In this document: positions 1-64,000 of the stretch, in pieces | How the letters are laid out: every line of letters begins with the position of its first letter | Position numbering within the stretch: the stretch's first letter is position 1 | From: Candidatus Rifleibacteriota bacterium | Lineage (GTDB): Bacteria > Muiribacteriota > Ozemobacteria > Ozemobacterales > Ozemobacteraceae | Assembly (NCBI GenBank): GCA_015232575.1 | Contig: JADFZL010000003.1 | Span: 380,001-444,000 of the forward strand | DNA length: 64,000 bases | Direction: 5' to 3' | The notes under the pieces: generated by a model | What the model was told of the DNA's origin: nothing | The model's database searches: none | The model's input: only the letters and a program-made list of their open reading frames with translations | Translations under genes and position numbers: made by a program

Positions 1-972
1 TTAAGGCTTTCTGCAAAAGATCTTGGCTTGAATCCAAACGAAGCTTTACTCTGGACGAACTTGCTTGCCAACGCAAAGTCGCTTGTTCCAGCACTTGTAA
101 AAGCTGCGTTTATCTTCGCAATCGTTGGCTATGGAACAAAAGCCGGACTTGCACCAATGCACACATGGCTCCCTGATGCCCACAGCAAGGCACCGGCTCC
201 CGTATCTGCCGTTTTTTCTGGTTTCATGCTGAACACTGCCCTATACTGCATTATGAGATTCATTCCAATCACTGAAACTGCAACAGGCGGCACCGGATGG
301 TCCCTGAGATTTCTGATTGGATTCGGGCTTTTTTCTATAACTCTTTCTTCTGCTTTTATCCTTTATCAGCATGACCTTAAACGTCTTCTTGCCTACTGCA
401 GCCTCGAACACCTTGGAATCATAGCTTTGGGAATCGGAATTGGAGATGGCGGAACATTTGCGGCCCTATTCCATACATTCAATCACTCTCTCTGCAAGTC
501 GCTCTCATTTTTTGCGGCAGGACGTCTTGGACAAATTTATCAGACTCACGACATGGAAAAAATGACCGGTTCTATAAGAGTATCTCCAGTATGGGGAATA
601 GGAATATTTGCCAGCATTCTTGCCCTGATCGGACTTCCTCCGTTCAGCATTTTTATGAGCGAATTTCAATTGCTTAAAGCGGCTGTAGATAAGGGACAAA
701 TCGGCGTGGTTATTCTTTTCATCCTTGGAACAGGAATAGTATTCACTTCTGTATTGAAACACATTCTTCCTATAGCCTGGGGAGAGCCAACTGAAAAAAA
801 ATCTCATTCGCCGGATCTTTTTTCCTCTAGCATCATTGATATCTTTCTGGTTGTTGTACCCCTTGCAACACTTGTTGTTCTGGGCATCTGGATGCCGGAA
901 CCATTCCAGGCAATTCTTACCAGAAGCGCTGGAATAATACAGAATGTCCAGATTATCGGGAGCTTCAAATGA
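1..972 (+). CDS. Ehr complex membrane subunit, HyfF/NuoM-like (5' truncated)
   Basis: Proton-translocating antiporter-like membrane subunit of a group 4 hydrogenase or complex I type assembly. The frame is open to base 1, so the N-terminus lies outside the window; a TTG at 28 is not a real start. The visible 323 residues are almost all transmembrane helices and carry the family signature GTKAGLAPMHTWLPDAHSKA, including the conserved lysine and histidines of the proton channel, followed by a conserved lysine/histidine region (KRLLAYCSLEHLG). Its stop overlaps the start of the next gene as ATGA (969-972), so the two are translationally coupled. Because the downstream large subunit lacks nickel ligands, I assign it to an Ehr complex rather than a true hydrogenase. 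Confidence 0.88.
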   Translation, partial: LRLSAKDLGLNPNEALLWTNLLANAKSLVPALVKAAFIFAIVGYGTKAGLAPMHTWLPDAHSKAPAPVSAVFSGFMLNTALYCIMRFIPITETATGGTGWSLRFLIGFGLFSITLSSAFILYQHDLKRLLAYCSLEHLGIIALGIGIGDGGTFAALFHTFNHSLCKSLSFFAAGRLGQIYQTHDMEKMTGSIRVSPVWGIGIFASILALIGLPPFSIFMSEFQLLKAAVDKGQIGVVILFILGTGIVFTSVLKHILPIAWGEPTEKKSHSPDLFSSSIIDIFLVVVPLATLVVLGIWMPEPFQAILTRSAGIIQNVQIIGSFK

Positions 973-2507
973 ATCCAATGATAATGCCTTTTTCAAATGT
1001 TCCCTTATTACCGTTTGAAAATTTTCGAAATGAAATACTTAATTCAGTGAATAAGGGCGCAAGAATTGGGTCATTCTTCGGAATTGAACTTGAGAATACT
1101 TCCTCTCAACCAATTAGAATAATTGCAGTGCTGTTAGATGACCAACACGGCACAATCGAAGTTTTGTCCGCGAACCCCGGTGAAAGTTATCCGGCACTAA
1201 CACCAGAATGCCCTCAAGCCCACATGTTCGAAAGGGAACTAGCTGAGCAGTATGGAGTAATTCCTGACGGCCATCCATGGCTCAGACCAGCTCGTTTTCA
1301 CCCATCATTCCGCAAAAATACTGACAAAGCAGTCCAGCAGAAGACTGATCTCATTGGAGTAGCAGACTTTTTTCGAATTGATGGCGAAGAAATTCATGAA
1401 GTGGCAGTTGGGCCGGTTCATGCTGGTGTTATCGAACCCGGACACTTCAGGTTTCAATGCCATGGTGAAAAAGTCTTCCACCTTGAAATTTCACTTGGCT
1501 ATCAACACCGTGGAATAGAAAAAGCACTGATGGGTGGGCCGGGAAAGCGCTCTATCTATCAAATCGAAACTCTTGCAGGCGATACAACAATCGGACACAC
1601 AATTGCATATTGTCAAATAATTGAGTCCCTGAAAAGATTGAATGTGCCAGAACGTGGACATGCTCTCAGAGCTGTTGCACTTGAGCTTGAACGGTTTGCT
1701 AATCATACTGGTGATCTGGGCGCACTGGCAGGCGATGTCGGCTTTCTTCCAACTTCAGCTTTTTGTGGAAGAATTCGGGGCGACTTTCTTAACATGACAG
1801 CTCTTTTATGCGGAAGCAGACTGGGTCGGGGATTTGTCAGACCTGGTGGAACCGCCTTTGACATTGATACAGTTGAAAGACTTGAAAAAATGTCCGAATC
1901 CCTGAAAAAAGCCGAAAAAGACACCAATGTGGCAATTCAGCTCATCTGGGATTCTTCAGCAATTATGTCCCGCTTTGAAACCACAGGTACAGTAAAACAT
2001 GCAGCAGGTATCTCACTCGGGTTAGTAGGTCCCGCCGCGCGTGCATGCGGAAATGAGATAGATGTCCGACAAAATTTCCCGTTCGGACAATATCTATCAA
2101 CAAAAATATTGCCTGGATATCTCTCAAAATCTGGAATCGGAATTGGAGATGTTGCTGCTAGAGCATACATACGCGGGCTGGAAATTCAAAATTCCTTTAT
2201 TTTTCTAAAGGAACTTTTGCCAAAATTACCTTCTGGAAATACACTTTCATCTGATTGCAAAGGACCCGAAGCAAATCAACAACTTGCTGCAAACTCACTT
2301 GTTGTTTCGCTTGTTGAAGGATGGCGCGGGGAAATATGTCATACGGCTATTACAGATTCCCGTGGGCAGTTCATACGATATAAAGTTGTCGATCCTTCGT
2401 TCCACAATTGGATTGGCCTTGGTCTTGCCATGAGAAATCAGGCAATATCTGATTTTCCACTCTGTAACAAGAGCTTTAATCTTTCATATTGCGGGTTTGA
2501 TTTGTGA
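969..2507 (+). CDS. Ehr complex large subunit: NuoC-NuoD/HycE-like fusion without Ni ligands
   Basis: 512 residues. Residues 1-125 resemble the NuoC/30-kDa domain (ERELAEQYGVIPDGHPWLRP at 88-107) and residues 145-512 the NuoD/HycE-like large subunit (GPVHAGVIEPGHF at 148-160). In true group 4 [NiFe] hydrogenases two CxxC motifs bind nickel. Here the first site reads ETLAGDTTIGH (200-210) and the second DPSFHNW (475-481), with no cysteines at either. The closing SYCGFDL at 506-512 is a lone cysteine. This is the pattern described for Ehr (energy-converting hydrogenase-related) complexes, whose electron partner is unknown. The ATG at 969 overlaps the previous stop. It is followed after 33 bases by the small subunit gene. 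H2 chemistry is therefore not expected. Confidence 0.9.
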   Translation: MNPMIMPFSNVPLLPFENFRNEILNSVNKGARIGSFFGIELENTSSQPIRIIAVLLDDQHGTIEVLSANPGESYPALTPECPQAHMFERELAEQYGVIPDGHPWLRPARFHPSFRKNTDKAVQQKTDLIGVADFFRIDGEEIHEVAVGPVHAGVIEPGHFRFQCHGEKVFHLEISLGYQHRGIEKALMGGPGKRSIYQIETLAGDTTIGHTIAYCQIIESLKRLNVPERGHALRAVALELERFANHTGDLGALAGDVGFLPTSAFCGRIRGDFLNMTALLCGSRLGRGFVRPGGTAFDIDTVERLEKMSESLKKAEKDTNVAIQLIWDSSAIMSRFETTGTVKHAAGISLGLVGPAARACGNEIDVRQNFPFGQYLSTKILPGYLSKSGIGIGDVAARAYIRGLEIQNSFIFLKELLPKLPSGNTLSSDCKGPEANQQLAANSLVVSLVEGWRGEICHTAITDSRGQFIRYKVVDPSFHNWIGLGLAMRNQAISDFPLCNKSFNLSYCGFDL

Positions 2508-2540
2508 TACAAAAAAAGGAAATTTAAGATACTTTAAATT

Positions 2541-3293
2541 ATGCTGAATATTTTATCTGCACGATTTCAACAAGGCTTCAGAACAATAAAATACCCTGAT
2601 GCTCCGCCGACTATTCCTGATAGATTACGCGGGCTTCCAGTCATAAGGAATGGTATCTGCAAAAATGGCTGCGAGGAATGCAAAAATTCATGCCCGACTG
2701 CTGCAATAACCTGCCACGAAGGCATTAAAATTGATCTTGGACGCTGTATTTTCTGCAATTCATGCGTAGAAGCATGTCCAACCGAGGCGCTGCGTTTTTC
2801 AAATGATCACCGCCTCTCTGTAAGCAATCGCGCTGATGCAATAGCTGACAGCAAAGGTATAAAACTGGCTGCACAGTTGGAAGAAAAAATGAGGCTTCTG
2901 TTCGGCCGGTCGCTGAACTTCCGTCAAGTCAGCGCAGGCGGCTGCAATGGATGCGAAGTCGATATTAACGTTCTCACAACGGTTGTATTCGACTTGAGCA
3001 GATTCGGAATCAAGATAGTAGCTTCACCCCGACACGCAGACGGAATAATAATAACAGGTCCGGTAACAGAAAACATGAAACTGGCGCTGATGAAAACATA
3101 CGAAGCTGTCCCGTCACCAAAGCTGGTAATAGCAGTCGGAGCGTGTGCAATCAGCGGAGGAATATTCCGCGATCACCCCGAACAACACAACGGAGCCAGC
3201 GACATTCTTCCCGTTGATCTTTTTATCCCAGGCTGCCCACCTCACCCAGTAACAATTCTCGATGGACTACTGCGCCTGATCGGAAAAATCTGA
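2541..3293 (+). CDS. Ehr complex small subunit: 2x[4Fe-4S] ferredoxin fused to NuoB/HycG-like domain
   Basis: 250 residues. The N-terminal half is a bacterial-type ferredoxin with two cluster motifs (Cys40/44/47/51 and Cys69/72/75/79), as in HycF/NuoI. Residues 125-250 are a NuoB/HycG-like domain with GGCNGCE (Cys135, Cys138), VGAC (Cys202) and PGCPP (Cys232), the four ligands of the N2-type cluster that faces the large subunit. In E. coli hydrogenases 3 and 4 these two functions are separate proteins (HycF, HycG); here they are one chain. It is the last gene of the operon, followed by a hairpin. An intact electron-transfer chain with a nickel-less large subunit argues for electron transfer to a non-hydrogen acceptor or donor. 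Confidence 0.9.
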   Translation: MLNILSARFQQGFRTIKYPDAPPTIPDRLRGLPVIRNGICKNGCEECKNSCPTAAITCHEGIKIDLGRCIFCNSCVEACPTEALRFSNDHRLSVSNRADAIADSKGIKLAAQLEEKMRLLFGRSLNFRQVSAGGCNGCEVDINVLTTVVFDLSRFGIKIVASPRHADGIIITGPVTENMKLALMKTYEAVPSPKLVIAVGACAISGGIFRDHPEQHNGASDILPVDLFIPGCPPHPVTILDGLLRLIGKI

Positions 3294-3300
3294 TGTTTAA

Positions 3301-3343
3301 AAATGCGCTTCTTGAATCGGAATCAGACTCAAAAAGCGCATTT
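3301..3343. terminator. Bidirectional hairpin terminator between the Ehr operon and tpx
   Basis: AAATGCGCTT (3301-3310) pairs with AAGCGCATTT (3334-3343). An inner TTGA/TCAA pairing extends the stem. On the minus strand the stem ends in a T-run just before the ehr stop, so it best terminates tpx, and it sits between two convergent genes. Confidence 0.7.
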
Positions 3344-3360
3344 CTTGCGATTTCTAAGCG

Positions 3361-3867
3361 TTACTTTGCGGATTTTACAGCAGCCAAAGCTTTCTCGTAG
3401 TCAGGATGCTGGGTTACCTCTTTTACGACTTCCTTATAAACAATTTTTCCTGATGAATCAACAACAAATACGGATCTTGCAATCAGGCGCAATTCCTTAA
3501 TGTGCAAGCCCCAGGCTGTTGCGAAATTCATTTCTTTGTAATCTGAAAGAGTTGTAACAGACTTAGCATCAGCATTTCCGCACCAGCGAGCCTGAGCGAA
3601 GGGCAGATCGGCTGAAATTGCGTAAATAGAAACACCTTTCAAAGAAGAAGCTTCTTTGTTGAACCTTTTTACCTGTAAATCACAAACTGGCGTATCAAGC
3701 GATGGAACTGTTGTAAATACTCTTACGCCTTTAGTCTGAGATGAACTAAATGGTTTCAGGTCATTTCCTGCAAGTGTAAATTCGGGAATCACCTGTCCCA
3801 GTTCAAGCTCTTTTCCTATCAAAGTAAGCGGATTCCCCTGAAAAGTTACTGCTGCGCTACGTTCCAT
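3361..3867 (-). CDS. tpx: Thiol peroxidase Tpx
   Basis: 168 residues, the usual length of atypical 2-Cys peroxiredoxins of the Tpx type, which reduce hydroperoxides with thioredoxin in the cytoplasm or periplasm. The peroxidatic cysteine is Cys62 in SLDTPVCDLQV and the resolving cysteine is Cys96 in FAQARWCG, with the normal spacing. No signal peptide is seen, so it is probably cytoplasmic. The ATG at 3867 is preceded by a good AGGAGA ribosome binding site. It is a single-gene unit with its own promoter (3913-3942) and convergent with the Ehr operon. An oxidative-defence enzyme of this type suits an anaerobe that meets oxygen occasionally. Confidence 0.95.
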   Translation of the reverse strand: MERSAAVTFQGNPLTLIGKELELGQVIPEFTLAGNDLKPFSSSQTKGVRVFTTVPSLDTPVCDLQVKRFNKEASSLKGVSIYAISADLPFAQARWCGNADAKSVTTLSDYKEMNFATAWGLHIKELRLIARSVFVVDSSGKIVYKEVVKEVTQHPDYEKALAAVKSAK

Positions 3868-3912
3868 TATTGTTTCTCCTGTTCGATAATTTAATTTTGA
3901 AATATCACAAAA

Positions 3913-3942
3913 ACTATAATCTTATTCTTCAAGACATGTCAA
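3913..3942 (-). promoter_or_regulatory. Sigma-70-type promoter of tpx
   Basis: Reading the minus strand, TTGACA (3942-3937), an 18-base spacer and TATAGT (3918-3913) lie about 45 bases before the tpx start codon. The -35 box overlaps an 8-bp palindrome GACATGTC. Confidence 0.6.
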
Positions 3943-4000
3943 GTTTGCAGAGCCGATTTTAACAAACATCCGCTAAATTGGCCGCCATCAGCAATTAGTC

Positions 4001-4029
4001 ATTGTCACCTCGACCAAAGTGAGAGAAAT
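4001..4029 (+). repeat. Diverged single arm of the GTCATYTCGACC repeat family
   Basis: ATTGTCACCTCGACCAAAG followed by GTGAGAGAAA resembles the arms found at 10888, 17194 and 18111. It lies in the 300-base gap between tpx and the pilin operon. The same gap also contains a long perfect hairpin (4075-4126). Confidence 0.5.
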
Positions 4030-4074
4030 AAGCACAAACAACACCCATTGTTTTCAAGAAAACCAATTCTTTTC

Positions 4075-4126
4075 ATTTTGCATGTAATCTCAATTTGACC
4101 TTCAAAATTGAGATTACATGCAAAAT
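4075..4126. repeat. Perfect 22-bp inverted repeat with 8-base loop
   Basis: The arm at 4075-4096 is the exact reverse complement of 4105-4126, with loop GACCTTCA. It lies in the leader of the pilin-like operon, 41 bases before the chosen start of the first gene, and there is no T-run directly after it. It could be a protein-binding dyad, an mRNA hairpin or a small mobile-element remnant. No similar arm was noticed elsewhere in the window. Confidence 0.85.
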
Positions 4127-4167
4127 TTAGTTTTAATTTGAAGGGTAAAAATGCTATCATAATTTCG

Positions 4168-5196
4168 ATGAAAATATTGGATATCATTTTCAAGAAAAAA
4201 CCAGACTCCCTGATCGTCTACCAGGAAATAGCGCTTGCACTGCGCGGTGGAATGGATATTTACAGAGCAATTGAATCTGCTTACGACAACTCACTGGATA
4301 AAACTCTTGACAGGGCACTGATAACCATTCTTAAAGCAATAGAGGAAGGCAGAAGCATCTCCGATGCATTCAAAACAACAGAATGCAAGGCTTTTCCTGA
4401 CTGGTTCAAACTTATTCTTTCGTCAGAATCGTTATCAGATATGGAAAAGGGCTCGTTACTTGAGCTGAAGATAAATGCAGAAAAAGCCGAACAAAGAAAT
4501 CCAGGTAATCTTCAATCCACTTATTTTACAGTAGTGTTTTGCATAATTCTCTTATTGATAGGGATTATATATATCTTTGTTTTTCCACAATTTGTTGAAA
4601 TTTTTTATTCTACCCGCGTTAAAAGTGAATTTGTTGAAATTATGAAATTTTTCGGTGGTCATAAAAGGTCGTTAAAGGTTCCAGGATTTTTTCTAATCGC
4701 AATTACAATATTTTTTTTGATACCCTGGAAGAAAATTCATAATTTGTTGATTAATAAAGATTCCTTTTTTAATGAATTGTACGCTTTTTTTCCCATTTTT
4801 GCAGAGAACAAAAGCGAACGTTTAATTGAATTCGCGCCATTTCTTTCCAACCCATTAATAATGCCCAATGCGCACCTTTTTTTCAAGGACATCTTTTCAG
4901 GAGACTGCAATCCTGAAGTTCTCACATCAAAGATTGGAAAGAAAATGAAAGAAAAAGGACTTGATCCACTTCTCTGTTGGTGCTTTACTGCGTGCGTTTT
5001 AGATTCATCTCAGAAAAAGATCAATCTGGATTACTTTTTACAACTTTTGCAAACCCGTTCTGATGGAAGAATTTACAGGATAAATAGGGTAATCGAGTGT
5101 GTACTGTATATATTACTGAGTCTGCCGGTTGCTTTTACAGCAATTCTTGTTTTTGTTATTCAGATACTCCTGATTCAAAATTCAGGATGGGGATAA
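4168..5196 (+). CDS. PilC/GspF-like inner-membrane platform protein (first of two)
   Basis: 342 residues from the ATG at 4168 (MKILDIIFKKKPDSL); an upstream in-frame TTG at 4108 falls inside the long hairpin and is unlikely. An N-terminal helical cytoplasmic domain with the T2SSF-like pattern ALALRGGMDIYRAIE is followed by a hydrophobic segment near residues 125-150, a second segment near 175-195 and a C-terminal one at about 315-340. This is the overall plan of one GspF domain, whereas PilC and GspF normally contain two in about 400 residues. The next gene encodes a second such domain, so the two may act as a heteromeric platform. It is divergent from weakly conserved homologues; confidence in the family rests on topology and context. 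Confidence 0.7.
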   Translation: MKILDIIFKKKPDSLIVYQEIALALRGGMDIYRAIESAYDNSLDKTLDRALITILKAIEEGRSISDAFKTTECKAFPDWFKLILSSESLSDMEKGSLLELKINAEKAEQRNPGNLQSTYFTVVFCIILLLIGIIYIFVFPQFVEIFYSTRVKSEFVEIMKFFGGHKRSLKVPGFFLIAITIFFLIPWKKIHNLLINKDSFFNELYAFFPIFAENKSERLIEFAPFLSNPLIMPNAHLFFKDIFSGDCNPEVLTSKIGKKMKEKGLDPLLCWCFTACVLDSSQKKINLDYFLQLLQTRSDGRIYRINRVIECVLYILLSLPVAFTAILVFVIQILLIQNSGWG

Positions 5197-5202
5197 TAAA
5201 CC

Positions 5203-6237
5203 ATGAATAAAACAGAATCAGCTAAATGCTCCGATCTGATTATATTCGCTGAAACGCTTAGGCTGGCACATGAAAGCAAAGTCGGACTGAACCGTTTTCT
5301 GGAAGAAATTTCTGGAAGCATTACTGGAACAAATGTTGAAAGCTGGATAAGAACAATTTCCGAAAAACTTCAACAAGGATGCTCATTCAAGGAAGCAGCT
5401 ACAGGTATATCTGGAATGGACCCGGTTCTGTCTGGCTTACTTGGCAGCGAAAACGAAATGGTTTTATCAAAAAACCTTGCTGCATATTCACGAAACCTGA
5501 TAAAGCTCGCAGAATTTCACGAGAAAATCAAAAATGCACTTTTTTATCCATTTATAATCTTATTATTCTCGTTTGGAGCGCTCTTAATAGTAAATTTCAT
5601 TTTTTGGCCGTCATTTGCGTCATCACTAAAAGGAAACCCTGCAATTCCGACAATTACAAAAATTGTTTTCTTTGTTGATATGGTAAATTTTCCATTATCT
5701 GCCGTTTTTCTTGTCGCAGTAATTTCTCTCCTGGCTGGGGCAGGGTGGTTTCTGTTTTTTTCAAGTGCTTCAGTCATTCAGAATTCTTTTATTACTGATT
5801 TCTTTTTTTTCAAAAGTTTCTTTCAAAATGAATTAAAAGCACGGATAACAGGTGATATAGGTATATTTCTTGAAAGCGGGATGTCTCTCCCTGACGCCTT
5901 GACTTTTTCTACAAATTATTCAGCTTCAGGCAGTTTTTCATCTGAACTGACTAACGCCGCTGAAAACCTTAAATCAGGAATGGAACCAGCGGAAAGTTTC
6001 AGAAATGCGACTTTCCTGAATTCATTTCAGGAAATTCTCAATAAAAAAACTTCCGAAATATCTCCAGAGGTTTTCTACTCTCTCAGAGATCTTTATTTTA
6101 AACAGGCGATATTAAATTCTGACAGATTAACTCAGCTTGCTTTTCCTGTAATGATGGTAATTTGCGGAATAATGACAATGCTTTTATGTCTTGGAATATA
6201 TGGGAACTGTGCTATTTTAGCAGGGAATTATCAATGA
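5203..6237 (+). CDS. PilC/GspF-like inner-membrane platform protein (second of two)
   Basis: 344 residues. It starts 6 bases after the preceding gene. The T2SSF domain signature KIKNALFYPFIILLFSFGAL (about residues 109-128) marks the first transmembrane helix. Two further membrane segments follow near 165-190 and 310-335. The segment GDIGIFLESGMSLPDAL is the start of a second GspF-like helical domain, typical of PilC (where it reads as L..LL..G..L..AL). It is a better match to the family than its upstream neighbour. Its stop overlaps the next start as ATGA (6234-6237). PilC-type proteins connect the assembly ATPase with the growing pseudopilus; the likely ATPase is not in this operon but may be the gene at 13352-14629. 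Confidence 0.8.
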   Translation: MNKTESAKCSDLIIFAETLRLAHESKVGLNRFLEEISGSITGTNVESWIRTISEKLQQGCSFKEAATGISGMDPVLSGLLGSENEMVLSKNLAAYSRNLIKLAEFHEKIKNALFYPFIILLFSFGALLIVNFIFWPSFASSLKGNPAIPTITKIVFFVDMVNFPLSAVFLVAVISLLAGAGWFLFFSSASVIQNSFITDFFFFKSFFQNELKARITGDIGIFLESGMSLPDALTFSTNYSASGSFSSELTNAAENLKSGMEPAESFRNATFLNSFQEILNKKTSEISPEVFYSLRDLYFKQAILNSDRLTQLAFPVMMVICGIMTMLLCLGIYGNCAILAGNYQ

Positions 6238-6695
6238 TAACAACGTTATGTAAACACAATAAATATTCAAAGTCAAGAAAGAATTCTGGAATGAGCTTAA
6301 TTGAACTTCTTATTTCAGCGACAATTCTAGGATTATTTTTCTACTCAGCTTTTTTCTTGTCTCTAATCCAGAACAAGGCAATAGAACAGATGACACAAAA
6401 TAATCTTGCTATTTTTCTCATGAAAAGTCTGATTAACAAAATCACACATGGAAAAACTGAGTATCAGGCTTCAAAAGAAGAGTTTCTCAAAAAGCTGCAC
6501 AACGAGTTTCCCGACTCAGAGAGAGTTTCGATCGTAATTTCTGAAAAGGAAAGATATTTTGCGGAAAATCCCGTGCTTGAAACAGAAGAAAATAATATTG
6601 AATCTCCTGAAGTGACAACGATAATAGTAGAAATCATTCAAAAAACAGAATCTAATTCAAAAAGAGTCTTATGCGGAGAAATACCACTTGAATAA
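6234..6695 (+). CDS. Type IV prepilin-like protein
   Basis: 153 residues from the ATG at 6234, coupled to the preceding stop. The basic leader MITTLCKHNKYSKSRKNSG is followed by a prepilin peptidase site G-MSLIELLISATILGLFF: glycine at -1 and glutamate at +5, then a hydrophobic helix of about 20 residues. The rest is a short globular domain with no cysteines beyond one near the end. Size and site fit a minor pseudopilin (GspI/GspJ or PilV/PilW class). It overlaps the next gene by 8 bases. It is probably processed by a prepilin peptidase encoded elsewhere. Confidence 0.85.
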   Translation: MITTLCKHNKYSKSRKNSGMSLIELLISATILGLFFYSAFFLSLIQNKAIEQMTQNNLAIFLMKSLINKITHGKTEYQASKEEFLKKLHNEFPDSERVSIVISEKERYFAENPVLETEENNIESPEVTTIIVEIIQKTESNSKRVLCGEIPLE

Positions 6696-7122
6696 ATCTT
6701 CTGGATTTACCTTAATTGAACTGATGATTATCGTAGCTATCACTGCCATAATAATAAACAATATTCATAAGACTTGTTGTCAGTTAAAAGCAATATATGA
6801 AATGCAATCTCAGAACATCAATGAGCAGGAATCGCTTGCTGATGTCTATAAATTATTTGAGAGTATTTCCAGCAACGCCGAATCATATCAGATTGTTTCT
6901 GAAAATTCCATGATTATTAATGCCACAGAATCAATTCATCTGCGAATCAGCAGCGATGGAAAACAAATTACTTTTGATAGAAATGGCTCAAAAAGGAATT
7001 TTTCATTCTATAAAGCGCGTTTTCATGGAATCAAAGAATTAGAAAAGAATATTATCAGAATCAATGCAATAATTAACCAATATAGTTTTCCCTTAATTTT
7101 GAAGTTTTCTAAGAAAGGGTAG
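6688..7122 (+). CDS. Type IV prepilin-like protein
   Basis: 144 residues starting at TTG 6688, preceded by a GGAGA ribosome binding site. The short leader MNKSSG ends in the cleavage-site glycine, followed by FTLIELMIIVAITAIII with glutamate at +5. This is a textbook class III signal. The C-terminal domain (about 110 residues) is not recognisable; it is rich in Ser, Asn and Ile. It overlaps the upstream prepilin gene and is followed 4 bases later by a small membrane protein gene, so it belongs to one operon with the two PilC-like genes. Confidence 0.85.
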   Translation: MNKSSGFTLIELMIIVAITAIIINNIHKTCCQLKAIYEMQSQNINEQESLADVYKLFESISSNAESYQIVSENSMIINATESIHLRISSDGKQITFDRNGSKRNFSFYKARFHGIKELEKNIIRINAIINQYSFPLILKFSKKG

Positions 7123-7126
7123 GGCA

Positions 7127-7315
7127 ATGCAGAAAAAACCATCAAACCGTGCCGGAATTTCAATCTTCCTTATGGTGCTCTTCATAATTACAATCGGCTC
7201 CGGATATTTATTGAACAGAACTCTTGAAATTTCAAGAGTATTCAGAAAACAAAAAGCACTTATTAAAGATCCATCAGACATGATCAAGAGAGATTTTACT
7301 TTAAAAGCTCGCTGA
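7127..7315 (+). CDS. Small pilin-like membrane protein, possible PilX/GspK-type N-terminus
   Basis: 62 residues. A basic start (MQKKPSNRAG) precedes a hydrophobic helix ISIFLMVLFIITIGSGYLL and a charged tail. The absence of glutamate at +5 and the R-A-G-hydrophobic start recall PilX or GspK proteins, which also begin with a basic residue pair and lack the usual motif, but those are much longer. It may be a truncated pseudopilin or a small assembly accessory. A purine-rich AAAGGGTAGGG lies just before the ATG. It is the last gene of the operon. Confidence 0.65.
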   Translation: MQKKPSNRAGISIFLMVLFIITIGSGYLLNRTLEISRVFRKQKALIKDPSDMIKRDFTLKAR

Positions 7316-7370
7316 ATAGCCGAACTTTGAACTCAAAACGAAAATGTTAATTCATTAAATTCTCCCAAGA

Positions 7371-7412
7371 CTCCGGCAGAAAGAATCTGTATTACGATTT
7401 TTTCTGCCAGAG
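7371..7412. terminator. Hairpin between convergent genes
   Basis: CTCCGGCAGAAA (7371-7382) can pair with TTTCTGCCAGAG (7401-7412) with one mismatch. It lies between the end of the pilin-like operon and the end of the antiporter gene. There is no strong T-run on either side, so termination is an inference from position. Confidence 0.45.
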
Positions 7413-7430
7413 TAAAAGCATCAAGAAGAA

Positions 7431-8612
7431 TCATCCTATTTTGTTTGTTGGTGCCTCAGTATGTTTTGGGAAAAGATGCAATGGCTGGAAAAAATATTCG
7501 GCTATCATCGTTGGAATAACAGCGCTTGCAATAACTACCGCAACCAGAAAAGAATATTGTTCTTGTGTGATTATTTTGTTTGACAAACCATAGAGTGCTG
7601 AAATAGTTCCGAAGGTAAGGCCGGTTGACATCAGAAGAGTGTAATAACAGCGCTCACTTTTTTCCTTTCTGTAAATAGATATCACAGGAAAAAGACCAAC
7701 TATTTTTGATAAAACCTTCCCTAAAAATAAAAATATAAACACCTTTGGAGCGGAAAGAATTGCTGGCAGGGAAACAAAGGTCCCAGCACGCAAGAAATAT
7801 ATGGGGGTAAAAAAACCGACTGTAAGAGTTCTGAAACGACGCAACCAAAAAGCGTCCTCCGCAGAAAAGCTGGCAAGAACTATTCCCATTATATAAGCGG
7901 GAAGAACAGCTTCACTTCCTGACCACAAGGCCAACGCGCTTAAACCAAATAGTATCATAACAGCCCATTTTGTTCTGATAGCTGCGGTACGATTACCATA
8001 GACAAGTGTCATCCAACGGCTTACAGAAGGCAATAAAATCATAACAAGAGCAGTAATGGAAACAAAAATTACTGTTTTGAAAGTAAAAGGCGAGAAAATC
8101 AGCCCCAGGGCGATAACAGTGCCCAGGTCATTAATAAAGCATGAGCCAAGAATACCCTTTCCATAATCAGTCTTATTCAAGCCTGTTTCAAGCATAACTG
8201 CATAAACAACAGCCATTGATGTTGTAGACAAGGCAACTCCGCACAAAAGGCTTGCTTGTGAATCCCAATTAAGAAGAAATTTGGCTACAGCAGCACATCC
8301 AAGGAATGGAGCAAAAAACCCAATAATTCCGACTACTGAGACTTCAGAAATTTTCCTTCTGAGTACCTTAGGCTCAAGTTCAGTCCCAGCAAGAAAAGTC
8401 AACAAAACCGCCCCTGAAGATGCTACAAATTTAAGCCAGTCGGAGTTAATTGCGAGATGATCTAAAAAACCAAAACAACCAGCACAATAGGCAAAAACTG
8501 TTCCAATACAAATCTCAACTAAGGCAGACGAAATTTTGACGTGAAACGAAACAACCGCAGCTAACACAGCCAAAGTAAACCAAACGAAAGAAACCAGAAA
8601 AATACTTTCCAC
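7431..8612 (-). CDS. Cation:proton antiporter (CPA2/Na+/H+ exchanger type), fluoride riboswitch-linked
   Basis: 393 residues, nearly all hydrophobic, about 11-13 transmembrane helices, with the Na+/H+ exchanger domain. The pair Asn161-Asp162 in CFINDLGTVIALG occupies the ion-binding position; N-D rather than D-D is associated with electroneutral exchange in this fold. There is no C-terminal TrkA or universal stress domain. A GTG start at 8612 is preceded by GGAGGA. The leader carries a fluoride riboswitch with a terminator, and Na+/H+ antiporter-type genes are known members of fluoride regulons. The likely role is therefore resistance to fluoride or acid/ion stress at the inner membrane. The actual substrate cannot be read from the sequence. 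Confidence 0.88.
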   Translation of the reverse strand: MESIFLVSFVWFTLAVLAAVVSFHVKISSALVEICIGTVFAYCAGCFGFLDHLAINSDWLKFVASSGAVLLTFLAGTELEPKVLRRKISEVSVVGIIGFFAPFLGCAAVAKFLLNWDSQASLLCGVALSTTSMAVVYAVMLETGLNKTDYGKGILGSCFINDLGTVIALGLIFSPFTFKTVIFVSITALVMILLPSVSRWMTLVYGNRTAAIRTKWAVMILFGLSALALWSGSEAVLPAYIMGIVLASFSAEDAFWLRRFRTLTVGFFTPIYFLRAGTFVSLPAILSAPKVFIFLFLGKVLSKIVGLFPVISIYRKEKSERCYYTLLMSTGLTFGTISALYGLSNKIITQEQYSFLVAVVIASAVIPTMIAEYFFQPLHLFPKHTEAPTNKIG

Positions 8613-8648
8613 GAATAGAGTCCTCCATGTATTAAATAAACCGCAGCC

Positions 8649-8697
8649 AAAAAAAGAAACGCCTAGCTAAACCCCAGCCGAAGATGAACTCGCTAGG
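8649..8697 (-). terminator. Rho-independent terminator of the fluoride riboswitch
   Basis: On the minus strand CCTAGC (8697-8692) pairs with GCTAGG (8667-8662), followed by CG, TTT, C and seven T (to 8649). The 5' arm shares two bases with the aptamer's ACTCC strand (8700-8696), so folding of the aptamer and the terminator compete. This suggests read-through into the antiporter gene when fluoride is bound. Confidence 0.75.
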
Positions 8698-8746
8698 AGT
8701 CATCAGCCTAATTCCAGGCATTTTAATAGGGGGACTCCATCCCCGT
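8694..8746 (-). promoter_or_regulatory. Fluoride riboswitch aptamer (crcB motif)
   Basis: Minus-strand RNA: GGGG-AUGGAGU-CCCC forms P1 (8744-8741 with 8733-8730). GCCU/AGGC forms P2. The conserved UGAUGACUCCUA closes the motif. GGAGU pairs with ACUCC (8738-8734 with 8700-8696), replacing the commoner GGUGU/ACACC by covariation. Order, spacing and invariant bases match the crcB consensus. It sits 82 bases upstream of the antiporter GTG and just downstream of a sigma-70 promoter. Confidence 0.9.
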
Positions 8747-8755
8747 GCAGCAAGA

Positions 8756-8784
8756 ATATTATCATAAATCTATTGAATTTTCAA
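8756..8784 (-). promoter_or_regulatory. Sigma-70 promoter of the riboswitch-antiporter unit
   Basis: TTGAAA (8784-8779), 17-base spacer, TAATAT (8761-8756) on the minus strand. The predicted transcript starts close to base 8749, immediately before the aptamer, which fits a riboswitch leader. Confidence 0.7.
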
Positions 8785-9128
8785 GCAGAAATAGGTCGGC
8801 TATCACGGTGAATTTGTTCTTTAACGAACATCCGCTTAAATCAAGAAAATGTGACTAATTGCCATAACGAAGAATTCAGTTTCAAAAGGTGCAAATTCAT
8901 GAGAACAAATTTATCGTGGGTCCTCTATAGAATAACCGCTTATAGCTAGTAATCTTGGTATAATTCTGTAGATTTTCAATCATTTTCAGATTTGAAAAAT
9001 GTGATTGTTGCGTGTATGAGCATTATAAGACAACCATGTTTTATTGATGATTTTCATAAAGTCTTGATAATAAAGGGCTTTGCAAAAAAAAAGTGCAAAA
9101 TCCGATTAATTATAATAAAAAAAACAAG

Positions 9129-9157
9129 TTGCGAAAAAAATTACAATGTATTATAAT
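9129..9157 (+). promoter_or_regulatory. Promoter of the OFA transporter gene
   Basis: TTGCGA (9129-9134), 17-base spacer, TATAAT (9152-9157), giving a leader of about 70 bases. A weaker alternative is TTGATG (9044-9049), 16 bases, GATAAT (9066-9071). The remainder of the 8785-9128 gap is AT-rich and includes AACGAACATCCGCTTAAAT near 8824, similar to a stretch near 3961; nothing coding was seen. Confidence 0.6.
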
Positions 9158-9236
9158 CGCACAGCTCAAGAGAGTTTTAGGAAGTGAATTCTTCTCAAAA
9201 CCGGCTGGGTTATTAAAACAAAGAATGAGGAGTGTT

Positions 9237-10712
9237 ATGACTGATCAAAATGTTTCATCTCAACCCGTAACGAATCGATGGGTAGTTGCTATTATGGGTA
9301 CCCTTTTGCAATTATGTTTAGGCACTGTGTATGCTTGGAGTTATTTTCAAAAGCCGCTTTGCGAAACTTATGGCTGGAGCAATACTCAAGTCGCATGGGC
9401 ATTCAGTACTGCTATCTGTTTTCTAGGTCTCGCCGCTGCGTGGGGTGGCATTAACTTGGCCAAGATAGGCCCGAAAAAGCTCGCAATGGGCGGTGGCTTT
9501 CTTTTCGGCGTGGGATATCTACTTGGCGCTCTCGCTCTTCACACTCAATCGCTGGTATTACTCTATGTCGGCTACGGAATGATTGGTGGCTCTGGTCTGG
9601 GGCTTGGTTACGTTACACCCGTTGCGACTGCGGCGAAGTGGTTTCCAGATAAAAAAGGGTTTATCACTGGAATGGTAATTATGGGTTTTGGACTTGGTGC
9701 GCTTCTCATGTCAAAGTTTTTTGCTCCAATCCTGATGGATTACACAAACAAAAATCTTGTACAGGTTTTTGCATACCTTGGCGTGATATTTCTCATCCTT
9801 ACTATCCCAATTGGGTCATTTATTGTGAATCCACCGGCTGGATACGTGCCTGCTGGCTATACACCGCCTCCCGCAGCCGTAAATGCTTCTGGTGAGACAA
9901 TCGAAGAAGTTATACACCCAACGATGACATATATAGCATCTGGAAAATTCTTGATGATGTGGCTGATTTTCTTTTGCAATATCACCGCTGGAATTATCCT
10001 AATCGGCTTCCAATCACCACTTCTGCAAGACTTATATATTAAGAATTATCCAGAATATAGTGAAGTAAAAATTCTTCGTGAAAAAGAGAAACAAGAGAAA
10101 CTCCTTTCTGCTACTCCAATTGCAAACACAACAGCGCAGGGAGCTTCTGATACTTCAGTTGTAGCTGCACAACCAACTGCACAGCCTATGACCCAGGAAG
10201 AAAAAGATCGGCTTGCAAATCTAGTTAAAACACTTGCCGCATTTGGAGCAACGCTAATCGGTATTACTTCGTTATTTAACGGAATTGGAAGATTTTTCTG
10301 GGGTGGTTTGTCAGACAAAATAGGAAGAATACAAGCATTCAGAGCGCTTATGGGCACACAAGTATTTGTTTTTATCGCTTTAGTATATGTCAATAATCCG
10401 TGGCTTTTTGGGTTGTTATTCTGCTACATACTGCTTTGTTACGGTGGAGGTTTTGGTACAATGCCTTCGTTTGTATTGGACGTATATGGGGCAAAATTGA
10501 TGGCAACAGTCTATGGAGTGATACTGACCGCTTGGTCGATGGGCGGAATTGCTGGGCCACAAGTTGCCGCACTTATTAAAGACAAATTTCCAGCAAATGC
10601 AACAGAATACACATTCTATGCAGCAAGTGCAATCCTTGCGATAGGATTCCTGGTATCTCTTACGCTTTCTAATGAAAAGTTTGCCATTGCAAAACCTGCA
10701 ACAACAGCATAA
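9237..10712 (+). CDS. OFA family MFS transporter (oxalate/formate antiporter-like)
   Basis: 491 residues from the ATG at 9237, chosen because GAGGAG lies 4 bases upstream and the product then begins like other OFA proteins. Twelve transmembrane helices are expected. Family features include GTVYAWSYFQKPLCETYGWS in helix 1 and the following loop, GSGLGLGYVTPVATAAKWFP, and the GRFFWGGLSDKIGR repeat of the MFS loop motif. The central cytoplasmic loop is long and polar, with a low-complexity Ala/Thr/Gln stretch (about 290-345). Known members exchange oxalate/formate or carry lactate and other monocarboxylates; the substrate here is undetermined. It is a single-gene unit with its own promoter and a strong terminator. 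Confidence 0.9.
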   Translation: MTDQNVSSQPVTNRWVVAIMGTLLQLCLGTVYAWSYFQKPLCETYGWSNTQVAWAFSTAICFLGLAAAWGGINLAKIGPKKLAMGGGFLFGVGYLLGALALHTQSLVLLYVGYGMIGGSGLGLGYVTPVATAAKWFPDKKGFITGMVIMGFGLGALLMSKFFAPILMDYTNKNLVQVFAYLGVIFLILTIPIGSFIVNPPAGYVPAGYTPPPAAVNASGETIEEVIHPTMTYIASGKFLMMWLIFFCNITAGIILIGFQSPLLQDLYIKNYPEYSEVKILREKEKQEKLLSATPIANTTAQGASDTSVVAAQPTAQPMTQEEKDRLANLVKTLAAFGATLIGITSLFNGIGRFFWGGLSDKIGRIQAFRALMGTQVFVFIALVYVNNPWLFGLLFCYILLCYGGGFGTMPSFVLDVYGAKLMATVYGVILTAWSMGGIAGPQVAALIKDKFPANATEYTFYAASAILAIGFLVSLTLSNEKFAIAKPATTA

Positions 10713-10714
10713 CT

Positions 10715-10768
10715 AGAGTAAAAAAAGCACCTTCAGCACCAAAATGCTGAAGGTGCTTTTTTTACTCT
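10715..10768 (+). terminator. Strong rho-independent terminator after the MFS gene
   Basis: A perfect 24-bp stem (10715-10738 with 10745-10768), loop CCAAAA, with the GC core AGCACCTTCAGCA and seven T in the descending arm. It begins 2 bases after the stop codon. Confidence 0.95.
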
Positions 10769-10856
10769 TTATTTACTTTGGTTTACATAATATATATTAT
10801 CAGACGTTGCAATTCTTGAAAAGAGGGGGCCTTAGTATGCAAATCTTAAATAAGAT

Positions 10857-10955
10857 GTCAAATTTGCGTGTTAACTTTGTTGTGGGCTGTCATCTCGAAC
10901 GAATGTGAGAGATCTCATTATGCGAGATTTCTCCCTTCGGTCGAAATGACATGAT
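10857..10955. repeat. Composite palindromic intergenic repeat (full copy)
   Basis: The left block GTCAAATTTGCGTGTTAAC begins at 10857 and runs to TGTGGGC at 10887. It is followed by two imperfect inverted arms: TGTCATCTCGAACGAATGTG (from 10888) and CTTCGGTCGAAATGACA (to 10952). Related copies are at 18065-18138 (left block and right arm), 17194-17221 (one arm) and 21037-21067 (left block, minus strand). The end overlaps an ATG at 10951 that is therefore rejected as the start of the next gene. The rest of 10769-11016 shows nothing else. Confidence 0.8.
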
Positions 10956-11016
10956 AGAAATTTTATTTTTAAATAATTGTATAAAATATTTATTATGTTT
11001 GGCCGATAAAAAAAAT

Positions 11017-11808
11017 ATGGATAACATTGTAATTGAAAAAAATGACCCACAGTCTCAGTTTGAGCATGGCATTGCGTGCCTGTTCGGTGAAGGTGTTCCA
11101 GTAAATATCCCGGGAGGAATTCAGCTCATGAAAAATGCTGCTGAAAAGGGTCACGTAAAGGCTCAGTTTAACCTGGGAATGTTTTACCAGCACGGAATGA
11201 ATGTCGTTAAGAATTTGTCAGACGCTTTCCAGTGGTATTTCATGGCCGCTGACCAGGATTTCGAACTAGCGCAACTTAACCTTGGAAGCCTTCTCGAAGA
11301 AGGGCTGACGGAAAAACCAGATTATCAGGAAGCTCTTAAGTGGTATAAACTGGCTGCTGATAAGGGTAATTCCATTGCCCAGTTCAATATCGGCAATCTT
11401 TACATGGATGGACGAGGTGTTTCACAGGATTTTAATACAGCATTCCAATGGTATTCAAAAGCTGCAGAAAAAAACCATCCACAAGCACTTTTCAATCTTG
11501 GATTCATGTATGATAACGGCAAAGGCGTAATACAGAATTTTGATAAAGCTGCGTTCTATTATCTTGCCGCTGCTGAAGCAGGCGTGATCGAAGCATTTCT
11601 GAACCTTGGTGTGCTTCACTTTGAAGGAAAAGGAATTGAAGCGAATCCTAAAGAAGCCTATAAATGGTATCACATTGCTTTGTTATCCGGATTCGGCGAA
11701 GTTGCTGCCAAAAACAGACAGTTAGCCGCCGCCCACATGAAATTTGATGAAATTTCCCAGATGCAGTCTCAAGCCCGCGAATGGCTTAAACTCCACAAAA
11801 AACGCTGA
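11017..11808 (+). CDS. Sel1-like repeat protein
   Basis: 263 residues from the ATG at 11017 (MDNIVIEKNDPQSQFEHGIA); the longer frame begins inside an intergenic repeat. It is made of about six 36-residue Sel1-like repeats, e.g. AQFNIGNLYMDGRGVSQDF and ALFNLGFMYDNGKGVIQNF, with the usual A..LG..Y..G.GV..D...A..WY..AA pattern. No signal peptide is seen. Such solenoids act as protein-interaction scaffolds, often in signalling or envelope complexes; no partner can be named. There is no clear Shine-Dalgarno site. Its stop lies a few bases from the breakpoint of the hsdR remnant on the other strand. Confidence 0.9.
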   Translation: MDNIVIEKNDPQSQFEHGIACLFGEGVPVNIPGGIQLMKNAAEKGHVKAQFNLGMFYQHGMNVVKNLSDAFQWYFMAADQDFELAQLNLGSLLEEGLTEKPDYQEALKWYKLAADKGNSIAQFNIGNLYMDGRGVSQDFNTAFQWYSKAAEKNHPQALFNLGFMYDNGKGVIQNFDKAAFYYLAAAEAGVIEAFLNLGVLHFEGKGIEANPKEAYKWYHIALLSGFGEVAAKNRQLAAAHMKFDEISQMQSQAREWLKLHKKR

Positions 11809-11812
11809 ATAA

Positions 11813-12018
11813 TCAACAATTTCGCAGATTCTCTTGTTTCAAAAGGGATATCCGGATTCAATTTATCTATAGCGTCACGCAAGCGGGTAACCAATATTAC
11901 CTCATTATATTGTCTTTCCGGGTGCTCACCGTCAGGAGAAATATCGGTACCGGGAATATAAGAATTGAAAGTAGCTAATGGCAATTTGTTCTATTTCATT
12001 TTCACTTATGAGATTCAT
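11813..12018 (-). pseudogene. 5' remnant of a type I restriction subunit gene (hsdR-like), frameshifted and truncated
   Basis: The ATG at 12018 overlaps the rhuM stop as ATGA and opens MNLISENEIEQIAISYF, the usual HsdR start. The frame then breaks after about 20 codons. The +1-shifted frame continues SYIPGTDISPDGEHPERQ and NEVILVTRLRDAIDKLNPDI, both typical of the HsdR N-terminal region. Homology ends near 11815, directly next to the Sel1 gene. Only about 65 of the roughly 1000 expected codons remain, so it is inactive. The exact indel is near 11965-11985. Confidence 0.75.
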
Positions 12019-13031
12019 TTCTTGCCCTCAATCTGCTTTATTTCTTTATCAAAATCGCTTTCAAAAAGCTTATCTTGAATAATTCTGTATTTTTCAAATT
12101 CACTTTCGGCAAATGATTTGGCAATCTCTTGCGTAACTTTTCCCGGATTATCCAAAATCTCTTTTTCATTAAATTGCAAAAAAGCATTAAGTTTTTTTGC
12201 CCAATCTTCCATTGTCATCGGAATACCTCGTTCAGCCTGACTTTCAGCATAGTCGAGATACATTGTTACAAAACGATCTAATGATTTTATTTCTTTTTCT
12301 GTCAGATAGTTTTTAGCTACGATAACATCTGTTTTGATGATCTTCCCACTTGGAGCGTTTTTCCATGTTGTCAAACCCATTCGATCTTTTTTACTGTCAG
12401 CCCTTTTAATAATTATTTCGGCGGCAGTATGACCGTGAATGGCAAAATGCAATTTGTTTTGTACAGTAGCAAAGAATGTTTTTGTAACCACTGCGTCTTT
12501 ATTATAATCCATTGCTGTGGCATAAATATCGGTGATTTTTTGATAGAATTTTCGCTCACTAGCCCGGATTTCCCGGATTTCGGAAAGAAGATCATCAAAA
12601 TACTCTTTATTCAAGAAAGAGCCATTTTTCAATCGCTCTTTATCCAGCACATAGCCACGTATTGCAAAATCCCGCAATATTCCGGTTGCCCATTGCCTGA
12701 ATTGGGTAGCTCTCACTGAATTGATGCGGTAGCCGGTTGCTATAATTGCGTCCAGATTATAGTGTTTTGTTTTGTAATTTTTACCATCAGAAGCAGTTAC
12801 CGAGAAATCCTCGGTAACTGAATTTTCTTCCAGTTCCCGCTCCTTAAAAATATTTTTTAAGTGCAAGGAAATATTGTCAGTTGAACAACTGAACAATTCG
12901 GCCATCATCTTTTGTGAAAGCCAGATAGTCTCTTTTACAAACCGAACTTCAATACCGTTTTCTCCCGTCTGCGAAGTGAATATTAGAAATTCGGCTGTAC
13001 TATTACGGATTTGAAGTTTTTTATATGGCAT
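12015..13031 (-). CDS. RhuM family protein
   Basis: 338 residues, full length for the RhuM (virulence protein RhuM/Fic-associated) family. Family features: WLSQKMMAELFSCSTDNISL (helix-turn-helix-like, residues about 38-57), HYNLDAIIATGYRINSVRAT, FRQWATGILRDFAIRGYVLD, and the C-terminal part with ITDIYATAMDYN and ALNAFLQF-like helices. Biochemical function is unknown; rhuM genes are often found within type I restriction-modification loci. That fits here: the gene lies between an hsdR remnant (overlapping stop/start) and a SIR2 remnant. It is the only apparently intact gene left in this decayed defence cluster. Confidence 0.88.
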   Translation of the reverse strand: MPYKKLQIRNSTAEFLIFTSQTGENGIEVRFVKETIWLSQKMMAELFSCSTDNISLHLKNIFKERELEENSVTEDFSVTASDGKNYKTKHYNLDAIIATGYRINSVRATQFRQWATGILRDFAIRGYVLDKERLKNGSFLNKEYFDDLLSEIREIRASERKFYQKITDIYATAMDYNKDAVVTKTFFATVQNKLHFAIHGHTAAEIIIKRADSKKDRMGLTTWKNAPSGKIIKTDVIVAKNYLTEKEIKSLDRFVTMYLDYAESQAERGIPMTMEDWAKKLNAFLQFNEKEILDNPGKVTQEIAKSFAESEFEKYRIIQDKLFESDFDKEIKQIEGKK

Positions 13032-13308
13032 GAGTATTTCTCGTTTGTTTGTTCTCGTCGTCGGCAGTTGCTTTTATATTGGAAATAACTGAACCTCCGT
13101 TAAATATGAATTTGGCATGGATTTTTTCAAAAAATAAATCCCCCAACTGATTCCAATCTGGAAACCCAGAACTTGACGTTCCAATTGGCTCCGCATTCTT
13201 GCTGAATCCAGCACCAACCATCACCGCTGCATGATCCGACCAAAGCCTTTCTGCAATTTCATTTAAGAATGGTTGGATGTTTTCTGGAACGTCATTTGTA
13301 TTACTCAT
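13021..13308 (-). pseudogene. Truncated SIR2-like defence protein gene
   Basis: The first 60 or so residues match the start of SIR2-family defence proteins: a helix (NIQPFLNEIAERLWSDHAA), the nucleotide-binding loop VMVGAGFSKNAEP, then GFPDWNQLGDLFFEKIHAK. After that the similarity stops and about 30 unrelated residues run into the start of rhuM, with a 11-base overlap. A functional SIR2 domain needs about 250 residues, including the catalytic histidine region, so this is a remnant. It supports a deletion between SIR2 and rhuM. Confidence 0.75.
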
Positions 13309-13351
13309 GCTTCACCCCTTTGATTCTTTTTAAAATTAGGTTACACCAAAT

Positions 13352-14629
13352 TCAGACAATTTGTTCCAGACCGTCATTACCTATTGTGAAAAACTGCACT
13401 GATGATTGAAGAATTATCTTTTTTGTTTCGGGAATCTCTTTTCTTTCAAGCTGAACATGTACTATTACACTCAGACCACTCTTTATAAGATGATCCTCGA
13501 TTCCCATCTGCTTTATCCTTTCAACAGCGCCGACAGCATCTGATGAATGAAATGTGGCAAAAGCAGTTTGGCCAGCTAACCCGCATTGCAGACATTCCCG
13601 AAGCGACTGAATATCTCGAATCTCACCCAGAGCAATAACGTCCGGGTCTTGTCTGAGAAGATGTTTGAATGAATCTGACATTCCCATACCAATTTCAGAA
13701 TTGAGATTCGACTGGCAGATATCTGAAATTCTAGCTTCAACCGGGTCTTCAATCGATGCAATTCGTCTTCTGACTCCATCAGGACTTCGTGCAAGTTCTG
13801 ACAGGCTGGCATAAAGCGTTGTTGTTTTACCGCTTCCAATTGGACCTACAATAAGAAAAAGCCCTTTATTGTTCTGAATCATCTTTCGCCAGAGTTTTAT
13901 TGAATCTTCACACCAGCCAAGGGATTCAAACGTGGAAAAAGATAATGCCTTGATGAACCTCAGCGAAACTCTTTCTCCCTGAATAGTCGGGAAAACAGAA
14001 AATCGAATATCAAGATCACCGGTTTTTCCAGTCCAGGAGCCCTGTTGTGGAACACCTGCAATGTGTGATTTACATCCTGAAAGGTATTTCAATCGTGACA
14101 CGATAGCCTTATGATGTTTTTTTTGATAAGTTCCGACAACTGTAAGCTCAGCTTTGCTGCGAATTGAAATCGATACACTTTCTACCTGAGGCTCAAGGTG
14201 AATGTCAGTTGCATCAAACGTTGCAGCCGCAGTCTGTAAAAGCTCAACAGCTCGAATATAAGGATTTGATTTCCAATTAATTATCCTGTTGAATAAATCA
14301 ATGAACTCCTGAACAGCCTGAAAATTGTGCCCATGCTCTTTCCAGTAGATGTTTTCATGATAAAGTTCATTGATATATTTTGAAAGTACTTCCCCACCCG
14401 ATTCAGGTAATTTTAATAATGATTCATTTTCAGAAACAACGAAAAGAATTTTATTTCTGCCTTTTTCCTCAACATGCTTACAATCACTGAAAACAATAGT
14501 TTCCCTTTTCCGATGATTGATAATTTCAATGGATTCAGCATTAATTTTGAATGGACAGAGTCCATGAAATATTTTATCAAGCACTCCGGGCTTGAATTCA
14601 TAAGGCAAAGTAATTTCTGTTATATCCAT
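13352..14629 (-). CDS. GspE/PilB-type secretion or pilus assembly ATPase
   Basis: 425 residues. The N2-like domain contains ATFDATDIHLEP (136-147). Walker A is GPIGSGKTT (262-270). The Asp box and Walker B region is RQDPDVIALGEIRD, followed by the His box region TAFATFHSSDAVGAVERI. These are the four motifs of type II secretion/type IV pilus assembly ATPases. It is shorter than typical GspE or PilB (500-570): the N1 domain is reduced and the four-cysteine zinc motif is absent. It stands alone, divergent from the gene at 14689, and about 6 kb from the PilC-like operon at 4168-7315, which has no ATPase of its own. It plausibly drives that system. Confidence 0.9.
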   Translation of the reverse strand: MDITEITLPYEFKPGVLDKIFHGLCPFKINAESIEIINHRKRETIVFSDCKHVEEKGRNKILFVVSENESLLKLPESGGEVLSKYINELYHENIYWKEHGHNFQAVQEFIDLFNRIINWKSNPYIRAVELLQTAAATFDATDIHLEPQVESVSISIRSKAELTVVGTYQKKHHKAIVSRLKYLSGCKSHIAGVPQQGSWTGKTGDLDIRFSVFPTIQGERVSLRFIKALSFSTFESLGWCEDSIKLWRKMIQNNKGLFLIVGPIGSGKTTTLYASLSELARSPDGVRRRIASIEDPVEARISDICQSNLNSEIGMGMSDSFKHLLRQDPDVIALGEIRDIQSLRECLQCGLAGQTAFATFHSSDAVGAVERIKQMGIEDHLIKSGLSVIVHVQLERKEIPETKKIILQSSVQFFTIGNDGLEQIV

Positions 14630-14688
14630 TTTTATTATTTTTCAATAAAACTGTTTAATTTTATTTCGATATCTGATATATTTTGTTT

Positions 14689-15030
14689 ATGGTTAAATTA
14701 TATCAGATATATTCAGAATGTAAAAATAGAAAATTTTACCTGGCATTTCCACTGCAGATTGCATGCAGATTGCTCGGACGAGAAGATCGCTTCTGTCCAA
14801 TAGACAAACTCTGTCAGAAAACAGATCAATTTGGTATTCCAGCGTTATATGCAATAACGTTTGCAGCGCTTCTTATGTCTGCTGCACTCACTTTCTGGGT
14901 GTTGAAATTCCTCAGACTCAATAGAATTCTCAATTTTGTCTTTCGATTTTTCTACCCGGTAATAAACTTTTGCATCAGTGTCGTTTTATTTATTGTCTCT
15001 GTATTGAATCGAATTGCTGGTGAAGAGTGA
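14689..15030 (+). CDS. Small two-helix membrane protein, unknown function
   Basis: 113 residues from the ATG at 14689. The N-terminal part is cysteine-containing (CKNRK, CRLLGREDRFCPIDKLCQ), followed by two hydrophobic segments, about 50-75 and 80-110. No family recognised. The stop overlaps the GTG start of the amidohydrolase gene (15027-15030), so they are coupled and likely share a job. It starts about 60 bases from the divergent ATPase gene, so the two promoters must lie in this short AT-rich gap. Confidence 0.6.
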   Translation: MVKLYQIYSECKNRKFYLAFPLQIACRLLGREDRFCPIDKLCQKTDQFGIPALYAITFAALLMSAALTFWVLKFLRLNRILNFVFRFFYPVINFCISVVLFIVSVLNRIAGEE

Positions 15031-16556
15031 CAGAACTATTTTCAAATTTTCATGGAAGAGATTTTCCTGATTATTCTGAAGATTCGTTTAATTCAATGCT
15101 TGTCGAATCCGGAAGAATAATTCAGACCGGATATGATCTTCAAAAAAAATCTGAGTTTTCAGGACTTCCCAGAAATGATCTGAAAGGGAAATTCCTTTTT
15201 CCGGCGTTCTGTGATGCTCATACCCATTTTCTGCAAACTGGCCTGACTGAACTCGGGACAGATCTTTCATCATGCCGTTCTATTTCAGACATGTCGGAAA
15301 TGCTTTCTGAAGCTGCAAAGAAAAACAGCAGCGACTGGATACTTGCCTGGAATCTTGATGAAACAACATTTAAAGAGAAGCGTTTTCCCACTCTCACTGA
15401 ATTGAACAAAGCTGTCTCCGATAAACATCTCTGGATTTCACGCGTCGATCTTCATTCTGCGCTTGTCAACAATAAAGCATTGAAATGGGCCCAGGAAAAA
15501 ATATCTGACCTTCAGACAGACATTTCGGCAGACACTTTAAGAATCTGGAAACAGTCATTTCTTCAACTTTCAGGAATGCTTATTTCAAGTCTTGGGAAAG
15601 ATTTTATTCTGCATGCACTTGAAAAATCCAGAAAAAAGTGTATTGAAAACGGAGTCACTTTTGTCCACGCGCTTGAAGGTGGCGCTGGTATTAATTTTGA
15701 CGTAGTTGAAATCGTCGCTGATTTTCTTGAATCAGACAGGTTTTCAGGTACAATCTACCATCAATCTACAAATCCTGAGCTTGTGCTGAAACGCCACTGG
15801 AATAAAATCGGAGGCTGTCTGATGGTTGACGGATCATTTGGGTCACGCTCTGCTGCATTGAATGAGCCATACACCGATGATCCATCAAATTCCGGAGAGA
15901 TCTACCTTTCTTCGGAAATCATAGAAAATCTGCTTGAAATGTGTTCTGAAAAAAATCTGCAATTATCGCTGCATTGCATCGGAGACCGTGCAATTAAACA
16001 TCTTCTTTCTATTCACAGCAAAGCACGAAATAAATTAGCTTCCCCTGCCCTTCCCCATAGAATTGAGCATTTTGAAATGCCTGACAGTCAATCATTGGAT
16101 ATAGCAGCCGAATGTGGATTGTACATTTGCGTACAACCTGCTTTTGAAACACTCTGGGGTGGAAAAGGCAAAATGTATGAAAAACGCCTCGGGCCTGAAA
16201 GAACTCGCTTGACAAATCCATTTAAAAGTATGCTTAAAGCAGGTTTAAAAATTGCGGCAGGATCTGATTCTCCTGTAACAACGTTTAACCCGTTTCAGGG
16301 AATATATGGTTTTTTAAACCACCCGACCCCAACTGAGAGAATATCATTGAATGATGCTCTCACAGCCTATATTTTGCATCCGCACCATTTTTACGGCAAT
16401 AAAACAGATCGTGGAATGCTTAAAGCTGGCTATAAAGCTGACTTTAATCTTTTTCAGGAAGATATCTTTTTAATCAGCACTAACGAATTGATGACAACAA
16501 AGCCTTATCAGACCTTTATTTCCGGGAAATACGCCACAATTGGAGATATGCTATGA
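15027..16556 (+). CDS. YtcJ-like amidohydrolase (amidohydrolase_3 family)
   Basis: 509 residues, the usual size for YtcJ-type metal-dependent hydrolases. Metal-binding and catalytic features are DAHTHFLQTG near residue 61 (HxH), the SLHCIGDRAI histidine of strand 6, HRIEHFEMP, and AAGSDSPV with the catalytic aspartate of the last strand. GSFGSRSAALNEPY is also typical of the family. Members hydrolyse amides or carbamates of uncertain nature, so the substrate stays open. The GTG start at 15027 overlaps the upstream stop, and its own stop overlaps the next ATG (16553), so it is the middle gene of a three-gene operon. Confidence 0.88.
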   Translation: MTELFSNFHGRDFPDYSEDSFNSMLVESGRIIQTGYDLQKKSEFSGLPRNDLKGKFLFPAFCDAHTHFLQTGLTELGTDLSSCRSISDMSEMLSEAAKKNSSDWILAWNLDETTFKEKRFPTLTELNKAVSDKHLWISRVDLHSALVNNKALKWAQEKISDLQTDISADTLRIWKQSFLQLSGMLISSLGKDFILHALEKSRKKCIENGVTFVHALEGGAGINFDVVEIVADFLESDRFSGTIYHQSTNPELVLKRHWNKIGGCLMVDGSFGSRSAALNEPYTDDPSNSGEIYLSSEIIENLLEMCSEKNLQLSLHCIGDRAIKHLLSIHSKARNKLASPALPHRIEHFEMPDSQSLDIAAECGLYICVQPAFETLWGGKGKMYEKRLGPERTRLTNPFKSMLKAGLKIAAGSDSPVTTFNPFQGIYGFLNHPTPTERISLNDALTAYILHPHHFYGNKTDRGMLKAGYKADFNLFQEDIFLISTNELMTTKPYQTFISGKYATIGDML

Positions 16557-17098
16557 AAATTACAAGTTCGACCCGAAATTTTGTTTGTGTTTTGTTTCTG
16601 AGTTTTGTTTTTTCGACCTTTTCTGTAAATCAGATACGCGCATCCATATCTTCAATTCCCCTTCAAACAGACAAATCCTCTACAGTAGAGGAATTGGTTG
16701 TAATTGTAGATTCTTTTCTCAATCCACTTGAAAAATCAGATGCAACTGGATCTTTGAAAATTCTTTTCGATATTCTTCCGGTTGGAAGTGAAACTCAGGA
16801 AAACATTAAACTGGATATTCAGGTTTTAACAGAAAAGCTAGGATTCCCTTTGTCGCATGAATTCGTTGGTTACAGAACTCTCGGCAATTGCCAGCGATAT
16901 ATTCTTATTTATTTTCTTTCATATCATGAAAAAATGCCAGTCGCATGGGAATTTACTTTTTATCGCCCTGTAGCAGGTGGAAAGTGGCAGATGAATCTTT
17001 TCCGATTTAATTCTGATGAGATTTTTGAATTTATCTCGATACCTAAAATTCACTTTGAAAGCATTATTAATTCTCTGTCTGGAACTCAACCAAAATAA
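16553..17098 (+). CDS. Exported protein of unknown function
   Basis: 181 residues with a signal peptide (MKITSSTRNFVCVLFLSFVF, then cleavage probably after residue about 30, near IRAS). The mature part contains GYRTLGNCQRYILIYFLSYH and a Trp-containing beta-rich segment (VAWEFTFYRPVAGGKWQM) that looks like an NTF2-like or DUF-type fold. I recognise no family. The start overlaps the amidohydrolase stop as ATGA, so it is the third gene of the operon. Confidence 0.65.
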   Translation: MKITSSTRNFVCVLFLSFVFSTFSVNQIRASISSIPLQTDKSSTVEELVVIVDSFLNPLEKSDATGSLKILFDILPVGSETQENIKLDIQVLTEKLGFPLSHEFVGYRTLGNCQRYILIYFLSYHEKMPVAWEFTFYRPVAGGKWQMNLFRFNSDEIFEFISIPKIHFESIINSLSGTQPK

Positions 17099-17113
17099 AT
17101 AGACAGCAATATC

Positions 17114-17176
17114 AAGATAAAAAATAAAAGTTAAAAGCTGTCCGCAGATTTCACAGATTATGCAGATTAAGATTTA
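17114..17176 (+). repeat. CTGTCCGCAGATT repeat, copy 1
   Basis: AAGATAAAA, a short gap, then CTGTCCGCAGATTTCACAG and TGCAGATTAAG. The copy at 51540-51587 has the same layout. It lies in the 317-base gap 17099-17415, which also holds one arm of the GTCATCTCGACC family; nothing coding was seen there. Confidence 0.7.
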
Positions 17177-17193
17177 AATTAACACCTATTTAT

Positions 17194-17221
17194 TGTCATC
17201 TCGACCGAAGGGAGAGATCTC
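17194..17221 (+). repeat. Single arm of the GTCATYTCGACC repeat family
   Basis: TGTCATCTCGACCGAAGG then GAGAGATCTC, the best-conserved form of the arm seen in this window. It is the reverse complement of the right arms at 10925-10952 and 18111-18138 apart from a few bases. Confidence 0.75.
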
Positions 17222-17415
17222 TGAAAGCTTAGATAAAGTAGAAAATACGAGAAAATTATCCCTACAACTACGCAGTTATCCCTGTTTCTTATTAATGAAT
17301 CGTAAAGACCTGATCCTTGTAGAAAGAGCAGAAGTGACCATTGACGATGAAGCCTTATTTTCGATAGTATGACTGTGTGTGGAGAATTAAAAAATAATAT
17401 TTTCAGGAGGGAACC

Positions 17416-17946
17416 ATGTTTAAACGTTTTCTGTGTGCTTTCTGTCTTTTTCTTTTTCTTTCCGGTCCAGCATTATTTGCTGCTGATACCCCTGAACAAT
17501 CATCGATATCAGCCGTTTCTGCCGATCAACTTCAGAATATTTTGAACGATAACCTGAAAGCTGGAGCATCATTTGGTGATCCAATTAATGTCAATGGTTT
17601 GACTATTATTCCGGTTGTTGCGCGAGGACTGGCTTTCGGAATTGGAAATAACCTGAAAACTGAAGAAGCAAAAAATTCTGTTGGAAAACCAGGCGAAAAA
17701 AACAAGTTTGTTGAGGGAGAAAAATCTTTTTGCGGTGGTATCGGATTTGTAAGACCAATCTCTCTTATTATCATTACCAAAGACGGTGAAATCCGTGTTC
17801 AGAGTCTGCAGATGAGTTTTCTCGTTGATCTCGCAGAAAAAGTTTTTCCATATATAAAAGACATTGTTGAGAAAAGAATGGAAATGTTTCAAATGCGGAT
17901 GCATAATCCACCCCCGCCACCACCTGCAAAGCCACCTCTGAAGTAA
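17416..17946 (+). CDS. Exported GerW/YtfJ-like protein
   Basis: 176 residues. A signal peptide (MFKRFLCAFCLFLFLSGPAL, cleavage near AD at about 22-23) precedes a GerW/YtfJ domain: ILNDNLKAGASFGDPINVNG, LTIIPVVARGLAFGIGN, and GGIGFVRPISLIIITKDGEI. In spore formers YtfJ is a germination-associated protein, but the family is also found in non-sporing bacteria, and an exported copy argues against a spore role here. The tail is proline-rich (six prolines near 167-172). An AGGAGG site lies 6 bases upstream of the ATG and a strong terminator follows, so it is a monocistronic, probably well-expressed gene. Confidence 0.82.
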   Translation: MFKRFLCAFCLFLFLSGPALFAADTPEQSSISAVSADQLQNILNDNLKAGASFGDPINVNGLTIIPVVARGLAFGIGNNLKTEEAKNSVGKPGEKNKFVEGEKSFCGGIGFVRPISLIIITKDGEIRVQSLQMSFLVDLAEKVFPYIKDIVEKRMEMFQMRMHNPPPPPPAKPPLK

Positions 17947-17958
17947 TCCATAAAAAAG

Positions 17959-18004
17959 ATACCGGGTCGAAATCGTAACTGACTTCGACCCGGTATTTTT
18001 TTTT
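17959..18004 (+). terminator. Rho-independent terminator after the GerW-like gene
   Basis: ATACCGGGTCGAA (17959-17971) pairs perfectly with TTCGACCCGGTAT (17984-17996), followed by eight T. Confidence 0.95.
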
Positions 18005-18064
18005 AATTAAGTGATTCTCGGAGACTGTAGCAATGTAGCTTTTCTCTCTGTTTTTCGACAAACG

Positions 18065-18138
18065 TCAAATTTGCGTGTTTAATTTGGGGCATTGCGGATC
18101 TGATATAAGCGAGATTTCTCCCTTTGGTCGAAATGACA
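18065..18138 (+). repeat. Composite intergenic repeat, copy lacking the left arm
   Basis: TCAAATTTGCGTGTTTAAT starts at 18065 and matches the block at 10857. GAGATTTCTCCCTTTGG (from 18111) and TCGAAATGACA match the right arm of the same element. The left arm is missing, so this is a partial copy. Confidence 0.75.
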
Positions 18139-18198
18139 TAAATTTTATTCTGGGATGGTGTCTGAAGTTTACAGCATGAGTGTCTGGGTGGAAAGATA

Positions 18199-19785
18199 TT
18201 ACTGCAGCTTCATAACGGAACAGCTCAGGCTGGCTGTGTCTGGTGATTCGTAAGCAATCACAACTTCTGAGCTGGGCCAATTTGACGGAATTTCAAGAAT
18301 AAGGAATGCCATGGCATTTTCAGAAATCGAGGCTTCAAATTTTTCATTTGGAGAAATTCTGGTAGTTGTTGAAGCAAGATTAAAGCCCATGTCAACATGG
18401 TATTTATTTATTGAGGTAACTTTTTCGATGTTGCTGATAAGCTTTTTATGCGATTCGCAGAAAAGCGCCACTGACCAGTCCTGGAACATCCGGTAAAAAC
18501 CTCCGTAAGCGGAAAAAACCTGGTTAACATTGTTCAATCCGACTGAATCTGTCTGAACGAGCTTTCTGATTGATGCGCCACCGCCCCGCTCATAAAGATA
18601 ATGAGCAAAAAGTCCTGCGGCACCATAATATCTGAGATCCCAGGAAAAACCTGTCAAAGCAGTATTTTTAACTGTTTTAATATAATCATTAAATCTATCT
18701 TCCCCTGCCCGATCACCTGTAAGTATTCTGTAACGGGCTTCAACTCCAACAGATAGTGCCTCATCAAGCCACACTTCTTCAGACTGAAATCCTTTTGAAT
18801 GACGATAAGAAAAATTGACCAGATGCTGAAATTCATGGGAAATAGTTTCAAGGGCAACTTTCCGCCATTCAATGCCATTAAACTGAGAATATGGCGTAAA
18901 AATAACAAACATATCTCTGTTGTTGCTCTGCGCCCCTCCTTCAAGATGAAGGGTGTCAAAAAGTCCAGCAAAACCAAGTCTTGAATACATCGGAGAAAAG
19001 AAAATGGTTAACTTTCCATCGTTGTCAACATCCAGTGGTTGGGCGTAATCTGAAGTAAGAAGAGGGTAAATTGTTGAATCAAACTTACTCTGCAAATCAT
19101 TCAGATCTTCATCGGTAATTTTATACTGACCGCTGACAGCACTTAAATCATTATATGAATCCGGATCAACAAATATTTTACAATATTCACCAATCCGCCG
19201 AAGAATGCCTTTTCGTTTTGTATACTGATCTCCTCCACCGGACACGCTTTTGCTGTATGCCCAGAATTCAACTTCATCGCCAACTTTTTCAAGAGAGGCT
19301 AATGTCGAAAGTCTTCTGGAAGTATTTAATCTTGCATCCGGATTATTCAAAAGAGATTGTCTTTTCAAAAACATTTCCTGATCTGCAGAAGATTGTGAAG
19401 GAAAAAAATTATCAGTCAGAACTGAATCATTTTCTGAAACACTCATAATAGAAGCAAGCGTTTTACCTCCGCCACCATTGCCCAGCACTCGATATTTGCC
19501 TTTCAAAGTAGTTAATGTAGAAAAAACAATACCATATTTTGAGTTTGGTACAACAGATTGGAGTTTTACAACATTGGGTTTCCCGCTTGTCATTCCAAGA
19601 TCAGAAGCAGCACCAGAATCGACAAGTGAGGCAGTACGAATAATAGTATTCGGATTAGCAAGAATATCGTCTATTACTGATCCTCCCGAGTCATCAATGC
19701 TTCCACCGCCACCGCCTCCGCCGCCACAACCGACCAGCGAAAACATGAGCATCATTAATAAAAAAAATTGCGTTCTAATCTTCAT
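18199..19785 (-). CDS. Lipoprotein zinc metalloprotease (HExxH)
   Basis: 528 residues from the ATG at 19785, chosen because AAGAAGG lies just upstream and the product starts as a clean lipoprotein: MKIRTQFFLLMMLMFSLVGC, a lipobox with Cys20. A run of eight glycines and a low-complexity linker follow. The catalytic centre is SHEFQHLVNFSYR (zinc motif HEFQH), with a downstream WLDEALSVGVEAR that supplies the third ligand, as in hyicolysin/M30-type peptidases. It is likely anchored to the outer membrane and acts outside. It is next to an exported protein and a large NHL/collagen lipoprotein on the same strand. Confidence 0.82.
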   Translation of the reverse strand: MKIRTQFFLLMMLMFSLVGCGGGGGGGGSIDDSGGSVIDDILANPNTIIRTASLVDSGAASDLGMTSGKPNVVKLQSVVPNSKYGIVFSTLTTLKGKYRVLGNGGGGKTLASIMSVSENDSVLTDNFFPSQSSADQEMFLKRQSLLNNPDARLNTSRRLSTLASLEKVGDEVEFWAYSKSVSGGGDQYTKRKGILRRIGEYCKIFVDPDSYNDLSAVSGQYKITDEDLNDLQSKFDSTIYPLLTSDYAQPLDVDNDGKLTIFFSPMYSRLGFAGLFDTLHLEGGAQSNNRDMFVIFTPYSQFNGIEWRKVALETISHEFQHLVNFSYRHSKGFQSEEVWLDEALSVGVEARYRILTGDRAGEDRFNDYIKTVKNTALTGFSWDLRYYGAAGLFAHYLYERGGGASIRKLVQTDSVGLNNVNQVFSAYGGFYRMFQDWSVALFCESHKKLISNIEKVTSINKYHVDMGFNLASTTTRISPNEKFEASISENAMAFLILEIPSNWPSSEVVIAYESPDTASLSCSVMKLQ

Positions 19786-19873
19786 AAAAACCCTTCTTAA
19801 AATATTCAATTCAAACTAATGAGAAATAGATAAACAGAAACCTGATATAAAACCTAATCCGAGGTTTGTTTTA

Positions 19874-20653
19874 TTAAAGGTTTATACCTAAAGACATTAT
19901 CTTAAAAGATTTTTTTTCTTTTGCAAAGTTTACAATAATTCGGACATCTGATTTTTCAAATTTTGCAGAATATGCAATCATTGGATAATCACCAGCAGGA
20001 ACACTTCCATCTTTATTCAGTTTTTTAGAGATGTATTTACCATATAAATTAAGATGGGAATTAAGAAAATGCGTAAAATTGTATTCTGTACAATTTATTT
20101 TTACTGTATCCGAAAAATCAGAAAAATATACTTCATAGTTAGCAGAGTTATAGCCCGAAAGAGCCTTTTCAACAATAGCATCAAATATTGAATACCTCTC
20201 TTCAATATTTTCGAATGGTGGTACATCAACAATCTCTGTTGAATCTACTTCAGCTGTTCCCGTTGATGGTTTTGAAATATTCTCAGGAATCGAACCTATT
20301 TCAGAATATGAAATTTCCGCAGTTTCGGATGCAGTATAAGGTTCGCCAGATACCACTGTTTCTGAAGAAATTCCTACTGCAGACAACGCCTGTAGTGATT
20401 CATTATTCTCGCTGGCAGGTTTCGATTCCTTGATTGACAATGCCTCTGAAGATACCACTGGATTTAAGTTCAAGTTACCGGATTCCCGGTAACTTAAACT
20501 TGCCCCTTGCGAAATAAGGTTATAAATGTTTGTCGAATCAGGAGACGTGGCAACATTTATGAAAACAGGGGCAGTCGAAACTTGCCCGAAAGAACTACCC
20601 GAAATAGACAACAATAGAACTAATAACAAAATTCTTGAAAAATAGTAATACAC
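19874..20653 (-). CDS. Exported protein with C-terminal NTF2-like/DUF3887-type region, function unknown
   Basis: 259 residues from a GTG at 20653 with AAGGA 8 bases upstream. The signal peptide MYYYFSRILLLVLLLSISGS ends near SFGQ. Residues about 40-150 are a Ser/Glu-rich low-complexity linker. Residues 155-259 form a compact domain (AIVEKALSGYNSANYEVYFS to VRIIVNFAKEKKSFKIMSL) with the feel of DUF3887/NTF2-like folds. It lies between the metalloprotease and the ACT-like gene; no function is proposed. Confidence 0.65.
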   Translation of the reverse strand: MYYYFSRILLLVLLLSISGSSFGQVSTAPVFINVATSPDSTNIYNLISQGASLSYRESGNLNLNPVVSSEALSIKESKPASENNESLQALSAVGISSETVVSGEPYTASETAEISYSEIGSIPENISKPSTGTAEVDSTEIVDVPPFENIEERYSIFDAIVEKALSGYNSANYEVYFSDFSDTVKINCTEYNFTHFLNSHLNLYGKYISKKLNKDGSVPAGDYPMIAYSAKFEKSDVRIIVNFAKEKKSFKIMSLGINL

Positions 20654-20678
20654 TTTTTAATCCTTTTTAAAATGACAA

Positions 20679-20942
20679 TTATTCACTCGCTACGCTCAGT
20701 TTAACAAGTTTTGCATTTATTCCATTTATAAGAGAAAGTTTTCTCATAAGTTCATCGTGCTTTTCTTCATCACCAACTAATTCCAAAATAAGCAGACCGT
20801 TGTCAGAGCACTTTTCAAGAACACCGTCATGGATACCAAGGCGTGTTTTGATCAGACAACCCCAGCCAGTAAGAATTTTCTGAACGCTTACAGCTGATTC
20901 CTTTCTGTTTCCAATGAGAATTATCATGACAGTCTTTGACAT
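20679..20942 (-). CDS. Small ACT-like protein (TM1266/iron hydrogenase regulator type)
   Basis: 87 residues. The layout MIILIGNRKESAVSVQKILT, then KTRLGIHDGV, then LLILELVGDEEKHDELMRKL resembles the TM1266 family of ACT-like small regulators often found beside FeFe-hydrogenase maturation genes. No such genes are present in the window, so the assignment is by pattern only. GGAGG lies 6 bases before the ATG. It is followed by the exported protein gene at 19874-20653. Confidence 0.6.
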   Translation of the reverse strand: MSKTVMIILIGNRKESAVSVQKILTGWGCLIKTRLGIHDGVLEKCSDNGLLILELVGDEEKHDELMRKLSLINGINAKLVKLSVASE

Positions 20943-21036
20943 ATAATACCTCCAAAAGATTTATCTTAATCTATAATATCATCTATCAATAAATAAATCC
21001 ACTTTAAGAATATTAAGAAAAAAGTACAGCAAATCA

Positions 21037-21067
21037 GCCCAACCCAAAGTTAACACGCCAATTTGTC
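21037..21067 (-). repeat. Left block of the composite intergenic repeat
   Basis: On the minus strand GACAAATTGGCGTGTTAAC then TTTGGGTTGGGC, close to the block at 10857-10887. It is in the 359-base gap 20943-21301. The rest of the gap is AT-rich and I see no gene or hairpin in it. Confidence 0.65.
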
Positions 21068-21301
21068 TCCGTTATTGCGGTTTTGCAGATGCATACTATT
21101 CCGGGCGCAATGAATTGCACCCCTACACATGACACCATCTGTGATTTGATTTAATAAGATTTGAAAACATATACCATTTAGATTGAGTTGAAAAAAAACA
21201 CCCTTCGGAAACTGTGATTGATTTCAATAGAAGCGAATCTACCACAGTATCTGAAGGGAATCAGATTTGAAAAGTCTTTGGCAATGGGTATTTTCTGGTA
21301 A

Positions 21302-24300
21302 TCAGGGGACAATATATTTTTCGACGGTAAAGTTTCCCTTGTCTGCAATGTAAAGATTTCCTGAATAGTCAGAAGCAATTCCGGAAGGATTTCTGAATTT
21401 GCCATTTTCGCTTCCAAATACACCCCACCGAACGATGAACGTTCCATCAGTCGAAAATTTCTGAATACGGCTATTTCCCAATTCGGTAACGTAAATATAA
21501 TTTGAACGGTCAATCGCAATTCCTGTTGGGTTGTTAAACTGGCCATTTCCTGAACCAGCGGTACCCCAGCGTGATACAAATACTCCCTCGCTGGAAAACT
21601 TCTGAATGGAGCTGTTTTTCTGATCTACAACGTAAACATTTCCATAAGTATCCAGTGCAAGATGTTTTGGTGTGTCAAACTGACCATTACCCTGTCCGAA
21701 ACTTCCCCATTTAAAGAGAAATTCTCCGCTGGAAGAAAATTTCTGAATGCGGTTGTTTCCTGAATCAGCAACGTACATATTGCTCTGTTTGTCAAATGCA
21801 ATTGATGAAGGATTCAGGAATTGCCCATCATTGCTGCCCTGAGTTCCCCATTTTTTTATAAAACTGCCTTCAGGAGTAAACTTCTGAACCCGATGATTTC
21901 CAGTGTCGGCAACATAGACATCACCTGCACCATCAAGAGCGATATAAGAAGGTGTCTGAAACTGTCCGTCACTATTTCCTGTTGTACCCCATGCAGCCAA
22001 GAGAATTCCTGCAGATGAAAATTTCTGAACACGATTTTTTTCGGAATCAACGACAAAAATATTCTTCGAGGAATCAAGGCAAACACTTTCTGGTGTCAGC
22101 AAACGTCCATTTCCCCCGCCCCTATTGCCCCAGGATTGCTGGTAGACACCATCTGAGGAAAATTTCTGTATACGACTATTTGTTGCATCAACCACCAGAA
22201 CGTTTCCAGCGGAATCTCCTGAAATGAGATATGGTGAATTAAACTGTCCATCGCTATTTCCAGATGTACCCCATTTTGAAATGAAACTTCCGTCTGTATT
22301 CATTTTCTGAACACGATAGTTTTCCAGATCAGAAACATAGACCTTATCTGAGCGATCTATCATGATTGCAGAAGGTTTCTTGAATTGAAGATCTCCGGTT
22401 CCATAGCTTCCCCATTTAGCAAGGAAATCTCCTGATGCTGAAAACTTTTGAACCCTGTGGTTATTTTTTTCTATAACATAGACGCAATCGGAAGAATCTA
22501 TGGCTACTCCCATGGGGTAATTCATCTGCCCATCTGCAGAACCTGTTGTTCCCCACTTGGCAATGAAGGTTCCATCTGAAGAGAACTTCTGAATTCGATT
22601 ATTTCCTGAATCAGCTACGTAGATATCTCCTGATTCGCTTATTACCAATGAGTACGGGTTCTGAAACTGTCCATCATCAGTACCTTGACTGCCCCATTTT
22701 GACAAGAATGCTCCGTTGGATGAAAATTTTTGAATTCTGTGATTTCCACTGTCTGCAACAAGGATGTTCCCCTGAGAATCTATTGCAATTCCTCCGGGAT
22801 ACTGAAACTGACCGTCTGCAGTGCCTTTAGTTCCCCACTTTAAAAGAATTGCTCCACCGGGAGAAAATTTATAAATGAAGCTGCTACCCTGATTTGACAC
22901 ATAAATATTGTCTGAAAGATCAACCGCTATACCTCTCGGATCTTCAAATCTGATTCTGTCACCTTGCCACCAGCCGGTTTTATCGCCTCCAAGGTGGGAG
23001 AAAAATTGATGTGAAGATGAAGAGCCAAATACCCATGACTCCGATGTTCCTTCAGAAAATACGTTTCCAGAGACATCGTAAATGCCGCCAGAGTTTAGTT
23101 TTATCATGTAGATACCGGGATTACCAGTAACAGAAGACAAATCTACGGAATACTGTGAGTCAGAGATTTTTGTCACATTCAAATGATTAATATTTACCTG
23201 TATTTCGTCACGTGTAAGAGTAAGATCTGAGACGTCGAAGTTGATTATCGGTTCAGAGAAAATGAAATTTACTGCTCCAACAGGCGATACACGTGGATTC
23301 GGAATAACTTTTTCGATAACACAGGTTGGACAGACAATGTCAAAAAAGGTATTCCAGGAAGTGCCTGTCCAGATAAGTGCACGTTTCTGAGTTGTATCAA
23401 AATATGCCCAGTTCAACTCTGGATTTGCCGGAGAATCGCTTCGGGTTCCAAGCCATGTGATTCCGGCACCGGCATTTCCCTGTGGTCCTGCAGAGCCGTC
23501 CTGAACAAGAATATCCCAACTGTTTCCGGACCAGATATATGTTTTACCAAGAACCTGATTATAATATGCCCAATTAAACTGTGGATCAGAAGGATGTTCG
23601 GAAAGATTTCCCTTCCAGACAATTGAAATACCAGCAATTCCTGAAGTACCAGCCGGCCCGGTATTTCCGTCAAGCCCCGACTGGCCTGTTTCTCCGGTTG
23701 CGCCTGTAGCGCCAGTAGCACCGGTAGCACCTGTTGCACCGGTAGCGCCGGTTGAACCAGTGGGACCGACCGGACCAGTAGGACCCATAGGGCCCTGTGG
23801 ACCTACTGGTCCTTCGGCTCCGATCAAGCCATCCTGTGAAAGAATCTGCCAGACCTTTCCGTCCCAGATGAAAGCTCTGCCTTCAGTGGAATTGTAATAT
23901 GCAGCATTAATAACCGGATTAGACGGATGATTTTCAAGTGTACCACACCATGAAATTCCAACTCCATTCTCGCCACGCAGACCTGTTGTACCCGTTGCGC
24001 CTGCAATACCGATTGTACCTGTTGCTCCTGTTGCTCCTGTTGCTCCCGTTGCTCCCGTTGCTCCGTCTGTGCCATCAATTGCCATTACATTCCATTTTCC
24101 ATTATAGTAAATGAAAGCTTTGCCTTCGGCAATGTTGTAATATCCCCAGTTGTTCAGAGGATTGGAAGGAGGTTTTGTCAAAGAACCCTTCCATACGATT
24201 CCGGAAAAAGCAACATCTTCAACTGAAAGCGCAACATTTGGAACGGTGGTAGTTTTTTTTGAAACGGATTTAATTTTTCCGAGCTGATAAGCTTTCAAAC

Positions 24301-24928
24301 CTGGAGCAAGAAACGAAATGGTATACGTTCCTGCAGGAACTCCCTTGATTGAATAATTTCCGGATTTGTCTGCAAATGCAACGAATGAAGTTCCTGTAAG
24401 AAAAATCATGACATTTGTGTTTGTGGTATAGTTTGCTGGTACGGTTACTGTGCCTTTAATTTCACCTGTTTCCTGAAGTTTAATATATAAATTCTGAAGT
24501 TCCTCTATTGAAGCAAGATTAAGCTTAATTTCCTCTTTTATCGCAGATGCTTTTTCTCCGCTTTTTGCAATAAGGTTATACACTCCGGAAAGCACGTTTT
24601 TAAATTCGAAACAACCGTTTGAATCTGTTACAGCAGTATACTGCAATCCACCGGTATTTGAAAGAATCGATGAATGAACAGAGGAAACAATCGGAACACC
24701 GGCATTGACCGGTATTACATCAGCATCTGGCGGAACAAGCGAAACATTTATTCCTGCAAGGCTTTCATCGTCGTTGAGAGCTTCAACCTGTCCTCTGACT
24801 ATTCCTAACATTTCAGGATTTTCAGACATCTGGTTCCCCCCACCGGAACCCTTGAAGCAACCAGAAGAAAAAGCAAGAATAAAAAGAAAAGGAAGCAACA
24901 GTACCGCCAGGCGGAATTTTCTCTGCAT
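21302..24928 (-). CDS. Large lipoprotein with collagen-like segments and 12 NHL repeats
   Basis: 1208 residues. The signal peptide ends in the lipobox FSSGC (Cys24). Domains in order: two carboxypeptidase-regulatory-like beta domains (about 45-235); four copies of a roughly 40-residue Trp-rich module (W.G....P..P..N.AYYN...G.AFIW.G..W) separated by Gly-Xaa-Yaa collagen-like stretches with GAT triplet runs (about 240-540); a Big-like beta domain; then twelve tandem 47-residue NHL repeats (about 640-1208) such as [12 protein letters not shown] followed by [14 protein letters not shown]. Twelve repeats are enough for two six-bladed propellers. It is probably an outer-membrane-anchored surface protein for adhesion or ligand binding. 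It stands in its own transcription unit, with the ATG at 24928. Confidence 0.9.
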
Positions 24929-25105
24929 GTTATTATCCCCAATTATTTTTTTTTGACTGACTCGCTTTTCTCTAAAAAAGTTGAGTCACCATAACTGTGT
25001 ATCAATTTTGTACAGAAAAAGCAAGCAATATATTATTGTACTTTTGTTTTTCGAGGAAAATAATATAGGAAATTTCGATAAGATGTCTTAGGAATCAATG
25101 AAAAA

Positions 25106-26503
25106 TCATTTAAAATCTGAAAGACTTGATGAAAATGAACTGTGTTCAAGGATTTCCAGAGCCTGTCTCAGAAGCTGTCTGGCTCGTTCACGGCTGATTT
25201 CATATCTTCTTCCAATCTCAGCCAGAGATATCTCTTCTTCCTTAAAGCCATAAAAAAGTTCGACTATATCTTTTAATCTCTCAGGAAGGGAATCCAGGGC
25301 TTTTCTGCACTCTTCTTTTTTTGCATTTTCCAGAATCTGTTCTTCAGGGGAAAGATTTTTTTTGTCGGCAAGGTAGTATTCCATTGTGTCGCCATCTTCA
25401 TCCTGAGAGGCAACTTTTGATTCAATTGAAATTGGAGATTCTGTGAGTGCGATTACCCGAAGAATTTTTTCTTCTGCCATTCCGAGCAAGATAGAGAGCT
25501 CAGAAAGACTTGGTGCCCTTCCGAGGAAGGTTTCCTGTTCTGAAATAACTCTTCTGATTTTGTTAGCTATTATCAAAAGGTGATGGGGTACGATAATTCC
25601 CCTGCCCTGCTCTCTGAGCGCTTTTTGCATATAGTGTTTGACCCAGTATGCTGCATAAGTTGAAAATTTGTATCCAAGGGAATAGTCGAATTTCGATATC
25701 GCTTTTATCAATCCAAGATTGCCTTCCTGAATAAGGTCGAGAATGTTAAGACCTTTATTGGAAAAACCCGTTGCAATTCTTACAACCAGCTTCAAATTAG
25801 CCATCAAGAATAATTCAGAAGCCTTTTTATCTCCGGCAAGTTTTTTTGCCAGTTCCATTTCCTGGTCTTTTGTAAAAGGTTTTTTGGAAATTTCGTTGAG
25901 ATAAATTTCAATAATTCCCTCACGATTAATTCTTTCTGATTTTTCGTGAGATATTCTTTTCTGATTTATCACATCAGCAAAAAGCTCTTCCGTGATAATG
26001 CCCATTTCCCAGCCATGTTTATAGCGACATTGATCACAGTGAAGATCACACTTTGTTATTCTGACTTTTTCTGAAACTTCCCGACGTTCGAAAAACTTGA
26101 AACAGCGAATTATTTTCTGCTGTCTGACAGGGCATTCAAGATTTTCACATTTGGTAAGTTCCCAACAGAAGCGAACTTCCGGAACATTTTTGAAGAATTC
26201 GTCGATTTCTTTATTGCCTGAAAGAGGAACATCTGCCGCAGGAAGAAACTTCAGCGATGTCTCTTTTTCCGGTAAAAGCGCCGCAGTTTCTGGCAATTCA
26301 TCAGAAGGGAAAACTTCCTCGGTTATCAGCCCTATTTCCCAACCCATTCTGTAATGGCAGGTTGAACATGGCTCATAAGGGCATTCTTCGTGAGTTGGCT
26401 CACGTCCAAAAGATGTCTGGAAATATTCCCAACACTGCCTTATCTGTCCGATTCTGACAGGGCAGTCGATTTTATTACAATTTAAAGCGCGAAAGCAATA
26501 CAT
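25106..26503 (-). CDS. Sigma-70 factor with duplicated N-terminal seven-cysteine motif
   Basis: 465 residues. Residues 196-460 are an RpoD/group 2 sigma factor: region 1.2 (EIYLNEISKKPFTKDQEMEL), 2.3-2.4 (FSTYAAYWVKHYMQKAL), and region 4.2 (LAEIGRRYEISRERARQL). The N-terminal 180 residues are unlike region 1.1. They hold two similar blocks, Cys3/9/14/24/41/46/49 and Cys113/119/124/134/152/156/159, each ending GWE(I/M)G(L/I)ITEE. Fourteen cysteines in this spacing suggest zinc or Fe-S binding, hence a redox- or metal-responsive sigma factor. The ATG at 26503 lacks a well-placed Shine-Dalgarno site; a GAGGAA is followed directly by a start-stop ATG-TAA (26518-26513). It is a single gene, with no anti-sigma gene beside it. 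Confidence 0.9.
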   Translation of the reverse strand: MYCFRALNCNKIDCPVRIGQIRQCWEYFQTSFGREPTHEECPYEPCSTCHYRMGWEIGLITEEVFPSDELPETAALLPEKETSLKFLPAADVPLSGNKEIDEFFKNVPEVRFCWELTKCENLECPVRQQKIIRCFKFFERREVSEKVRITKCDLHCDQCRYKHGWEMGIITEELFADVINQKRISHEKSERINREGIIEIYLNEISKKPFTKDQEMELAKKLAGDKKASELFLMANLKLVVRIATGFSNKGLNILDLIQEGNLGLIKAISKFDYSLGYKFSTYAAYWVKHYMQKALREQGRGIIVPHHLLIIANKIRRVISEQETFLGRAPSLSELSILLGMAEEKILRVIALTESPISIESKVASQDEDGDTMEYYLADKKNLSPEEQILENAKKEECRKALDSLPERLKDIVELFYGFKEEEISLAEIGRRYEISRERARQLLRQALEILEHSSFSSSLSDFK

Positions 26504-26558
26504 CCTGTTAGTTTACATTTCCTCATAAAAAAAAACAAAGAAAAAATAAAATAAATAA

Positions 26559-27545
26559 TTATTCTTTGTCAAATGGCGAAATTGGAACTATCCAGATTCC
26601 AAAAAGAGTTGTAAAAGCACCAATAACACCGACAATTCCAAGAGACTCACCCATGAATACAAGACCTGCCAGAACTCCGGCAACAGGTTGAATGTTAATT
26701 GTGATTGCCATATCTGATGCAGGCATTTTCATAAGAATTTTATTCCAGAGACCATAGCCAACAGCCGTGCAGAGAACTCCGAGAAACAATATAGCAAGTA
26801 TAACACCAATGTTTATCTGAATTTGAGCTCCATTGTATGTTTCATAGAGTACAATCGGCATAATAAGAACAGAAGCGATTATACAACCCCATGCGGTAGA
26901 TTTAAAAGGACCGATCTTTTTAGCAAGAGGTTTGTTCATAACACAATAAGCACTTCCAAGAAGTAATGAGAGAATAACCAGAAAATCACCAAGAGTTTGG
27001 CCGCCGGTGGATAGTTCATTAATAATCTGATTGTAATCTTTTCCATCAAAAACAAGCAGAAGCGTACCAGTAAAACTTACAAATAAGCCGAGAAGGGTGC
27101 GCTTTTTAACTGGCTCTCCAAGAAAGATAATTGCAAGCAAAATCATAAATACTGGTTCAAGAGTCATTTCGACAGAGGCCTTGAGTGAAGTAGTCAACCT
27201 GACTCCATGGTAGTGTACAATAAAACCTACTGAAATTCCCAGTCCATAGACCAACGCAAGTTCAATAAAATTTCGTTTTGAAATTCTGATCTGATTGAAT
27301 ATTCTTTTGATTAGAGACTGTTGAGGGTTTTGTTCGGAAGAAATCAGGGAAGATAATGTTTCTTTTGATGAAGATAGATAGTTCTTTTCAGCAAGAAAAA
27401 GCAGAAGAAAGCCGCCAAGAAGGAATCTTGTCATCGAAAGAAACGCGGGAGTAACGTAAGTCAAAACCCACTTGGACACGGCATAACTTCCGCCCCAGAT
27501 GACATTCATAATCACCAGAAGCCCGAAAGCTTTTCGATTAGTCAT
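26559..27545 (-). CDS. EamA/DMT family transporter
   Basis: 328 residues, ten predicted transmembrane helices in two EamA halves (NVIWGGSYAVSKWVLTYVTP in the first; VLCTAVGYGLWNKILMKMPA in the second). The long loop between helices 3 and 4 (about residues 55-85) is polar. Members export or import amino acids, nucleosides and other metabolites, and the substrate is unknown here. The start codon lies 3 bases from a palindromic repeat (27549-27607), and no Shine-Dalgarno site is visible. The repeat's hairpin may control its expression. Confidence 0.88.
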   Translation of the reverse strand: MTNRKAFGLLVIMNVIWGGSYAVSKWVLTYVTPAFLSMTRFLLGGFLLLFLAEKNYLSSSKETLSSLISSEQNPQQSLIKRIFNQIRISKRNFIELALVYGLGISVGFIVHYHGVRLTTSLKASVEMTLEPVFMILLAIIFLGEPVKKRTLLGLFVSFTGTLLLVFDGKDYNQIINELSTGGQTLGDFLVILSLLLGSAYCVMNKPLAKKIGPFKSTAWGCIIASVLIMPIVLYETYNGAQIQINIGVILAILFLGVLCTAVGYGLWNKILMKMPASDMAITINIQPVAGVLAGLVFMGESLGIVGVIGAFTTLFGIWIVPISPFDKE

Positions 27546-27548
27546 ATT

Positions 27549-27607
27549 GCTGGCCGAACAAGTTCGACCAGCTCATTCCCCGCGGTCGAGCACTTTGTGC
27601 TCTCCGC
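27549..27607. repeat. Dispersed copy of the GTCGAGCAC palindromic repeat
   Basis: A first palindrome, CGAACAAGTTCG within GCTGGC/ACCAGC flanks (27549-27572), is followed by the 30-base block 27578-27607 that contains the hairpin GAGCACTTTGTGCTC. The block is identical to 61466-61495 and recurs four times at 108-bp steps up to 61819. A run of nine A follows. Confidence 0.9.
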
Positions 27608-27690
27608 TGTAAAAAAAAACTTCATCGTTTGATCACTTCCTAATCTGCATAAAAAAGAACATTGCTGACTAATAAAAAAATTGATTCGTA

Positions 27691-28497
27691 TTATCCGAAT
27701 TCTCCAGTGTCTTTGGGGTGGTTGTCAGGAATCATTGGAGCAGTCTGAATCTCTTCCTCTTCTTCAGTAATTTTTAAAAAAAGATTTTCAAGAGTTGGAT
27801 CACCACTTTTCAAAGTATCCTTGAGATAGTCAAGTGTTCCCATGATGGCAACCTGACCGCGATTGATTATTCCAATGCGGTCACAAAGGTCTTCTGCTAC
27901 TGAAAGAGTGTGAGTCGTTAAAAAGATAGTTTTTCCGCGTTTGACCAGGTCTTTAAAGAAATCTTTTACTATGCGGACGCTTTTCGGATCAAGTCCGACC
28001 ATTGGCTCATCAACAATAATAACATCTGGATCGTGCATGAGAGACGCAGTCATGGCAACTTTCTGCTTCATTCCATGTGAAAAACTTTCAATAAGTTCAT
28101 TCCGCCAGTCCCATAAACTGAACATCTTAAGCATTTCTTCGCCATTTTTTTTGCACTTATCAGGCGGAACAGAATAGAGCCCGGATACAAAATCAAAATA
28201 TTCAAGCGGAGTAAGTTTTTCATAAAGATAAGGTCTGTCGGGAATATATCCTGTGCAGGATTTAGCTTTCTGAGATTCAGTAAGAATGTCATTCCCACGA
28301 ATTTTTACTGTTCCGCTGGATGGTTTGATAATTCCAACCATTATCCTGATTAAAGTTGTTTTACCGGCACCGTTAGGCCCAAGGAAACCAAATAATTCCC
28401 CTCTGTTGATTTCCAGGTCAATTCCCTTGAGTGCCGAGAATGCACCATAATCCTTCTTTACCTGAGAAAGGCTTATTGCTGAATCATTCTGGTTCAT
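27691..28497 (-). CDS. ABC transporter ATP-binding protein
   Basis: 268 residues. Walker A GPNGAGKTT, signature region SFSHGMKQK (a SHGMK variant common in ABC-2-type exporters), Walker B VIIVDEPMVGLDP, and the H-loop TTHTLS. The last 30 residues form an acidic tail (EEEEEIQ). It overlaps the permease gene by 14 bases, so the two are translationally coupled and form one exporter. The substrate is unknown. Confidence 0.93.
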   Translation of the reverse strand: MNQNDSAISLSQVKKDYGAFSALKGIDLEINRGELFGFLGPNGAGKTTLIRIMVGIIKPSSGTVKIRGNDILTESQKAKSCTGYIPDRPYLYEKLTPLEYFDFVSGLYSVPPDKCKKNGEEMLKMFSLWDWRNELIESFSHGMKQKVAMTASLMHDPDVIIVDEPMVGLDPKSVRIVKDFFKDLVKRGKTIFLTTHTLSVAEDLCDRIGIINRGQVAIMGTLDYLKDTLKSGDPTLENLFLKITEEEEEIQTAPMIPDNHPKDTGEFG

Positions 28498-30190
28498 ATT
28501 TTTCTATAGCCTCTTTTCCTTTTCTGAGAGGAATTATTGTCCATAATACTGTACACAAAATCAGCAGAATAAAAGAAAGCGAAATATACATTGGCCCCTT
28601 AAAACCATGTATTGGCCAAAATTTGATAAAAAAGAATCTGTACATCGGATAGACTTCACAAATAAGCAGATTGAGAATAAAAACTCCGCTCATAAGCATA
28701 TAAACAACTCCACCGAAAGAACCCGCTATTTTCAGCGGATTATCTGCATCGAATCTGGCATAGATTGCCCCGACCCCAATTGCCAGAGATGTCGTAACTA
28801 TAGCCATAAGTATCACATTGAAAAAACTCAACACTCTCAGTATCGGGTTAGTTACTTCAAACAGCCAGTTTGAAACGCCGCAGAGAACAATGCTCATGAG
28901 AATGTTTGGCCATAGATATAAAAAGAATTTCATCATCAGAAGCCGAGAGGGTGCGAGCGGGGATGCTTTAACTGCCCAGAATGCTTTCCCTTCGATACTT
29001 ACAGATGGAAAAACAAATCTCATGGACATTCCAGCAACAATAAAGCCGATAAATGGCCCATTAAAATAGACCATACTGTCAAATATTTCGCCTGAGTACA
29101 AGGCTGGAATATCTTTCAGCGGCATAATGTACAAATTGTATCCGTAGACAAAAATTATCGCGAGCATCATGAAAAGCTGTGAAAAGATTGCGGGATCTCT
29201 GAAAAAGACTGTAATTTCTTTCGAAAGGACAACTCTAACGTCATCCGAAAAGTATTTCAAAGGGGAAATAAAGATTTTTCGAGCAATTTCAAGCCCTCTT
29301 ACCTGATTTTCCACGGCTTCAAGTGATTTTTGCCAGCTTTTAAGATAAAACATCCATGCAGTTACGCCAAGAATAAAAATAGTAGCAGCGCAAAAGGCAA
29401 ACAATGGAGCAATATTTGAAAAAGACTCATAGTAATTTCCGTTAAACAGACTGAGAGAGGCGTTTTTCAGCCATGAAGAAGGGAAAAATGTAAGGAATGA
29501 GGTTTTCAACTCCAGAATGTAATTCGAAACAGATGAAAAGTGTTTTGGATTTAAAAGCTTTTCAGGTTCAAGAAAACGAAAGAAGAAAATCAGACCTGCA
29601 AGCATTGCAGCAGAAAGGAATTGAAAGACCTTTTTCATCTGTCTTATTGGAAATAATGTTCCAAGAATAATTGCTGAGAGAGACCCCAGAAGATTTGGAA
29701 CCAGCATATAGACAAAAAGAAACAGTGGAAAAATAAAATATACTGCAACAGGTGACTTGGAAGCCGTTATGAAGGCGAAAAAGACTGGAAGAAATGCAAT
29801 CATTGCCATCCAGGAACTTTCAATGATCATCAGGATGAATCTCGACCAGAAGATTCTTATCGCCGAAACCGGCGTTACAAAAAGCAGCTTTAATTCTTCG
29901 TCAAGGTAAAATACTGAAAAAGATGAAACTATACTGCTGAAAAACAGCATGAACATGAGCGACAAATAAATCATTTCAAGAAGTTTTGCAGCAATTAGTT
30001 TTCCGATAATCGGACCCATCAGAGAACCAAGCATCGGCGCCCGATACACAAAATCCAGGAATTTGTACAATCCAAAATATACAAGCCCGAGAATAAGTAT
30101 GCCAAGGAATATCAAAAAATACAGCAACAAACCCTTGCGTTGCCGGAATACTTTTGCAAACCTTAAGAAAGATGGTTTAATTAAATTCAT
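28484..30190 (-). CDS. ABC exporter permease (ABC-2 type, large)
   Basis: 568 residues with about 12 hydrophobic segments and a central soluble stretch (about 280-330, with RKIFISPLKYFSDDVRVVLS) typical of the large ABC-2 permeases paired with CcmA-like ATPases. It precedes and overlaps its ATPase gene. The ATG at 30190 follows AAGAAG. The substrate cannot be inferred from neighbours. Confidence 0.8.
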   Translation of the reverse strand: MNLIKPSFLRFAKVFRQRKGLLLYFLIFLGILILGLVYFGLYKFLDFVYRAPMLGSLMGPIIGKLIAAKLLEMIYLSLMFMLFFSSIVSSFSVFYLDEELKLLFVTPVSAIRIFWSRFILMIIESSWMAMIAFLPVFFAFITASKSPVAVYFIFPLFLFVYMLVPNLLGSLSAIILGTLFPIRQMKKVFQFLSAAMLAGLIFFFRFLEPEKLLNPKHFSSVSNYILELKTSFLTFFPSSWLKNASLSLFNGNYYESFSNIAPLFAFCAATIFILGVTAWMFYLKSWQKSLEAVENQVRGLEIARKIFISPLKYFSDDVRVVLSKEITVFFRDPAIFSQLFMMLAIIFVYGYNLYIMPLKDIPALYSGEIFDSMVYFNGPFIGFIVAGMSMRFVFPSVSIEGKAFWAVKASPLAPSRLLMMKFFLYLWPNILMSIVLCGVSNWLFEVTNPILRVLSFFNVILMAIVTTSLAIGVGAIYARFDADNPLKIAGSFGGVVYMLMSGVFILNLLICEVYPMYRFFFIKFWPIHGFKGPMYISLSFILLILCTVLWTIIPLRKGKEAIEKYEPE

Positions 30191-30290
30191 AATAATCTTC
30201 TTTTCAAGAATTCAACCCTGATATACACTTTGTTTTTGAATGAACCCACTGAAGCAGCTTCATATTTGACTGCTGATTTGTAAAAAGTTT

Positions 30291-30941
30291 TCACCAGACA
30301 ATTGTACTGTAATCGGGACCAGATTGTCGAGGAATGTTATATACGTATTTTCCGTCTTTATTTTTCTTCAATAAACCCAGCGTCTCGGCCCTTTCAACGG
30401 GTGACTGAACATCATCAACACCTGAAACTATTTTGTGAAGGTGCAATATTGAATCAGCATCGGCTTCAAAGTTAAAATAATTTTTCCCAATAATTGAAGT
30501 CTTTGCCTGCCAGCGTATATGATCGTATATTTGAGATATTACCCGCAGATGGTCAAATGCCATTTCAGGAAGTGAGTTAACAGGGAACCAGCGTGCCTCT
30601 GCCGCATCATCACCGCCTTTTGGCGCAAGAAATGTTGAATTAACTAATACTCCGAAGACCTGTGTAATCGTCCTGGAACGAGGATCTCTTCCAGGTTCAC
30701 CGCAGGTGAATACAGGTGAAAGATCAAGATTCTCAAGCCCGGTTTCCTCGCACAGTTCTCTTGCAGAGCCTGTTTTCAAGGTCTCATCCATTTCAAGAAA
30801 TCCGCCCGGCAACGCCCATTTTCCTTCAAACGGATTGTGTTTTCTCTGAATAAGAAGAATGCTCAATTTTGATTCAATAATCGTAAGAACCGCTGCATCC
30901 AATGTAAAAGAGGGTCTTGGAAAATCATAAGTATATGCCAT
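30291..30941 (-). CDS. Nudix hydrolase with C-terminal winged-helix region
   Basis: 216 residues from the ATG at 30941 (MAYTYDFPRPSFTLDAAVLT), chosen over an upstream ATG because GGAG and AGG lie at suitable spacing and no overlap with the upstream gene is needed. The Nudix box is GFLEMDETLKTGSARELCEE followed by TGL, matching GX5EX7REUXEEXGU. The C-terminal 70 residues (about 145-216) resemble the winged-helix tail of NrtR-type and ADP-ribose pyrophosphatase-like proteins. It may hydrolyse ADP-ribose or act as an NAD-metabolism regulator; no target operator was identified. Confidence 0.85.
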   Translation of the reverse strand: MAYTYDFPRPSFTLDAAVLTIIESKLSILLIQRKHNPFEGKWALPGGFLEMDETLKTGSARELCEETGLENLDLSPVFTCGEPGRDPRSRTITQVFGVLVNSTFLAPKGGDDAAEARWFPVNSLPEMAFDHLRVISQIYDHIRWQAKTSIIGKNYFNFEADADSILHLHKIVSGVDDVQSPVERAETLGLLKKNKDGKYVYNIPRQSGPDYSTIVW

Positions 30942-30972
30942 TTGCCTGTTTGCTCCAAAATTTTCTTTACTG

Positions 30973-31527
30973 TCAAATTTTCTCAAGTAGGTTGTCAACA
31001 AGATAAAAATCTATATTTCCACAAATTCCATCGTCTTCGTATTTCATAGCAGGAAAAATTCGTGCCCATTGAAGGGTGTCAGTAATTTCAACACTGTATT
31101 CATTCAGGTCCTCAGAAATTTCAGCAGATGAATCAACAAGAAAAGACGACGCCTCGTCTTTTGTCAGCTCAGAAAGATATGCTTCAGTTTTTTCAGTATC
31201 ACTCAGATCACGATCATGTTCAAATATTGTTGTGAAAACATTGCTGACATAGCTTACCCTTTTCCCAGGAACAACTCTTAGAAAATATTCAGAAAGCAGA
31301 TCAAGCGAAATATCTTTAGCGGGTTTGAGAATATGAATTCCTTTCTTTTTGGAACTTTCAATAAGACGATTCCATATTTTATCAGAAAAAACCCGCTTTT
31401 TTGTATTTCCTGAAAGATAAAATACAATATCGAACTTTTTTTCCTGCCATTTTTTCAAAATCCTTTTCCAGGCAATATAAGAGAATGGACAACCAAATTC
31501 AAATGCATATTTCAGTTCTTTCTTCAT
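30973..31527 (-). CDS. DsbA-like thioredoxin-fold protein, putative
   Basis: 184 residues from the ATG at 31527 (MKKELKYAFEFGCPFSYIAW); the GGAGA just upstream makes this start likelier than the ATG six codons earlier. The opening strand and the CPFSYIAWKR motif resemble DsbA/2-hydroxychromene-2-carboxylate isomerase type proteins, which have a cytoplasmic or export-linked thioredoxin fold. There is only one cysteine in the motif (CPFS), so it is not a standard disulphide oxidase. It is upstream of, and probably co-transcribed with, the Nudix gene. Confidence 0.6.
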   Translation of the reverse strand: MKKELKYAFEFGCPFSYIAWKRILKKWQEKKFDIVFYLSGNTKKRVFSDKIWNRLIESSKKKGIHILKPAKDISLDLLSEYFLRVVPGKRVSYVSNVFTTIFEHDRDLSDTEKTEAYLSELTKDEASSFLVDSSAEISEDLNEYSVEITDTLQWARIFPAMKYEDDGICGNIDFYLVDNLLEKI

Positions 31528-31702
31528 ACGTTGTGTTCTCCGCATTTATCAGATTTCTTCGAAGTTTATCAATGGCATTTGGAATTTCGATTTGTGAATG
31601 TTAAAGAACATTAATGCTTTATTAAAAAATACTATTTAAAGGGCTTACGATGAATAATTATAACAGGGAATTGATTTTATGCAAAGAAAAAAAAGCTGAC
31701 TT

Positions 31703-33937
31703 TTACTCACCAGACTGTTTTTTCGGAGAAAATAGAAGAAAAAGTGCAGGAAGCAATAGAAGATCGCCAATCACACCGATAACAACAATCAAAGCGCCGA
31801 TGCCGCCAAAAAATTTAAATGGCTTAAAATCACTCAGAAGAAATATTGCGTTTCCCAAGCCAAGAAGAATACTTGAATATATAACCGGACAAAAAAGTTC
31901 ATCAATTACTTTTATTACCCTTCGAATGTGATTTTTATTCTTCGTCTGCTGAAAGAATGTCATTATATGAAGTGTATCATCAACAACAAGTCCGCTCAAT
32001 ACACATCCGACAACAAGGGTTGACGAATTAACAGGCAATCCGAAAAAATCAGCTATCATATAGGCTATAAGAATTGGAAAGAAATTTACAATCAAAGAAA
32101 ACAAAGAATATGCCGCACTTCCAAAAGCAAGGTAAAATGCAAGTACAATAAGAATGAGAGCAAATACAAAGGAGATTACAACATTTTCGAGAATAATGCG
32201 TTGTGTAACAGCATTTAAATATGCCTCACCAGTGATTCCAACGGTCCATGAAGATGGAAGAATATTATGAGAAATTTCCAGAATTTTATCTGAGATTTTA
32301 AGAATTTCAAAATCATCAGTTGTTTTTATACCGATTCTTACGTCCAGAGAGTCATTTTTTCGTGAAATGAAGTGATCACCAATTCCTAAATCAGTGGTGA
32401 ACTCTAATATCGTGGCAATAAGACTATCTGAAGATGGAATTCCCATATCCGGAGAAAAATTCTGAGAAAAGTTTTTGATCAGATCAACACATGAAAAGAC
32501 TCCATTCACATTATTCACTTTCAGAATTTCATTTTGAAGTCCTTCGATAGTTTTCATTATTTCTGCACTGCAGAAATCGTTTATTCTGAGAATAAGATGA
32601 AGTTCATAAGGGCCCCTGAACTTATCTTTTACGAAATTATACGCTTGAATCAAAGTTTCATTTTCCGAAAAAGAATCTTCAAGCGAGTTTCGCTTCTCAA
32701 AGTGGGGGATTCTCAGAATACAGAAAATCAGTAGTATTATTGAAACAGCAACTATTTTTACACTGCTTCCAAACACCAGTTTTTTAATAAATTTTCTCAA
32801 ACCTCTGAATCGATTTTTTCCAGCAGTTATTTGAAAATTTATTGGCTGGTACAATTTAAAAAAAGAAAAAACAAGTCCAAATGTTACTATATAAGAGAAA
32901 AAGCAGGCTAACGAGGTATAGATGGAGAAAAGCTGAATATTTTCAGATGGATTTCCAGAAAGAGCGAAGAACCCTACAAGAGTTGTTAAAGTATTAACAA
33001 GGCAGGGTCTAAGCAGCTTTCTGAAAAGTTTTTCGTGAAAAGCAGGATAATCTTCCTTTGAAACACTTTCGTTTAAAAAGAAACTGACAATGAAAATGAT
33101 CTCGTTCAAAGATACTATAAGAGCAAAAGGAATGATTGGTCCGGTAAATAGATTTACCTTGTTACCATTCAGAAAATATACCGCAAAGGTGTAAACTGTT
33201 GGAATTGCGACAGAGGAAAGTATCAGAAAAAGAATAACAGTATCACGAAAAAAGAAATAACCGAGAATTGTACAGACAATGAAGCTGAGGGTTATGAAAA
33301 GACGGTTATTTTCAGCAATGCATTCAAAAAAACGGTCTTTGAAGTACATGTATCCAAAAACATGGTATTTCTGATTTTTAAAGAATTCCAGAAGCAGTTT
33401 TTTTACTTTCGCGCAGAGCTTTGCAGGCGCATCGGGGATTTTTGAATCAGGTGATACGATAACAGAAAAAGCTTTTAAATCTTCAGATACCAGGCGCTTT
33501 TTAAAAAATGAATCTTCTCTCAAAAGATCTTTCAGATCAACAATTTTATAAGGTCTGAGATAATTTTCGAATTCAGTTGCGTCATTAATTTTCTTTAATC
33601 CATCAAGAATTGAAAACACTTTTCCTGTTTCAGGAATGTTTTCCAGCTCAATAACGAGACGATGCAGTTTTACAAGTTCACTCTTCTCGAAAGAAGATAT
33701 TTCCCATGAAATCATGAGATTACGTTCTTCGGCAAAATTCTTTTTAAAATTATCGTACAATTTCAACTGTTTATTATCAGGAACAATTGATTCGAACTCA
33801 TTTTCAGATTGAATGTCAGAAAAAGCTGAGAAACTGAAAATAAACAATAATATTAATACCGAAATAACATACTTCGGAGATTTCGAAACAGCAGAATATG
33901 ATAAATCTGCCAGTGATTTAAAAATAGACTCTTTCAT
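31703..33937 (-). CDS. RND family exporter (MMPL/HAE3-like)
   Basis: 744 residues with the two-fold RND layout: TM1 near residue 20-40, a large extracytoplasmic loop, five more helices (about 210-385), a second long loop, then six helices (about 585-740). The second half contains VVGCVLSGLVVDDTLHIMTF, the typical D-rich proton-relay helix 10. It is smaller than AcrB-type pumps and closest in plan to MMPL/HAE3 proteins that move lipids or hopanoids. It stands in its own unit. Confidence 0.88.
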   Translation of the reverse strand: MKESIFKSLADLSYSAVSKSPKYVISVLILLFIFSFSAFSDIQSENEFESIVPDNKQLKLYDNFKKNFAEERNLMISWEISSFEKSELVKLHRLVIELENIPETGKVFSILDGLKKINDATEFENYLRPYKIVDLKDLLREDSFFKKRLVSEDLKAFSVIVSPDSKIPDAPAKLCAKVKKLLLEFFKNQKYHVFGYMYFKDRFFECIAENNRLFITLSFIVCTILGYFFFRDTVILFLILSSVAIPTVYTFAVYFLNGNKVNLFTGPIIPFALIVSLNEIIFIVSFFLNESVSKEDYPAFHEKLFRKLLRPCLVNTLTTLVGFFALSGNPSENIQLFSIYTSLACFFSYIVTFGLVFSFFKLYQPINFQITAGKNRFRGLRKFIKKLVFGSSVKIVAVSIILLIFCILRIPHFEKRNSLEDSFSENETLIQAYNFVKDKFRGPYELHLILRINDFCSAEIMKTIEGLQNEILKVNNVNGVFSCVDLIKNFSQNFSPDMGIPSSDSLIATILEFTTDLGIGDHFISRKNDSLDVRIGIKTTDDFEILKISDKILEISHNILPSSWTVGITGEAYLNAVTQRIILENVVISFVFALILIVLAFYLAFGSAAYSLFSLIVNFFPILIAYMIADFFGLPVNSSTLVVGCVLSGLVVDDTLHIMTFFQQTKNKNHIRRVIKVIDELFCPVIYSSILLGLGNAIFLLSDFKPFKFFGGIGALIVVIGVIGDLLLLPALFLLFSPKKQSGE

Positions 33938-33981
33938 AGGGGTTGCATTATATCAAATTGTTGAATTGATGAAAATAGAAA

Positions 33982-34010
33982 AAACCAGCGGAGATTGAGC
34001 CCGCTGGTTT
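33982..34010 (-). terminator. Terminator of the dnaK-dnaJ operon
   Basis: AAACCAGCGG and CCGCTGGTTT form a perfect 10-bp stem. On the minus strand it is followed by TTTTC and TATTTTC. It lies 24 bases after the dnaJ stop. Confidence 0.85.
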
Positions 34011-34034
34011 ACCTGAGATATGATAAAGAGCTTC

Positions 34035-35168
34035 TCAGCCACCGCCGAGAGCTTCTTTAATCTTTTCCATAAATGATTTCCCGCCATTCCCTACAGATGA
34101 AGAGGCGGTGTCCATTTCTTCTTTAGCAAGTTCAAGAAGCAGTTCCCTCTGACGTTCGGTAAGATTCACCGGGGTCTTAACAAAAACTCTTACAAGCTGG
34201 TCACCCTCAGCACCGGTATGTGATTTTACTCCATAGCCTCTTAAACGGAATACTTTTCCGGTTTGAGTGCCGGGTGGAACATTAATTTTTATGCTTCCCT
34301 TAAGAGTTGGAACTTCAACATCACCGCCAAGAGCTGCTATTGGGAAGGAAATATCCTTAATGCAGACAATGTCATCCTGTACGCGTTCAAAGATCTGGTG
34401 TTTTTCAACGTAGAGTACAACATACAGATTGCCCGCATTACCGCCTTTGTCGCCATATTCACCGAGACCATTAAGCTTCAGCTTGCTGCCGGTTTCAACA
34501 CCTGGCGGAATTGATACATCAATTTTTTCTGATTTTTGAACTTTTCCTGAACCATGACAATCACCGCATGGTTTTTCAATGAATTCCCCTACCCCACGGC
34601 ATTGATGACATGGCTGCTGTATGGAGAAAAATCCTTTTGAAAATGTCAATGTTCCCCGTCCATGGCACGTTGGACAGGTTTTTTTACCAGTACCAGGTGC
34701 TGCACCAGAACCTGAACATGTTTTACAGGGATGTCCCCTTTTAAGTTCAACAGTTTTTTTACAACCAAAAACAGATTCTTCAAAGGAAATAGTCAAATCA
34801 TAACGAAGATCTGCACCACGTCTGGGACCATTTTGAGATCTTCCGCTACCGCCACCAAAAAGATCACCGAAGATTTCCCCGAAAATACCCCCGACATTCA
34901 TAAAGTCAGATGGATCCATGTTCTGATATCCATTTCCCTGACCATCTAGCCCGGAGTGTCCATATTGATCATAGATTGAACGCTTTTTCGGGTCAAGCAG
35001 AACCTGACAGGCTTCGTTGATTTCTTTGAATTTCTCCGTTGCATCAGGATTATTCGGGTTTAAATCTGGATGAAATTTTTTGGCAAGTGCCCGGTAAGCT
35101 TTCTTAATTTCATTTTCGTCGGCATTTTTTTGAACGCCCAATATTTCGTAATAGTCACTCTTTGGCAT
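34035..35168 (-). CDS. dnaJ: Chaperone DnaJ
   Basis: 377 residues, normal for class A DnaJ. The J-domain contains HPD ([11 protein letters not shown], about residue 33), followed by a Gly/Phe-rich linker ([18 protein letters not shown]). The zinc region has four CxxCxGxG-type motifs ([32 protein letters not shown]). The C-terminal substrate-binding domains follow. It delivers clients to DnaK and stimulates its ATPase. It is the last gene of the hrcA-grpE-dnaK-dnaJ cluster. Confidence 0.98.
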
Positions 35169-35200
35169 TTTCTACTCCGGATGGGAAAAAAATAATGATC

Positions 35201-35230
35201 CAACAGGCTGTCGCAATGGACAGCCTGTTG
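35201..35230 (-). terminator. Intercistronic hairpin between dnaK and dnaJ
   Basis: CAACAGGCTGTC and GACAGCCTGTTG form a perfect 12-bp stem with a six-base loop. A T-run follows about 10 bases later on the minus strand. It may attenuate dnaJ or protect the dnaK mRNA 3' end. Confidence 0.65.
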
Positions 35231-35256
35231 AAAGAATTGATAACAAGCCTAAAGAA

Positions 35257-37122
35257 TTATTCAGCTTTTTTGAATTCTGCTTCAACTACATTCTCTTCCT
35301 TCTGCGCACCGGATGATGCTCCGGAAGCAGCTTCAGGACCGCCAGCAGCTGCATTTTGCTGCGGAGCGTTTTTATAAATGGCTTCACCCATCTTTTGTGC
35401 AACCTGCTGAAGTTCTTCATAATATTTCTTTATATCGTCGTGATTATTGTCGGCAAGAGCTTTCTTAAGGTCAGCAACTTTATTTTCGATAGGACTCTTT
35501 ATGTCGGCTGGAACTTTGTCAGCAAGTTCACGAAGAGTTTTTTCTGTTCCATAGACGAGACTTTCAGCCGAATTGCGGGCCTCAGTCTGTTCCCTTACTT
35601 TCAGATCTTCACCTGCGTGACGTTCAGCTTCTTTTACCATTCTTTCAATTTCTTCCTTATTCAGACCAGAAGAGCTGGTAATGGTAATTTTCTGTTCTTT
35701 GCCTGTTCCAAGATCTTTTGCATTTACGTGTACAATACCGTTAGCATCAATATCAAAAGTAACTTCAATTTGAGGCGTGCCTCTTGGCGCGGGTGGAATT
35801 CCGCTGAGATCAAAACGTCCGAGTGTTTTGTTCGCAGTGGCCATTGGACGTTCGCCCTGAAGAACATGTACTGAAACGGCAGGCTGATTATCAGTTGCAG
35901 TCGAAAAAACCTGGCTTTTTCTTGTCGGGATAGTCGTATTGCGTGGAATAAGAACGGTCATAACTCCACCCATCGGTCCGCCAAGTGTTTCGATTCCAAG
36001 AGAGAGCGGTGTAACATCAAGAAGAAGAACATCTTTAACGTCTCCGCCAAGGACACCTGCCTGAATTGCAGCTCCCATTGCAACACATTCCATCGGATCA
36101 ACGCCACGTTCGGCTTCTTTTCCAAAATGCTCACGGAGCAATTTCTGAACGACTGGCATTCTTGTCGGACCACCAACCATAATTATGTGTTCAATCTGAT
36201 TTTTGTTGATATGAGCATCTTTTATTGCATTGTCAAGAGGCGTGCGACATCTCTGAATAAGCGGATCAACAAGCTCTTCGAGTTTGGCTCTTGAAAAACT
36301 CATTACAAGATGTTTGGGTCCCTGGTCTGCTGTGGCTGTGATGAATGGAAGATTAATATCAGTTGTAGTTGTCGTTGACAATTCAATCTTTGCCTTTTCA
36401 GCAGCTTCGCGGAGACGCATCATGGCCATTGAATCTTTCGAAAGATCAAGACCTTCTTTTTGTTTGAAATCATTGATTATGTAATCAAGAATGGCGCGAT
36501 CCATGTCAGTTCCACCGAGTTGGGTATCGCCATTTGTTGAAATTACTTCGAATGTACCATTATCCATTTCGAGAATGGTTACATCAAGAGTTCCGCCGCC
36601 GAGGTCAAAAACCAGAATTTTTTTCTGACCTGTTTTTCCAAGACCGTAAGCCAGAGCAGCAGCGGTTGGTTCATTTATAATGCGTTTTACTTCTATTCCG
36701 GCGATTTGTCCGGCATCTTTAGTTGCCTGTCTTTGTGCATCATCGAAATAGGCCGGAACGGTAATGACTGCTTCAGTTACTTTTTCATTCAAAAAAGCTT
36801 CAGCATCACGTTTAATTTTCTGAAGAATACAAGCCGAAACTTCCTGGGGAGTATATTCTTTGTCATCAATTTTTACTTTGAAACTGGTTCCCATTTTCCG
36901 CTTGATTGCCATTACGGTTCTGTCAGGATTTGTTGCAGCCTGCCTTCTTGCAGGTTCACCAATCAGGCGCTGCCCGTCTTTCGACCAGGCAACAACGCTC
37001 GGAAAAGCTTTTCCACCTATCGATACACCTTCAGCACTCGGAATTATTACCGGCTTTCCGCCTTCAATAACCGCAGCGGCTGAATTTGAAGTTCCAAGGT
37101 CAATTCCTATGGTTCGTCCCAT
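35257..37122 (-). CDS. dnaK: Chaperone DnaK (Hsp70)
   Basis: 621 residues. The ATPase domain starts [18 protein letters not shown] and contains the phosphate loop [13 protein letters not shown] and the adenosine-binding [13 protein letters not shown]. The linker [19 protein letters not shown] leads into the substrate-binding domain. The C-terminal tail is Gly/Ala-rich and ends [13 protein letters not shown], a normal DnaK end. It works with GrpE (upstream) and DnaJ (downstream), and is placed so that all three are made together. Confidence 0.98.
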
Positions 37123-37199
37123 TTCTGTCCTCCTTAGACATTAGAAAAAATAGTATAACTAAGTAATGCAGCTTTAAATATCAATTAATATCAAATAAT

Positions 37200-37829
37200 T
37201 CACTTCTGATTAATACACACTTTTGCAGTTCTGAGAACTTTTTCCCTGAAAAGATAACCTTTTTCATATTCCTGAAGAACAACATCATCTTCAACATCTG
37301 GATTAGTCTGTTTACCAAGGGCTTCATGAAGATTCGGGTCGAACTTGGAACCTTTAGCTACAATTGGTTTCAGACCTTCCTTTTCGAGAATATCACTGAA
37401 TTGAATATACAGCATTTCAAATCCATCAAGTATTTTCTTTTCAACACTTGCCTGTGCCATTTTACTGATTGCAGATTCAAAGGAATCAAGAACTGGCAGA
37501 ATTTTCTTTACAACATACTCTGCACCATTCGATGCAGCCGACCGAACCTGAATTTCAGTTCGCTTTGTCAGATTGTCATAGTCTGCCAGAGCACGCAGAC
37601 AACGGTTATTTTTTTCATGAAGCTCTTTTTTCGCTTCTTCAAGTTCGGCTGACAATTTTTTTACAAGATCCTCAGGTTTATTTTCAGGTTTGGTCTCCTG
37701 ATCAGCTGTTTTTTCAGAATCAACCCCTGCTGCTGTTTCATTAGCCAATGGTTCTGGTGTTTTACTTTCAACGCCATCTAATTCTTTATTCTTATTTTCC
37801 ACTTCTAATTCTTTTTCAGTTTCCGCCAT
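37200..37829 (-). CDS. grpE: Nucleotide exchange factor GrpE
   Basis: 209 residues. A long charged N-terminal extension (about 1-55, Glu/Lys-rich) is followed by a coiled coil (LSAELEEAKKELHEKNNRCL) and the GrpE core (YDNLTKRTEIQ, ILPVLDSFESAI, GFEMLYIQFSDILEKEGLKP) with the C-terminal beta domain (LHEALGKQTN, VLQEYEKGYLFREKVLRTAK). It releases ADP from DnaK. It follows hrcA after a 214-base gap that is AT-rich and shows no clear operator. Confidence 0.97.
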   Translation of the reverse strand: MAETEKELEVENKNKELDGVESKTPEPLANETAAGVDSEKTADQETKPENKPEDLVKKLSAELEEAKKELHEKNNRCLRALADYDNLTKRTEIQVRSAASNGAEYVVKKILPVLDSFESAISKMAQASVEKKILDGFEMLYIQFSDILEKEGLKPIVAKGSKFDPNLHEALGKQTNPDVEDDVVLQEYEKGYLFREKVLRTAKVCINQK

Positions 37830-38043
37830 TTTGCCTTATCCTTATTTGACATAATTCAATTGAGAAAAGCTTTAAAAAGTTCTCCAAGATTTAACAATAC
37901 TGAAAAAACAAGAGCACATAATATATCATATATTTAATGAATGTTCACGTATTCAATTCAACACAATTTCAGGAATTTTCCGGCAAAAGAATGCTGACAG
38001 CTGTATATACAAAGAGGGATTTCATATAATCAATTGCAAAGTA

Positions 38044-39117
38044 TTATGGGTTCTTCTGAAAATAAGAACCGTTAAAAAGCATGCTTATTGTTTTCGAAAT
38101 ATTAACAAGTGTGCCTACTACTCTTGAGTAATCCATTCTCATGGGACCTATCAGCCCAATTCTTCCGTATGAATTATTCGGACCCTTATACCTGGCAGTG
38201 ACAACCGCAAGATCTGAAACAGCAAGCCCTGAATCAGAGCCAAGTTTTACAGTTATATCGTCACCTTTCTCAAGACTTTCAGCGAGAATATCAAGCAATG
38301 ACTCCTTTTTTTCAAGAAGTTCAACAAGATTCTTCATTTTATCCTGATCTTTAAATTCGCGTGATTCAAAGAAACGGGCGAAACCTTCAAGAAATACTTC
38401 ATTACCAGATGGATTACGAACTGCATCCTTTATCTGGGTGGTAAGAAAAGAAAGAACCGAATTAAATTTGCTTATTATCTGGTGTGATTTTTTGAAAAGA
38501 TCGCCTTCGATATTAATAAGGTCTCTATTGCATATTTCTGCATTCAGAAAATTAGAAAGTCTCTGAATATCATCTTCAGTTGCTTCGGCAGAAATAGGAA
38601 TTACGTGTTCGGTGAAATTTCCGGAATGATCAATAAGAACAAGTAAAATTTTATCTTCGAGAAGTCTTATAATTTGTGCGCGTTTAACCTGAGTTTCGCA
38701 CTTTTTTGGAGGCAACGCTACGCCAGTGAGCTTTGTAAAATCAGATGCAAGCTTAATCGCTGATCTCAAAAAAACATTATTATCGTGTTGTTTTTCTTCG
38801 AATTTTTTTGCAAGTGAAGCTATTATAGTTTCTTCAATTTGTGATAGTCGTTCAAACTCAAGAAGGCAATTCACGTAAAATCGGTAACCCAGTTCAGTTG
38901 GAATTCTTCCAGCGGAGGTGTGAGGGGAAGTTAATAATCCCATTGATTCAAGGTCAGCCATTTCATTTCTTATTGTTGCAGGTGAACAGCCGAGAGAGCT
39001 GAATTTAGAGATAGTCCGCGAGCCAACTGGTAGACCAGTGGAAATAAAAGAGCCGCAGACTTCTTTAAGAACAAGCTTCTGCCTTTCGTTTATCAGCGGA
39101 AATTGGTTTACTGACAT
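38044..39117 (-). CDS. hrcA: Heat-inducible transcription repressor HrcA
   Basis: 357 residues from the ATG at 39117 (MSVNQFPLINERQKLVLKEV), preceded by GAGGT. It has an N-terminal winged helix (SLGCSPATIRNEMADLESMG) and a GAF-like C-terminal domain. It binds the CIRCE inverted repeat, one copy of which is in front of the first groES (43270-43296). It lies between groEL (upstream, with a GC-rich hairpin between) and grpE, so it probably represses its own cluster indirectly through the upstream promoter. Confidence 0.95.
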   Translation of the reverse strand: MSVNQFPLINERQKLVLKEVCGSFISTGLPVGSRTISKFSSLGCSPATIRNEMADLESMGLLTSPHTSAGRIPTELGYRFYVNCLLEFERLSQIEETIIASLAKKFEEKQHDNNVFLRSAIKLASDFTKLTGVALPPKKCETQVKRAQIIRLLEDKILLVLIDHSGNFTEHVIPISAEATEDDIQRLSNFLNAEICNRDLINIEGDLFKKSHQIISKFNSVLSFLTTQIKDAVRNPSGNEVFLEGFARFFESREFKDQDKMKNLVELLEKKESLLDILAESLEKGDDITVKLGSDSGLAVSDLAVVTARYKGPNNSYGRIGLIGPMRMDYSRVVGTLVNISKTISMLFNGSYFQKNP

Positions 39118-39129
39118 TGTTACCTCAAA

Positions 39130-39156
39130 CCGCCCCGACATGAAATGCCGGGGCGG
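39130..39156 (-). terminator. GC-rich hairpin between groEL and hrcA
   Basis: CCGCCCCG and CGGGGCGG form a perfect 8-bp stem with an 11-base loop. It is followed by TTTGAGG on the minus strand, so it is a weak terminator or attenuator that would reduce hrcA relative to groESL. Confidence 0.6.
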
Positions 39157-39175
39157 AATTATTTACTTTAGTTAA

Positions 39176-40801
39176 TTAATAGTCCATATCCATGTTTGGC
39201 ATGGCTGGAGTATTTGATTTCTTTTCAGGAGCTTCGGCAACAAGGACTTCTGTGGTCAGAAGGATTGAAGCGATTGAAGAAGCATTCTGAAGTGCTGAGC
39301 GGGTAACCTTGGCTGGATCAATGACGCCGTTTCTGAACATATCGCAATAGTCGTTCTTAACAACATCGAAGCCCCATCCCGGAGTCTTCTTTTCGTTGAT
39401 CTTTTCCATGATTACTGATGGTTCGAGACCGGCATTTGTAAGGATATAGCGGATAGGAGCCTGGAGGGCTTTTCTCACGATATCGACGCCGACTTTTTCT
39501 TCGCCCTGAACTTTAAGGGTATCAAGAACGTGGATGCAGTTAAGATAGGTAACGCCGCCGCCAGCGACAACGCCTTCTTCTACTGCTGCTCTTGTTGCAG
39601 AGAGAGCATCTTCTACGCGGGTCTTTCTTTCTTTCATTTCGGTTTCAGTTGCTGCACCGACTTTGATTACTGCGACGCCGCCAGAAAGCTTTGCAAGTCT
39701 TTCCTGAAGTTTTTCTTTGTCATAAGAGCTGGTGCTCATGTCGATTTCAGTGCGAATCTGGTTGATTCTTGCCTTAATGTCGGCAGTTTTTCCAGCGCCT
39801 TCGATGATGGTGGTTTTCTCTTTTGATATGACGACCTTCTTAGCCTGTCCAAGATGTTCGAGGGTTGTCTTCTCAAGTTTGAGACCCATATCTTCGCTGA
39901 TTTTCTTTCCATTTGTGAGGACAGCGAGATCTTCGAGCATTGCTTTTCTGCGATCGCCGAATCCAGGAGCTTTAATTGCTACGCAGTTGAATGTTCCGCG
40001 GAGTTTGTTCACGACGAGAGTGGCAAGTCCTTCGCCTTCGACGTCTTCAGCAATGATGAGAAGGGGCTTGTTGACCTGTACAATCTTCTCAAGAAGAGGA
40101 AGAATGTCTTTAATTGTGTTGATCTTGCTTTCGGTGATCAGAATGTATGGATTCTCAAGAACGGCTTCCATTCTTTCCTGGTCAGTAACCATGTAGGGAC
40201 TGATGTAGCCTTTGTCGAATTCCATTCCATCGACGAAATCAAGTGTTGTGTCGAAGCTTTTTGCTTCTTCAACAGTGATTACGCCGTCTTTTCCGACTTT
40301 ATCCATTGCTTCGGCGATAACTTTGCCGATTTCCGGATCACGTGCAGAAATTGTTGCGACCTGTGCAACGCTGTCTTTGTTATCATCAACTTTTTTAGCA
40401 AGTTTTTTGATTTCATTAACAACTGCAGTTACTGCATATTCGATTCCGCGTTTTACGAAACCAGGATTTGTTCCGGCTGTAACGTTTTTGAAACCTTCAT
40501 GAACGATTGCCTGAGCAAGAACTGTAGCAGTTGTGGTTCCGTCACCGGCGACATCGTTGGTCTTTGAAGCGACTTCTTTTACAAGCTGAGCGCCCATATT
40601 TTCGAAATGATCTTCAACTTCGATTTCTTTGGCAATGGTTACGCCGTCGTTAGTAACGGTCGGGCTTCCAAATTTCTTGTCAAGAATCGCATAACAACCC
40701 TTGGGTCCAAGGGTAGCACGCACTGCATTAGCAACAATATCAACACCTTTTTCAAGTGATCTTCTGGCATCTTCCCAATAACGAAGTTGTTTAGCTGACA
40801 T
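39176..40801 (-). CDS. groL: Chaperonin GroEL, second copy
   Basis: 541 residues with all GroEL landmarks: [37 protein letters not shown], and the C-terminal catalytic region [20 protein letters not shown]. The tail is [13 protein letters not shown] and lacks the Gly-Gly-Met repeats of the other copy. It shares long identical stretches with the first copy (41226-42908), indicating a tandem duplication. It is followed by hrcA and preceded by its own groES. The absence of the GGM tail suggests altered cavity or substrate range. Confidence 0.97.
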
Positions 40802-40847
40802 AATAGATAATTCTCCTTCTTATATTCTTATTTGCTTGTAAAAAAAA

Positions 40848-41138
40848 TTAGTTAACGATGGCGAGAATATCTTCTTCACGGAGAATAAGATAATTTCTGT
40901 CATCAATCTTGATTTCTGTTCCAGAATATTTAGAAAAAATAACCTTCTGGTCTTTTCTTACTTCTGGAGCAACTCTTGTTCCGTTATCGGTAACTTTGCC
41001 AGGTCCTACGGCAACGACTGTTCCCTCGATGGGTTTTTCTTTTGACGCTGTATCAGGAAGGATTACTCCGCCTTTTGTCTTCTCAACTGCTTCTTTCGGA
41101 TAAACTATTACGCGATCATTCAGTGGTGTTAAGTTCAT
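40848..41138 (-). CDS. groS: Co-chaperonin GroES, second copy
   Basis: 96 residues from the ATG at 41138 ([20 protein letters not shown]), preceded by GGAGG; a TTG five codons further upstream is less likely. The mobile loop is [16 protein letters not shown] and the roof loop region is normal. It pairs with the GroEL directly downstream. No CIRCE was seen in front of it, so its expression probably depends on read-through past the hairpin at 41172-41193 or on a promoter in the 70-base gap. Confidence 0.95.
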
Positions 41139-41171
41139 TTTAATTTCCTCCAAATAATATTTTTATTAATT

Positions 41172-41193
41172 ACCCCGCCCGCATGAGCGGGGT
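41172..41193 (-). terminator. GC-rich hairpin between the two groESL units
   Basis: ACCCCGC (41172-41178) pairs with GCGGGGT (41187-41193), with an eight-base loop. The following bases on the minus strand are A/T-rich without a long T-run, so termination is likely partial. Confidence 0.6.
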
Positions 41194-41225
41194 TTGTTAC
41201 AATTCCAAGGTTTCCCGGACCGGAA

Positions 41226-42908
41226 TTACATCATTCCGCCCATGCCACCCATTCCACCCATACCGCCCATTCCGCCCATGCCACCCATTCCGCCCATTCC
41301 CGGATGAGGCATTGCAGAAGCTTTTTTGTCTTCCGGAGCTTCAACAACAAGAACTTCTGTGGTCAGAAGAATTGATGCAATTGATGAAGCATTCTGAAGA
41401 GCTGAGCGTGTAACCTTAGCTGGATCAATGATTCCGGCTTTGAACATATCGGTATATTCGTTCTTCATTACATCGTAGCCATAAGCTGTCTGATTCTTGG
41501 TCTGAATCTTTTCGATGATTACTGAAGGTTCGAGTCCGGCGTTGTTGAGAATGTAAGTTACCGGCTTAATCAAAGCTTTTCTTACAATTTCGATTCCCTG
41601 AAGTTCATCGCCTTCAGCTTTGAGACCGTCGAGAGCTCTGAGAGCATTGATGTAGGTGATTCCGCCGCCAGCGACGACGCCTTCTTCAACTGCTGCTCTT
41701 GTTGCTGAAAGAGCATCTTCAACGCGGGTCTTTCTTTCTTTCATTGCTGTCTCGGTTGCTGCACCGACTTTGATTACGGCTACGCCACCAGAAAGCTTTG
41801 CAAGTCTTTCCTGAAGTTTTTCTTTGTCATAGTTGCTTGTGCTGAGTTCGATTTCTTTTTTGATCTGAGAAATTCTTGCTTTGATTTCTGTTGCTTTTCC
41901 AGCGCCATCAACGATTGTTGTTTTTTCTTTGGTTACAACAATTTTCTTAGCCTGGCCAAGGTGTTCAATAGTGGCGTTCTCAAGCTTGAGACCGATATCT
42001 TCGCTGATCTTCTTAGCATTTGTAAGAATTGCGATATCTTCGAGCATAGCTTTTCTTCTGTCGCCGAATGCCGGTGCTTTAACTGCTACGCAGTTGAATG
42101 TTCCGCGAAGTCTGTTTACTACGAGAGTTGCGAGCGCTTCGCCTTCGACTTCTTCAGCAATGATCATCAGGGGCTTGTTAATCTGAACGATCTTTTCGAG
42201 CAGTGGGAGAATATCTTTGATATTTGTAAGCTTGCTTTCAGTTACGAGAATGTAGGGATTCTCAAGAACGGCTTCCATTCTTTCATGGTTGGTAACCATA
42301 TAGGGGCTGACATAACCCTTATCAAATTCCATACCATCAACGAAATCAAGTGTAGTATCGAAACTTTTTGCTTCTTCGACTGTAATGACGCCATCTTTTC
42401 CGACTTTGTCCATTGCTTCGGCAATAATTTTTCCGATTTCGTTATCACGTGCTGAAATTGTGGCAACCTGTGCAACGCTGTCTTTATTATCATCAATCTT
42501 TTTTGAAAGTTTGCGGATTTCATCAGTTACAGCTTTAACAGCTCTTTCGATTCCGCGCTTCAGATAAAGGGGAGAAGCTCCGGCTGTTGTCATTTTGAAG
42601 CCTTCGTGTGCAATTGCCTGAGCAAGCACAGTGGCTGTTGTAGTTCCGTCGCCGGCAACGTCATTGGTTTTTGATGCAACTTCTTTTACAAGCTGAACAC
42701 CAAGATTTTCAAAACGATTGGCAACTTCAATTTCTTTTGCAATCATAACGCCGTCGTTAGTGACGGTCGGGCTTCCAAAAGATTTTTGAAGAACGGCATA
42801 ACAACCTTTTGGTCCAAGGGTTGATCTGACTGCGTTTGCTACGATGTCAACACCCTTTTCGAGTGAACGACGGGCTTCATCTCCAAAACTAAGCATTTTG
42901 TGGGCCAT
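41226..42908 (-). CDS. groL: Chaperonin GroEL, first copy
   Basis: 560 residues. It has the GroEL ATPase and apical landmarks ([31 protein letters not shown]). The C-terminus is a run of about seven Gly-Gly-Met units ending GGMM, as in canonical chaperonins. It is behind the CIRCE-controlled groES and has a good AGGAG site before the ATG at 42908. It is probably the main housekeeping or heat-shock chaperonin. Confidence 0.98.
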
Positions 42909-42947
42909 TTATTCAGTACTCCTTTTAAAATTAAATTTTCTTTATTA

Positions 42948-43241
42948 TTATTGAATAGCGAGAAGGTCTTCGTCTTTGATGATAAGGAGTTTCTTTCCTT
43001 CGATCTCAATTTCGTTTCCTGACCATTCTGAGAACAATACTTTATCGCCCTTCTTAACCTGCATCGGAATAGTTTTTCCATTGCGGTCAACTCTTCCTGT
43101 GCCTACTGCGATAACTCTTCCTTCATGCGGCTTCTCTTTTGAAGCTGTATCCGGCAGAATGATTCCGCCTTTGGTCTTCTGCTCTGCCTCCATGATTTCA
43201 AGGAGAACACGATTTCTGGTTGGTGTAACATTAATATCCAT
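42948..43241 (-). CDS. groS: Co-chaperonin GroES, first copy
   Basis: 97 residues from the ATG at 43241 (MDINVTPTRNRVLLEIMEAE), with AGGAGG about 10 bases upstream. Mobile loop [16 protein letters not shown]. It opens the tandem groESL block and is directly downstream of a CIRCE operator, so it should be heat-inducible through HrcA. Confidence 0.97.
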   Translation of the reverse strand: MDINVTPTRNRVLLEIMEAEQKTKGGIILPDTASKEKPHEGRVIAVGTGRVDRNGKTIPMQVKKGDKVLFSEWSGNEIEIEGKKLLIIKDEDLLAIQ

Positions 43242-43269
43242 TTTTATGCTATTTCCTCCTGTTTCGAAA

Positions 43270-43296
43270 TTAGCACTCTTCAACGGTGACTGCTAA
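43270..43296 (-). promoter_or_regulatory. CIRCE operator (HrcA binding site)
   Basis: TTAGCACTC-N9-GACTGCTAA (43270-43278 and 43288-43296) matches the CIRCE consensus TTAGCACTC-N9-GAGTGCTAA with a single mismatch. It is 29 bases upstream of the first groES start. A second overlapping dyad (CTAACAGTGTTAG, 43292-43304) lies immediately upstream. Confidence 0.93.
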
Positions 43297-43413
43297 CAGT
43301 GTTAGTTTTTACACTATTTTTGGAAATAATCAAAATTTGATTTTGTAAGAATTTACTAATATTTTAGCATAAATCTTTCAATTTCTTTCTCAACCTATCG
43401 ATTTATGACAAAA

Positions 43414-43749
43414 TCAAATATTATTTTTTGTACTCAACTTTTTTTGAATAATTAGTTCAACAAGCGTGGCACCCCAGCTACCGGCTGTTTCAGGTGCAAG
43501 AGAGTATGATTTAACAAATGAGATTTTTGAAAGAACCGAATGAACTGTGCGTCTGAGATTCCCAATTCCTTTTCCGTGAATAATCCGGACGCTGAGAATG
43601 TTTTTTTCAAGGCATGCGGTAAGATAATCTTCGACAAGGTATTTCACCTCAGAAGGTCGAAAAGTATGCAGATCAAGAACTCCATTAACAGGAATTTCTA
43701 CTGGCGATAGATCATCAGTATGATCAATTGTTTCAATATTATCATTCAT
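43414..43749 (-). CDS. Smr domain protein
   Basis: 111 residues. The Smr (MutS2 C-terminal-like) domain fills residues 20-100: LDLHTFRPSEVKYLVEDYL, VRIIHGKGIGNLRRTVHSVL, and AGSWGATLVELI. The LDLH and HGKG motifs are the nuclease-core residues. Stand-alone Smr proteins may cleave nucleic acids or rescue stalled ribosomes, and the exact role here is unknown. It is upstream of the heat-shock block on the same strand but separate from it. Confidence 0.88.
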   Translation of the reverse strand: MNDNIETIDHTDDLSPVEIPVNGVLDLHTFRPSEVKYLVEDYLTACLEKNILSVRIIHGKGIGNLRRTVHSVLSKISFVKSYSLAPETAGSWGATLVELIIQKKLSTKNNI

Positions 43750-43926
43750 GACATGAATATATCATTATCGATGAAAAAAATCTGAGATTCTTTCTAAACT
43801 GAAAATCCGAAAATGGTAAAAAATGCTGATTATTATGATTCACATTCAAAAGTCAAACAACTCCAAATTATTTCAAAAAAATTCGTAAAACTAACAATTA
43901 GAAACGCTTTTTAATTAAAACATTAC

Positions 43927-43985
43927 GACTATTCCGCACGGCATTGCAGAATAGTCTTGACTTTTTTGCAATGCCATGCAATAAT
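43927..43985 (+). promoter_or_regulatory. Promoter with nested inverted repeats, leaderless ATPase gene
   Basis: TTGACT (43957-43962), 17-base spacer, AATAAT (43980-43985). The predicted transcription start falls on or beside the ATG at 43992. GACTATTC/GAATAGTC (43927-43934, 43949-43956) and GGCATTGCA/TGCAATGCC (43940-43948, 43968-43976) form two interlocked dyads around the -35 box, as expected of an operator. Confidence 0.6.
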
Positions 43986-43991
43986 TTTGTT

Positions 43992-45119
43992 ATGGAACGA
44001 TATCTGTCTTCATTTGTTAAGAAAGATCTTGAGAAGAAAATGGTCTTTATTACCGGCCCAAGGCAGGTAGGTAAAACATTTTTCTCAAAGCAGATCGGGC
44101 GTGAATATAAACGAACGGTCTATTTGAACCAGGATGATCTTTCTGATTCTGCAATTATTCGACAACGCTCATGGCCATTAAATACCGAACTCATTATTCT
44201 TGACGAAATTCACAAAATGAAAAACTGGAAAACTTTTCTTAAGGGAACATTTGATACGCATTGTGAGTTTCAGTCTTTTCTTGTAACTGGCAGCGCCAGA
44301 CTCGATACTTTCAGACAATCGGGCGAATCGCTTGCCGGAAGATATTACCACTATCGACTGCATCCATTTTCAGTAAAAGAGCTTTCGAATACACTACCAG
44401 CTTATGAGGCGCTTTCATCACTGATTCGCTTTGGTGGATTTCCTGAGCCTTTTCTATCTGCTTCCGAAGATGAGGGAAACCGCTGGAGGAAACAGTATTA
44501 TAACGATCTTATTCGTGAAGATATACTGGATTTCAGCAGGATCGGAGAAATTCGAGCTTTGAAGCTTCTGCTTGAAATGTTAAGAAAAAGGGTCGGTTCG
44601 CCACTCTCTTATTCTTCGCTGGCTCAGGATCTACAAATAGCACCGAACACTGTAAAAAAGTATCTGGATATTCTTGAAAGCCTTTATATAATATTTACAA
44701 TAAGGCCATTTCATAAAAATATTGCACGTTCACTGCTGAAGGAACCAAAAATATATTTTTATGACAGCGGATATGTGGATGGTGATGACGGAATAAAACT
44801 TGAGAATACAGTTGCAACTTGCCTTATGAAGCACGTTCATTTTCTACAGGATTCAAAAGGAAAAGAAATCGCGCTTCATTATATTCGCACAAAAGACGGC
44901 AAAGAGATTGATTTTGCACTTTCAAAAAACGACATTCTTACGCACTTTTTAGAGGTAAAATTGTCTGACACGCAGCTCAGCAGAACTCTGAAATATTTCA
45001 GAGACCTTTATCCTGCGGTTAAACCATTTCAATTGGTTCACAATATACGAAATCCAATTGAAATCGACAATATTTCAATCGTAAGTGCCGGAAATTGGCT
45101 GTCAGAATTATTGGCTTAA
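43992..45119 (+). CDS. AAA ATPase of the DUF4143 type
   Basis: 375 residues from the ATG at 43992 (MERYLSSFVKKDLEKKMVFI). Walker A is ITGPRQVGKTFF, and LIILDEIHKMKNW is Walker B. GSARLDTFRQSGESLAGRY is sensor-like. The C-terminal 150 residues are the DUF4143 domain with a nuclease-like EVK (FLEVKLSDTQ). It is a widespread, often mobile, family of unknown function. The promoter appears leaderless and is covered by dyads. A perfect terminator follows, so it is a self-contained cassette. Confidence 0.92.
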   Translation: MERYLSSFVKKDLEKKMVFITGPRQVGKTFFSKQIGREYKRTVYLNQDDLSDSAIIRQRSWPLNTELIILDEIHKMKNWKTFLKGTFDTHCEFQSFLVTGSARLDTFRQSGESLAGRYYHYRLHPFSVKELSNTLPAYEALSSLIRFGGFPEPFLSASEDEGNRWRKQYYNDLIREDILDFSRIGEIRALKLLLEMLRKRVGSPLSYSSLAQDLQIAPNTVKKYLDILESLYIIFTIRPFHKNIARSLLKEPKIYFYDSGYVDGDDGIKLENTVATCLMKHVHFLQDSKGKEIALHYIRTKDGKEIDFALSKNDILTHFLEVKLSDTQLSRTLKYFRDLYPAVKPFQLVHNIRNPIEIDNISIVSAGNWLSELLA

Positions 45120-45270
45120 TCCGTGATGAACAAAGGCTATGCAGACATTTATATTCAGCCGAATACTGATATTCCCTGACATGTGTCCTACACATTTTCT
45201 GGTTAAACTCAAATACTTGACCAATGCATAACAAAAAGAAAGATTGCTTTTTCACGATCATAAAATTTCA

Positions 45271-45309
45271 TTAAAAGAACCTCAGTTATAATAACTGAGG
45301 TTCTTTTAA
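45271..45309. terminator. Bidirectional terminator between convergent genes
   Basis: A perfect 18-bp stem (45271-45288 with 45292-45309) with a three-base loop. T/A-rich ends serve both strands: after the DUF4143 gene (+) and the exported protein gene (-). Confidence 0.9.
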
Positions 45310-45338
45310 CTTACATACAAAGTCAATAGTTTAACCTT

Positions 45339-47117
45339 TTAGAATTTGAGTTTCGAGGCATTGGAAATCAACGCGGAAATAGCGTTTTTGATAACCAGGG
45401 GATCGAATGCGCGGTTTTCTGCGATAAGTTCCCGTACTGCAGAAAGGTGTGAATTTCCTGCTTTATCAAAATAAGATTGCATTGCTGCGCCCTGATGTGA
45501 GACAGCGACAAGAATAAAATATTCCTGTTCTGTGATGGCAAGATTAAGTTTCTTAAAATTCCTGAGAATTGTCTGGAAAAACGCAAGTACTTCATGCATT
45601 CCGTTGAGTTGAGCCATAACAGCTTTGTCTTTTCCTGCTTTTTTTTCAATTGCAGCAGAGAATAGTTCAAATTTTCTAATCACGTTGTTCAGAAGGTCTA
45701 TGTTCGTTTCAAGTGAGTAACAAGCATCACCAGCTACATCCTGCATGATTCTAAACTTTTCATTCAGAACTGCTGCAGTGTTATGGATCGCAAGTTGATT
45801 AACTTCGGCTAAATATGCATCAAATGCATTGACAAACTCATTGGAATTATTGACCACGGTATCTACCATACCCGGAACTTTTGCGGCAAGATTTTTGCAG
45901 TCCTCGAGATGCTCAATCCAGATATCGACTACTGGGTTATGCATTGGAACCCGGTCGTTCAAAGTGATTTGAGAAAAGTTAAAATTAAGGGAATCACCTG
46001 TGCGGTCAAGGCCACAGTTACGAAGCTTCGCACTGCCTCTGTAAGCCGGAAGTGTAGAAAGGTAATCCCTTACTGTTTTGTCAATAGCTGTTGCAAGGTC
46101 TGTTTTGGCTTTAAAATGGGCTTTCTGAATAGAGGCTTCAAATCCAAGTCCAGCCTTTCGATATTGCTCCCGTGATTGTTTTGGGTCGCAATATACAGAT
46201 TTTATCTTATTATTGTAGTCAGAGGTAACAGCCTTGTCAAACTTGCCAATTTCCTGGAAGATTAAGTTTCTTACTCTGCGGCAGGCTTCGGTGAAATTTT
46301 CCCTGGTAATATCTCTGGGTAAATTTATGCATGCAGCAGCGCGCTCATTGTTGATAAGGAAGGGATAAGTATTGTAATCCCAAGAGAGAGTGATATAAGT
46401 ATTAAACAAATCTGCATCCGGATTGCCGACATCCTGTTTAAATAGAGCGATTCTTTCCAAAGCAGCTTTGTGTAATCTTTTGGAATCACGTCCGCTGTCT
46501 GACCAACTGGCGAAAAAGCCTGGTGCCGGAGGAAGAAAAACACTTCCAACTTGCAGTGAAACTTCAAAATGCAGTTTTTCAACTATTCTGTCTGTTTTTG
46601 CAACAGTTTTTATTACATTGTCTGCTGCCGACTGAATATCAGAAGTAAGCAGACCAATAACTTTTTTGTAACCTGAGTTCAGATTTTCAATGGCAGTTGT
46701 CATGGCTTTTTCCTGATCTGCTACTTTGCTTTTACCTGCCGCAGCTGTGAGGGCTTTGTAACAGGTTTTCAGCAAATCATCAATCTGTCTTTTCGTTTTT
46801 GATAACTGCTCGGCGTAAGCTGTTTTCAACTTTTCTTCAAGAATGGGAGTCCATTCTTTTTGAGTTTCACCGTCATAGAGCACTGTTCTTATGTAAACTT
46901 TACTTTCATTTGCCGGCGGTTTAACAGGGTTGTTCGGATCATTTGGATTTGATGTGACAAGTTGTTCAGGATAAATTCTTTCTGTTCGGTGTTCATTTTC
47001 TGACCAAGGCCGAACATGGTCCACTCCACTGAAAAACGCTTCAACAGGTGCGATGAAGCTGAAAATAAATAGCGCTAAAACGGATACAGAAACCAGATAA
47101 GACTTGCAGTGTTTCAT
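45339..47117 (-). CDS. Large exported alpha-helical protein, unknown function
   Basis: 592 residues. The signal peptide MKHCKSYLVSVSVLALFIFS ends near APVEA-FF (about residue 28). A short Pro/Asn-rich segment (NPNDPNNPVKPP, about 57-68) precedes a long mostly helical region with many Lys/Glu/Ala heptad-like stretches and scattered cysteines. No known domain recognised. It is divergent from the second pseudopilin operon, 297 bases away, and could be a periplasmic partner. GAGG lies 8 bases upstream of the ATG. Confidence 0.7.
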   Translation of the reverse strand: MKHCKSYLVSVSVLALFIFSFIAPVEAFFSGVDHVRPWSENEHRTERIYPEQLVTSNPNDPNNPVKPPANESKVYIRTVLYDGETQKEWTPILEEKLKTAYAEQLSKTKRQIDDLLKTCYKALTAAAGKSKVADQEKAMTTAIENLNSGYKKVIGLLTSDIQSAADNVIKTVAKTDRIVEKLHFEVSLQVGSVFLPPAPGFFASWSDSGRDSKRLHKAALERIALFKQDVGNPDADLFNTYITLSWDYNTYPFLINNERAAACINLPRDITRENFTEACRRVRNLIFQEIGKFDKAVTSDYNNKIKSVYCDPKQSREQYRKAGLGFEASIQKAHFKAKTDLATAIDKTVRDYLSTLPAYRGSAKLRNCGLDRTGDSLNFNFSQITLNDRVPMHNPVVDIWIEHLEDCKNLAAKVPGMVDTVVNNSNEFVNAFDAYLAEVNQLAIHNTAAVLNEKFRIMQDVAGDACYSLETNIDLLNNVIRKFELFSAAIEKKAGKDKAVMAQLNGMHEVLAFFQTILRNFKKLNLAITEQEYFILVAVSHQGAAMQSYFDKAGNSHLSAVRELIAENRAFDPLVIKNAISALISNASKLKF

Positions 47118-47414
47118 TAGTCATTCCTCAAATTGTTGAATTTAAATGTGCTTTATCAGCAAGTATAATTATCTGAATACATCATTTCATATTTAAAGTC
47201 AAACAGCTTGCAGTGTAAGAAAAAAATTGCCCAATAAAGTATAACAATTAACGAAAAATGCCTGGTAGTAGAAGTGAGTTAAAATTTTTCCCTCAGGATG
47301 GTTAGAAATTGACACTTTGCGGATATCTTCAATATGCAAAATATTCAGAAAATGATATACTTATATCGGGAGTAGCTGACAAGCAATTCAATTATTCGAA
47401 AGTACTGAAGAAAC

Positions 47415-48230
47415 ATGCTTAAAGACTGGATTGATGAAGAAACCCTGAAAAGAATTGATTCAGGGGATGTTAAAATGCTGTTTATCGGATTGGTTCTTTT
47501 GCTTGTACCGGTTGTATTTTTCATTCTTTATATTCTCAACCAGGGACCGAAGAGTTTTGGTACTGACAGTGCTCAAAGGCAGCTTATGAGAAGAAATTCT
47601 GTTTTTAATTTTTCGCCTCAGGTAACTTCATCGACCGGAAGCACTGCAAAGCCTACTTCCAAGCCTGCTCCCGACAGTGACTTCTTTCCATCACCAAAGG
47701 AAATAAATCGTGAGCTTGAAGCTGCAATGAAGAAACTTGAGCAGACAGAGCCCATCAAAATTAACATTCCCGGATTACCCGAAGAAAAAAGACTGTCGCT
47801 CGAAGCAGATCTGAATCCTAATTATCGTCGTGGATGCGCAATGCTTGAGACAAACAATCTTGCAGAATCAGAACAAGCATTCATAAGAGCACTTGAGAGT
47901 GCCAATAACAATGTTTTTCTGCAAGTTTATTCTCTTGGCGGCCTGATGGAAGTTTATAGCCGTCAGGGAAACAAAAAAGATTTTGAAGAAGTTTTCGAAA
48001 GATACATGAATGCTGTTGCAACGCTTCCAGGAGGCCTTGCAGCGGATCTTCCGCTGGTCATGAAAAACACCGTTGCACTTCTAAAACAATTCAAGGATCT
48101 TGATTTATCGAAGGTTGACCCGGCATTATTGGCACCTTTAAATATTGACAAAAATCGAATGCAGGAAGCTGCTCATCAGAGCCTTGAAAATTTTCCAGAA
48201 AAAATACTTCTCCAGAGCCCGGGAGGTTAA
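47415..48230 (+). CDS. Membrane-anchored helical repeat protein (TPR-like)
   Basis: 271 residues. An N-terminal amphipathic stretch is followed by one transmembrane helix (MLFIGLVLLLVPVVFFILYI, about residues 21-40). A Ser/Thr/Pro-rich linker (about 70-95) follows. The C-terminal 150 residues are TPR-like helices (NPNYRRGCAMLETNNLAESE, AFIRALESANN). It overlaps functionally with the pseudopilin operon downstream: the stop carries the Shine-Dalgarno of the next gene (GGAGGTTAA). A GspC/PilP-like scaffold role is plausible but unproven. Confidence 0.65.
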   Translation: MLKDWIDEETLKRIDSGDVKMLFIGLVLLLVPVVFFILYILNQGPKSFGTDSAQRQLMRRNSVFNFSPQVTSSTGSTAKPTSKPAPDSDFFPSPKEINRELEAAMKKLEQTEPIKINIPGLPEEKRLSLEADLNPNYRRGCAMLETNNLAESEQAFIRALESANNNVFLQVYSLGGLMEVYSRQGNKKDFEEVFERYMNAVATLPGGLAADLPLVMKNTVALLKQFKDLDLSKVDPALLAPLNIDKNRMQEAAHQSLENFPEKILLQSPGG

Positions 48231-48232
48231 AT

Positions 48233-51028
48233 GTGAACAAGCAGAATGCAGGAAACGCCTTCATTATTGTAATCTGTCTGCTGGGGATAATTTTCGTAGC
48301 TGCAACTTTCTTTCTTCGCGGGACCATTGAAGAAGGAAGACATACGCAGCTTTCAACTACGGGAATTCAGGCAAACTGTCTTGCAGACGCTGCGCTTGAA
48401 AGGGCTATGAATATTATTGCCAGTGGAATAAATGATTTAAATTCTTTTTCAAAAACATCCGGGAAGCCTGATTCACCAGCAGTTCAGCTGAGATTGCCTC
48501 TGAAAAAGGGATCAGCAAATTCAGCAGTCCTTGGAAAATCTGAAGAACTTGGAAGCGACGAACAGCTTGAATTAACAGACAACATCAAAACTGAAATTAT
48601 TCTTACAAAAGAAGATCTGCTTGCTGACGGAAAAGAGCTCGAAGACCTTGTCAAGTTTATGACGCGCGGCAAAGCAAAAGAATGGGACGTTGTCGTAAAA
48701 ATAGCTCCGGCAAAAGCATTTCGCTTTTCACCAGGCAAAAGCTACCCTGATTTCAAAGTTCCCGGAGTTGAAATTCCGTGGGATGTGGTAGATGAAGTAA
48801 AGTTGTTTCTGGAAGGAAAAGGCTATTCATTCATGTCATTAAAGCTGCCTGACAGCTTCTCATGGCTTTATATTGAAATTCCTGTCAATATAATGGGATT
48901 CAATATTGTCAACATTAACGTCACTTCCTTCATAAGCCAGGTTCTTCCTTCCGGTATACTTGGCAACAATACGAATGGGTCTCCCAGAACGCTTGCTCAA
49001 GTGACAAGCATTGATTTCCTTGTAAATTATCTTTTCAACACGGTCCTCTATCCAGGAAGAAACCCGCCAGTTTATCCACTGACAATAAAGTTCAACAATA
49101 GTATTTTTCCGAAAAGCGTTTCTGATTTATGGCCCGACGGAGTAAGCTTAAGTAATACTGTTTCTGATGACCAGCAGTATCTTGAAAAATACGGTGAAAT
49201 GAAAATCTTCTGCGAGGCTTCTATTACAAGTGCGGATGGAGTTAACACCAGAAGGCGCATTGAAGCTGTGAAGGAGTTCAAAGTAATAGATATTGAACCT
49301 CCCGCACCCATGTACAGCTTTTTCATTTCAAATCTGAAAAATGAAAGTATTCTTTTTAACAGCGTAGGAGACGATTTTTACGTAAACAGCTACGACTACG
49401 GCGGCATTTTTTCAAAAGTTAAAAGTGTCTTCACCGGCGGATCAAGCGACTTAACTCAGGCAGAACTTGAAGATCGCGAATTTCCGGGACTTGTTAGGGT
49501 CAATTACGCAAATCCTTTTAATAATCCGCTTCTGGTTAATGTTTCAATGATCGGAGATTTATCAAGCGATCAGGCAAATCCGAACGAATTTGGAAATGCC
49601 AGGTTAAACAACCTTCTCAAAGGCACAGAAGTTTTGATGATGGTGGATTCCAGATCTAGATTTGCAATAGCCGGTGGAAAATATAATATCAATGCTGAAT
49701 TCTCTAATCCAGCGCCCAGCAACAACAACCCAGTTCCACCAGGTATGGGCGGCGGCACCCCGGGAAACAATAATCCACCACCTGAACCAGTAAATCGTCC
49801 CGGACTGAGATTTCAGGGATCGGGAAACCTCGGAGTTAATCCGGATATGCTCGCGACTCTAAAAGCAATTGTCGGCCCTGGAGAATTAAATCTTATTCCA
49901 AACGTTTCAAGAATGAGTGCAAGTGTTATTTCCCTGGCTGCAACTCTTGTTGCAAGGCCAATCGGAACATTTGTAAAAGATGAACTTGGACAAAATTACC
50001 TGAGAATGGCAAACTGTTTCCAGAAGTGGGAAATGCCCTATATGGGCACCCCAAATTCTATTTATCCTATTCCAACCCCGGGGACAGGAAACAACAAGAC
50101 ACACCTTTTTGGCGCGGGCGGCTTGTTTCCACCCATGACAAGAGAGATAGAAGGACTTGTATGCAAGCAATACCGGCAATGGAATATGTGTATTGTCGGC
50201 ATGGCGCCTCAGGATCGACTTCCCCTCCTTCCATTTCCTCCTTATGTTGTTCCGCCCCCGCCACTCGTAATTCCAATATGGTATGCTGACAATATCCAGA
50301 CAAAGTATGATTTCAATCTTGATATTCTCAAAGCCCTTGATAAGAACAACAACCGTGTAAAGAAAGCCAGAGCTTATGATCCATCAAAAATTGTTAACAT
50401 GCCAGCTAATTTGTATACAAACGAGCAATATGCCAAGAAGGCAACCTATTTTTACCAGACTGAAGCCGATTTTCTAAGCGATATTCCAAATCGTCTGACA
50501 GAAGTTGGCGGAAAGAAAGTATTTGTACTTAATGGAATTTCATACATTGCAGGCTCACTTGGCACGATTTCTGATCCTTTTTGCCCCAAAGACGATAACG
50601 GTCAGAAAATTGACACTCTGTATGTCGTCGGCAAAGGAATGATTGCCTGTGCAGGAAACCTCTATCTTGGATGTGATATAAAGGCTCTTGACAAGTCGCT
50701 TGATGACCGGACCGTCTTCACGCTGATGGTTCGAAACGGTGGCTTGCTGGTTATGCCCCCATCGGGAAAGGTCAACAGAACCATAGAGGGCTCACTTTAC
50801 ACCGATAAAGGCTTGTATGTATCCCAGGACTCTACGGTTCATATAATAGGAAACTGGGTTACAAACGCCTTTAACAAAGGTGCAATGATGGGAAAAGTTA
50901 CAGTGGACTACGTTTCATCAAGAGTTCGTTCTTCGCTCGGAAGTTTGCATCCAGACAGGGGTAAATTTGAACCACGAAGATATCATGTTTCGATAAGTCC
51001 GGTGTGGTCTTCCTGGAGGTCGTTTTGA
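48233..51028 (+). CDS. Giant pilin-like protein (PilX/GspK-type N-terminus, 931 residues)
   Basis: 931 residues from a GTG at 48233. The N-terminus MNKQNAGNAFIIVICLLGII then FVAATFFLRGTIEEG has the short basic leader, hydrophobic helix and following charged stretch of PilX/GspK-type minor pilins, but without the usual GFTLIE signature. The rest is a large extracellular region with an Asn/Pro/Gly-rich linker (about 490-520) and a C-terminal beta-rich part (GSLYTDKGLYVSQDSTVHII). Typical GspK is about 330 residues. It is the second gene of an operon and would be the largest pilin-like subunit; its role as an adhesin-like tip component is inference. Confidence 0.7.
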   Translation: MNKQNAGNAFIIVICLLGIIFVAATFFLRGTIEEGRHTQLSTTGIQANCLADAALERAMNIIASGINDLNSFSKTSGKPDSPAVQLRLPLKKGSANSAVLGKSEELGSDEQLELTDNIKTEIILTKEDLLADGKELEDLVKFMTRGKAKEWDVVVKIAPAKAFRFSPGKSYPDFKVPGVEIPWDVVDEVKLFLEGKGYSFMSLKLPDSFSWLYIEIPVNIMGFNIVNINVTSFISQVLPSGILGNNTNGSPRTLAQVTSIDFLVNYLFNTVLYPGRNPPVYPLTIKFNNSIFPKSVSDLWPDGVSLSNTVSDDQQYLEKYGEMKIFCEASITSADGVNTRRRIEAVKEFKVIDIEPPAPMYSFFISNLKNESILFNSVGDDFYVNSYDYGGIFSKVKSVFTGGSSDLTQAELEDREFPGLVRVNYANPFNNPLLVNVSMIGDLSSDQANPNEFGNARLNNLLKGTEVLMMVDSRSRFAIAGGKYNINAEFSNPAPSNNNPVPPGMGGGTPGNNNPPPEPVNRPGLRFQGSGNLGVNPDMLATLKAIVGPGELNLIPNVSRMSASVISLAATLVARPIGTFVKDELGQNYLRMANCFQKWEMPYMGTPNSIYPIPTPGTGNNKTHLFGAGGLFPPMTREIEGLVCKQYRQWNMCIVGMAPQDRLPLLPFPPYVVPPPPLVIPIWYADNIQTKYDFNLDILKALDKNNNRVKKARAYDPSKIVNMPANLYTNEQYAKKATYFYQTEADFLSDIPNRLTEVGGKKVFVLNGISYIAGSLGTISDPFCPKDDNGQKIDTLYVVGKGMIACAGNLYLGCDIKALDKSLDDRTVFTLMVRNGGLLVMPPSGKVNRTIEGSLYTDKGLYVSQDSTVHIIGNWVTNAFNKGAMMGKVTVDYVSSRVRSSLGSLHPDRGKFEPRRYHVSISPVWSSWRSF

Positions 51029-51033
51029 GGAAA

Positions 51034-51531
51034 ATGGCTATTATTCGAAAATCTGCAATGTCACTGCTTGAAGTTGTTCTTGCCGCAGTTATTATTTGTC
51101 TTGCTTTTCTTCCCATACTTCGGGTTGTAGATTTTGGCTCAGTTTCAACAGTAAAAGTCAATACCTATTCGAAAGCAGCAAGATTGGCGCAGGAACTTAT
51201 TGAAGAATGCAAACATGTTCCTTTCAAAGTTTATCAGAACAATCCAAATTATAAAAACCTTGCAGATAATGTTTACGAAATAGTTCAGCAGGATTATTAC
51301 AGAAAAACGATGAAAAGTATTGAAGAATTCATGGAACAGAACAAACAATCTCTGAAAGATTTTGGCTACGATGCCAGGTTGAAGGTAAAAAGAAATAATC
51401 TAAATCAGATAAAGGAAATATGGTTTGAAGTTGAGATAAAATGGCGGGAACGCGGCAAAAAAGATGAGATCGCTCAACAGGAATTACGAGTCAGAGCAGG
51501 AAACGCAATGTACAATTCAGAGGCAATGTGA
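51034..51531 (+). CDS. Type IV prepilin-like protein (PilV/GspI type)
   Basis: 165 residues from the ATG at 51034, with GAGGA just upstream. The short leader MAIIRKSA is followed by MSLLEVVLAAVIICLAFLP, glutamate at +5. The -1 residue is alanine rather than glycine, which prepilin peptidases tolerate less well. The remainder is a charged, helical/beta domain of about 130 residues. It follows the giant pilin-like gene with 5 bases between. Confidence 0.8.
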   Translation: MAIIRKSAMSLLEVVLAAVIICLAFLPILRVVDFGSVSTVKVNTYSKAARLAQELIEECKHVPFKVYQNNPNYKNLADNVYEIVQQDYYRKTMKSIEEFMEQNKQSLKDFGYDARLKVKRNNLNQIKEIWFEVEIKWRERGKKDEIAQQELRVRAGNAMYNSEAM

Positions 51532-51539
51532 TTTTTGAT

Positions 51540-51587
51540 CTCAAGATAAAAGAAAAACTGTCCGCAGATTGCGCAGATTAAGAATTA
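51540..51587 (+). repeat. CTGTCCGCAGATT repeat, copy 2
   Basis: AAGATAAAAGAAAAACTG then TCCGCAGATTGCGCAGATTA. It matches the copy at 17114-17176 and sits inside the pilin operon, between two prepilin genes. Confidence 0.7.
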
Positions 51588-51672
51588 GAGATGAGATTTA
51601 ATGACAAAACCAGAATTATTGGTTTGTGGTCTTGAGTTTTGGAGCAGATTCACGAAAGTTGGGAGATATTTT

Positions 51673-53187
51673 ATGCGGATTTTTGATAAAAAAAGGTTCG
51701 GATTTACATTAGTAGAAATAATGGTTGCAATTGTTTTAGGATCTTTTGTACTTGGTGTAGCTTTTGCTCTCTGGAGCCGTGTAACAAGAGAAGTAACACG
51801 CTCTGCAACACGCCAGGTTCTTCAGCATCAGCTTAGAATGTCCATGGACACCCTTTCCAGAGATTTGAAAGCCATTAAATCCGGAACACTGAAAGCTCCT
51901 GCTGACAAGCAAAGTCCTGATGGAAGCAAAGCATATCTTGAATTTGAACGCTTTACCGAACTTGAAAATGGAAAACTAGCCGAAAAGACAACTCAAAAGG
52001 TAGTTTATGAGCTGACAGGGTCTCTTCTTACAAGAACTTCCGGAAATGAGAAAAAAATCCTGAGTGCAAATATTTTGTCCCTCGAAATGTCGAAAGGCGT
52101 TGATAAAAACACTCTTCTCACAACAAATCTTGAAACAACCAATCCTGACCATGAAATGGCTCTAAATGCGCGTATCGATATCAGTATAACAGGACAGAAG
52201 GTTGTTCCCGGAACCAAAATTTATGAATATCACGTTGAAAGAACTTCTGTTGTTATGCGTGATGAATACCAGAAGACTGTCAATAAGAATTTTCTTTCAA
52301 CCGATCAGGTTTCTCAACTTGGTCAGGGAAAAGTCTCGAATACAGATCCAAATTCTTCTTATTTTACGTCTGCCGGACTATTCACAGAAGAACAACTTGC
52401 AAATCTTACTCTCAGTCAGCTTAACAGTCTGGATTCCTCTCAAAAAAATCTCCTTGAACAGGCAGAAAAAAACCTGACTGACCTGAATTCAAATATTGGC
52501 GCAGTCAATACTGGTGGCGGATGGTTCAGCGATGTAAACCTCGGATGGTTCGGACGCTATGGAAATACTGATGTTCAAAGTGCGAATGATTTGAAATCAG
52601 CAATCGAAGGAGCAACTACTCAGGCAGCTCTTAACAGCGCACTAGACAAAGCTCAGGAATATCTTAAAAGCAAAGAAGCCTCTTTCATTTCTTCGACGTT
52701 TTCTTCAAAATTTCCTTCTGAAGCCTCTGTTTCAGCACTCAGAGACAGCGATGATAAAGCAAAAAGAGATGAATATGAAAAATATAAAAAAGCTTATGAT
52801 CTTCTTGTCCAGGATCGAGCAATGGAAGGAGCTTATCAGAAAATGATTAATTCCAGTCCCCCGCCGAACCCTGTACCACCCCCCCCTGAGTCAGCCGTTG
52901 CAAGAGCAACAGCAGTACCAGAAAAAAGTTCAGATTATGCTGAAACAGAAGAACAGTTTCAACAGAGAGTCAAAGATGCTTCAGATCTGAAGGCAATATG
53001 CGATGCTGGGAAACAAAGCCTTACATGGATGGGAAATCCGGGGGAGGAAACTACTGAAATACAGGCATATCAGGCAACAAAAATGTTGTATAATTATGGC
53101 CAATCTAAAAATCAGTTGCTGGGAATGAGGGACGATGCCAGCAAAAATCTCGAATTGATTACCAAGGCAAAGACTGGAAAAAGCTGA
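51673..53187 (+). CDS. Type IV prepilin-like protein (PilW/GspJ type), long C-terminus
   Basis: 504 residues from the ATG at 51673, chosen because GGGAG lies about 8 bases upstream and it gives a short leader. MRIFDKKRFG ends in the cleavage-site glycine, followed by FTLVEIMVAIVLGSFVLGVA (glutamate at +5). The first 220 residues fit GspJ/PilW. The rest is an unusual helical, Gln/Asn/Ser-rich region with a proline-rich stretch near 397-408. Typical GspJ is about 200 residues, so there is a large extension. It is the last gene of the operon. Confidence 0.8.
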   Translation: MRIFDKKRFGFTLVEIMVAIVLGSFVLGVAFALWSRVTREVTRSATRQVLQHQLRMSMDTLSRDLKAIKSGTLKAPADKQSPDGSKAYLEFERFTELENGKLAEKTTQKVVYELTGSLLTRTSGNEKKILSANILSLEMSKGVDKNTLLTTNLETTNPDHEMALNARIDISITGQKVVPGTKIYEYHVERTSVVMRDEYQKTVNKNFLSTDQVSQLGQGKVSNTDPNSSYFTSAGLFTEEQLANLTLSQLNSLDSSQKNLLEQAEKNLTDLNSNIGAVNTGGGWFSDVNLGWFGRYGNTDVQSANDLKSAIEGATTQAALNSALDKAQEYLKSKEASFISSTFSSKFPSEASVSALRDSDDKAKRDEYEKYKKAYDLLVQDRAMEGAYQKMINSSPPPNPVPPPPESAVARATAVPEKSSDYAETEEQFQQRVKDASDLKAICDAGKQSLTWMGNPGEETTEIQAYQATKMLYNYGQSKNQLLGMRDDASKNLELITKAKTGKS

Positions 53188-53236
53188 TTAACAAACGATA
53201 ATGATTGAGACAAGACAAGAAAAGACAAGACAAGAT

Positions 53237-53275
53237 TTTTTTACCACGGAAAACACGGAATGCACGGATTTTCAT
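53237..53275 (+). repeat. ACCACGGAAAACACGGA repeat
   Basis: TTTACCACGGAAAACACGG then AATGCACGGATTTTCATG. Short CACGGA units recur three times within 25 bases. It is typical of dispersed intergenic repeats in environmental genomes. The rest of the 53188-53401 gap shows no gene. Confidence 0.6.
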
Positions 53276-53401
53276 GATTTGAGATTTGAGAATTATGATT
53301 TAGATAAATGACAGCAAGATTATGGATTATTAAGAGAATTAGTGCAGATTTTTTAGGAATAATGAATGTTATTGAACTTGTAACCCACAGGAGGTTATGT
53401 T

Positions 53402-53926
53402 TTGAGCATTGTGACAAAGACTGGTGATAATGGTTTGACGTCTCTTCTTGGCGGATCAAGAGTCGAAAAAGACCATCCGCGGGTTGAGGCTTATGGAACA
53501 ATAGATGAACTCAATTGTTTTCTTGGACTCGCGAAGAATTTTGTTCAAAAAAAGAATGCTGATATTATTGAAGAAATCCAGAAACACTTGTTTATAGTGT
53601 CTGCCATGCTAGCTTCCCCAGAAGAGAAGACCACTTATTCAATATCGCATCAGCAAATTGAATTTCTTGAAAAATATATTTTTTCGACAGAAAAGTCTAT
53701 CAGCCTGAACTCTTTTATTGTTCCGGGATCAAATATTGCATCTGCTTATCTTGATGTAAGCCGCACAGTATCAAGACGAGCAGAACGAAGAGTAACAACA
53801 TTAAGAAAAAATAATTCAGTTTCTGAGTCACTTATGATATACTTGAACAGGTTGTCTGACGCACTTTTTCTTATGGCGCGCTCTGAATGTGTTTCTTATA
53901 AAGAAAATGTTGCTCAGATTGCGTGA
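53402..53926 (+). CDS. ATP:cob(I)alamin adenosyltransferase (PduO type)
   Basis: 174 residues. The N-terminal TKTGDNGLTSLLGGSRVEKD (TKTGDXGXT-type phosphate-binding motif) and VEAYGTIDELNCFLGLAK, and the C-terminal YLNRLSDALFLMAR, are the PduO hallmarks. It converts cob(I)alamin and ATP to adenosylcobalamin. A TTG start at 53402 is preceded by AGGAGG at the right spacing; the ATG five bases earlier is immediately followed by a stop in its frame. It may be co-transcribed with the amidohydrolase that follows. Confidence 0.92.
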   Translation: MSIVTKTGDNGLTSLLGGSRVEKDHPRVEAYGTIDELNCFLGLAKNFVQKKNADIIEEIQKHLFIVSAMLASPEEKTTYSISHQQIEFLEKYIFSTEKSISLNSFIVPGSNIASAYLDVSRTVSRRAERRVTTLRKNNSVSESLMIYLNRLSDALFLMARSECVSYKENVAQIA

Positions 53927-53971
53927 TTTTGAATTCCATAGGGAATTCCGGATGTAAATGAGGAATAATAA

Positions 53972-54865
53972 ATGAAAAAGATTGTAGCTGCTGCTGTTCA
54001 ATTTCATTCTGAAGCCATGGCAGTGGACAGAAATATGGAATGTGCACACAAACTTCTTGTTGAATGCAAAAGTTTATCAAATGCTCAGTTGATGGTTCTT
54101 CCCGAAAGTTTTACTACAGGTTTTACTCCGCGCGGCGATGCAGTTGATCTGTGGAAGGCAGTTGACACAATTCCGGGAAGATTAACAGATGAAGGTATAA
54201 AATGGGCAAAAGAGCTTAATGCTTATATCGTTTTTCCCACCTATGAGCGTGGAAAAAAAGAAGGCACTGTTTTCAACAGTGCAGCACTGATAGGCCCGAC
54301 TGGCATTTTAGGGGTGTATCGGAAGACTCATCCCTTCCCAACAGAAAGAAAAGAAGCCGGTGGCTGGACAACTCCCGGTTCAAGATCTTGTTGTGTTGAA
54401 ACTGAAATAGGAAAAATTGGAATAGTAATCTGTTATGATGGCGATTTCCCAGAGCTGGCAAGAGTAACAACTCTTAAAGGAGCAGAAATTATCTGCCGTC
54501 CATCAGCATTCATGAGAACTTATGACCACTGGGAATTAACAAATCGCGCAAGGGCTTATGACAATCATGTCTACTGGATAGCATCAAACGCTGTTGGACC
54601 TGATGCCAGCGGTGCGTATTTCTTCGGATCATCAATGATTGTTCACCCCAGCGGATTTAAAATTGCACAGGCACGTGCTTCAGATGAATTTATCTGGGCA
54701 GAACTCGACCCTGATCCAATAAGGACAATTACTCCGAATACCTGTGCAGCACAGACTTTTGATCACCTTGAAGATAGAAATATTTCTGCATATTCAGGTA
54801 TACTCAAGCAGGGAAAATCTTCTTTTGATCCTGCAAAAAGAATTCCTTTCGTGAAATGGAGATAG
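53972..54865 (+). CDS. Carbon-nitrogen hydrolase (nitrilase superfamily)
   Basis: 297 residues. The catalytic triad is visible: Glu in MVLPESFTTG, Lys in YRKTHPF, and Cys in VICYDGDFPE. It resembles N-carbamoyl or aliphatic amidase branches more than true nitrilases, but the substrate is open. It lies 5 bases before a CoA-transferase gene, so the two are probably co-expressed. Confidence 0.92.
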   Translation: MKKIVAAAVQFHSEAMAVDRNMECAHKLLVECKSLSNAQLMVLPESFTTGFTPRGDAVDLWKAVDTIPGRLTDEGIKWAKELNAYIVFPTYERGKKEGTVFNSAALIGPTGILGVYRKTHPFPTERKEAGGWTTPGSRSCCVETEIGKIGIVICYDGDFPELARVTTLKGAEIICRPSAFMRTYDHWELTNRARAYDNHVYWIASNAVGPDASGAYFFGSSMIVHPSGFKIAQARASDEFIWAELDPDPIRTITPNTCAAQTFDHLEDRNISAYSGILKQGKSSFDPAKRIPFVKWR

Positions 54866-54869
54866 AATA

Positions 54870-56057
54870 ATGCCCGGACCCCTTAATGGAATAAGAGTAA
54901 TAGATTTAACAAGAGTCCTCGCCGGACCATACTGCACAATGATGCTCGCCGACCTTGGCGCAGAAATAATTAAAATTGAACGTCCCGAAACCGGTGACGA
55001 TTCAAGAGCGTTCGGTCCATTTTTAAATGGGCACAGTGCTTATTTCATGAGTATCAACCGTGGCAAAAAAAGTATGACTCTTAATCTTAAGAATCCGGAA
55101 GCTAAAAAGATTTTCATGCAACTGGTCGAAAAAGCTGATGTAGTCGTTGAAAACTTTAAGCCTGGTGTAATGAAAAAACTCGGAATCGACTATAAAGCTC
55201 TTTCGGGCATCAACAATCGCCTTGTTTTTGCTTCATCTACAGGCTTCGGGCAGACGGGCCCCTATACATCAAGACCGGCTTATGATCTTATTATCCAGGG
55301 AATGGGCGGAATGATGAGTATTACCGGTCCATCGGCAGATCAGCCTTCGAAAGTCGGAAGTTCAATTGCGGATATTATTTCAGGCATGTTCACCGCGTTT
55401 GGAATCGTAAATGCTTTGTATGCAAGAGAAAAAACGGGTAAAGGACAAGCAATCGATGTTGCAATGCTTGATTCGATGATTGCTGTACTTGAAAATGCCA
55501 TTGTCAGATTCTCTACCACAAATGAAGCACCAGTACCAATTGGCAACAGACATCCTTCTATTGCGCCATTTTCATCATTTTCAACATCAGATGGATTAAT
55601 AAACATTGCCATTGGAAACGATGATTTGTGGAAGAAATTCTGTGAGCTCATAGGAAAAGCTGAATTATCAGACGATTCGAGGTTTAAAGGCAACGCAGAA
55701 CGTGTTAAGAACTGGTACCAGTTATTTGAAATTCTTAAAGCAGTTTTTGTTACAAAAAAGACTGACGAATGGCTTGAACTTTTCCAGAAAAATGACATTC
55801 CAAGCGGACCAATAAATGATGTTAAGAAGATTTTTGCCGACCCTCAGGTAAAAGCCCGTGAAATGCTTCTTGAGCTTATTCATCCAATTGCAGGAAAAAT
55901 AACCGTACCGGGAAACCCTGTGAAATTTTCCGAGACTCCGGCAAAAGTTGCATCAACATCGCCTCTCCTTGGCGAGCACACCGACGAAATTCTTTCAGGA
56001 ATCTTGAAAATGTCTTCTGAAGAAATTGCAGCAATGAAAAAAAGCGGGGCAATTTAG
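54870..56057 (+). CDS. CaiB/BaiF family III CoA-transferase
   Basis: 395 residues, full length. Landmarks: VIDLTRVLAGPYCTMMLADL, GAEIIKIERPETGDDSRAFG, VVVENFKPGVMKKLGIDY, and ASSTGFGQTGPY. It exchanges CoA between carboxylic acids, with an aspartate nucleophile, and typical relatives handle oxalate, carnitine or aromatic acids. It starts 5 bases after the amidohydrolase. An OFA-type transporter elsewhere in the window could supply an oxalate-like substrate, but the link is speculative. Confidence 0.93.
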   Translation: MPGPLNGIRVIDLTRVLAGPYCTMMLADLGAEIIKIERPETGDDSRAFGPFLNGHSAYFMSINRGKKSMTLNLKNPEAKKIFMQLVEKADVVVENFKPGVMKKLGIDYKALSGINNRLVFASSTGFGQTGPYTSRPAYDLIIQGMGGMMSITGPSADQPSKVGSSIADIISGMFTAFGIVNALYAREKTGKGQAIDVAMLDSMIAVLENAIVRFSTTNEAPVPIGNRHPSIAPFSSFSTSDGLINIAIGNDDLWKKFCELIGKAELSDDSRFKGNAERVKNWYQLFEILKAVFVTKKTDEWLELFQKNDIPSGPINDVKKIFADPQVKAREMLLELIHPIAGKITVPGNPVKFSETPAKVASTSPLLGEHTDEILSGILKMSSEEIAAMKKSGAI

Positions 56058-56061
56058 ATTT

Positions 56062-57732
56062 TTATCTTACCTTTTCAGTCAGAAAGACCATAAACTGCTC
56101 AAGAATATTGTTTTTTACAAGAAATTCCCAGAGTTCCTGTTCGCCTGGATTATTGCCTATTTCAAGTTTTTTCTCGTTATCGTAACTCATGAACGGGAAC
56201 ATATCAAGAAAACGTGAAGAATTTTTGCTTATTAGTATTGGGCGGTTAATCTGAACATCAAATCCAAGACTTTCAAGTTGTCGCGGATCAACAAATTCGG
56301 GGGCAGGTTTCCAGAAATTAATAAACCGAATCTGATCTCCTGATGCGCATTTGATGAGAAGAGAATTGCTTTTGATGCATTCAATATGACCAACAAGTTT
56401 TTCCATATCTGCAAGTGCTGGTTGTAAGAGAGAATCTGCCATCTCGGGATGTTGTTCAAGAAAAGAAAATCCTTCTTTTAATGAGATTATCTCGCCAAAA
56501 AGATTTTCTTCAACGTCTTTAGTTACATTACGCGCAATGACAGCAGGAAACAAGTCACCTTCGTTTTCCGGTTCGGGAAATACAGGTGCAAGTTCAGAAA
56601 TCAGCTTGATAACATCAACTTTATTGATACCATCGGAAAGTGATCTAAAACAGATGTAATTCAACTGCTGTGATTTCTTTCCAAAAGCAAAATAATAAGC
56701 AATGAATGAGCATGCAAGCAACTTGCATATTTTCAAATAACATTCTTTAACTCTGTATAGAACAAGCACTGGATCATTCTGAAGCTTTTCTGCCCGAAGA
56801 ATGCCTGCGACAGAAAATGGCAATGCTTTAACAAGTGAATTCAAGCCGGGAGAAAGAATTTCAAGCGAAATAGATTCTACCTGAGGTTTGTTTTCTTTTC
56901 CGAGTTGCTCAATAAGTACGCCTGCTTCGCTGCAGCCTCGTTTTGAAAGTATATAAAGAGCATGTCTGCATAATTCTGCCGTTTCGGAATCACGGTGATT
57001 AAAATGTGTCGAAATTGTTGTTAAAAGATCTTCCCCAATGAAAACATGCAAAAGATTGGCTGCAGTTCTATTTTCTTCGAGAGAATCTGATTTCAGCATG
57101 GTATCGAGACTTTCAGTCAACCATCTGCGATCGACTTTTCCGGCAAGCTGAAAGGCTCTCATTTTCACGACAGGCGAAGGATCATCAAGTGATTTCAGGA
57201 TAACAGGTAGAATGGCACCGGAGATAATATTCATGTATCCATCAAGAGCATTGATCCGCAAGTTTTCATTCTTTGAAGATGCAAATTGCTCAAGAAAACT
57301 CAGATTTTTCATATCTGGGTTCGATTTCAAAATTTCAGATATTAAAACAAGCGCTTCAGTATTTTTTTCATGAGTACAGAATCTGTCTATTAGTGGGGGA
57401 ATTTTTTTGGATTTTCTTCCTATAAGTCCTCGCAGACCAAGAAGGCGTCTTTCAAGATCAGGATGGGAAAGAAATGACTCAAGTTTTTCCACCTCAACCT
57501 GCCCGGAAAATTTTGAAAAATTCTGGAGTTTTTTAAGAACCTGAAGAGTCAGAGCCTGAAGCTGAGCGTTGTTTTCTCTTCCAAGATAATCCTCGAGAAG
57601 AGGCTTTGCCTCGACAATAGATTCGTTAAAAATCAACGCCAGAGCATGTTTTCTAATAGCGGAATTTGGTTGTTCAAGTGCCTTTTGCAGTTCAATCAAA
57701 GAGATCTTCTTACTCATTTTTGATTTATCCAA
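56062..57732 (-). CDS. HEAT-repeat protein
   Basis: 556 residues. The first 300 or so are helical HEAT-like pairs (e.g. LQKALEQPNSAIRKHALALI, LPVILKSLDDPSPVVKMRAF). The C-terminal 240 residues are a different, mixed region without recognised family. No signal peptide or membrane segment. It is convergent with the CoA-transferase (4 bases apart) and near a second HEAT protein and CheA paralogues. It may be a scaffold in signalling. Confidence 0.82.
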   Translation of the reverse strand: MDKSKMSKKISLIELQKALEQPNSAIRKHALALIFNESIVEAKPLLEDYLGRENNAQLQALTLQVLKKLQNFSKFSGQVEVEKLESFLSHPDLERRLLGLRGLIGRKSKKIPPLIDRFCTHEKNTEALVLISEILKSNPDMKNLSFLEQFASSKNENLRINALDGYMNIISGAILPVILKSLDDPSPVVKMRAFQLAGKVDRRWLTESLDTMLKSDSLEENRTAANLLHVFIGEDLLTTISTHFNHRDSETAELCRHALYILSKRGCSEAGVLIEQLGKENKPQVESISLEILSPGLNSLVKALPFSVAGILRAEKLQNDPVLVLYRVKECYLKICKLLACSFIAYYFAFGKKSQQLNYICFRSLSDGINKVDVIKLISELAPVFPEPENEGDLFPAVIARNVTKDVEENLFGEIISLKEGFSFLEQHPEMADSLLQPALADMEKLVGHIECIKSNSLLIKCASGDQIRFINFWKPAPEFVDPRQLESLGFDVQINRPILISKNSSRFLDMFPFMSYDNEKKLEIGNNPGEQELWEFLVKNNILEQFMVFLTEKVR

Positions 57733-58079
57733 TCATTTCTTATAGGAAAAAGATTTAAGTTATAAATCTATCGTTTAAAAATTAATTTACTTTCATCTAA
57801 AAATACCAGAATTTTACCGGAAAGAAAAGTATGAAATATTAAAATTAATCTAAATAATATCACAAATGCTGAATTTACATCCTGATAGGAGTGTTGGGGC
57901 TTAAAAAATAAACAGAACAAAAAAATTAATAAAAAACAGGAGGAAATGTATTAAAAATTATGATAAGATACTTAAAAATTATTCCTGAGGTATTTTTCTG
58001 GATTATCAACCCAGCGATTATTTTTGAATCAGGAAATCATTTAAACACAGAACTGGTCATCAGAATTGAGGGGATAAAG
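57733..58079. other. AT-rich gap with a start-stop mini reading frame
   Basis: A 347-base gap. The only notable item is a strong AGGAGG (57938-57943) followed 2 bases later by ATG-TAT-TAA (57946-57954). An in-frame ATG at 57960 could extend the next gene by 40 residues but is 16 bases from the AGGAGG. Confidence 0.5.
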
Positions 58080-58484
58080 ATGGAAATTGCTTACAAAAAT
58101 GTTCTATTTTGTGAAGATATCAGACAGGAAATTGGTGGAAGAGTAAGCCTGATGGGAATATTAGGCTCGACAATTTACGTCCAATATTTTCCAGTGCTTT
58201 TTCCCAAATTCTGTCTTTTTGTTGAATGGGGAGAAATCCTCGGTAAGCATACTGTTCACCTCAATATCATTCCTCCCGCTGGAGTTTCGCTTCCGGCAGT
58301 TAAGCCTTCAGCGGAAATTCGTGGGCAACCAGGAGTAATAGCAAGATCAATGATTGTGCTGAATAGTTTTGTCTTTCCTTCCCAAGGTACATATTTCTTT
58401 GAATTTTATAAAGGAACTGACAAAATAGGCAGAGAAAAGATGACAATTGAAAAATACGAAGCTCCCGCTGGTATGGCAAATTGA
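58080..58484 (+). CDS. DUF6941-like protein
   Basis: 134 residues from the ATG at 58080, preceded by GAGGGGAT. MEIAYKNVLFCEDIRQEIGG then VSLMGILGSTIYVQYFPVLF is the family start, and the rest is beta-rich (FLFVEWGEILGKHTVHLNII). Members are small cytoplasmic proteins of unknown function, often phage- or signalling-linked. An upstream in-frame ATG at 57960 would add 40 residues. It ends 23 bases before the next gene. Confidence 0.75.
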   Translation: MEIAYKNVLFCEDIRQEIGGRVSLMGILGSTIYVQYFPVLFPKFCLFVEWGEILGKHTVHLNIIPPAGVSLPAVKPSAEIRGQPGVIARSMIVLNSFVFPSQGTYFFEFYKGTDKIGREKMTIEKYEAPAGMAN

Positions 58485-58507
58485 AAAATTCGACAAGGGT
58501 GTTAGAA

Positions 58508-59722
58508 ATGAATCAAAATCCAGAAGAAGAGTTTGCAAACCTGCTGGAAAAATCCGAAAAAGAACCAGGTGGATATCTTCAGGAAATTGCCAAAAATGTT
58601 CATGCCTCGCCTGATAAGTATTTTCCATTGCTTGTTTCTGCACTTGACAATAATCCCGTCACCATGACACCAGTCTTAAACGAACTCTTTTCTGGACATC
58701 TGAATAAATTAGTATCTAAGCTCGTATTCCCGTTATTAAATGATACTAATTTGCAAAATCGTTTTATCTGGGCATCGAATTTTCTTTCTGAAAATTACTC
58801 TGATGGTGCGGCAAAACATCTAATTAATGCACTTTCGGACACAAAGAAAAATATAGTACTTGCGGCAGTGAAAGCCCTTGCTGCCTTAAGAGATGCTGAT
58901 TCGATAAGAGCGTTAAAAGATTTCTTTATTAATTCCACTGATGAGGTTCAGTTATCGGCTTCCATCCGCTATCTTCTCCCGATCTCAGACAGGATTTCTC
59001 CCGAATTTATTCAGAACTTTGATCGTTATCCGGTCAACAGACAGATCTGGATAATGAAGTTTCTGTCTGAATCCAAGGTCAGCGAAGCATTTCAAATTTA
59101 TGTAAAATCTCTCAGAGAAGAACCGCTTATTCTTGGAATTTTCGCCGTTGCAGGTCTCGGAAATATTGGCGAGGAAAGATGCGTTGAAATCCTCGCAAAC
59201 GTGCTGAGCCATAAAGAATGGTTTCTCCGAAAAAGAGCAGCAGATGCCCTTGGAATGTGTCATTTTCCTTCATCAGTGCCACACCTTGTAAATGCCCTTA
59301 CTGATTCTTCCATTCAAATCAGGACTTCGGCCGTCGAAAGTTTATCGAAAATTGGAAACCTGAATCTTGATTGTCTGATAGATGGACTTAAAAACGGAGA
59401 CCACAACCAGAAAGTTGGCCTGATTAAAGCTTTTGGTCAGATAAAAAGCTCAAAACTAGTTGAACCTCTTATTAACATTCTTTCTAACCGTTCAACACTT
59501 TTCTTTTCTATTGATGCTCTCGGTGACATTGGCGACCAGCGTGCAGTAAAACACCTCATGCCGTTTCTGAAAGATGAGGAATGGTTTAACAGACTGAACG
59601 CACTTGAAGCTCTCGGTAAAATAAGGCCACCTGATATCATTGAAACAGCAAAAAAGTGCCTGGAAGACCCCAACGATATGGTTAGAAATTCAGCTCAGAG
59701 AATAATTCAGCAGAAAAACTGA
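58508..59722 (+). CDS. HEAT-repeat protein
   Basis: 404 residues from the ATG at 58508 (MNQNPEEEFANLLEKSEKEP). The C-terminal 200 residues are clear HEAT repeats (e.g. CVEILANVLSHKEWFLRKRA, AVKHLMPFLKDEEWFNRLNA) of the PBS-lyase-like type; the N-terminal part is more divergent. No membrane segment. It is convergent with the kinase-less CheA paralogue, 3 bases apart, with no terminator visible in the gap. Confidence 0.88.
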   Translation: MNQNPEEEFANLLEKSEKEPGGYLQEIAKNVHASPDKYFPLLVSALDNNPVTMTPVLNELFSGHLNKLVSKLVFPLLNDTNLQNRFIWASNFLSENYSDGAAKHLINALSDTKKNIVLAAVKALAALRDADSIRALKDFFINSTDEVQLSASIRYLLPISDRISPEFIQNFDRYPVNRQIWIMKFLSESKVSEAFQIYVKSLREEPLILGIFAVAGLGNIGEERCVEILANVLSHKEWFLRKRAADALGMCHFPSSVPHLVNALTDSSIQIRTSAVESLSKIGNLNLDCLIDGLKNGDHNQKVGLIKAFGQIKSSKLVEPLINILSNRSTLFFSIDALGDIGDQRAVKHLMPFLKDEEWFNRLNALEALGKIRPPDIIETAKKCLEDPNDMVRNSAQRIIQQKN

Positions 59723-59725
59723 GTA

Positions 59726-61393
59726 TCAGCCAAATATTACTTTTCTTGCATTGAGCAGTATGATCAGTTTTCCATGAAGTTTGCCTACGCCGCTTAAGTA
59801 TTCTACGTCAACACTTTCTGAAACCTTTGAAGGTTCTTCAATAGAATTTTGCGGAAGTCTTATTACTTCATGTACGCCATCAACAAGAAAGCCTACTTTG
59901 ACTTTTTCTGCTTCAAAGTGAAGAATAACAATCTGATCGGTTGCTACGCGCTGTTTTCTGTCTATTTTCAAACGATGTCTCAAGTTAATAACCGGAACTA
60001 TTTCGCCGCGCATATTTATTACTCCTTCAATAAATGAAGGTGCTTTTGGGACTCTTGTTATGGGAAGAAGGTTAATAATTCCCTCAACCTGCGAAATGTC
60101 AAAAGCATAAATTTCTCCCGCCATTTTAAAACTTACAAGCTGAACAAGCTCAATTGTTTCTCTATGATTTTCACGATTCTTCGCCTCGTCCATTTCAGAA
60201 AAAATACCTTCATATTTTTTGGGTGATTTACTCTGGAATTTGCTTAAATCCAGCTCTTTGGCTTCGGGAGTTTGTGCAGGCTGCACATTTTCCTGTTGGC
60301 GTTGGCCATATACAGGAGCCGAAGATGCTGTTGAAGCAACCGCTCCCTGAGAAAAATTCTGTTGCGGTGGAGCAATTGGCTGAAGGCTCTCAGTGCTGGT
60401 TTGCGGACGCTGAGGCATCTGCTGCTGTCTTATTCTGGTTTGAGCCTGTTGTGTCGGCTGGGCAGGTTTTGGTGGAGGAACAGGGGTTGAAACCTGTGGA
60501 GGCGGTTCTGGCACTTGAGGTTTAGGTGGGGCGGCCGATGGAGCATTCTCAGAAGCTTCATGGTGCCCTGATTTTATTGACTCCGGAGAAAAGAATTCGA
60601 CATGACAATCTTCTATTTCACAAATTTCCTTCACCGCGTCAGATATTTCAGAAGTTTGCTTATCTGAAAGAATTATCATCTGGAAAGATCGGTCAAACTT
60701 TTCGTTTTCAAGATCTTTCTGATCGGGAATTGATTTGACGATCTCACATTTAAGGCCATCAAGAGCTCTGATTATCATGAAAACTCTCGGACCTTTCAGA
60801 AGACAATCAGCAACAAGTTTTACATCAAGTAATGCAGTGTGAAGATTTCTATGCTGAGCTTCTAATAAGCCACCAAGCTCATATTCACTGAACTCAAAAT
60901 CTTTTATTCCCTGAAGAAAAGCAGATAAAGGTTGATTCGACGGAACACTACTATTGGAAGTTCTTGATTCTGAGGTTTTGACAGATGCAGAAACCTGCCC
61001 CTGAGTTGACGAATCAAAAAGAGATTTGAGTTTTTCAAGAATTTCGGTAAGTTCAATTCCTGAATCACCGCCGGAAATACTATCATTAACCAGGCTTCGC
61101 AATACATCAAAAGTTTCAAAAAGAACATCAATAACACGCGAATCAACCCCGCGCTTTCCTGTTCTCAGAAGATCAAGAATGTTTTCCATCTCATGGGTAA
61201 GGTGTGCAATCTTTTCATAACCCATTGTAGCAGACATGCCTTTGAGCGTGTGGGCAGCACGAAAGATTTCTCCGGTTGCTTCTTTATTCTCAGGATTCTG
61301 CTCAAGTGCAAGAAGCATTTTATCCATAAGATCAAGGTTTTCTCTTGATCCATCGATATATGCACCCATGAATTGATTCAGATCAATATCCAA
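59726..61393 (-). CDS. CheA paralogue without kinase domains: HPt-P2-CheW
   Basis: 555 residues if the TTG at 61393 is the start; the longer frame begins with a GTG at 61423 inside a repeat hairpin. It has an HPt domain with phosphorylatable His in FRAAHTLKGMSATMGY (about residues 45-60), a P2-like region similar to the adjacent CheA (LVADCLLKGPRVFMIIRALD), a Pro/Gln-rich linker (about 280-380) and a C-terminal CheW domain (VQLVSFKMAGEIYAFDISQV). The P3 dimerisation and P4 ATP-binding domains are absent. It could accept phosphoryl groups from CheA and dock receptors through CheW, acting as a scaffold or phosphate sink. Confidence 0.85.
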   Translation of the reverse strand: MDIDLNQFMGAYIDGSRENLDLMDKMLLALEQNPENKEATGEIFRAAHTLKGMSATMGYEKIAHLTHEMENILDLLRTGKRGVDSRVIDVLFETFDVLRSLVNDSISGGDSGIELTEILEKLKSLFDSSTQGQVSASVKTSESRTSNSSVPSNQPLSAFLQGIKDFEFSEYELGGLLEAQHRNLHTALLDVKLVADCLLKGPRVFMIIRALDGLKCEIVKSIPDQKDLENEKFDRSFQMIILSDKQTSEISDAVKEICEIEDCHVEFFSPESIKSGHHEASENAPSAAPPKPQVPEPPPQVSTPVPPPKPAQPTQQAQTRIRQQQMPQRPQTSTESLQPIAPPQQNFSQGAVASTASSAPVYGQRQQENVQPAQTPEAKELDLSKFQSKSPKKYEGIFSEMDEAKNRENHRETIELVQLVSFKMAGEIYAFDISQVEGIINLLPITRVPKAPSFIEGVINMRGEIVPVINLRHRLKIDRKQRVATDQIVILHFEAEKVKVGFLVDGVHEVIRLPQNSIEEPSKVSESVDVEYLSGVGKLHGKLIILLNARKVIFG

Positions 61394-61410
61394 AATTTTT
61401 CTCGACTTTT

Positions 61411-61850
61411 TTAGAGGGGGCACGCGCCCCCTCTCGGCGGTCGAACAAGTTCGACCACCTTCACTCCCCGCGGTCGAGCACTTTGTGCTCTCCGCTTTCG
61501 CGATGACTACGTTTTATTCGGTGGCTGGCACCTTATTTTACCTTGCTTCTGGGGCACGCGCCCCACCTTCACTCCCCGCGGTCGAGCACTTTGTGCTCTC
61601 CGCTTTCGCGATGACTACGTTTTATTCGGTGGCTGGCACCTTATTTTACCTTGCTTCTGGGGCACGCGCCCCACCTTCACTCCCCGCGGTCGAGCACTTT
61701 GTGCTCTCCGCTTTTGCGGTGACTACGTTTTATTCGGTGGCTTGCACCTTATTTTACCTTGCTTCTGGGGCACGCGCCCCACCTTCACTCCCCGCGGTCG
61801 AGCACTTTGTGCTCTCCGCTTTCGCGATGACTACGTTTTATACGTAGACC
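61411..61850. repeat. 108-bp tandem repeat array with palindromic units
   Basis: A stem AGAGGGGGC/GCCCCCTCT (61411-61432) and the palindrome GGTCGAACAAGTTCGACC (61439-61456) are followed by a 108-bp unit. Its core begins at 61466, 61574, 61682 and 61790, so there are three full copies and a partial fourth. Each unit has the hairpin GAGCACTTTGTGCTC and the palindrome-like GGGGCACGCGCCCC. The first block is identical to 27578-27607. The array fills the 518-base gap between the two cheA-type genes; an in-frame reading through it exists only because 108 is a multiple of 3. Confidence 0.95.
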
Positions 61851-61941
61851 TTACAACTTATTATACCATTTTTGCCTGCGGCGGGCATTTTATCTTGTCC
61901 GTTGATGAGAAAACTATGATTTTACTATGCATGGGTCTTTA

Positions 61942-64000
61942 TTACCAGCGAGTTTGCAGAAACGCTGGAATATCAAGAATCAATGCGATGCTTCCGTCTC
62001 CGCGCATAGTTGCACCCATGAGGCCGGGCAGACCTCCAAGAAGATTTCCAAGTGATTTAATAACGATTTCCTGCTGTCCAAGAAGTTCATCGACCATAAA
62101 ACCTGCACGCTTCTCACCTGAAGAACAAACAACAATTGATATCTCTTCGGTTTTTTCCTTTTCATCTGGAATCTTTGGCACATCCAGATAATTTCGAAGT
62201 CTGATTATCGGCAGAACTTCGCCTCTGAGAAGAGTGACTTCCTGGTGTTGAACAATATTTATGTCAGCTGATGTTATATCCATTGTCTCCTGAACCGAAC
62301 CAAGAGGAATTGCGTATGTTTCATTTCCCAACTTAACCATCAAAGCCTGTAGAATAGCCAGTGTGAGCGGAAGTTTAATAAAGACACGTGAGCCTTCGCC
62401 AACTTTTGATTCGATGTCCAACTGACCACCAAGTTCATCAAGTTTAGTCTTTACAGCATCCATACCAACACCACGTCCTGAAATATCACTGACAACAGTA
62501 TTGGTTGAAAAACCCGGAAGAAATATAATTTTTGTAATTTCTTCAACAGGCATACGATCAATCTGCTCCTGAGTAAATAGACCTTTTCTTACTGCTGACG
62601 CACCTACAATTTTTGGATCAATTCCTTTTCCATCGTCACGAACTTCTATGATGACATGATTCCCTTCATGACGTGCTGTCAGCGTTATAGTCCCTGTCTC
62701 AGATTTCCCTTTTGAAACCCTTTCAGCCGGCTCTTCAATGCCGTGATCTATTGAATTTCTTATCAGATGAACCATCGGATCACCAATTTCATCAATAACC
62801 GTACGATCCATTTCTGTTTCCTTGCCCTCAAGAATAAGATCAATCTTTTTATTCAACTTTTTGGAAAGATCTCTGACCATTCTTGGAAATCGATCAAAAA
62901 CCTGCTCGATAGGAACCATTCGGACTTGCATTACAACATTCTGCAATGAAAGACTTATCTGAGAAATTCTCGTCAATGCTTCGTTCAGATCTTTCAACCG
63001 ATGAGCAGCTCCAATGTCAGCTAGTCTGGTTCTATTTATAACCAGCTCGCCAACGAGATTCATCAATTCGTCAAGTCGACGCATATCAACCCTGACGGTC
63101 TGATTTCCCTTTTTTTCTGTAGATTGAACTTTTTTCGAAGGATCAGCAGCAGCCGATAAAGCAACAGCAGCACCCGGTGAAGAAACGGGAGTAGAAGATG
63201 ATCCTGAAGATTTTCCAGCAATACCACCAGAGGAAGGCGATTGCGGCATCGTATCAGCGTGAGCTGAGGAACCTCCACCCGATGCCTGAGCAGCTGGTTT
63301 AGAAGGTAAACGCTGGGAAGAAGATTGTAAAGACTGCGCTCTGGAAGAACCTGAATCACTGGAAGAACCCATTGATGGCCTGGAAGGACTTCCAGATGAT
63401 GGTTTCAAGCTTTCAAGCGCCAACGGAGTAACTTCAACACTCTCGATTTCAGAAATCTGTTCAATTACCTGTTTAACATTTTCTGCTTTTCCAGGAGTGA
63501 CAAGGATCATGCTGAATGAAAGCTCAAATTTTTCCTGCTCAAGATCTTTTGTATCTGGAACAGATTTGATAATATCACAGCCTATTTCTTCAAGATTCTT
63601 TACGATCATGAAGGCACGCGGAGCTTTCAGAAGGCAATCGGGGGCAAGACTGACAAACAGCAGGAAAACGCTCAGATTTTGTTTCTTGGCTTCCTTGAGA
63701 ACCTGAATTTCATACTCATTAAGAGGAAAATCAAGCTTGTCAATGGATTTTGTTGTGTCTGCTTCAGCTGCAGAACCGCCATAACCTGATGAAGAGTGCC
63801 CTGAAGAAGTTTCCTTTTCAGAAGAAGAAGTTTTTGCAGGTGCACCGGTAAGAGCATGAAGCTTGCCTATAACAATATTTACATCAATATTTGAATCATT
63901 TGATGCAATAGTATCGTTTACAAGTACTCTGAGAACATCAAATGTTTCAAAAAGAACATCAACGATTTCTGTTGTTACGGAAAACTGCTTGTTCCTCAGT
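61942..64000 (-). CDS. cheA: Chemotaxis histidine kinase CheA (5' truncated at window end)
   Basis: At least 686 codons; the frame stays open to base 64000. An ATG at 63609 is internal, because the upstream frame still reads CheA sequence (VDVLFETFDVLRVLVNDTIA). It begins in the C-terminal part of the HPt domain, followed by a P2-like region (APRAFMIVKNLEEIGCDIIK), a Ser-rich linker, P3 (VDMRRLDELMNLVGELVINR), the P4 ATPase (HLIRNSIDHGIE, DDGKGI, GRGVGMDAV) and a C-terminal CheW domain. It autophosphorylates and phosphorylates CheY/CheB-type regulators, none of which are in the window. The adjoining paralogue lacks P3-P4. Confidence 0.96.
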   Translation of the reverse strand, partial: LRNKQFSVTTEIVDVLFETFDVLRVLVNDTIASNDSNIDVNIVIGKLHALTGAPAKTSSSEKETSSGHSSSGYGGSAAEADTTKSIDKLDFPLNEYEIQVLKEAKKQNLSVFLLFVSLAPDCLLKAPRAFMIVKNLEEIGCDIIKSVPDTKDLEQEKFELSFSMILVTPGKAENVKQVIEQISEIESVEVTPLALESLKPSSGSPSRPSMGSSSDSGSSRAQSLQSSSQRLPSKPAAQASGGGSSAHADTMPQSPSSGGIAGKSSGSSSTPVSSPGAAVALSAAADPSKKVQSTEKKGNQTVRVDMRRLDELMNLVGELVINRTRLADIGAAHRLKDLNEALTRISQISLSLQNVVMQVRMVPIEQVFDRFPRMVRDLSKKLNKKIDLILEGKETEMDRTVIDEIGDPMVHLIRNSIDHGIEEPAERVSKGKSETGTITLTARHEGNHVIIEVRDDGKGIDPKIVGASAVRKGLFTQEQIDRMPVEEITKIIFLPGFSTNTVVSDISGRGVGMDAVKTKLDELGGQLDIESKVGEGSRVFIKLPLTLAILQALMVKLGNETYAIPLGSVQETMDITSADINIVQHQEVTLLRGEVLPIIRLRNYLDVPKIPDEKEKTEEISIVVCSSGEKRAGFMVDELLGQQEIVIKSLGNLLGGLPGLMGATMRGDGSIALILDIPAFLQTRW

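Follow-up and report, generated by a model that had tools for sequence, protein, structure and literature searches.

A chemotaxis protein joining a CheW adaptor to CheA-derived P1 and P2 domains: a candidate array-bound phosphocarrier

Chemotaxis arrays are usually described as carrying all of their P1 and P2 heads on CheA, with CheW serving as a passive scaffold. In Cereibacter (Rhodobacter) sphaeroides, CheA3 lacks a working kinase domain; CheA4 phosphorylates it in trans, and CheA3 passes the phosphoryl group on to CheY6 (PMC3591291, PMC10782961). Models of the CheWS protein of T. denticola position its CheW-fused domain next to the P4 domain of CheA, beneath the ring (PMC10653840). All of the sequences included in a survey of CheA carried the core P1, P3, P4 and P5 domains (PMC10782961), and a survey of CheW architectures removed Hpt-bearing CheW proteins as CheA (PMC10653840). 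Given these inclusion rules, the protein type that we describe here, P1-P2-CheW with no kinase, would have been missed by both surveys (PMC10653840, PMC10782961). It appears to be undescribed in the openly accessible literature that we searched, which is no proof of novelty.

The protein is encoded in a stretch of 64,000 nucleotides (the window; positions 380,001 to 444,000 of contig JADFZL010000003.1, GenBank assembly GCA_015232575.1) from a Candidatus Rifleibacteriota bacterium. Its gene, S (59726..61393, minus strand), specifies 555 amino acids in the order P1-P2-linker-CheW and is supported by Pfam matches, the alignment of orthologues and purifying selection in those orthologues. The TTG start at 61393 aligns with the starts of S in relatives; a longer frame from a GTG at 61423 was rejected because its extra residues have no counterpart in the closest relatives. 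Above the Pfam cut-offs, the product matches Hpt (1.4e-14, aa 10-97), P2 (PF07194; 3.8e-18, aa 190-266) and CheW (5.1e-34, aa 418-552), whereas H-kinase_dim and HATPase_c, both detected in the adjacent CheA, gave no match in S even at E<=1. The domain search of both proteins thus agrees with a preliminary description of S as an HPt-P2-CheW protein without a kinase; P3 and P4 are present only in the neighbor. Like CheA, S has a P1/Hpt domain with a phosphorylatable histidine, but P3, P4 and a CheA-type P5 are missing. Like CheW, it has a CheW-related domain with the conserved arginine of the N-(L/M)-R-G motif (R462, invariant in the alignment), but it is not a single-domain protein, since P1 and P2 are fused to it N-terminally. 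By domain membership, S is a CheW-domain fusion and no CheA.

In an AlphaFold2 model built with 16 orthologues, a P1 of five helices and a P2 fold are followed by a disordered linker and a CheW fold that is of lower confidence in places. The P1/HPt domain (aa 1-130; 61004..61393, minus strand), with helices at residues 5-32, 37-57, 60-77, 85-107 and 116-130, is supported by Pfam, the model, Foldseek (rmsd 1.6 to 1i5n) and its identity to the P1 of the adjacent CheA. The phosphorylatable histidine, reported earlier as intact, is H48, encoded by CAC (61250..61252, minus strand). Alignment with the P1 of T. maritima CheA (1tqg) identifies it, together with K51, H67 and E70, in register with the phospho-site network of that domain; we take the four residues to be the P1 phospho-site/active-site network of S. 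The CheY-binding P2 domain (PF07194, aa 190-266; 60596..60826, minus strand) superimposes on 1u0s_A, the P2 of T. maritima in complex with its CheY, with a TM score by target of 0.94 in Foldseek. A disordered linker rich in proline and glutamine follows (aa 277-412; 60158..60565, minus strand), with pLDDT mostly below 50 and a length that varies from 82 to 163 aa in 20 orthologues. The C-terminal adaptor domain (aa 418-552; 59738..60142, minus strand) has CheW structures as its top structural matches in Foldseek and was assigned to the CheW rather than the CheA-P5 type by Pfam, the PDB search, Foldseek, the tree and an AU test.

S is located downstream of the complete CheA that the preliminary description had placed beside it. 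That protein has 760 aa and is encoded on the minus strand at 61942..64000, from where the gene runs past the window edge (G000:C33:441942-444224; Pfam and extended contig). The window holds its last 685 aa, with P2, H-kinase_dim, HATPase_c and CheW domains by Pfam; the first ~75 residues and the P1 histidine lie outside it, and the extended contig reveals an intact P1-P2-P3-P4-P5 protein with its own H48. The 548-bp gap between cheA and S contains a tandem array of a dispersed repeat (61455..61841, unstranded; period 108, 3.6 copies) that is outside the system. The 24-bp core of the repeat, GGTCGAGCACTTTGTGCTCTCCGC, has 57 exact copies genome-wide, including those at 61455-61841 and 27584 of the window; four copies sit between cheA and S. 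Copies often form short tandem arrays, with a period that varies by array from about 51 to 122 bp. A promoter and terminator scan of the gap found nothing above chance. On the other side, S adjoins genes of the opposite strand for a DUF6941 protein (57960-58484) and a HEAT-repeat protein (58481-59722), which recur beside S in most genomes of the family, with ruvX- and alaS-like genes after them. In genus g1, a gene for a CHASE2-guanylate/adenylate cyclase (L031:8344-10203) lies immediately upstream of cheA, the place taken by flagellar genes in other genera. Elsewhere in the window (39176-42908) are two adjoining genes that we read from their sequence as presumably groEL-like (541 and 560 aa), the second with a GGM-type tail.

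Across the window's family (f1), S is present in 20 of 24 genomes, some of them incomplete, and in ten genera. CheA, or the part of it left on the contig, ends directly upstream of S in 18 of these 20. The G021 contig breaks off just before S, and G007 (64% complete), in which no H-kinase_dim was detected, has other genes upstream of S, which is not beside CheA there. In three of the genomes lacking S (G005, G009 and G012), a contig end truncates the CheA; the fourth, G013 (70% complete), has neither the cheA-S pair nor FliM and is the sole exception to the presence of FliM in the 14 genomes tested. In most genera the pair stands at the end of a flagellar operon of the flhA-flhG type, and in most genomes the two genes are 2-61 bp apart; in genus g1 (the window's genome, G000, and G001) and in G010, flhG is not directly upstream of the pair. 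The G000 genome (7.05 Mb) has P2 domains of this type only twice, both in the cheA-S pair, and encodes 12 CheA-type (H-kinase_dim) kinases, which makes cross-talk possible in it. Two of its proteins each contain about three CheW-type domains in tandem (G000:C8; L034 2782-4698 and 9138-11012). A single CheA was found in the FliM-bearing genomes G003, G006, G010 and G014, and the adjacent CheA is thus the only CheA-type donor for S in them.

No P2 protein of 500-600 aa was found in the families of the phylum outside f1. In a scan of 382 genomes, all at least 80% complete, none of the short P2-bearing frames inspected outside the phylum had the P1-P2-CheW architecture; the scan was blind to Hpt-CheW proteins lacking P2. 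Such frames in G389, G177, G312, G186, G322, G079 and G143 were rejected as split or truncated CheA or had no chemotaxis domain that we could find. Family f5 has a rearranged CheA of 829 aa in the order P3-P4-P5-P1-P2 (L098:5304-7793; also L097, L099, L100 and L101), which in L097, L098, L099 and L101 adjoins a 1096-aa CheA in the order P1-P1-P2-P3-P4-P5 (L098:2004-5294).

Finite, non-zero dN/dS values between close relatives were 0.008-0.051 for the P1 of S, 0.027-0.17 for its P2 and 0.034-0.114 for its CheW domain (Nei-Gojobori method; synonymous sites are saturated in more distant pairs, where the values are approximate or undefined). The domains of CheA itself have similar values, and those of the linkers are mostly higher. 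Judged by these ratios, the domains of S are evidently under purifying selection.

To what was computed for S (domain content, CheW identity, descent of P1 and P2, conservation and purifying selection, flagellar co-location) we add a mechanism, in which we infer its lattice placement, its phosphorylation in trans, the transfer to CheY and the effect on gain. S is, on balance, probably an array-bound hybrid adaptor: a CheW with a P1-P2 head copied from CheA, phosphorylated in trans by the adjacent CheA and feeding the CheY on its own P2. Within the receptor/CheA/CheW lattice that serves flagellar chemotaxis, the CheW domain would occupy sites of the CheW type. Without P3 and P4, S cannot phosphorylate itself; instead, its P1, on the long flexible tether, would be phosphorylated at H48 by the P4 of the adjacent CheA and hand the phosphoryl group to the CheY held by P2. 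One array could then present more P1/P2 heads and more docked CheY per kinase, in numbers set by the stoichiometry of CheW and not of CheA. The precedent of CheA3, the CheWS models and the single-CheA genomes favor such a trans-fed carrier, and we retain, as the best functional guess, the suggestion of the preliminary description that S is a second phosphoryl carrier attached to the same array. Other observations run counter to it: with P1 and P2 domains of its own, the adjacent CheA can complete the pathway without S; separate CheW proteins also exist; and in G007 S does not adjoin CheA. The idea that S is the only CheW of the system was rejected, as a conserved stand-alone CheW is encoded beside rpsI- and cdd-like genes.

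Natural variants lower our confidence in a role of S purely as phosphocarrier. The H48/K51/H67/E70 network is kept in 18 of the 20 S proteins; in those of G010 and G023, H48 is replaced by alanine and the Pfam Hpt domain is undetectable, whereas P2 and CheW are retained. The P1 branches of the two are long (1.42 and 2.27, respectively) and the CheW branch of G023 is short (0.13). G010 is the safer example of an S without H48, because G023 is listed with 9% contamination. The retention of P2 and CheW after the loss of H48 indicates that phosphotransfer by S is dispensable in those lineages. The adaptor/P2 function can therefore outlive phosphotransfer, which is not the sole use of S. These two proteins are what one would expect if S were mainly a structural adaptor that docks CheY, its CheW domain building or tuning the array and its P2 concentrating CheY, with phosphorylation of P1 secondary. 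We regard this reading as unlikely: a purely structural role would not need H48, K51, H67 and E70, yet most S proteins keep this motif and selection on P1 is about as strong as in CheA. The G010 and G023 lineages are ready-made natural mutants in which to tell the role of S as an adaptor apart from those in CheY docking and phosphotransfer.

S could also act as a negative regulator or phosphate buffer, its P1 competing with that of CheA for P4, or storing and returning phosphoryl groups, and in this way damping CheY-P. By mass action, a further P1 added to the array would be a competitor for P4, and CheV, another CheW fusion, has been proposed as a phosphate sink (PMC4742279). Yet P2 speeds transfer to CheY and its conservation in S has no obvious place in a sink; moreover, a candidate CheY-P phosphatase, a CheX-like domain (weak matches), is encoded in an ORF beside fliM in several f1 genomes. 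The phosphate sink of the preliminary description thus survives as a possible function, whereas a pure sink is not favored, and we hold buffering to be a rather improbable main role for S.

How S arose can be read from its domains one at a time. The preliminary description had S as probably a CheA paralogue that lost P3 and P4, and its observation that the P2 regions of the two proteins are related holds and extends to P1: both are clear paralogues of the corresponding domains in the adjacent CheA (74% identity for P1, 46% for P2), and in trees each shares one clade with the adjacent CheA that excludes the other CheAs included (support 93/95 for P1 and 97/91 for P2). The C-terminal domain tells otherwise. 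It matched only CheW in the PDB search, in which the P5 of the adjacent CheA matches CheA P5 first; its identity is 39% to a stand-alone CheW encoded in the same genome versus 28% to the adjacent P5; and a split with 100/98 support places it with the CheW proteins in the tree, where all of the S CheW domains form one clade (99/100). Forcing the S CheW domains together with the P5 domains of the family's CheA, a clade taken from the earlier hypothesis of origin, cost 84 log-likelihood units (AU p=7.6e-38). From these comparisons, P1 and P2 of S evidently derive from the adjacent CheA, and the C-terminus has the relationships of a true CheW adaptor, not of a P5. Origin from CheA by loss of P3 and P4 is thus rejected for the C-terminal domain, unless a P5 was later replaced by a CheW, and we consider it very improbable. 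Instead, the simplest account is that a duplicated 5' half of cheA, encoding P1 and P2, was fused once to a cheW gene before the family radiated. Nor does the linker hide the kinase domains, as it is disordered and, at 82-163 aa, too short for P3 plus P4. We give almost no credence to S being a pseudogene or an assembly artifact, as the repeat array that parts it from cheA in the window's genome might suggest, because the same open frame, under strong purifying selection, recurs in 20 genomes, which also rules out an artificial frameshift.

We see an even chance that S represents a class of chemotaxis adaptor not described before, one that fills CheW positions of the array with mobile phosphocarriers that dock CheY and are supplied by a complete CheA. 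If true, the number of phosphorelay heads would be uncoupled from the number of kinases, and placing P1 and P2 on CheW would offer a natural means of altering the gain of the array. Several known proteins share parts of this design. CheV (CheW-REC) and CheWS (CheW with a CheR-like domain) likewise join an array-anchored CheW to a signaling module (PMC4742279, PMC10653840), but the module in S is a phosphotransfer head and not a receiver or SAM sensor. Bipartite CheA, in which the Hpt is a separate gene beside cheA, also has a separate P1-bearing protein encoded next to the kinase gene (PMC10782961); however, the bipartite kinase lacks an Hpt of its own, unlike the partner of S, and S has P2 and CheW in addition. 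In another phylum, a 394-aa Hpt-P2 protein (G296, L148:4550-5734) sits, like S, beside a complete CheA, with a cheW gene on its other side, and differs from S in having no CheW tether; it also has no kinase and is possibly an independent extra phosphotransfer head. The nearest functional parallel would be CheA3 of R. sphaeroides. Both are second CheA-like proteins of the same operon, encoded beside a kinase, with a P1 (a working one in CheA3) and, at the C-terminus, a domain of the CheW type, and without a working kinase (PMC3591291, PMC10782961). CheA3, however, retains degenerate remnants of P2, H-kinase_dim and HATPase_c in a middle region of ~794 aa and probably descends from a full CheA, whereas in S the P2 is intact, no remnant of a kinase is present and the C-terminal domain is a true CheW. 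Further, CheA4, the partner of CheA3, lacks P1, so that the two form a split kinase, whereas the CheA beside S is complete, with the H48 of its P1 intact wherever its N-terminus is present.
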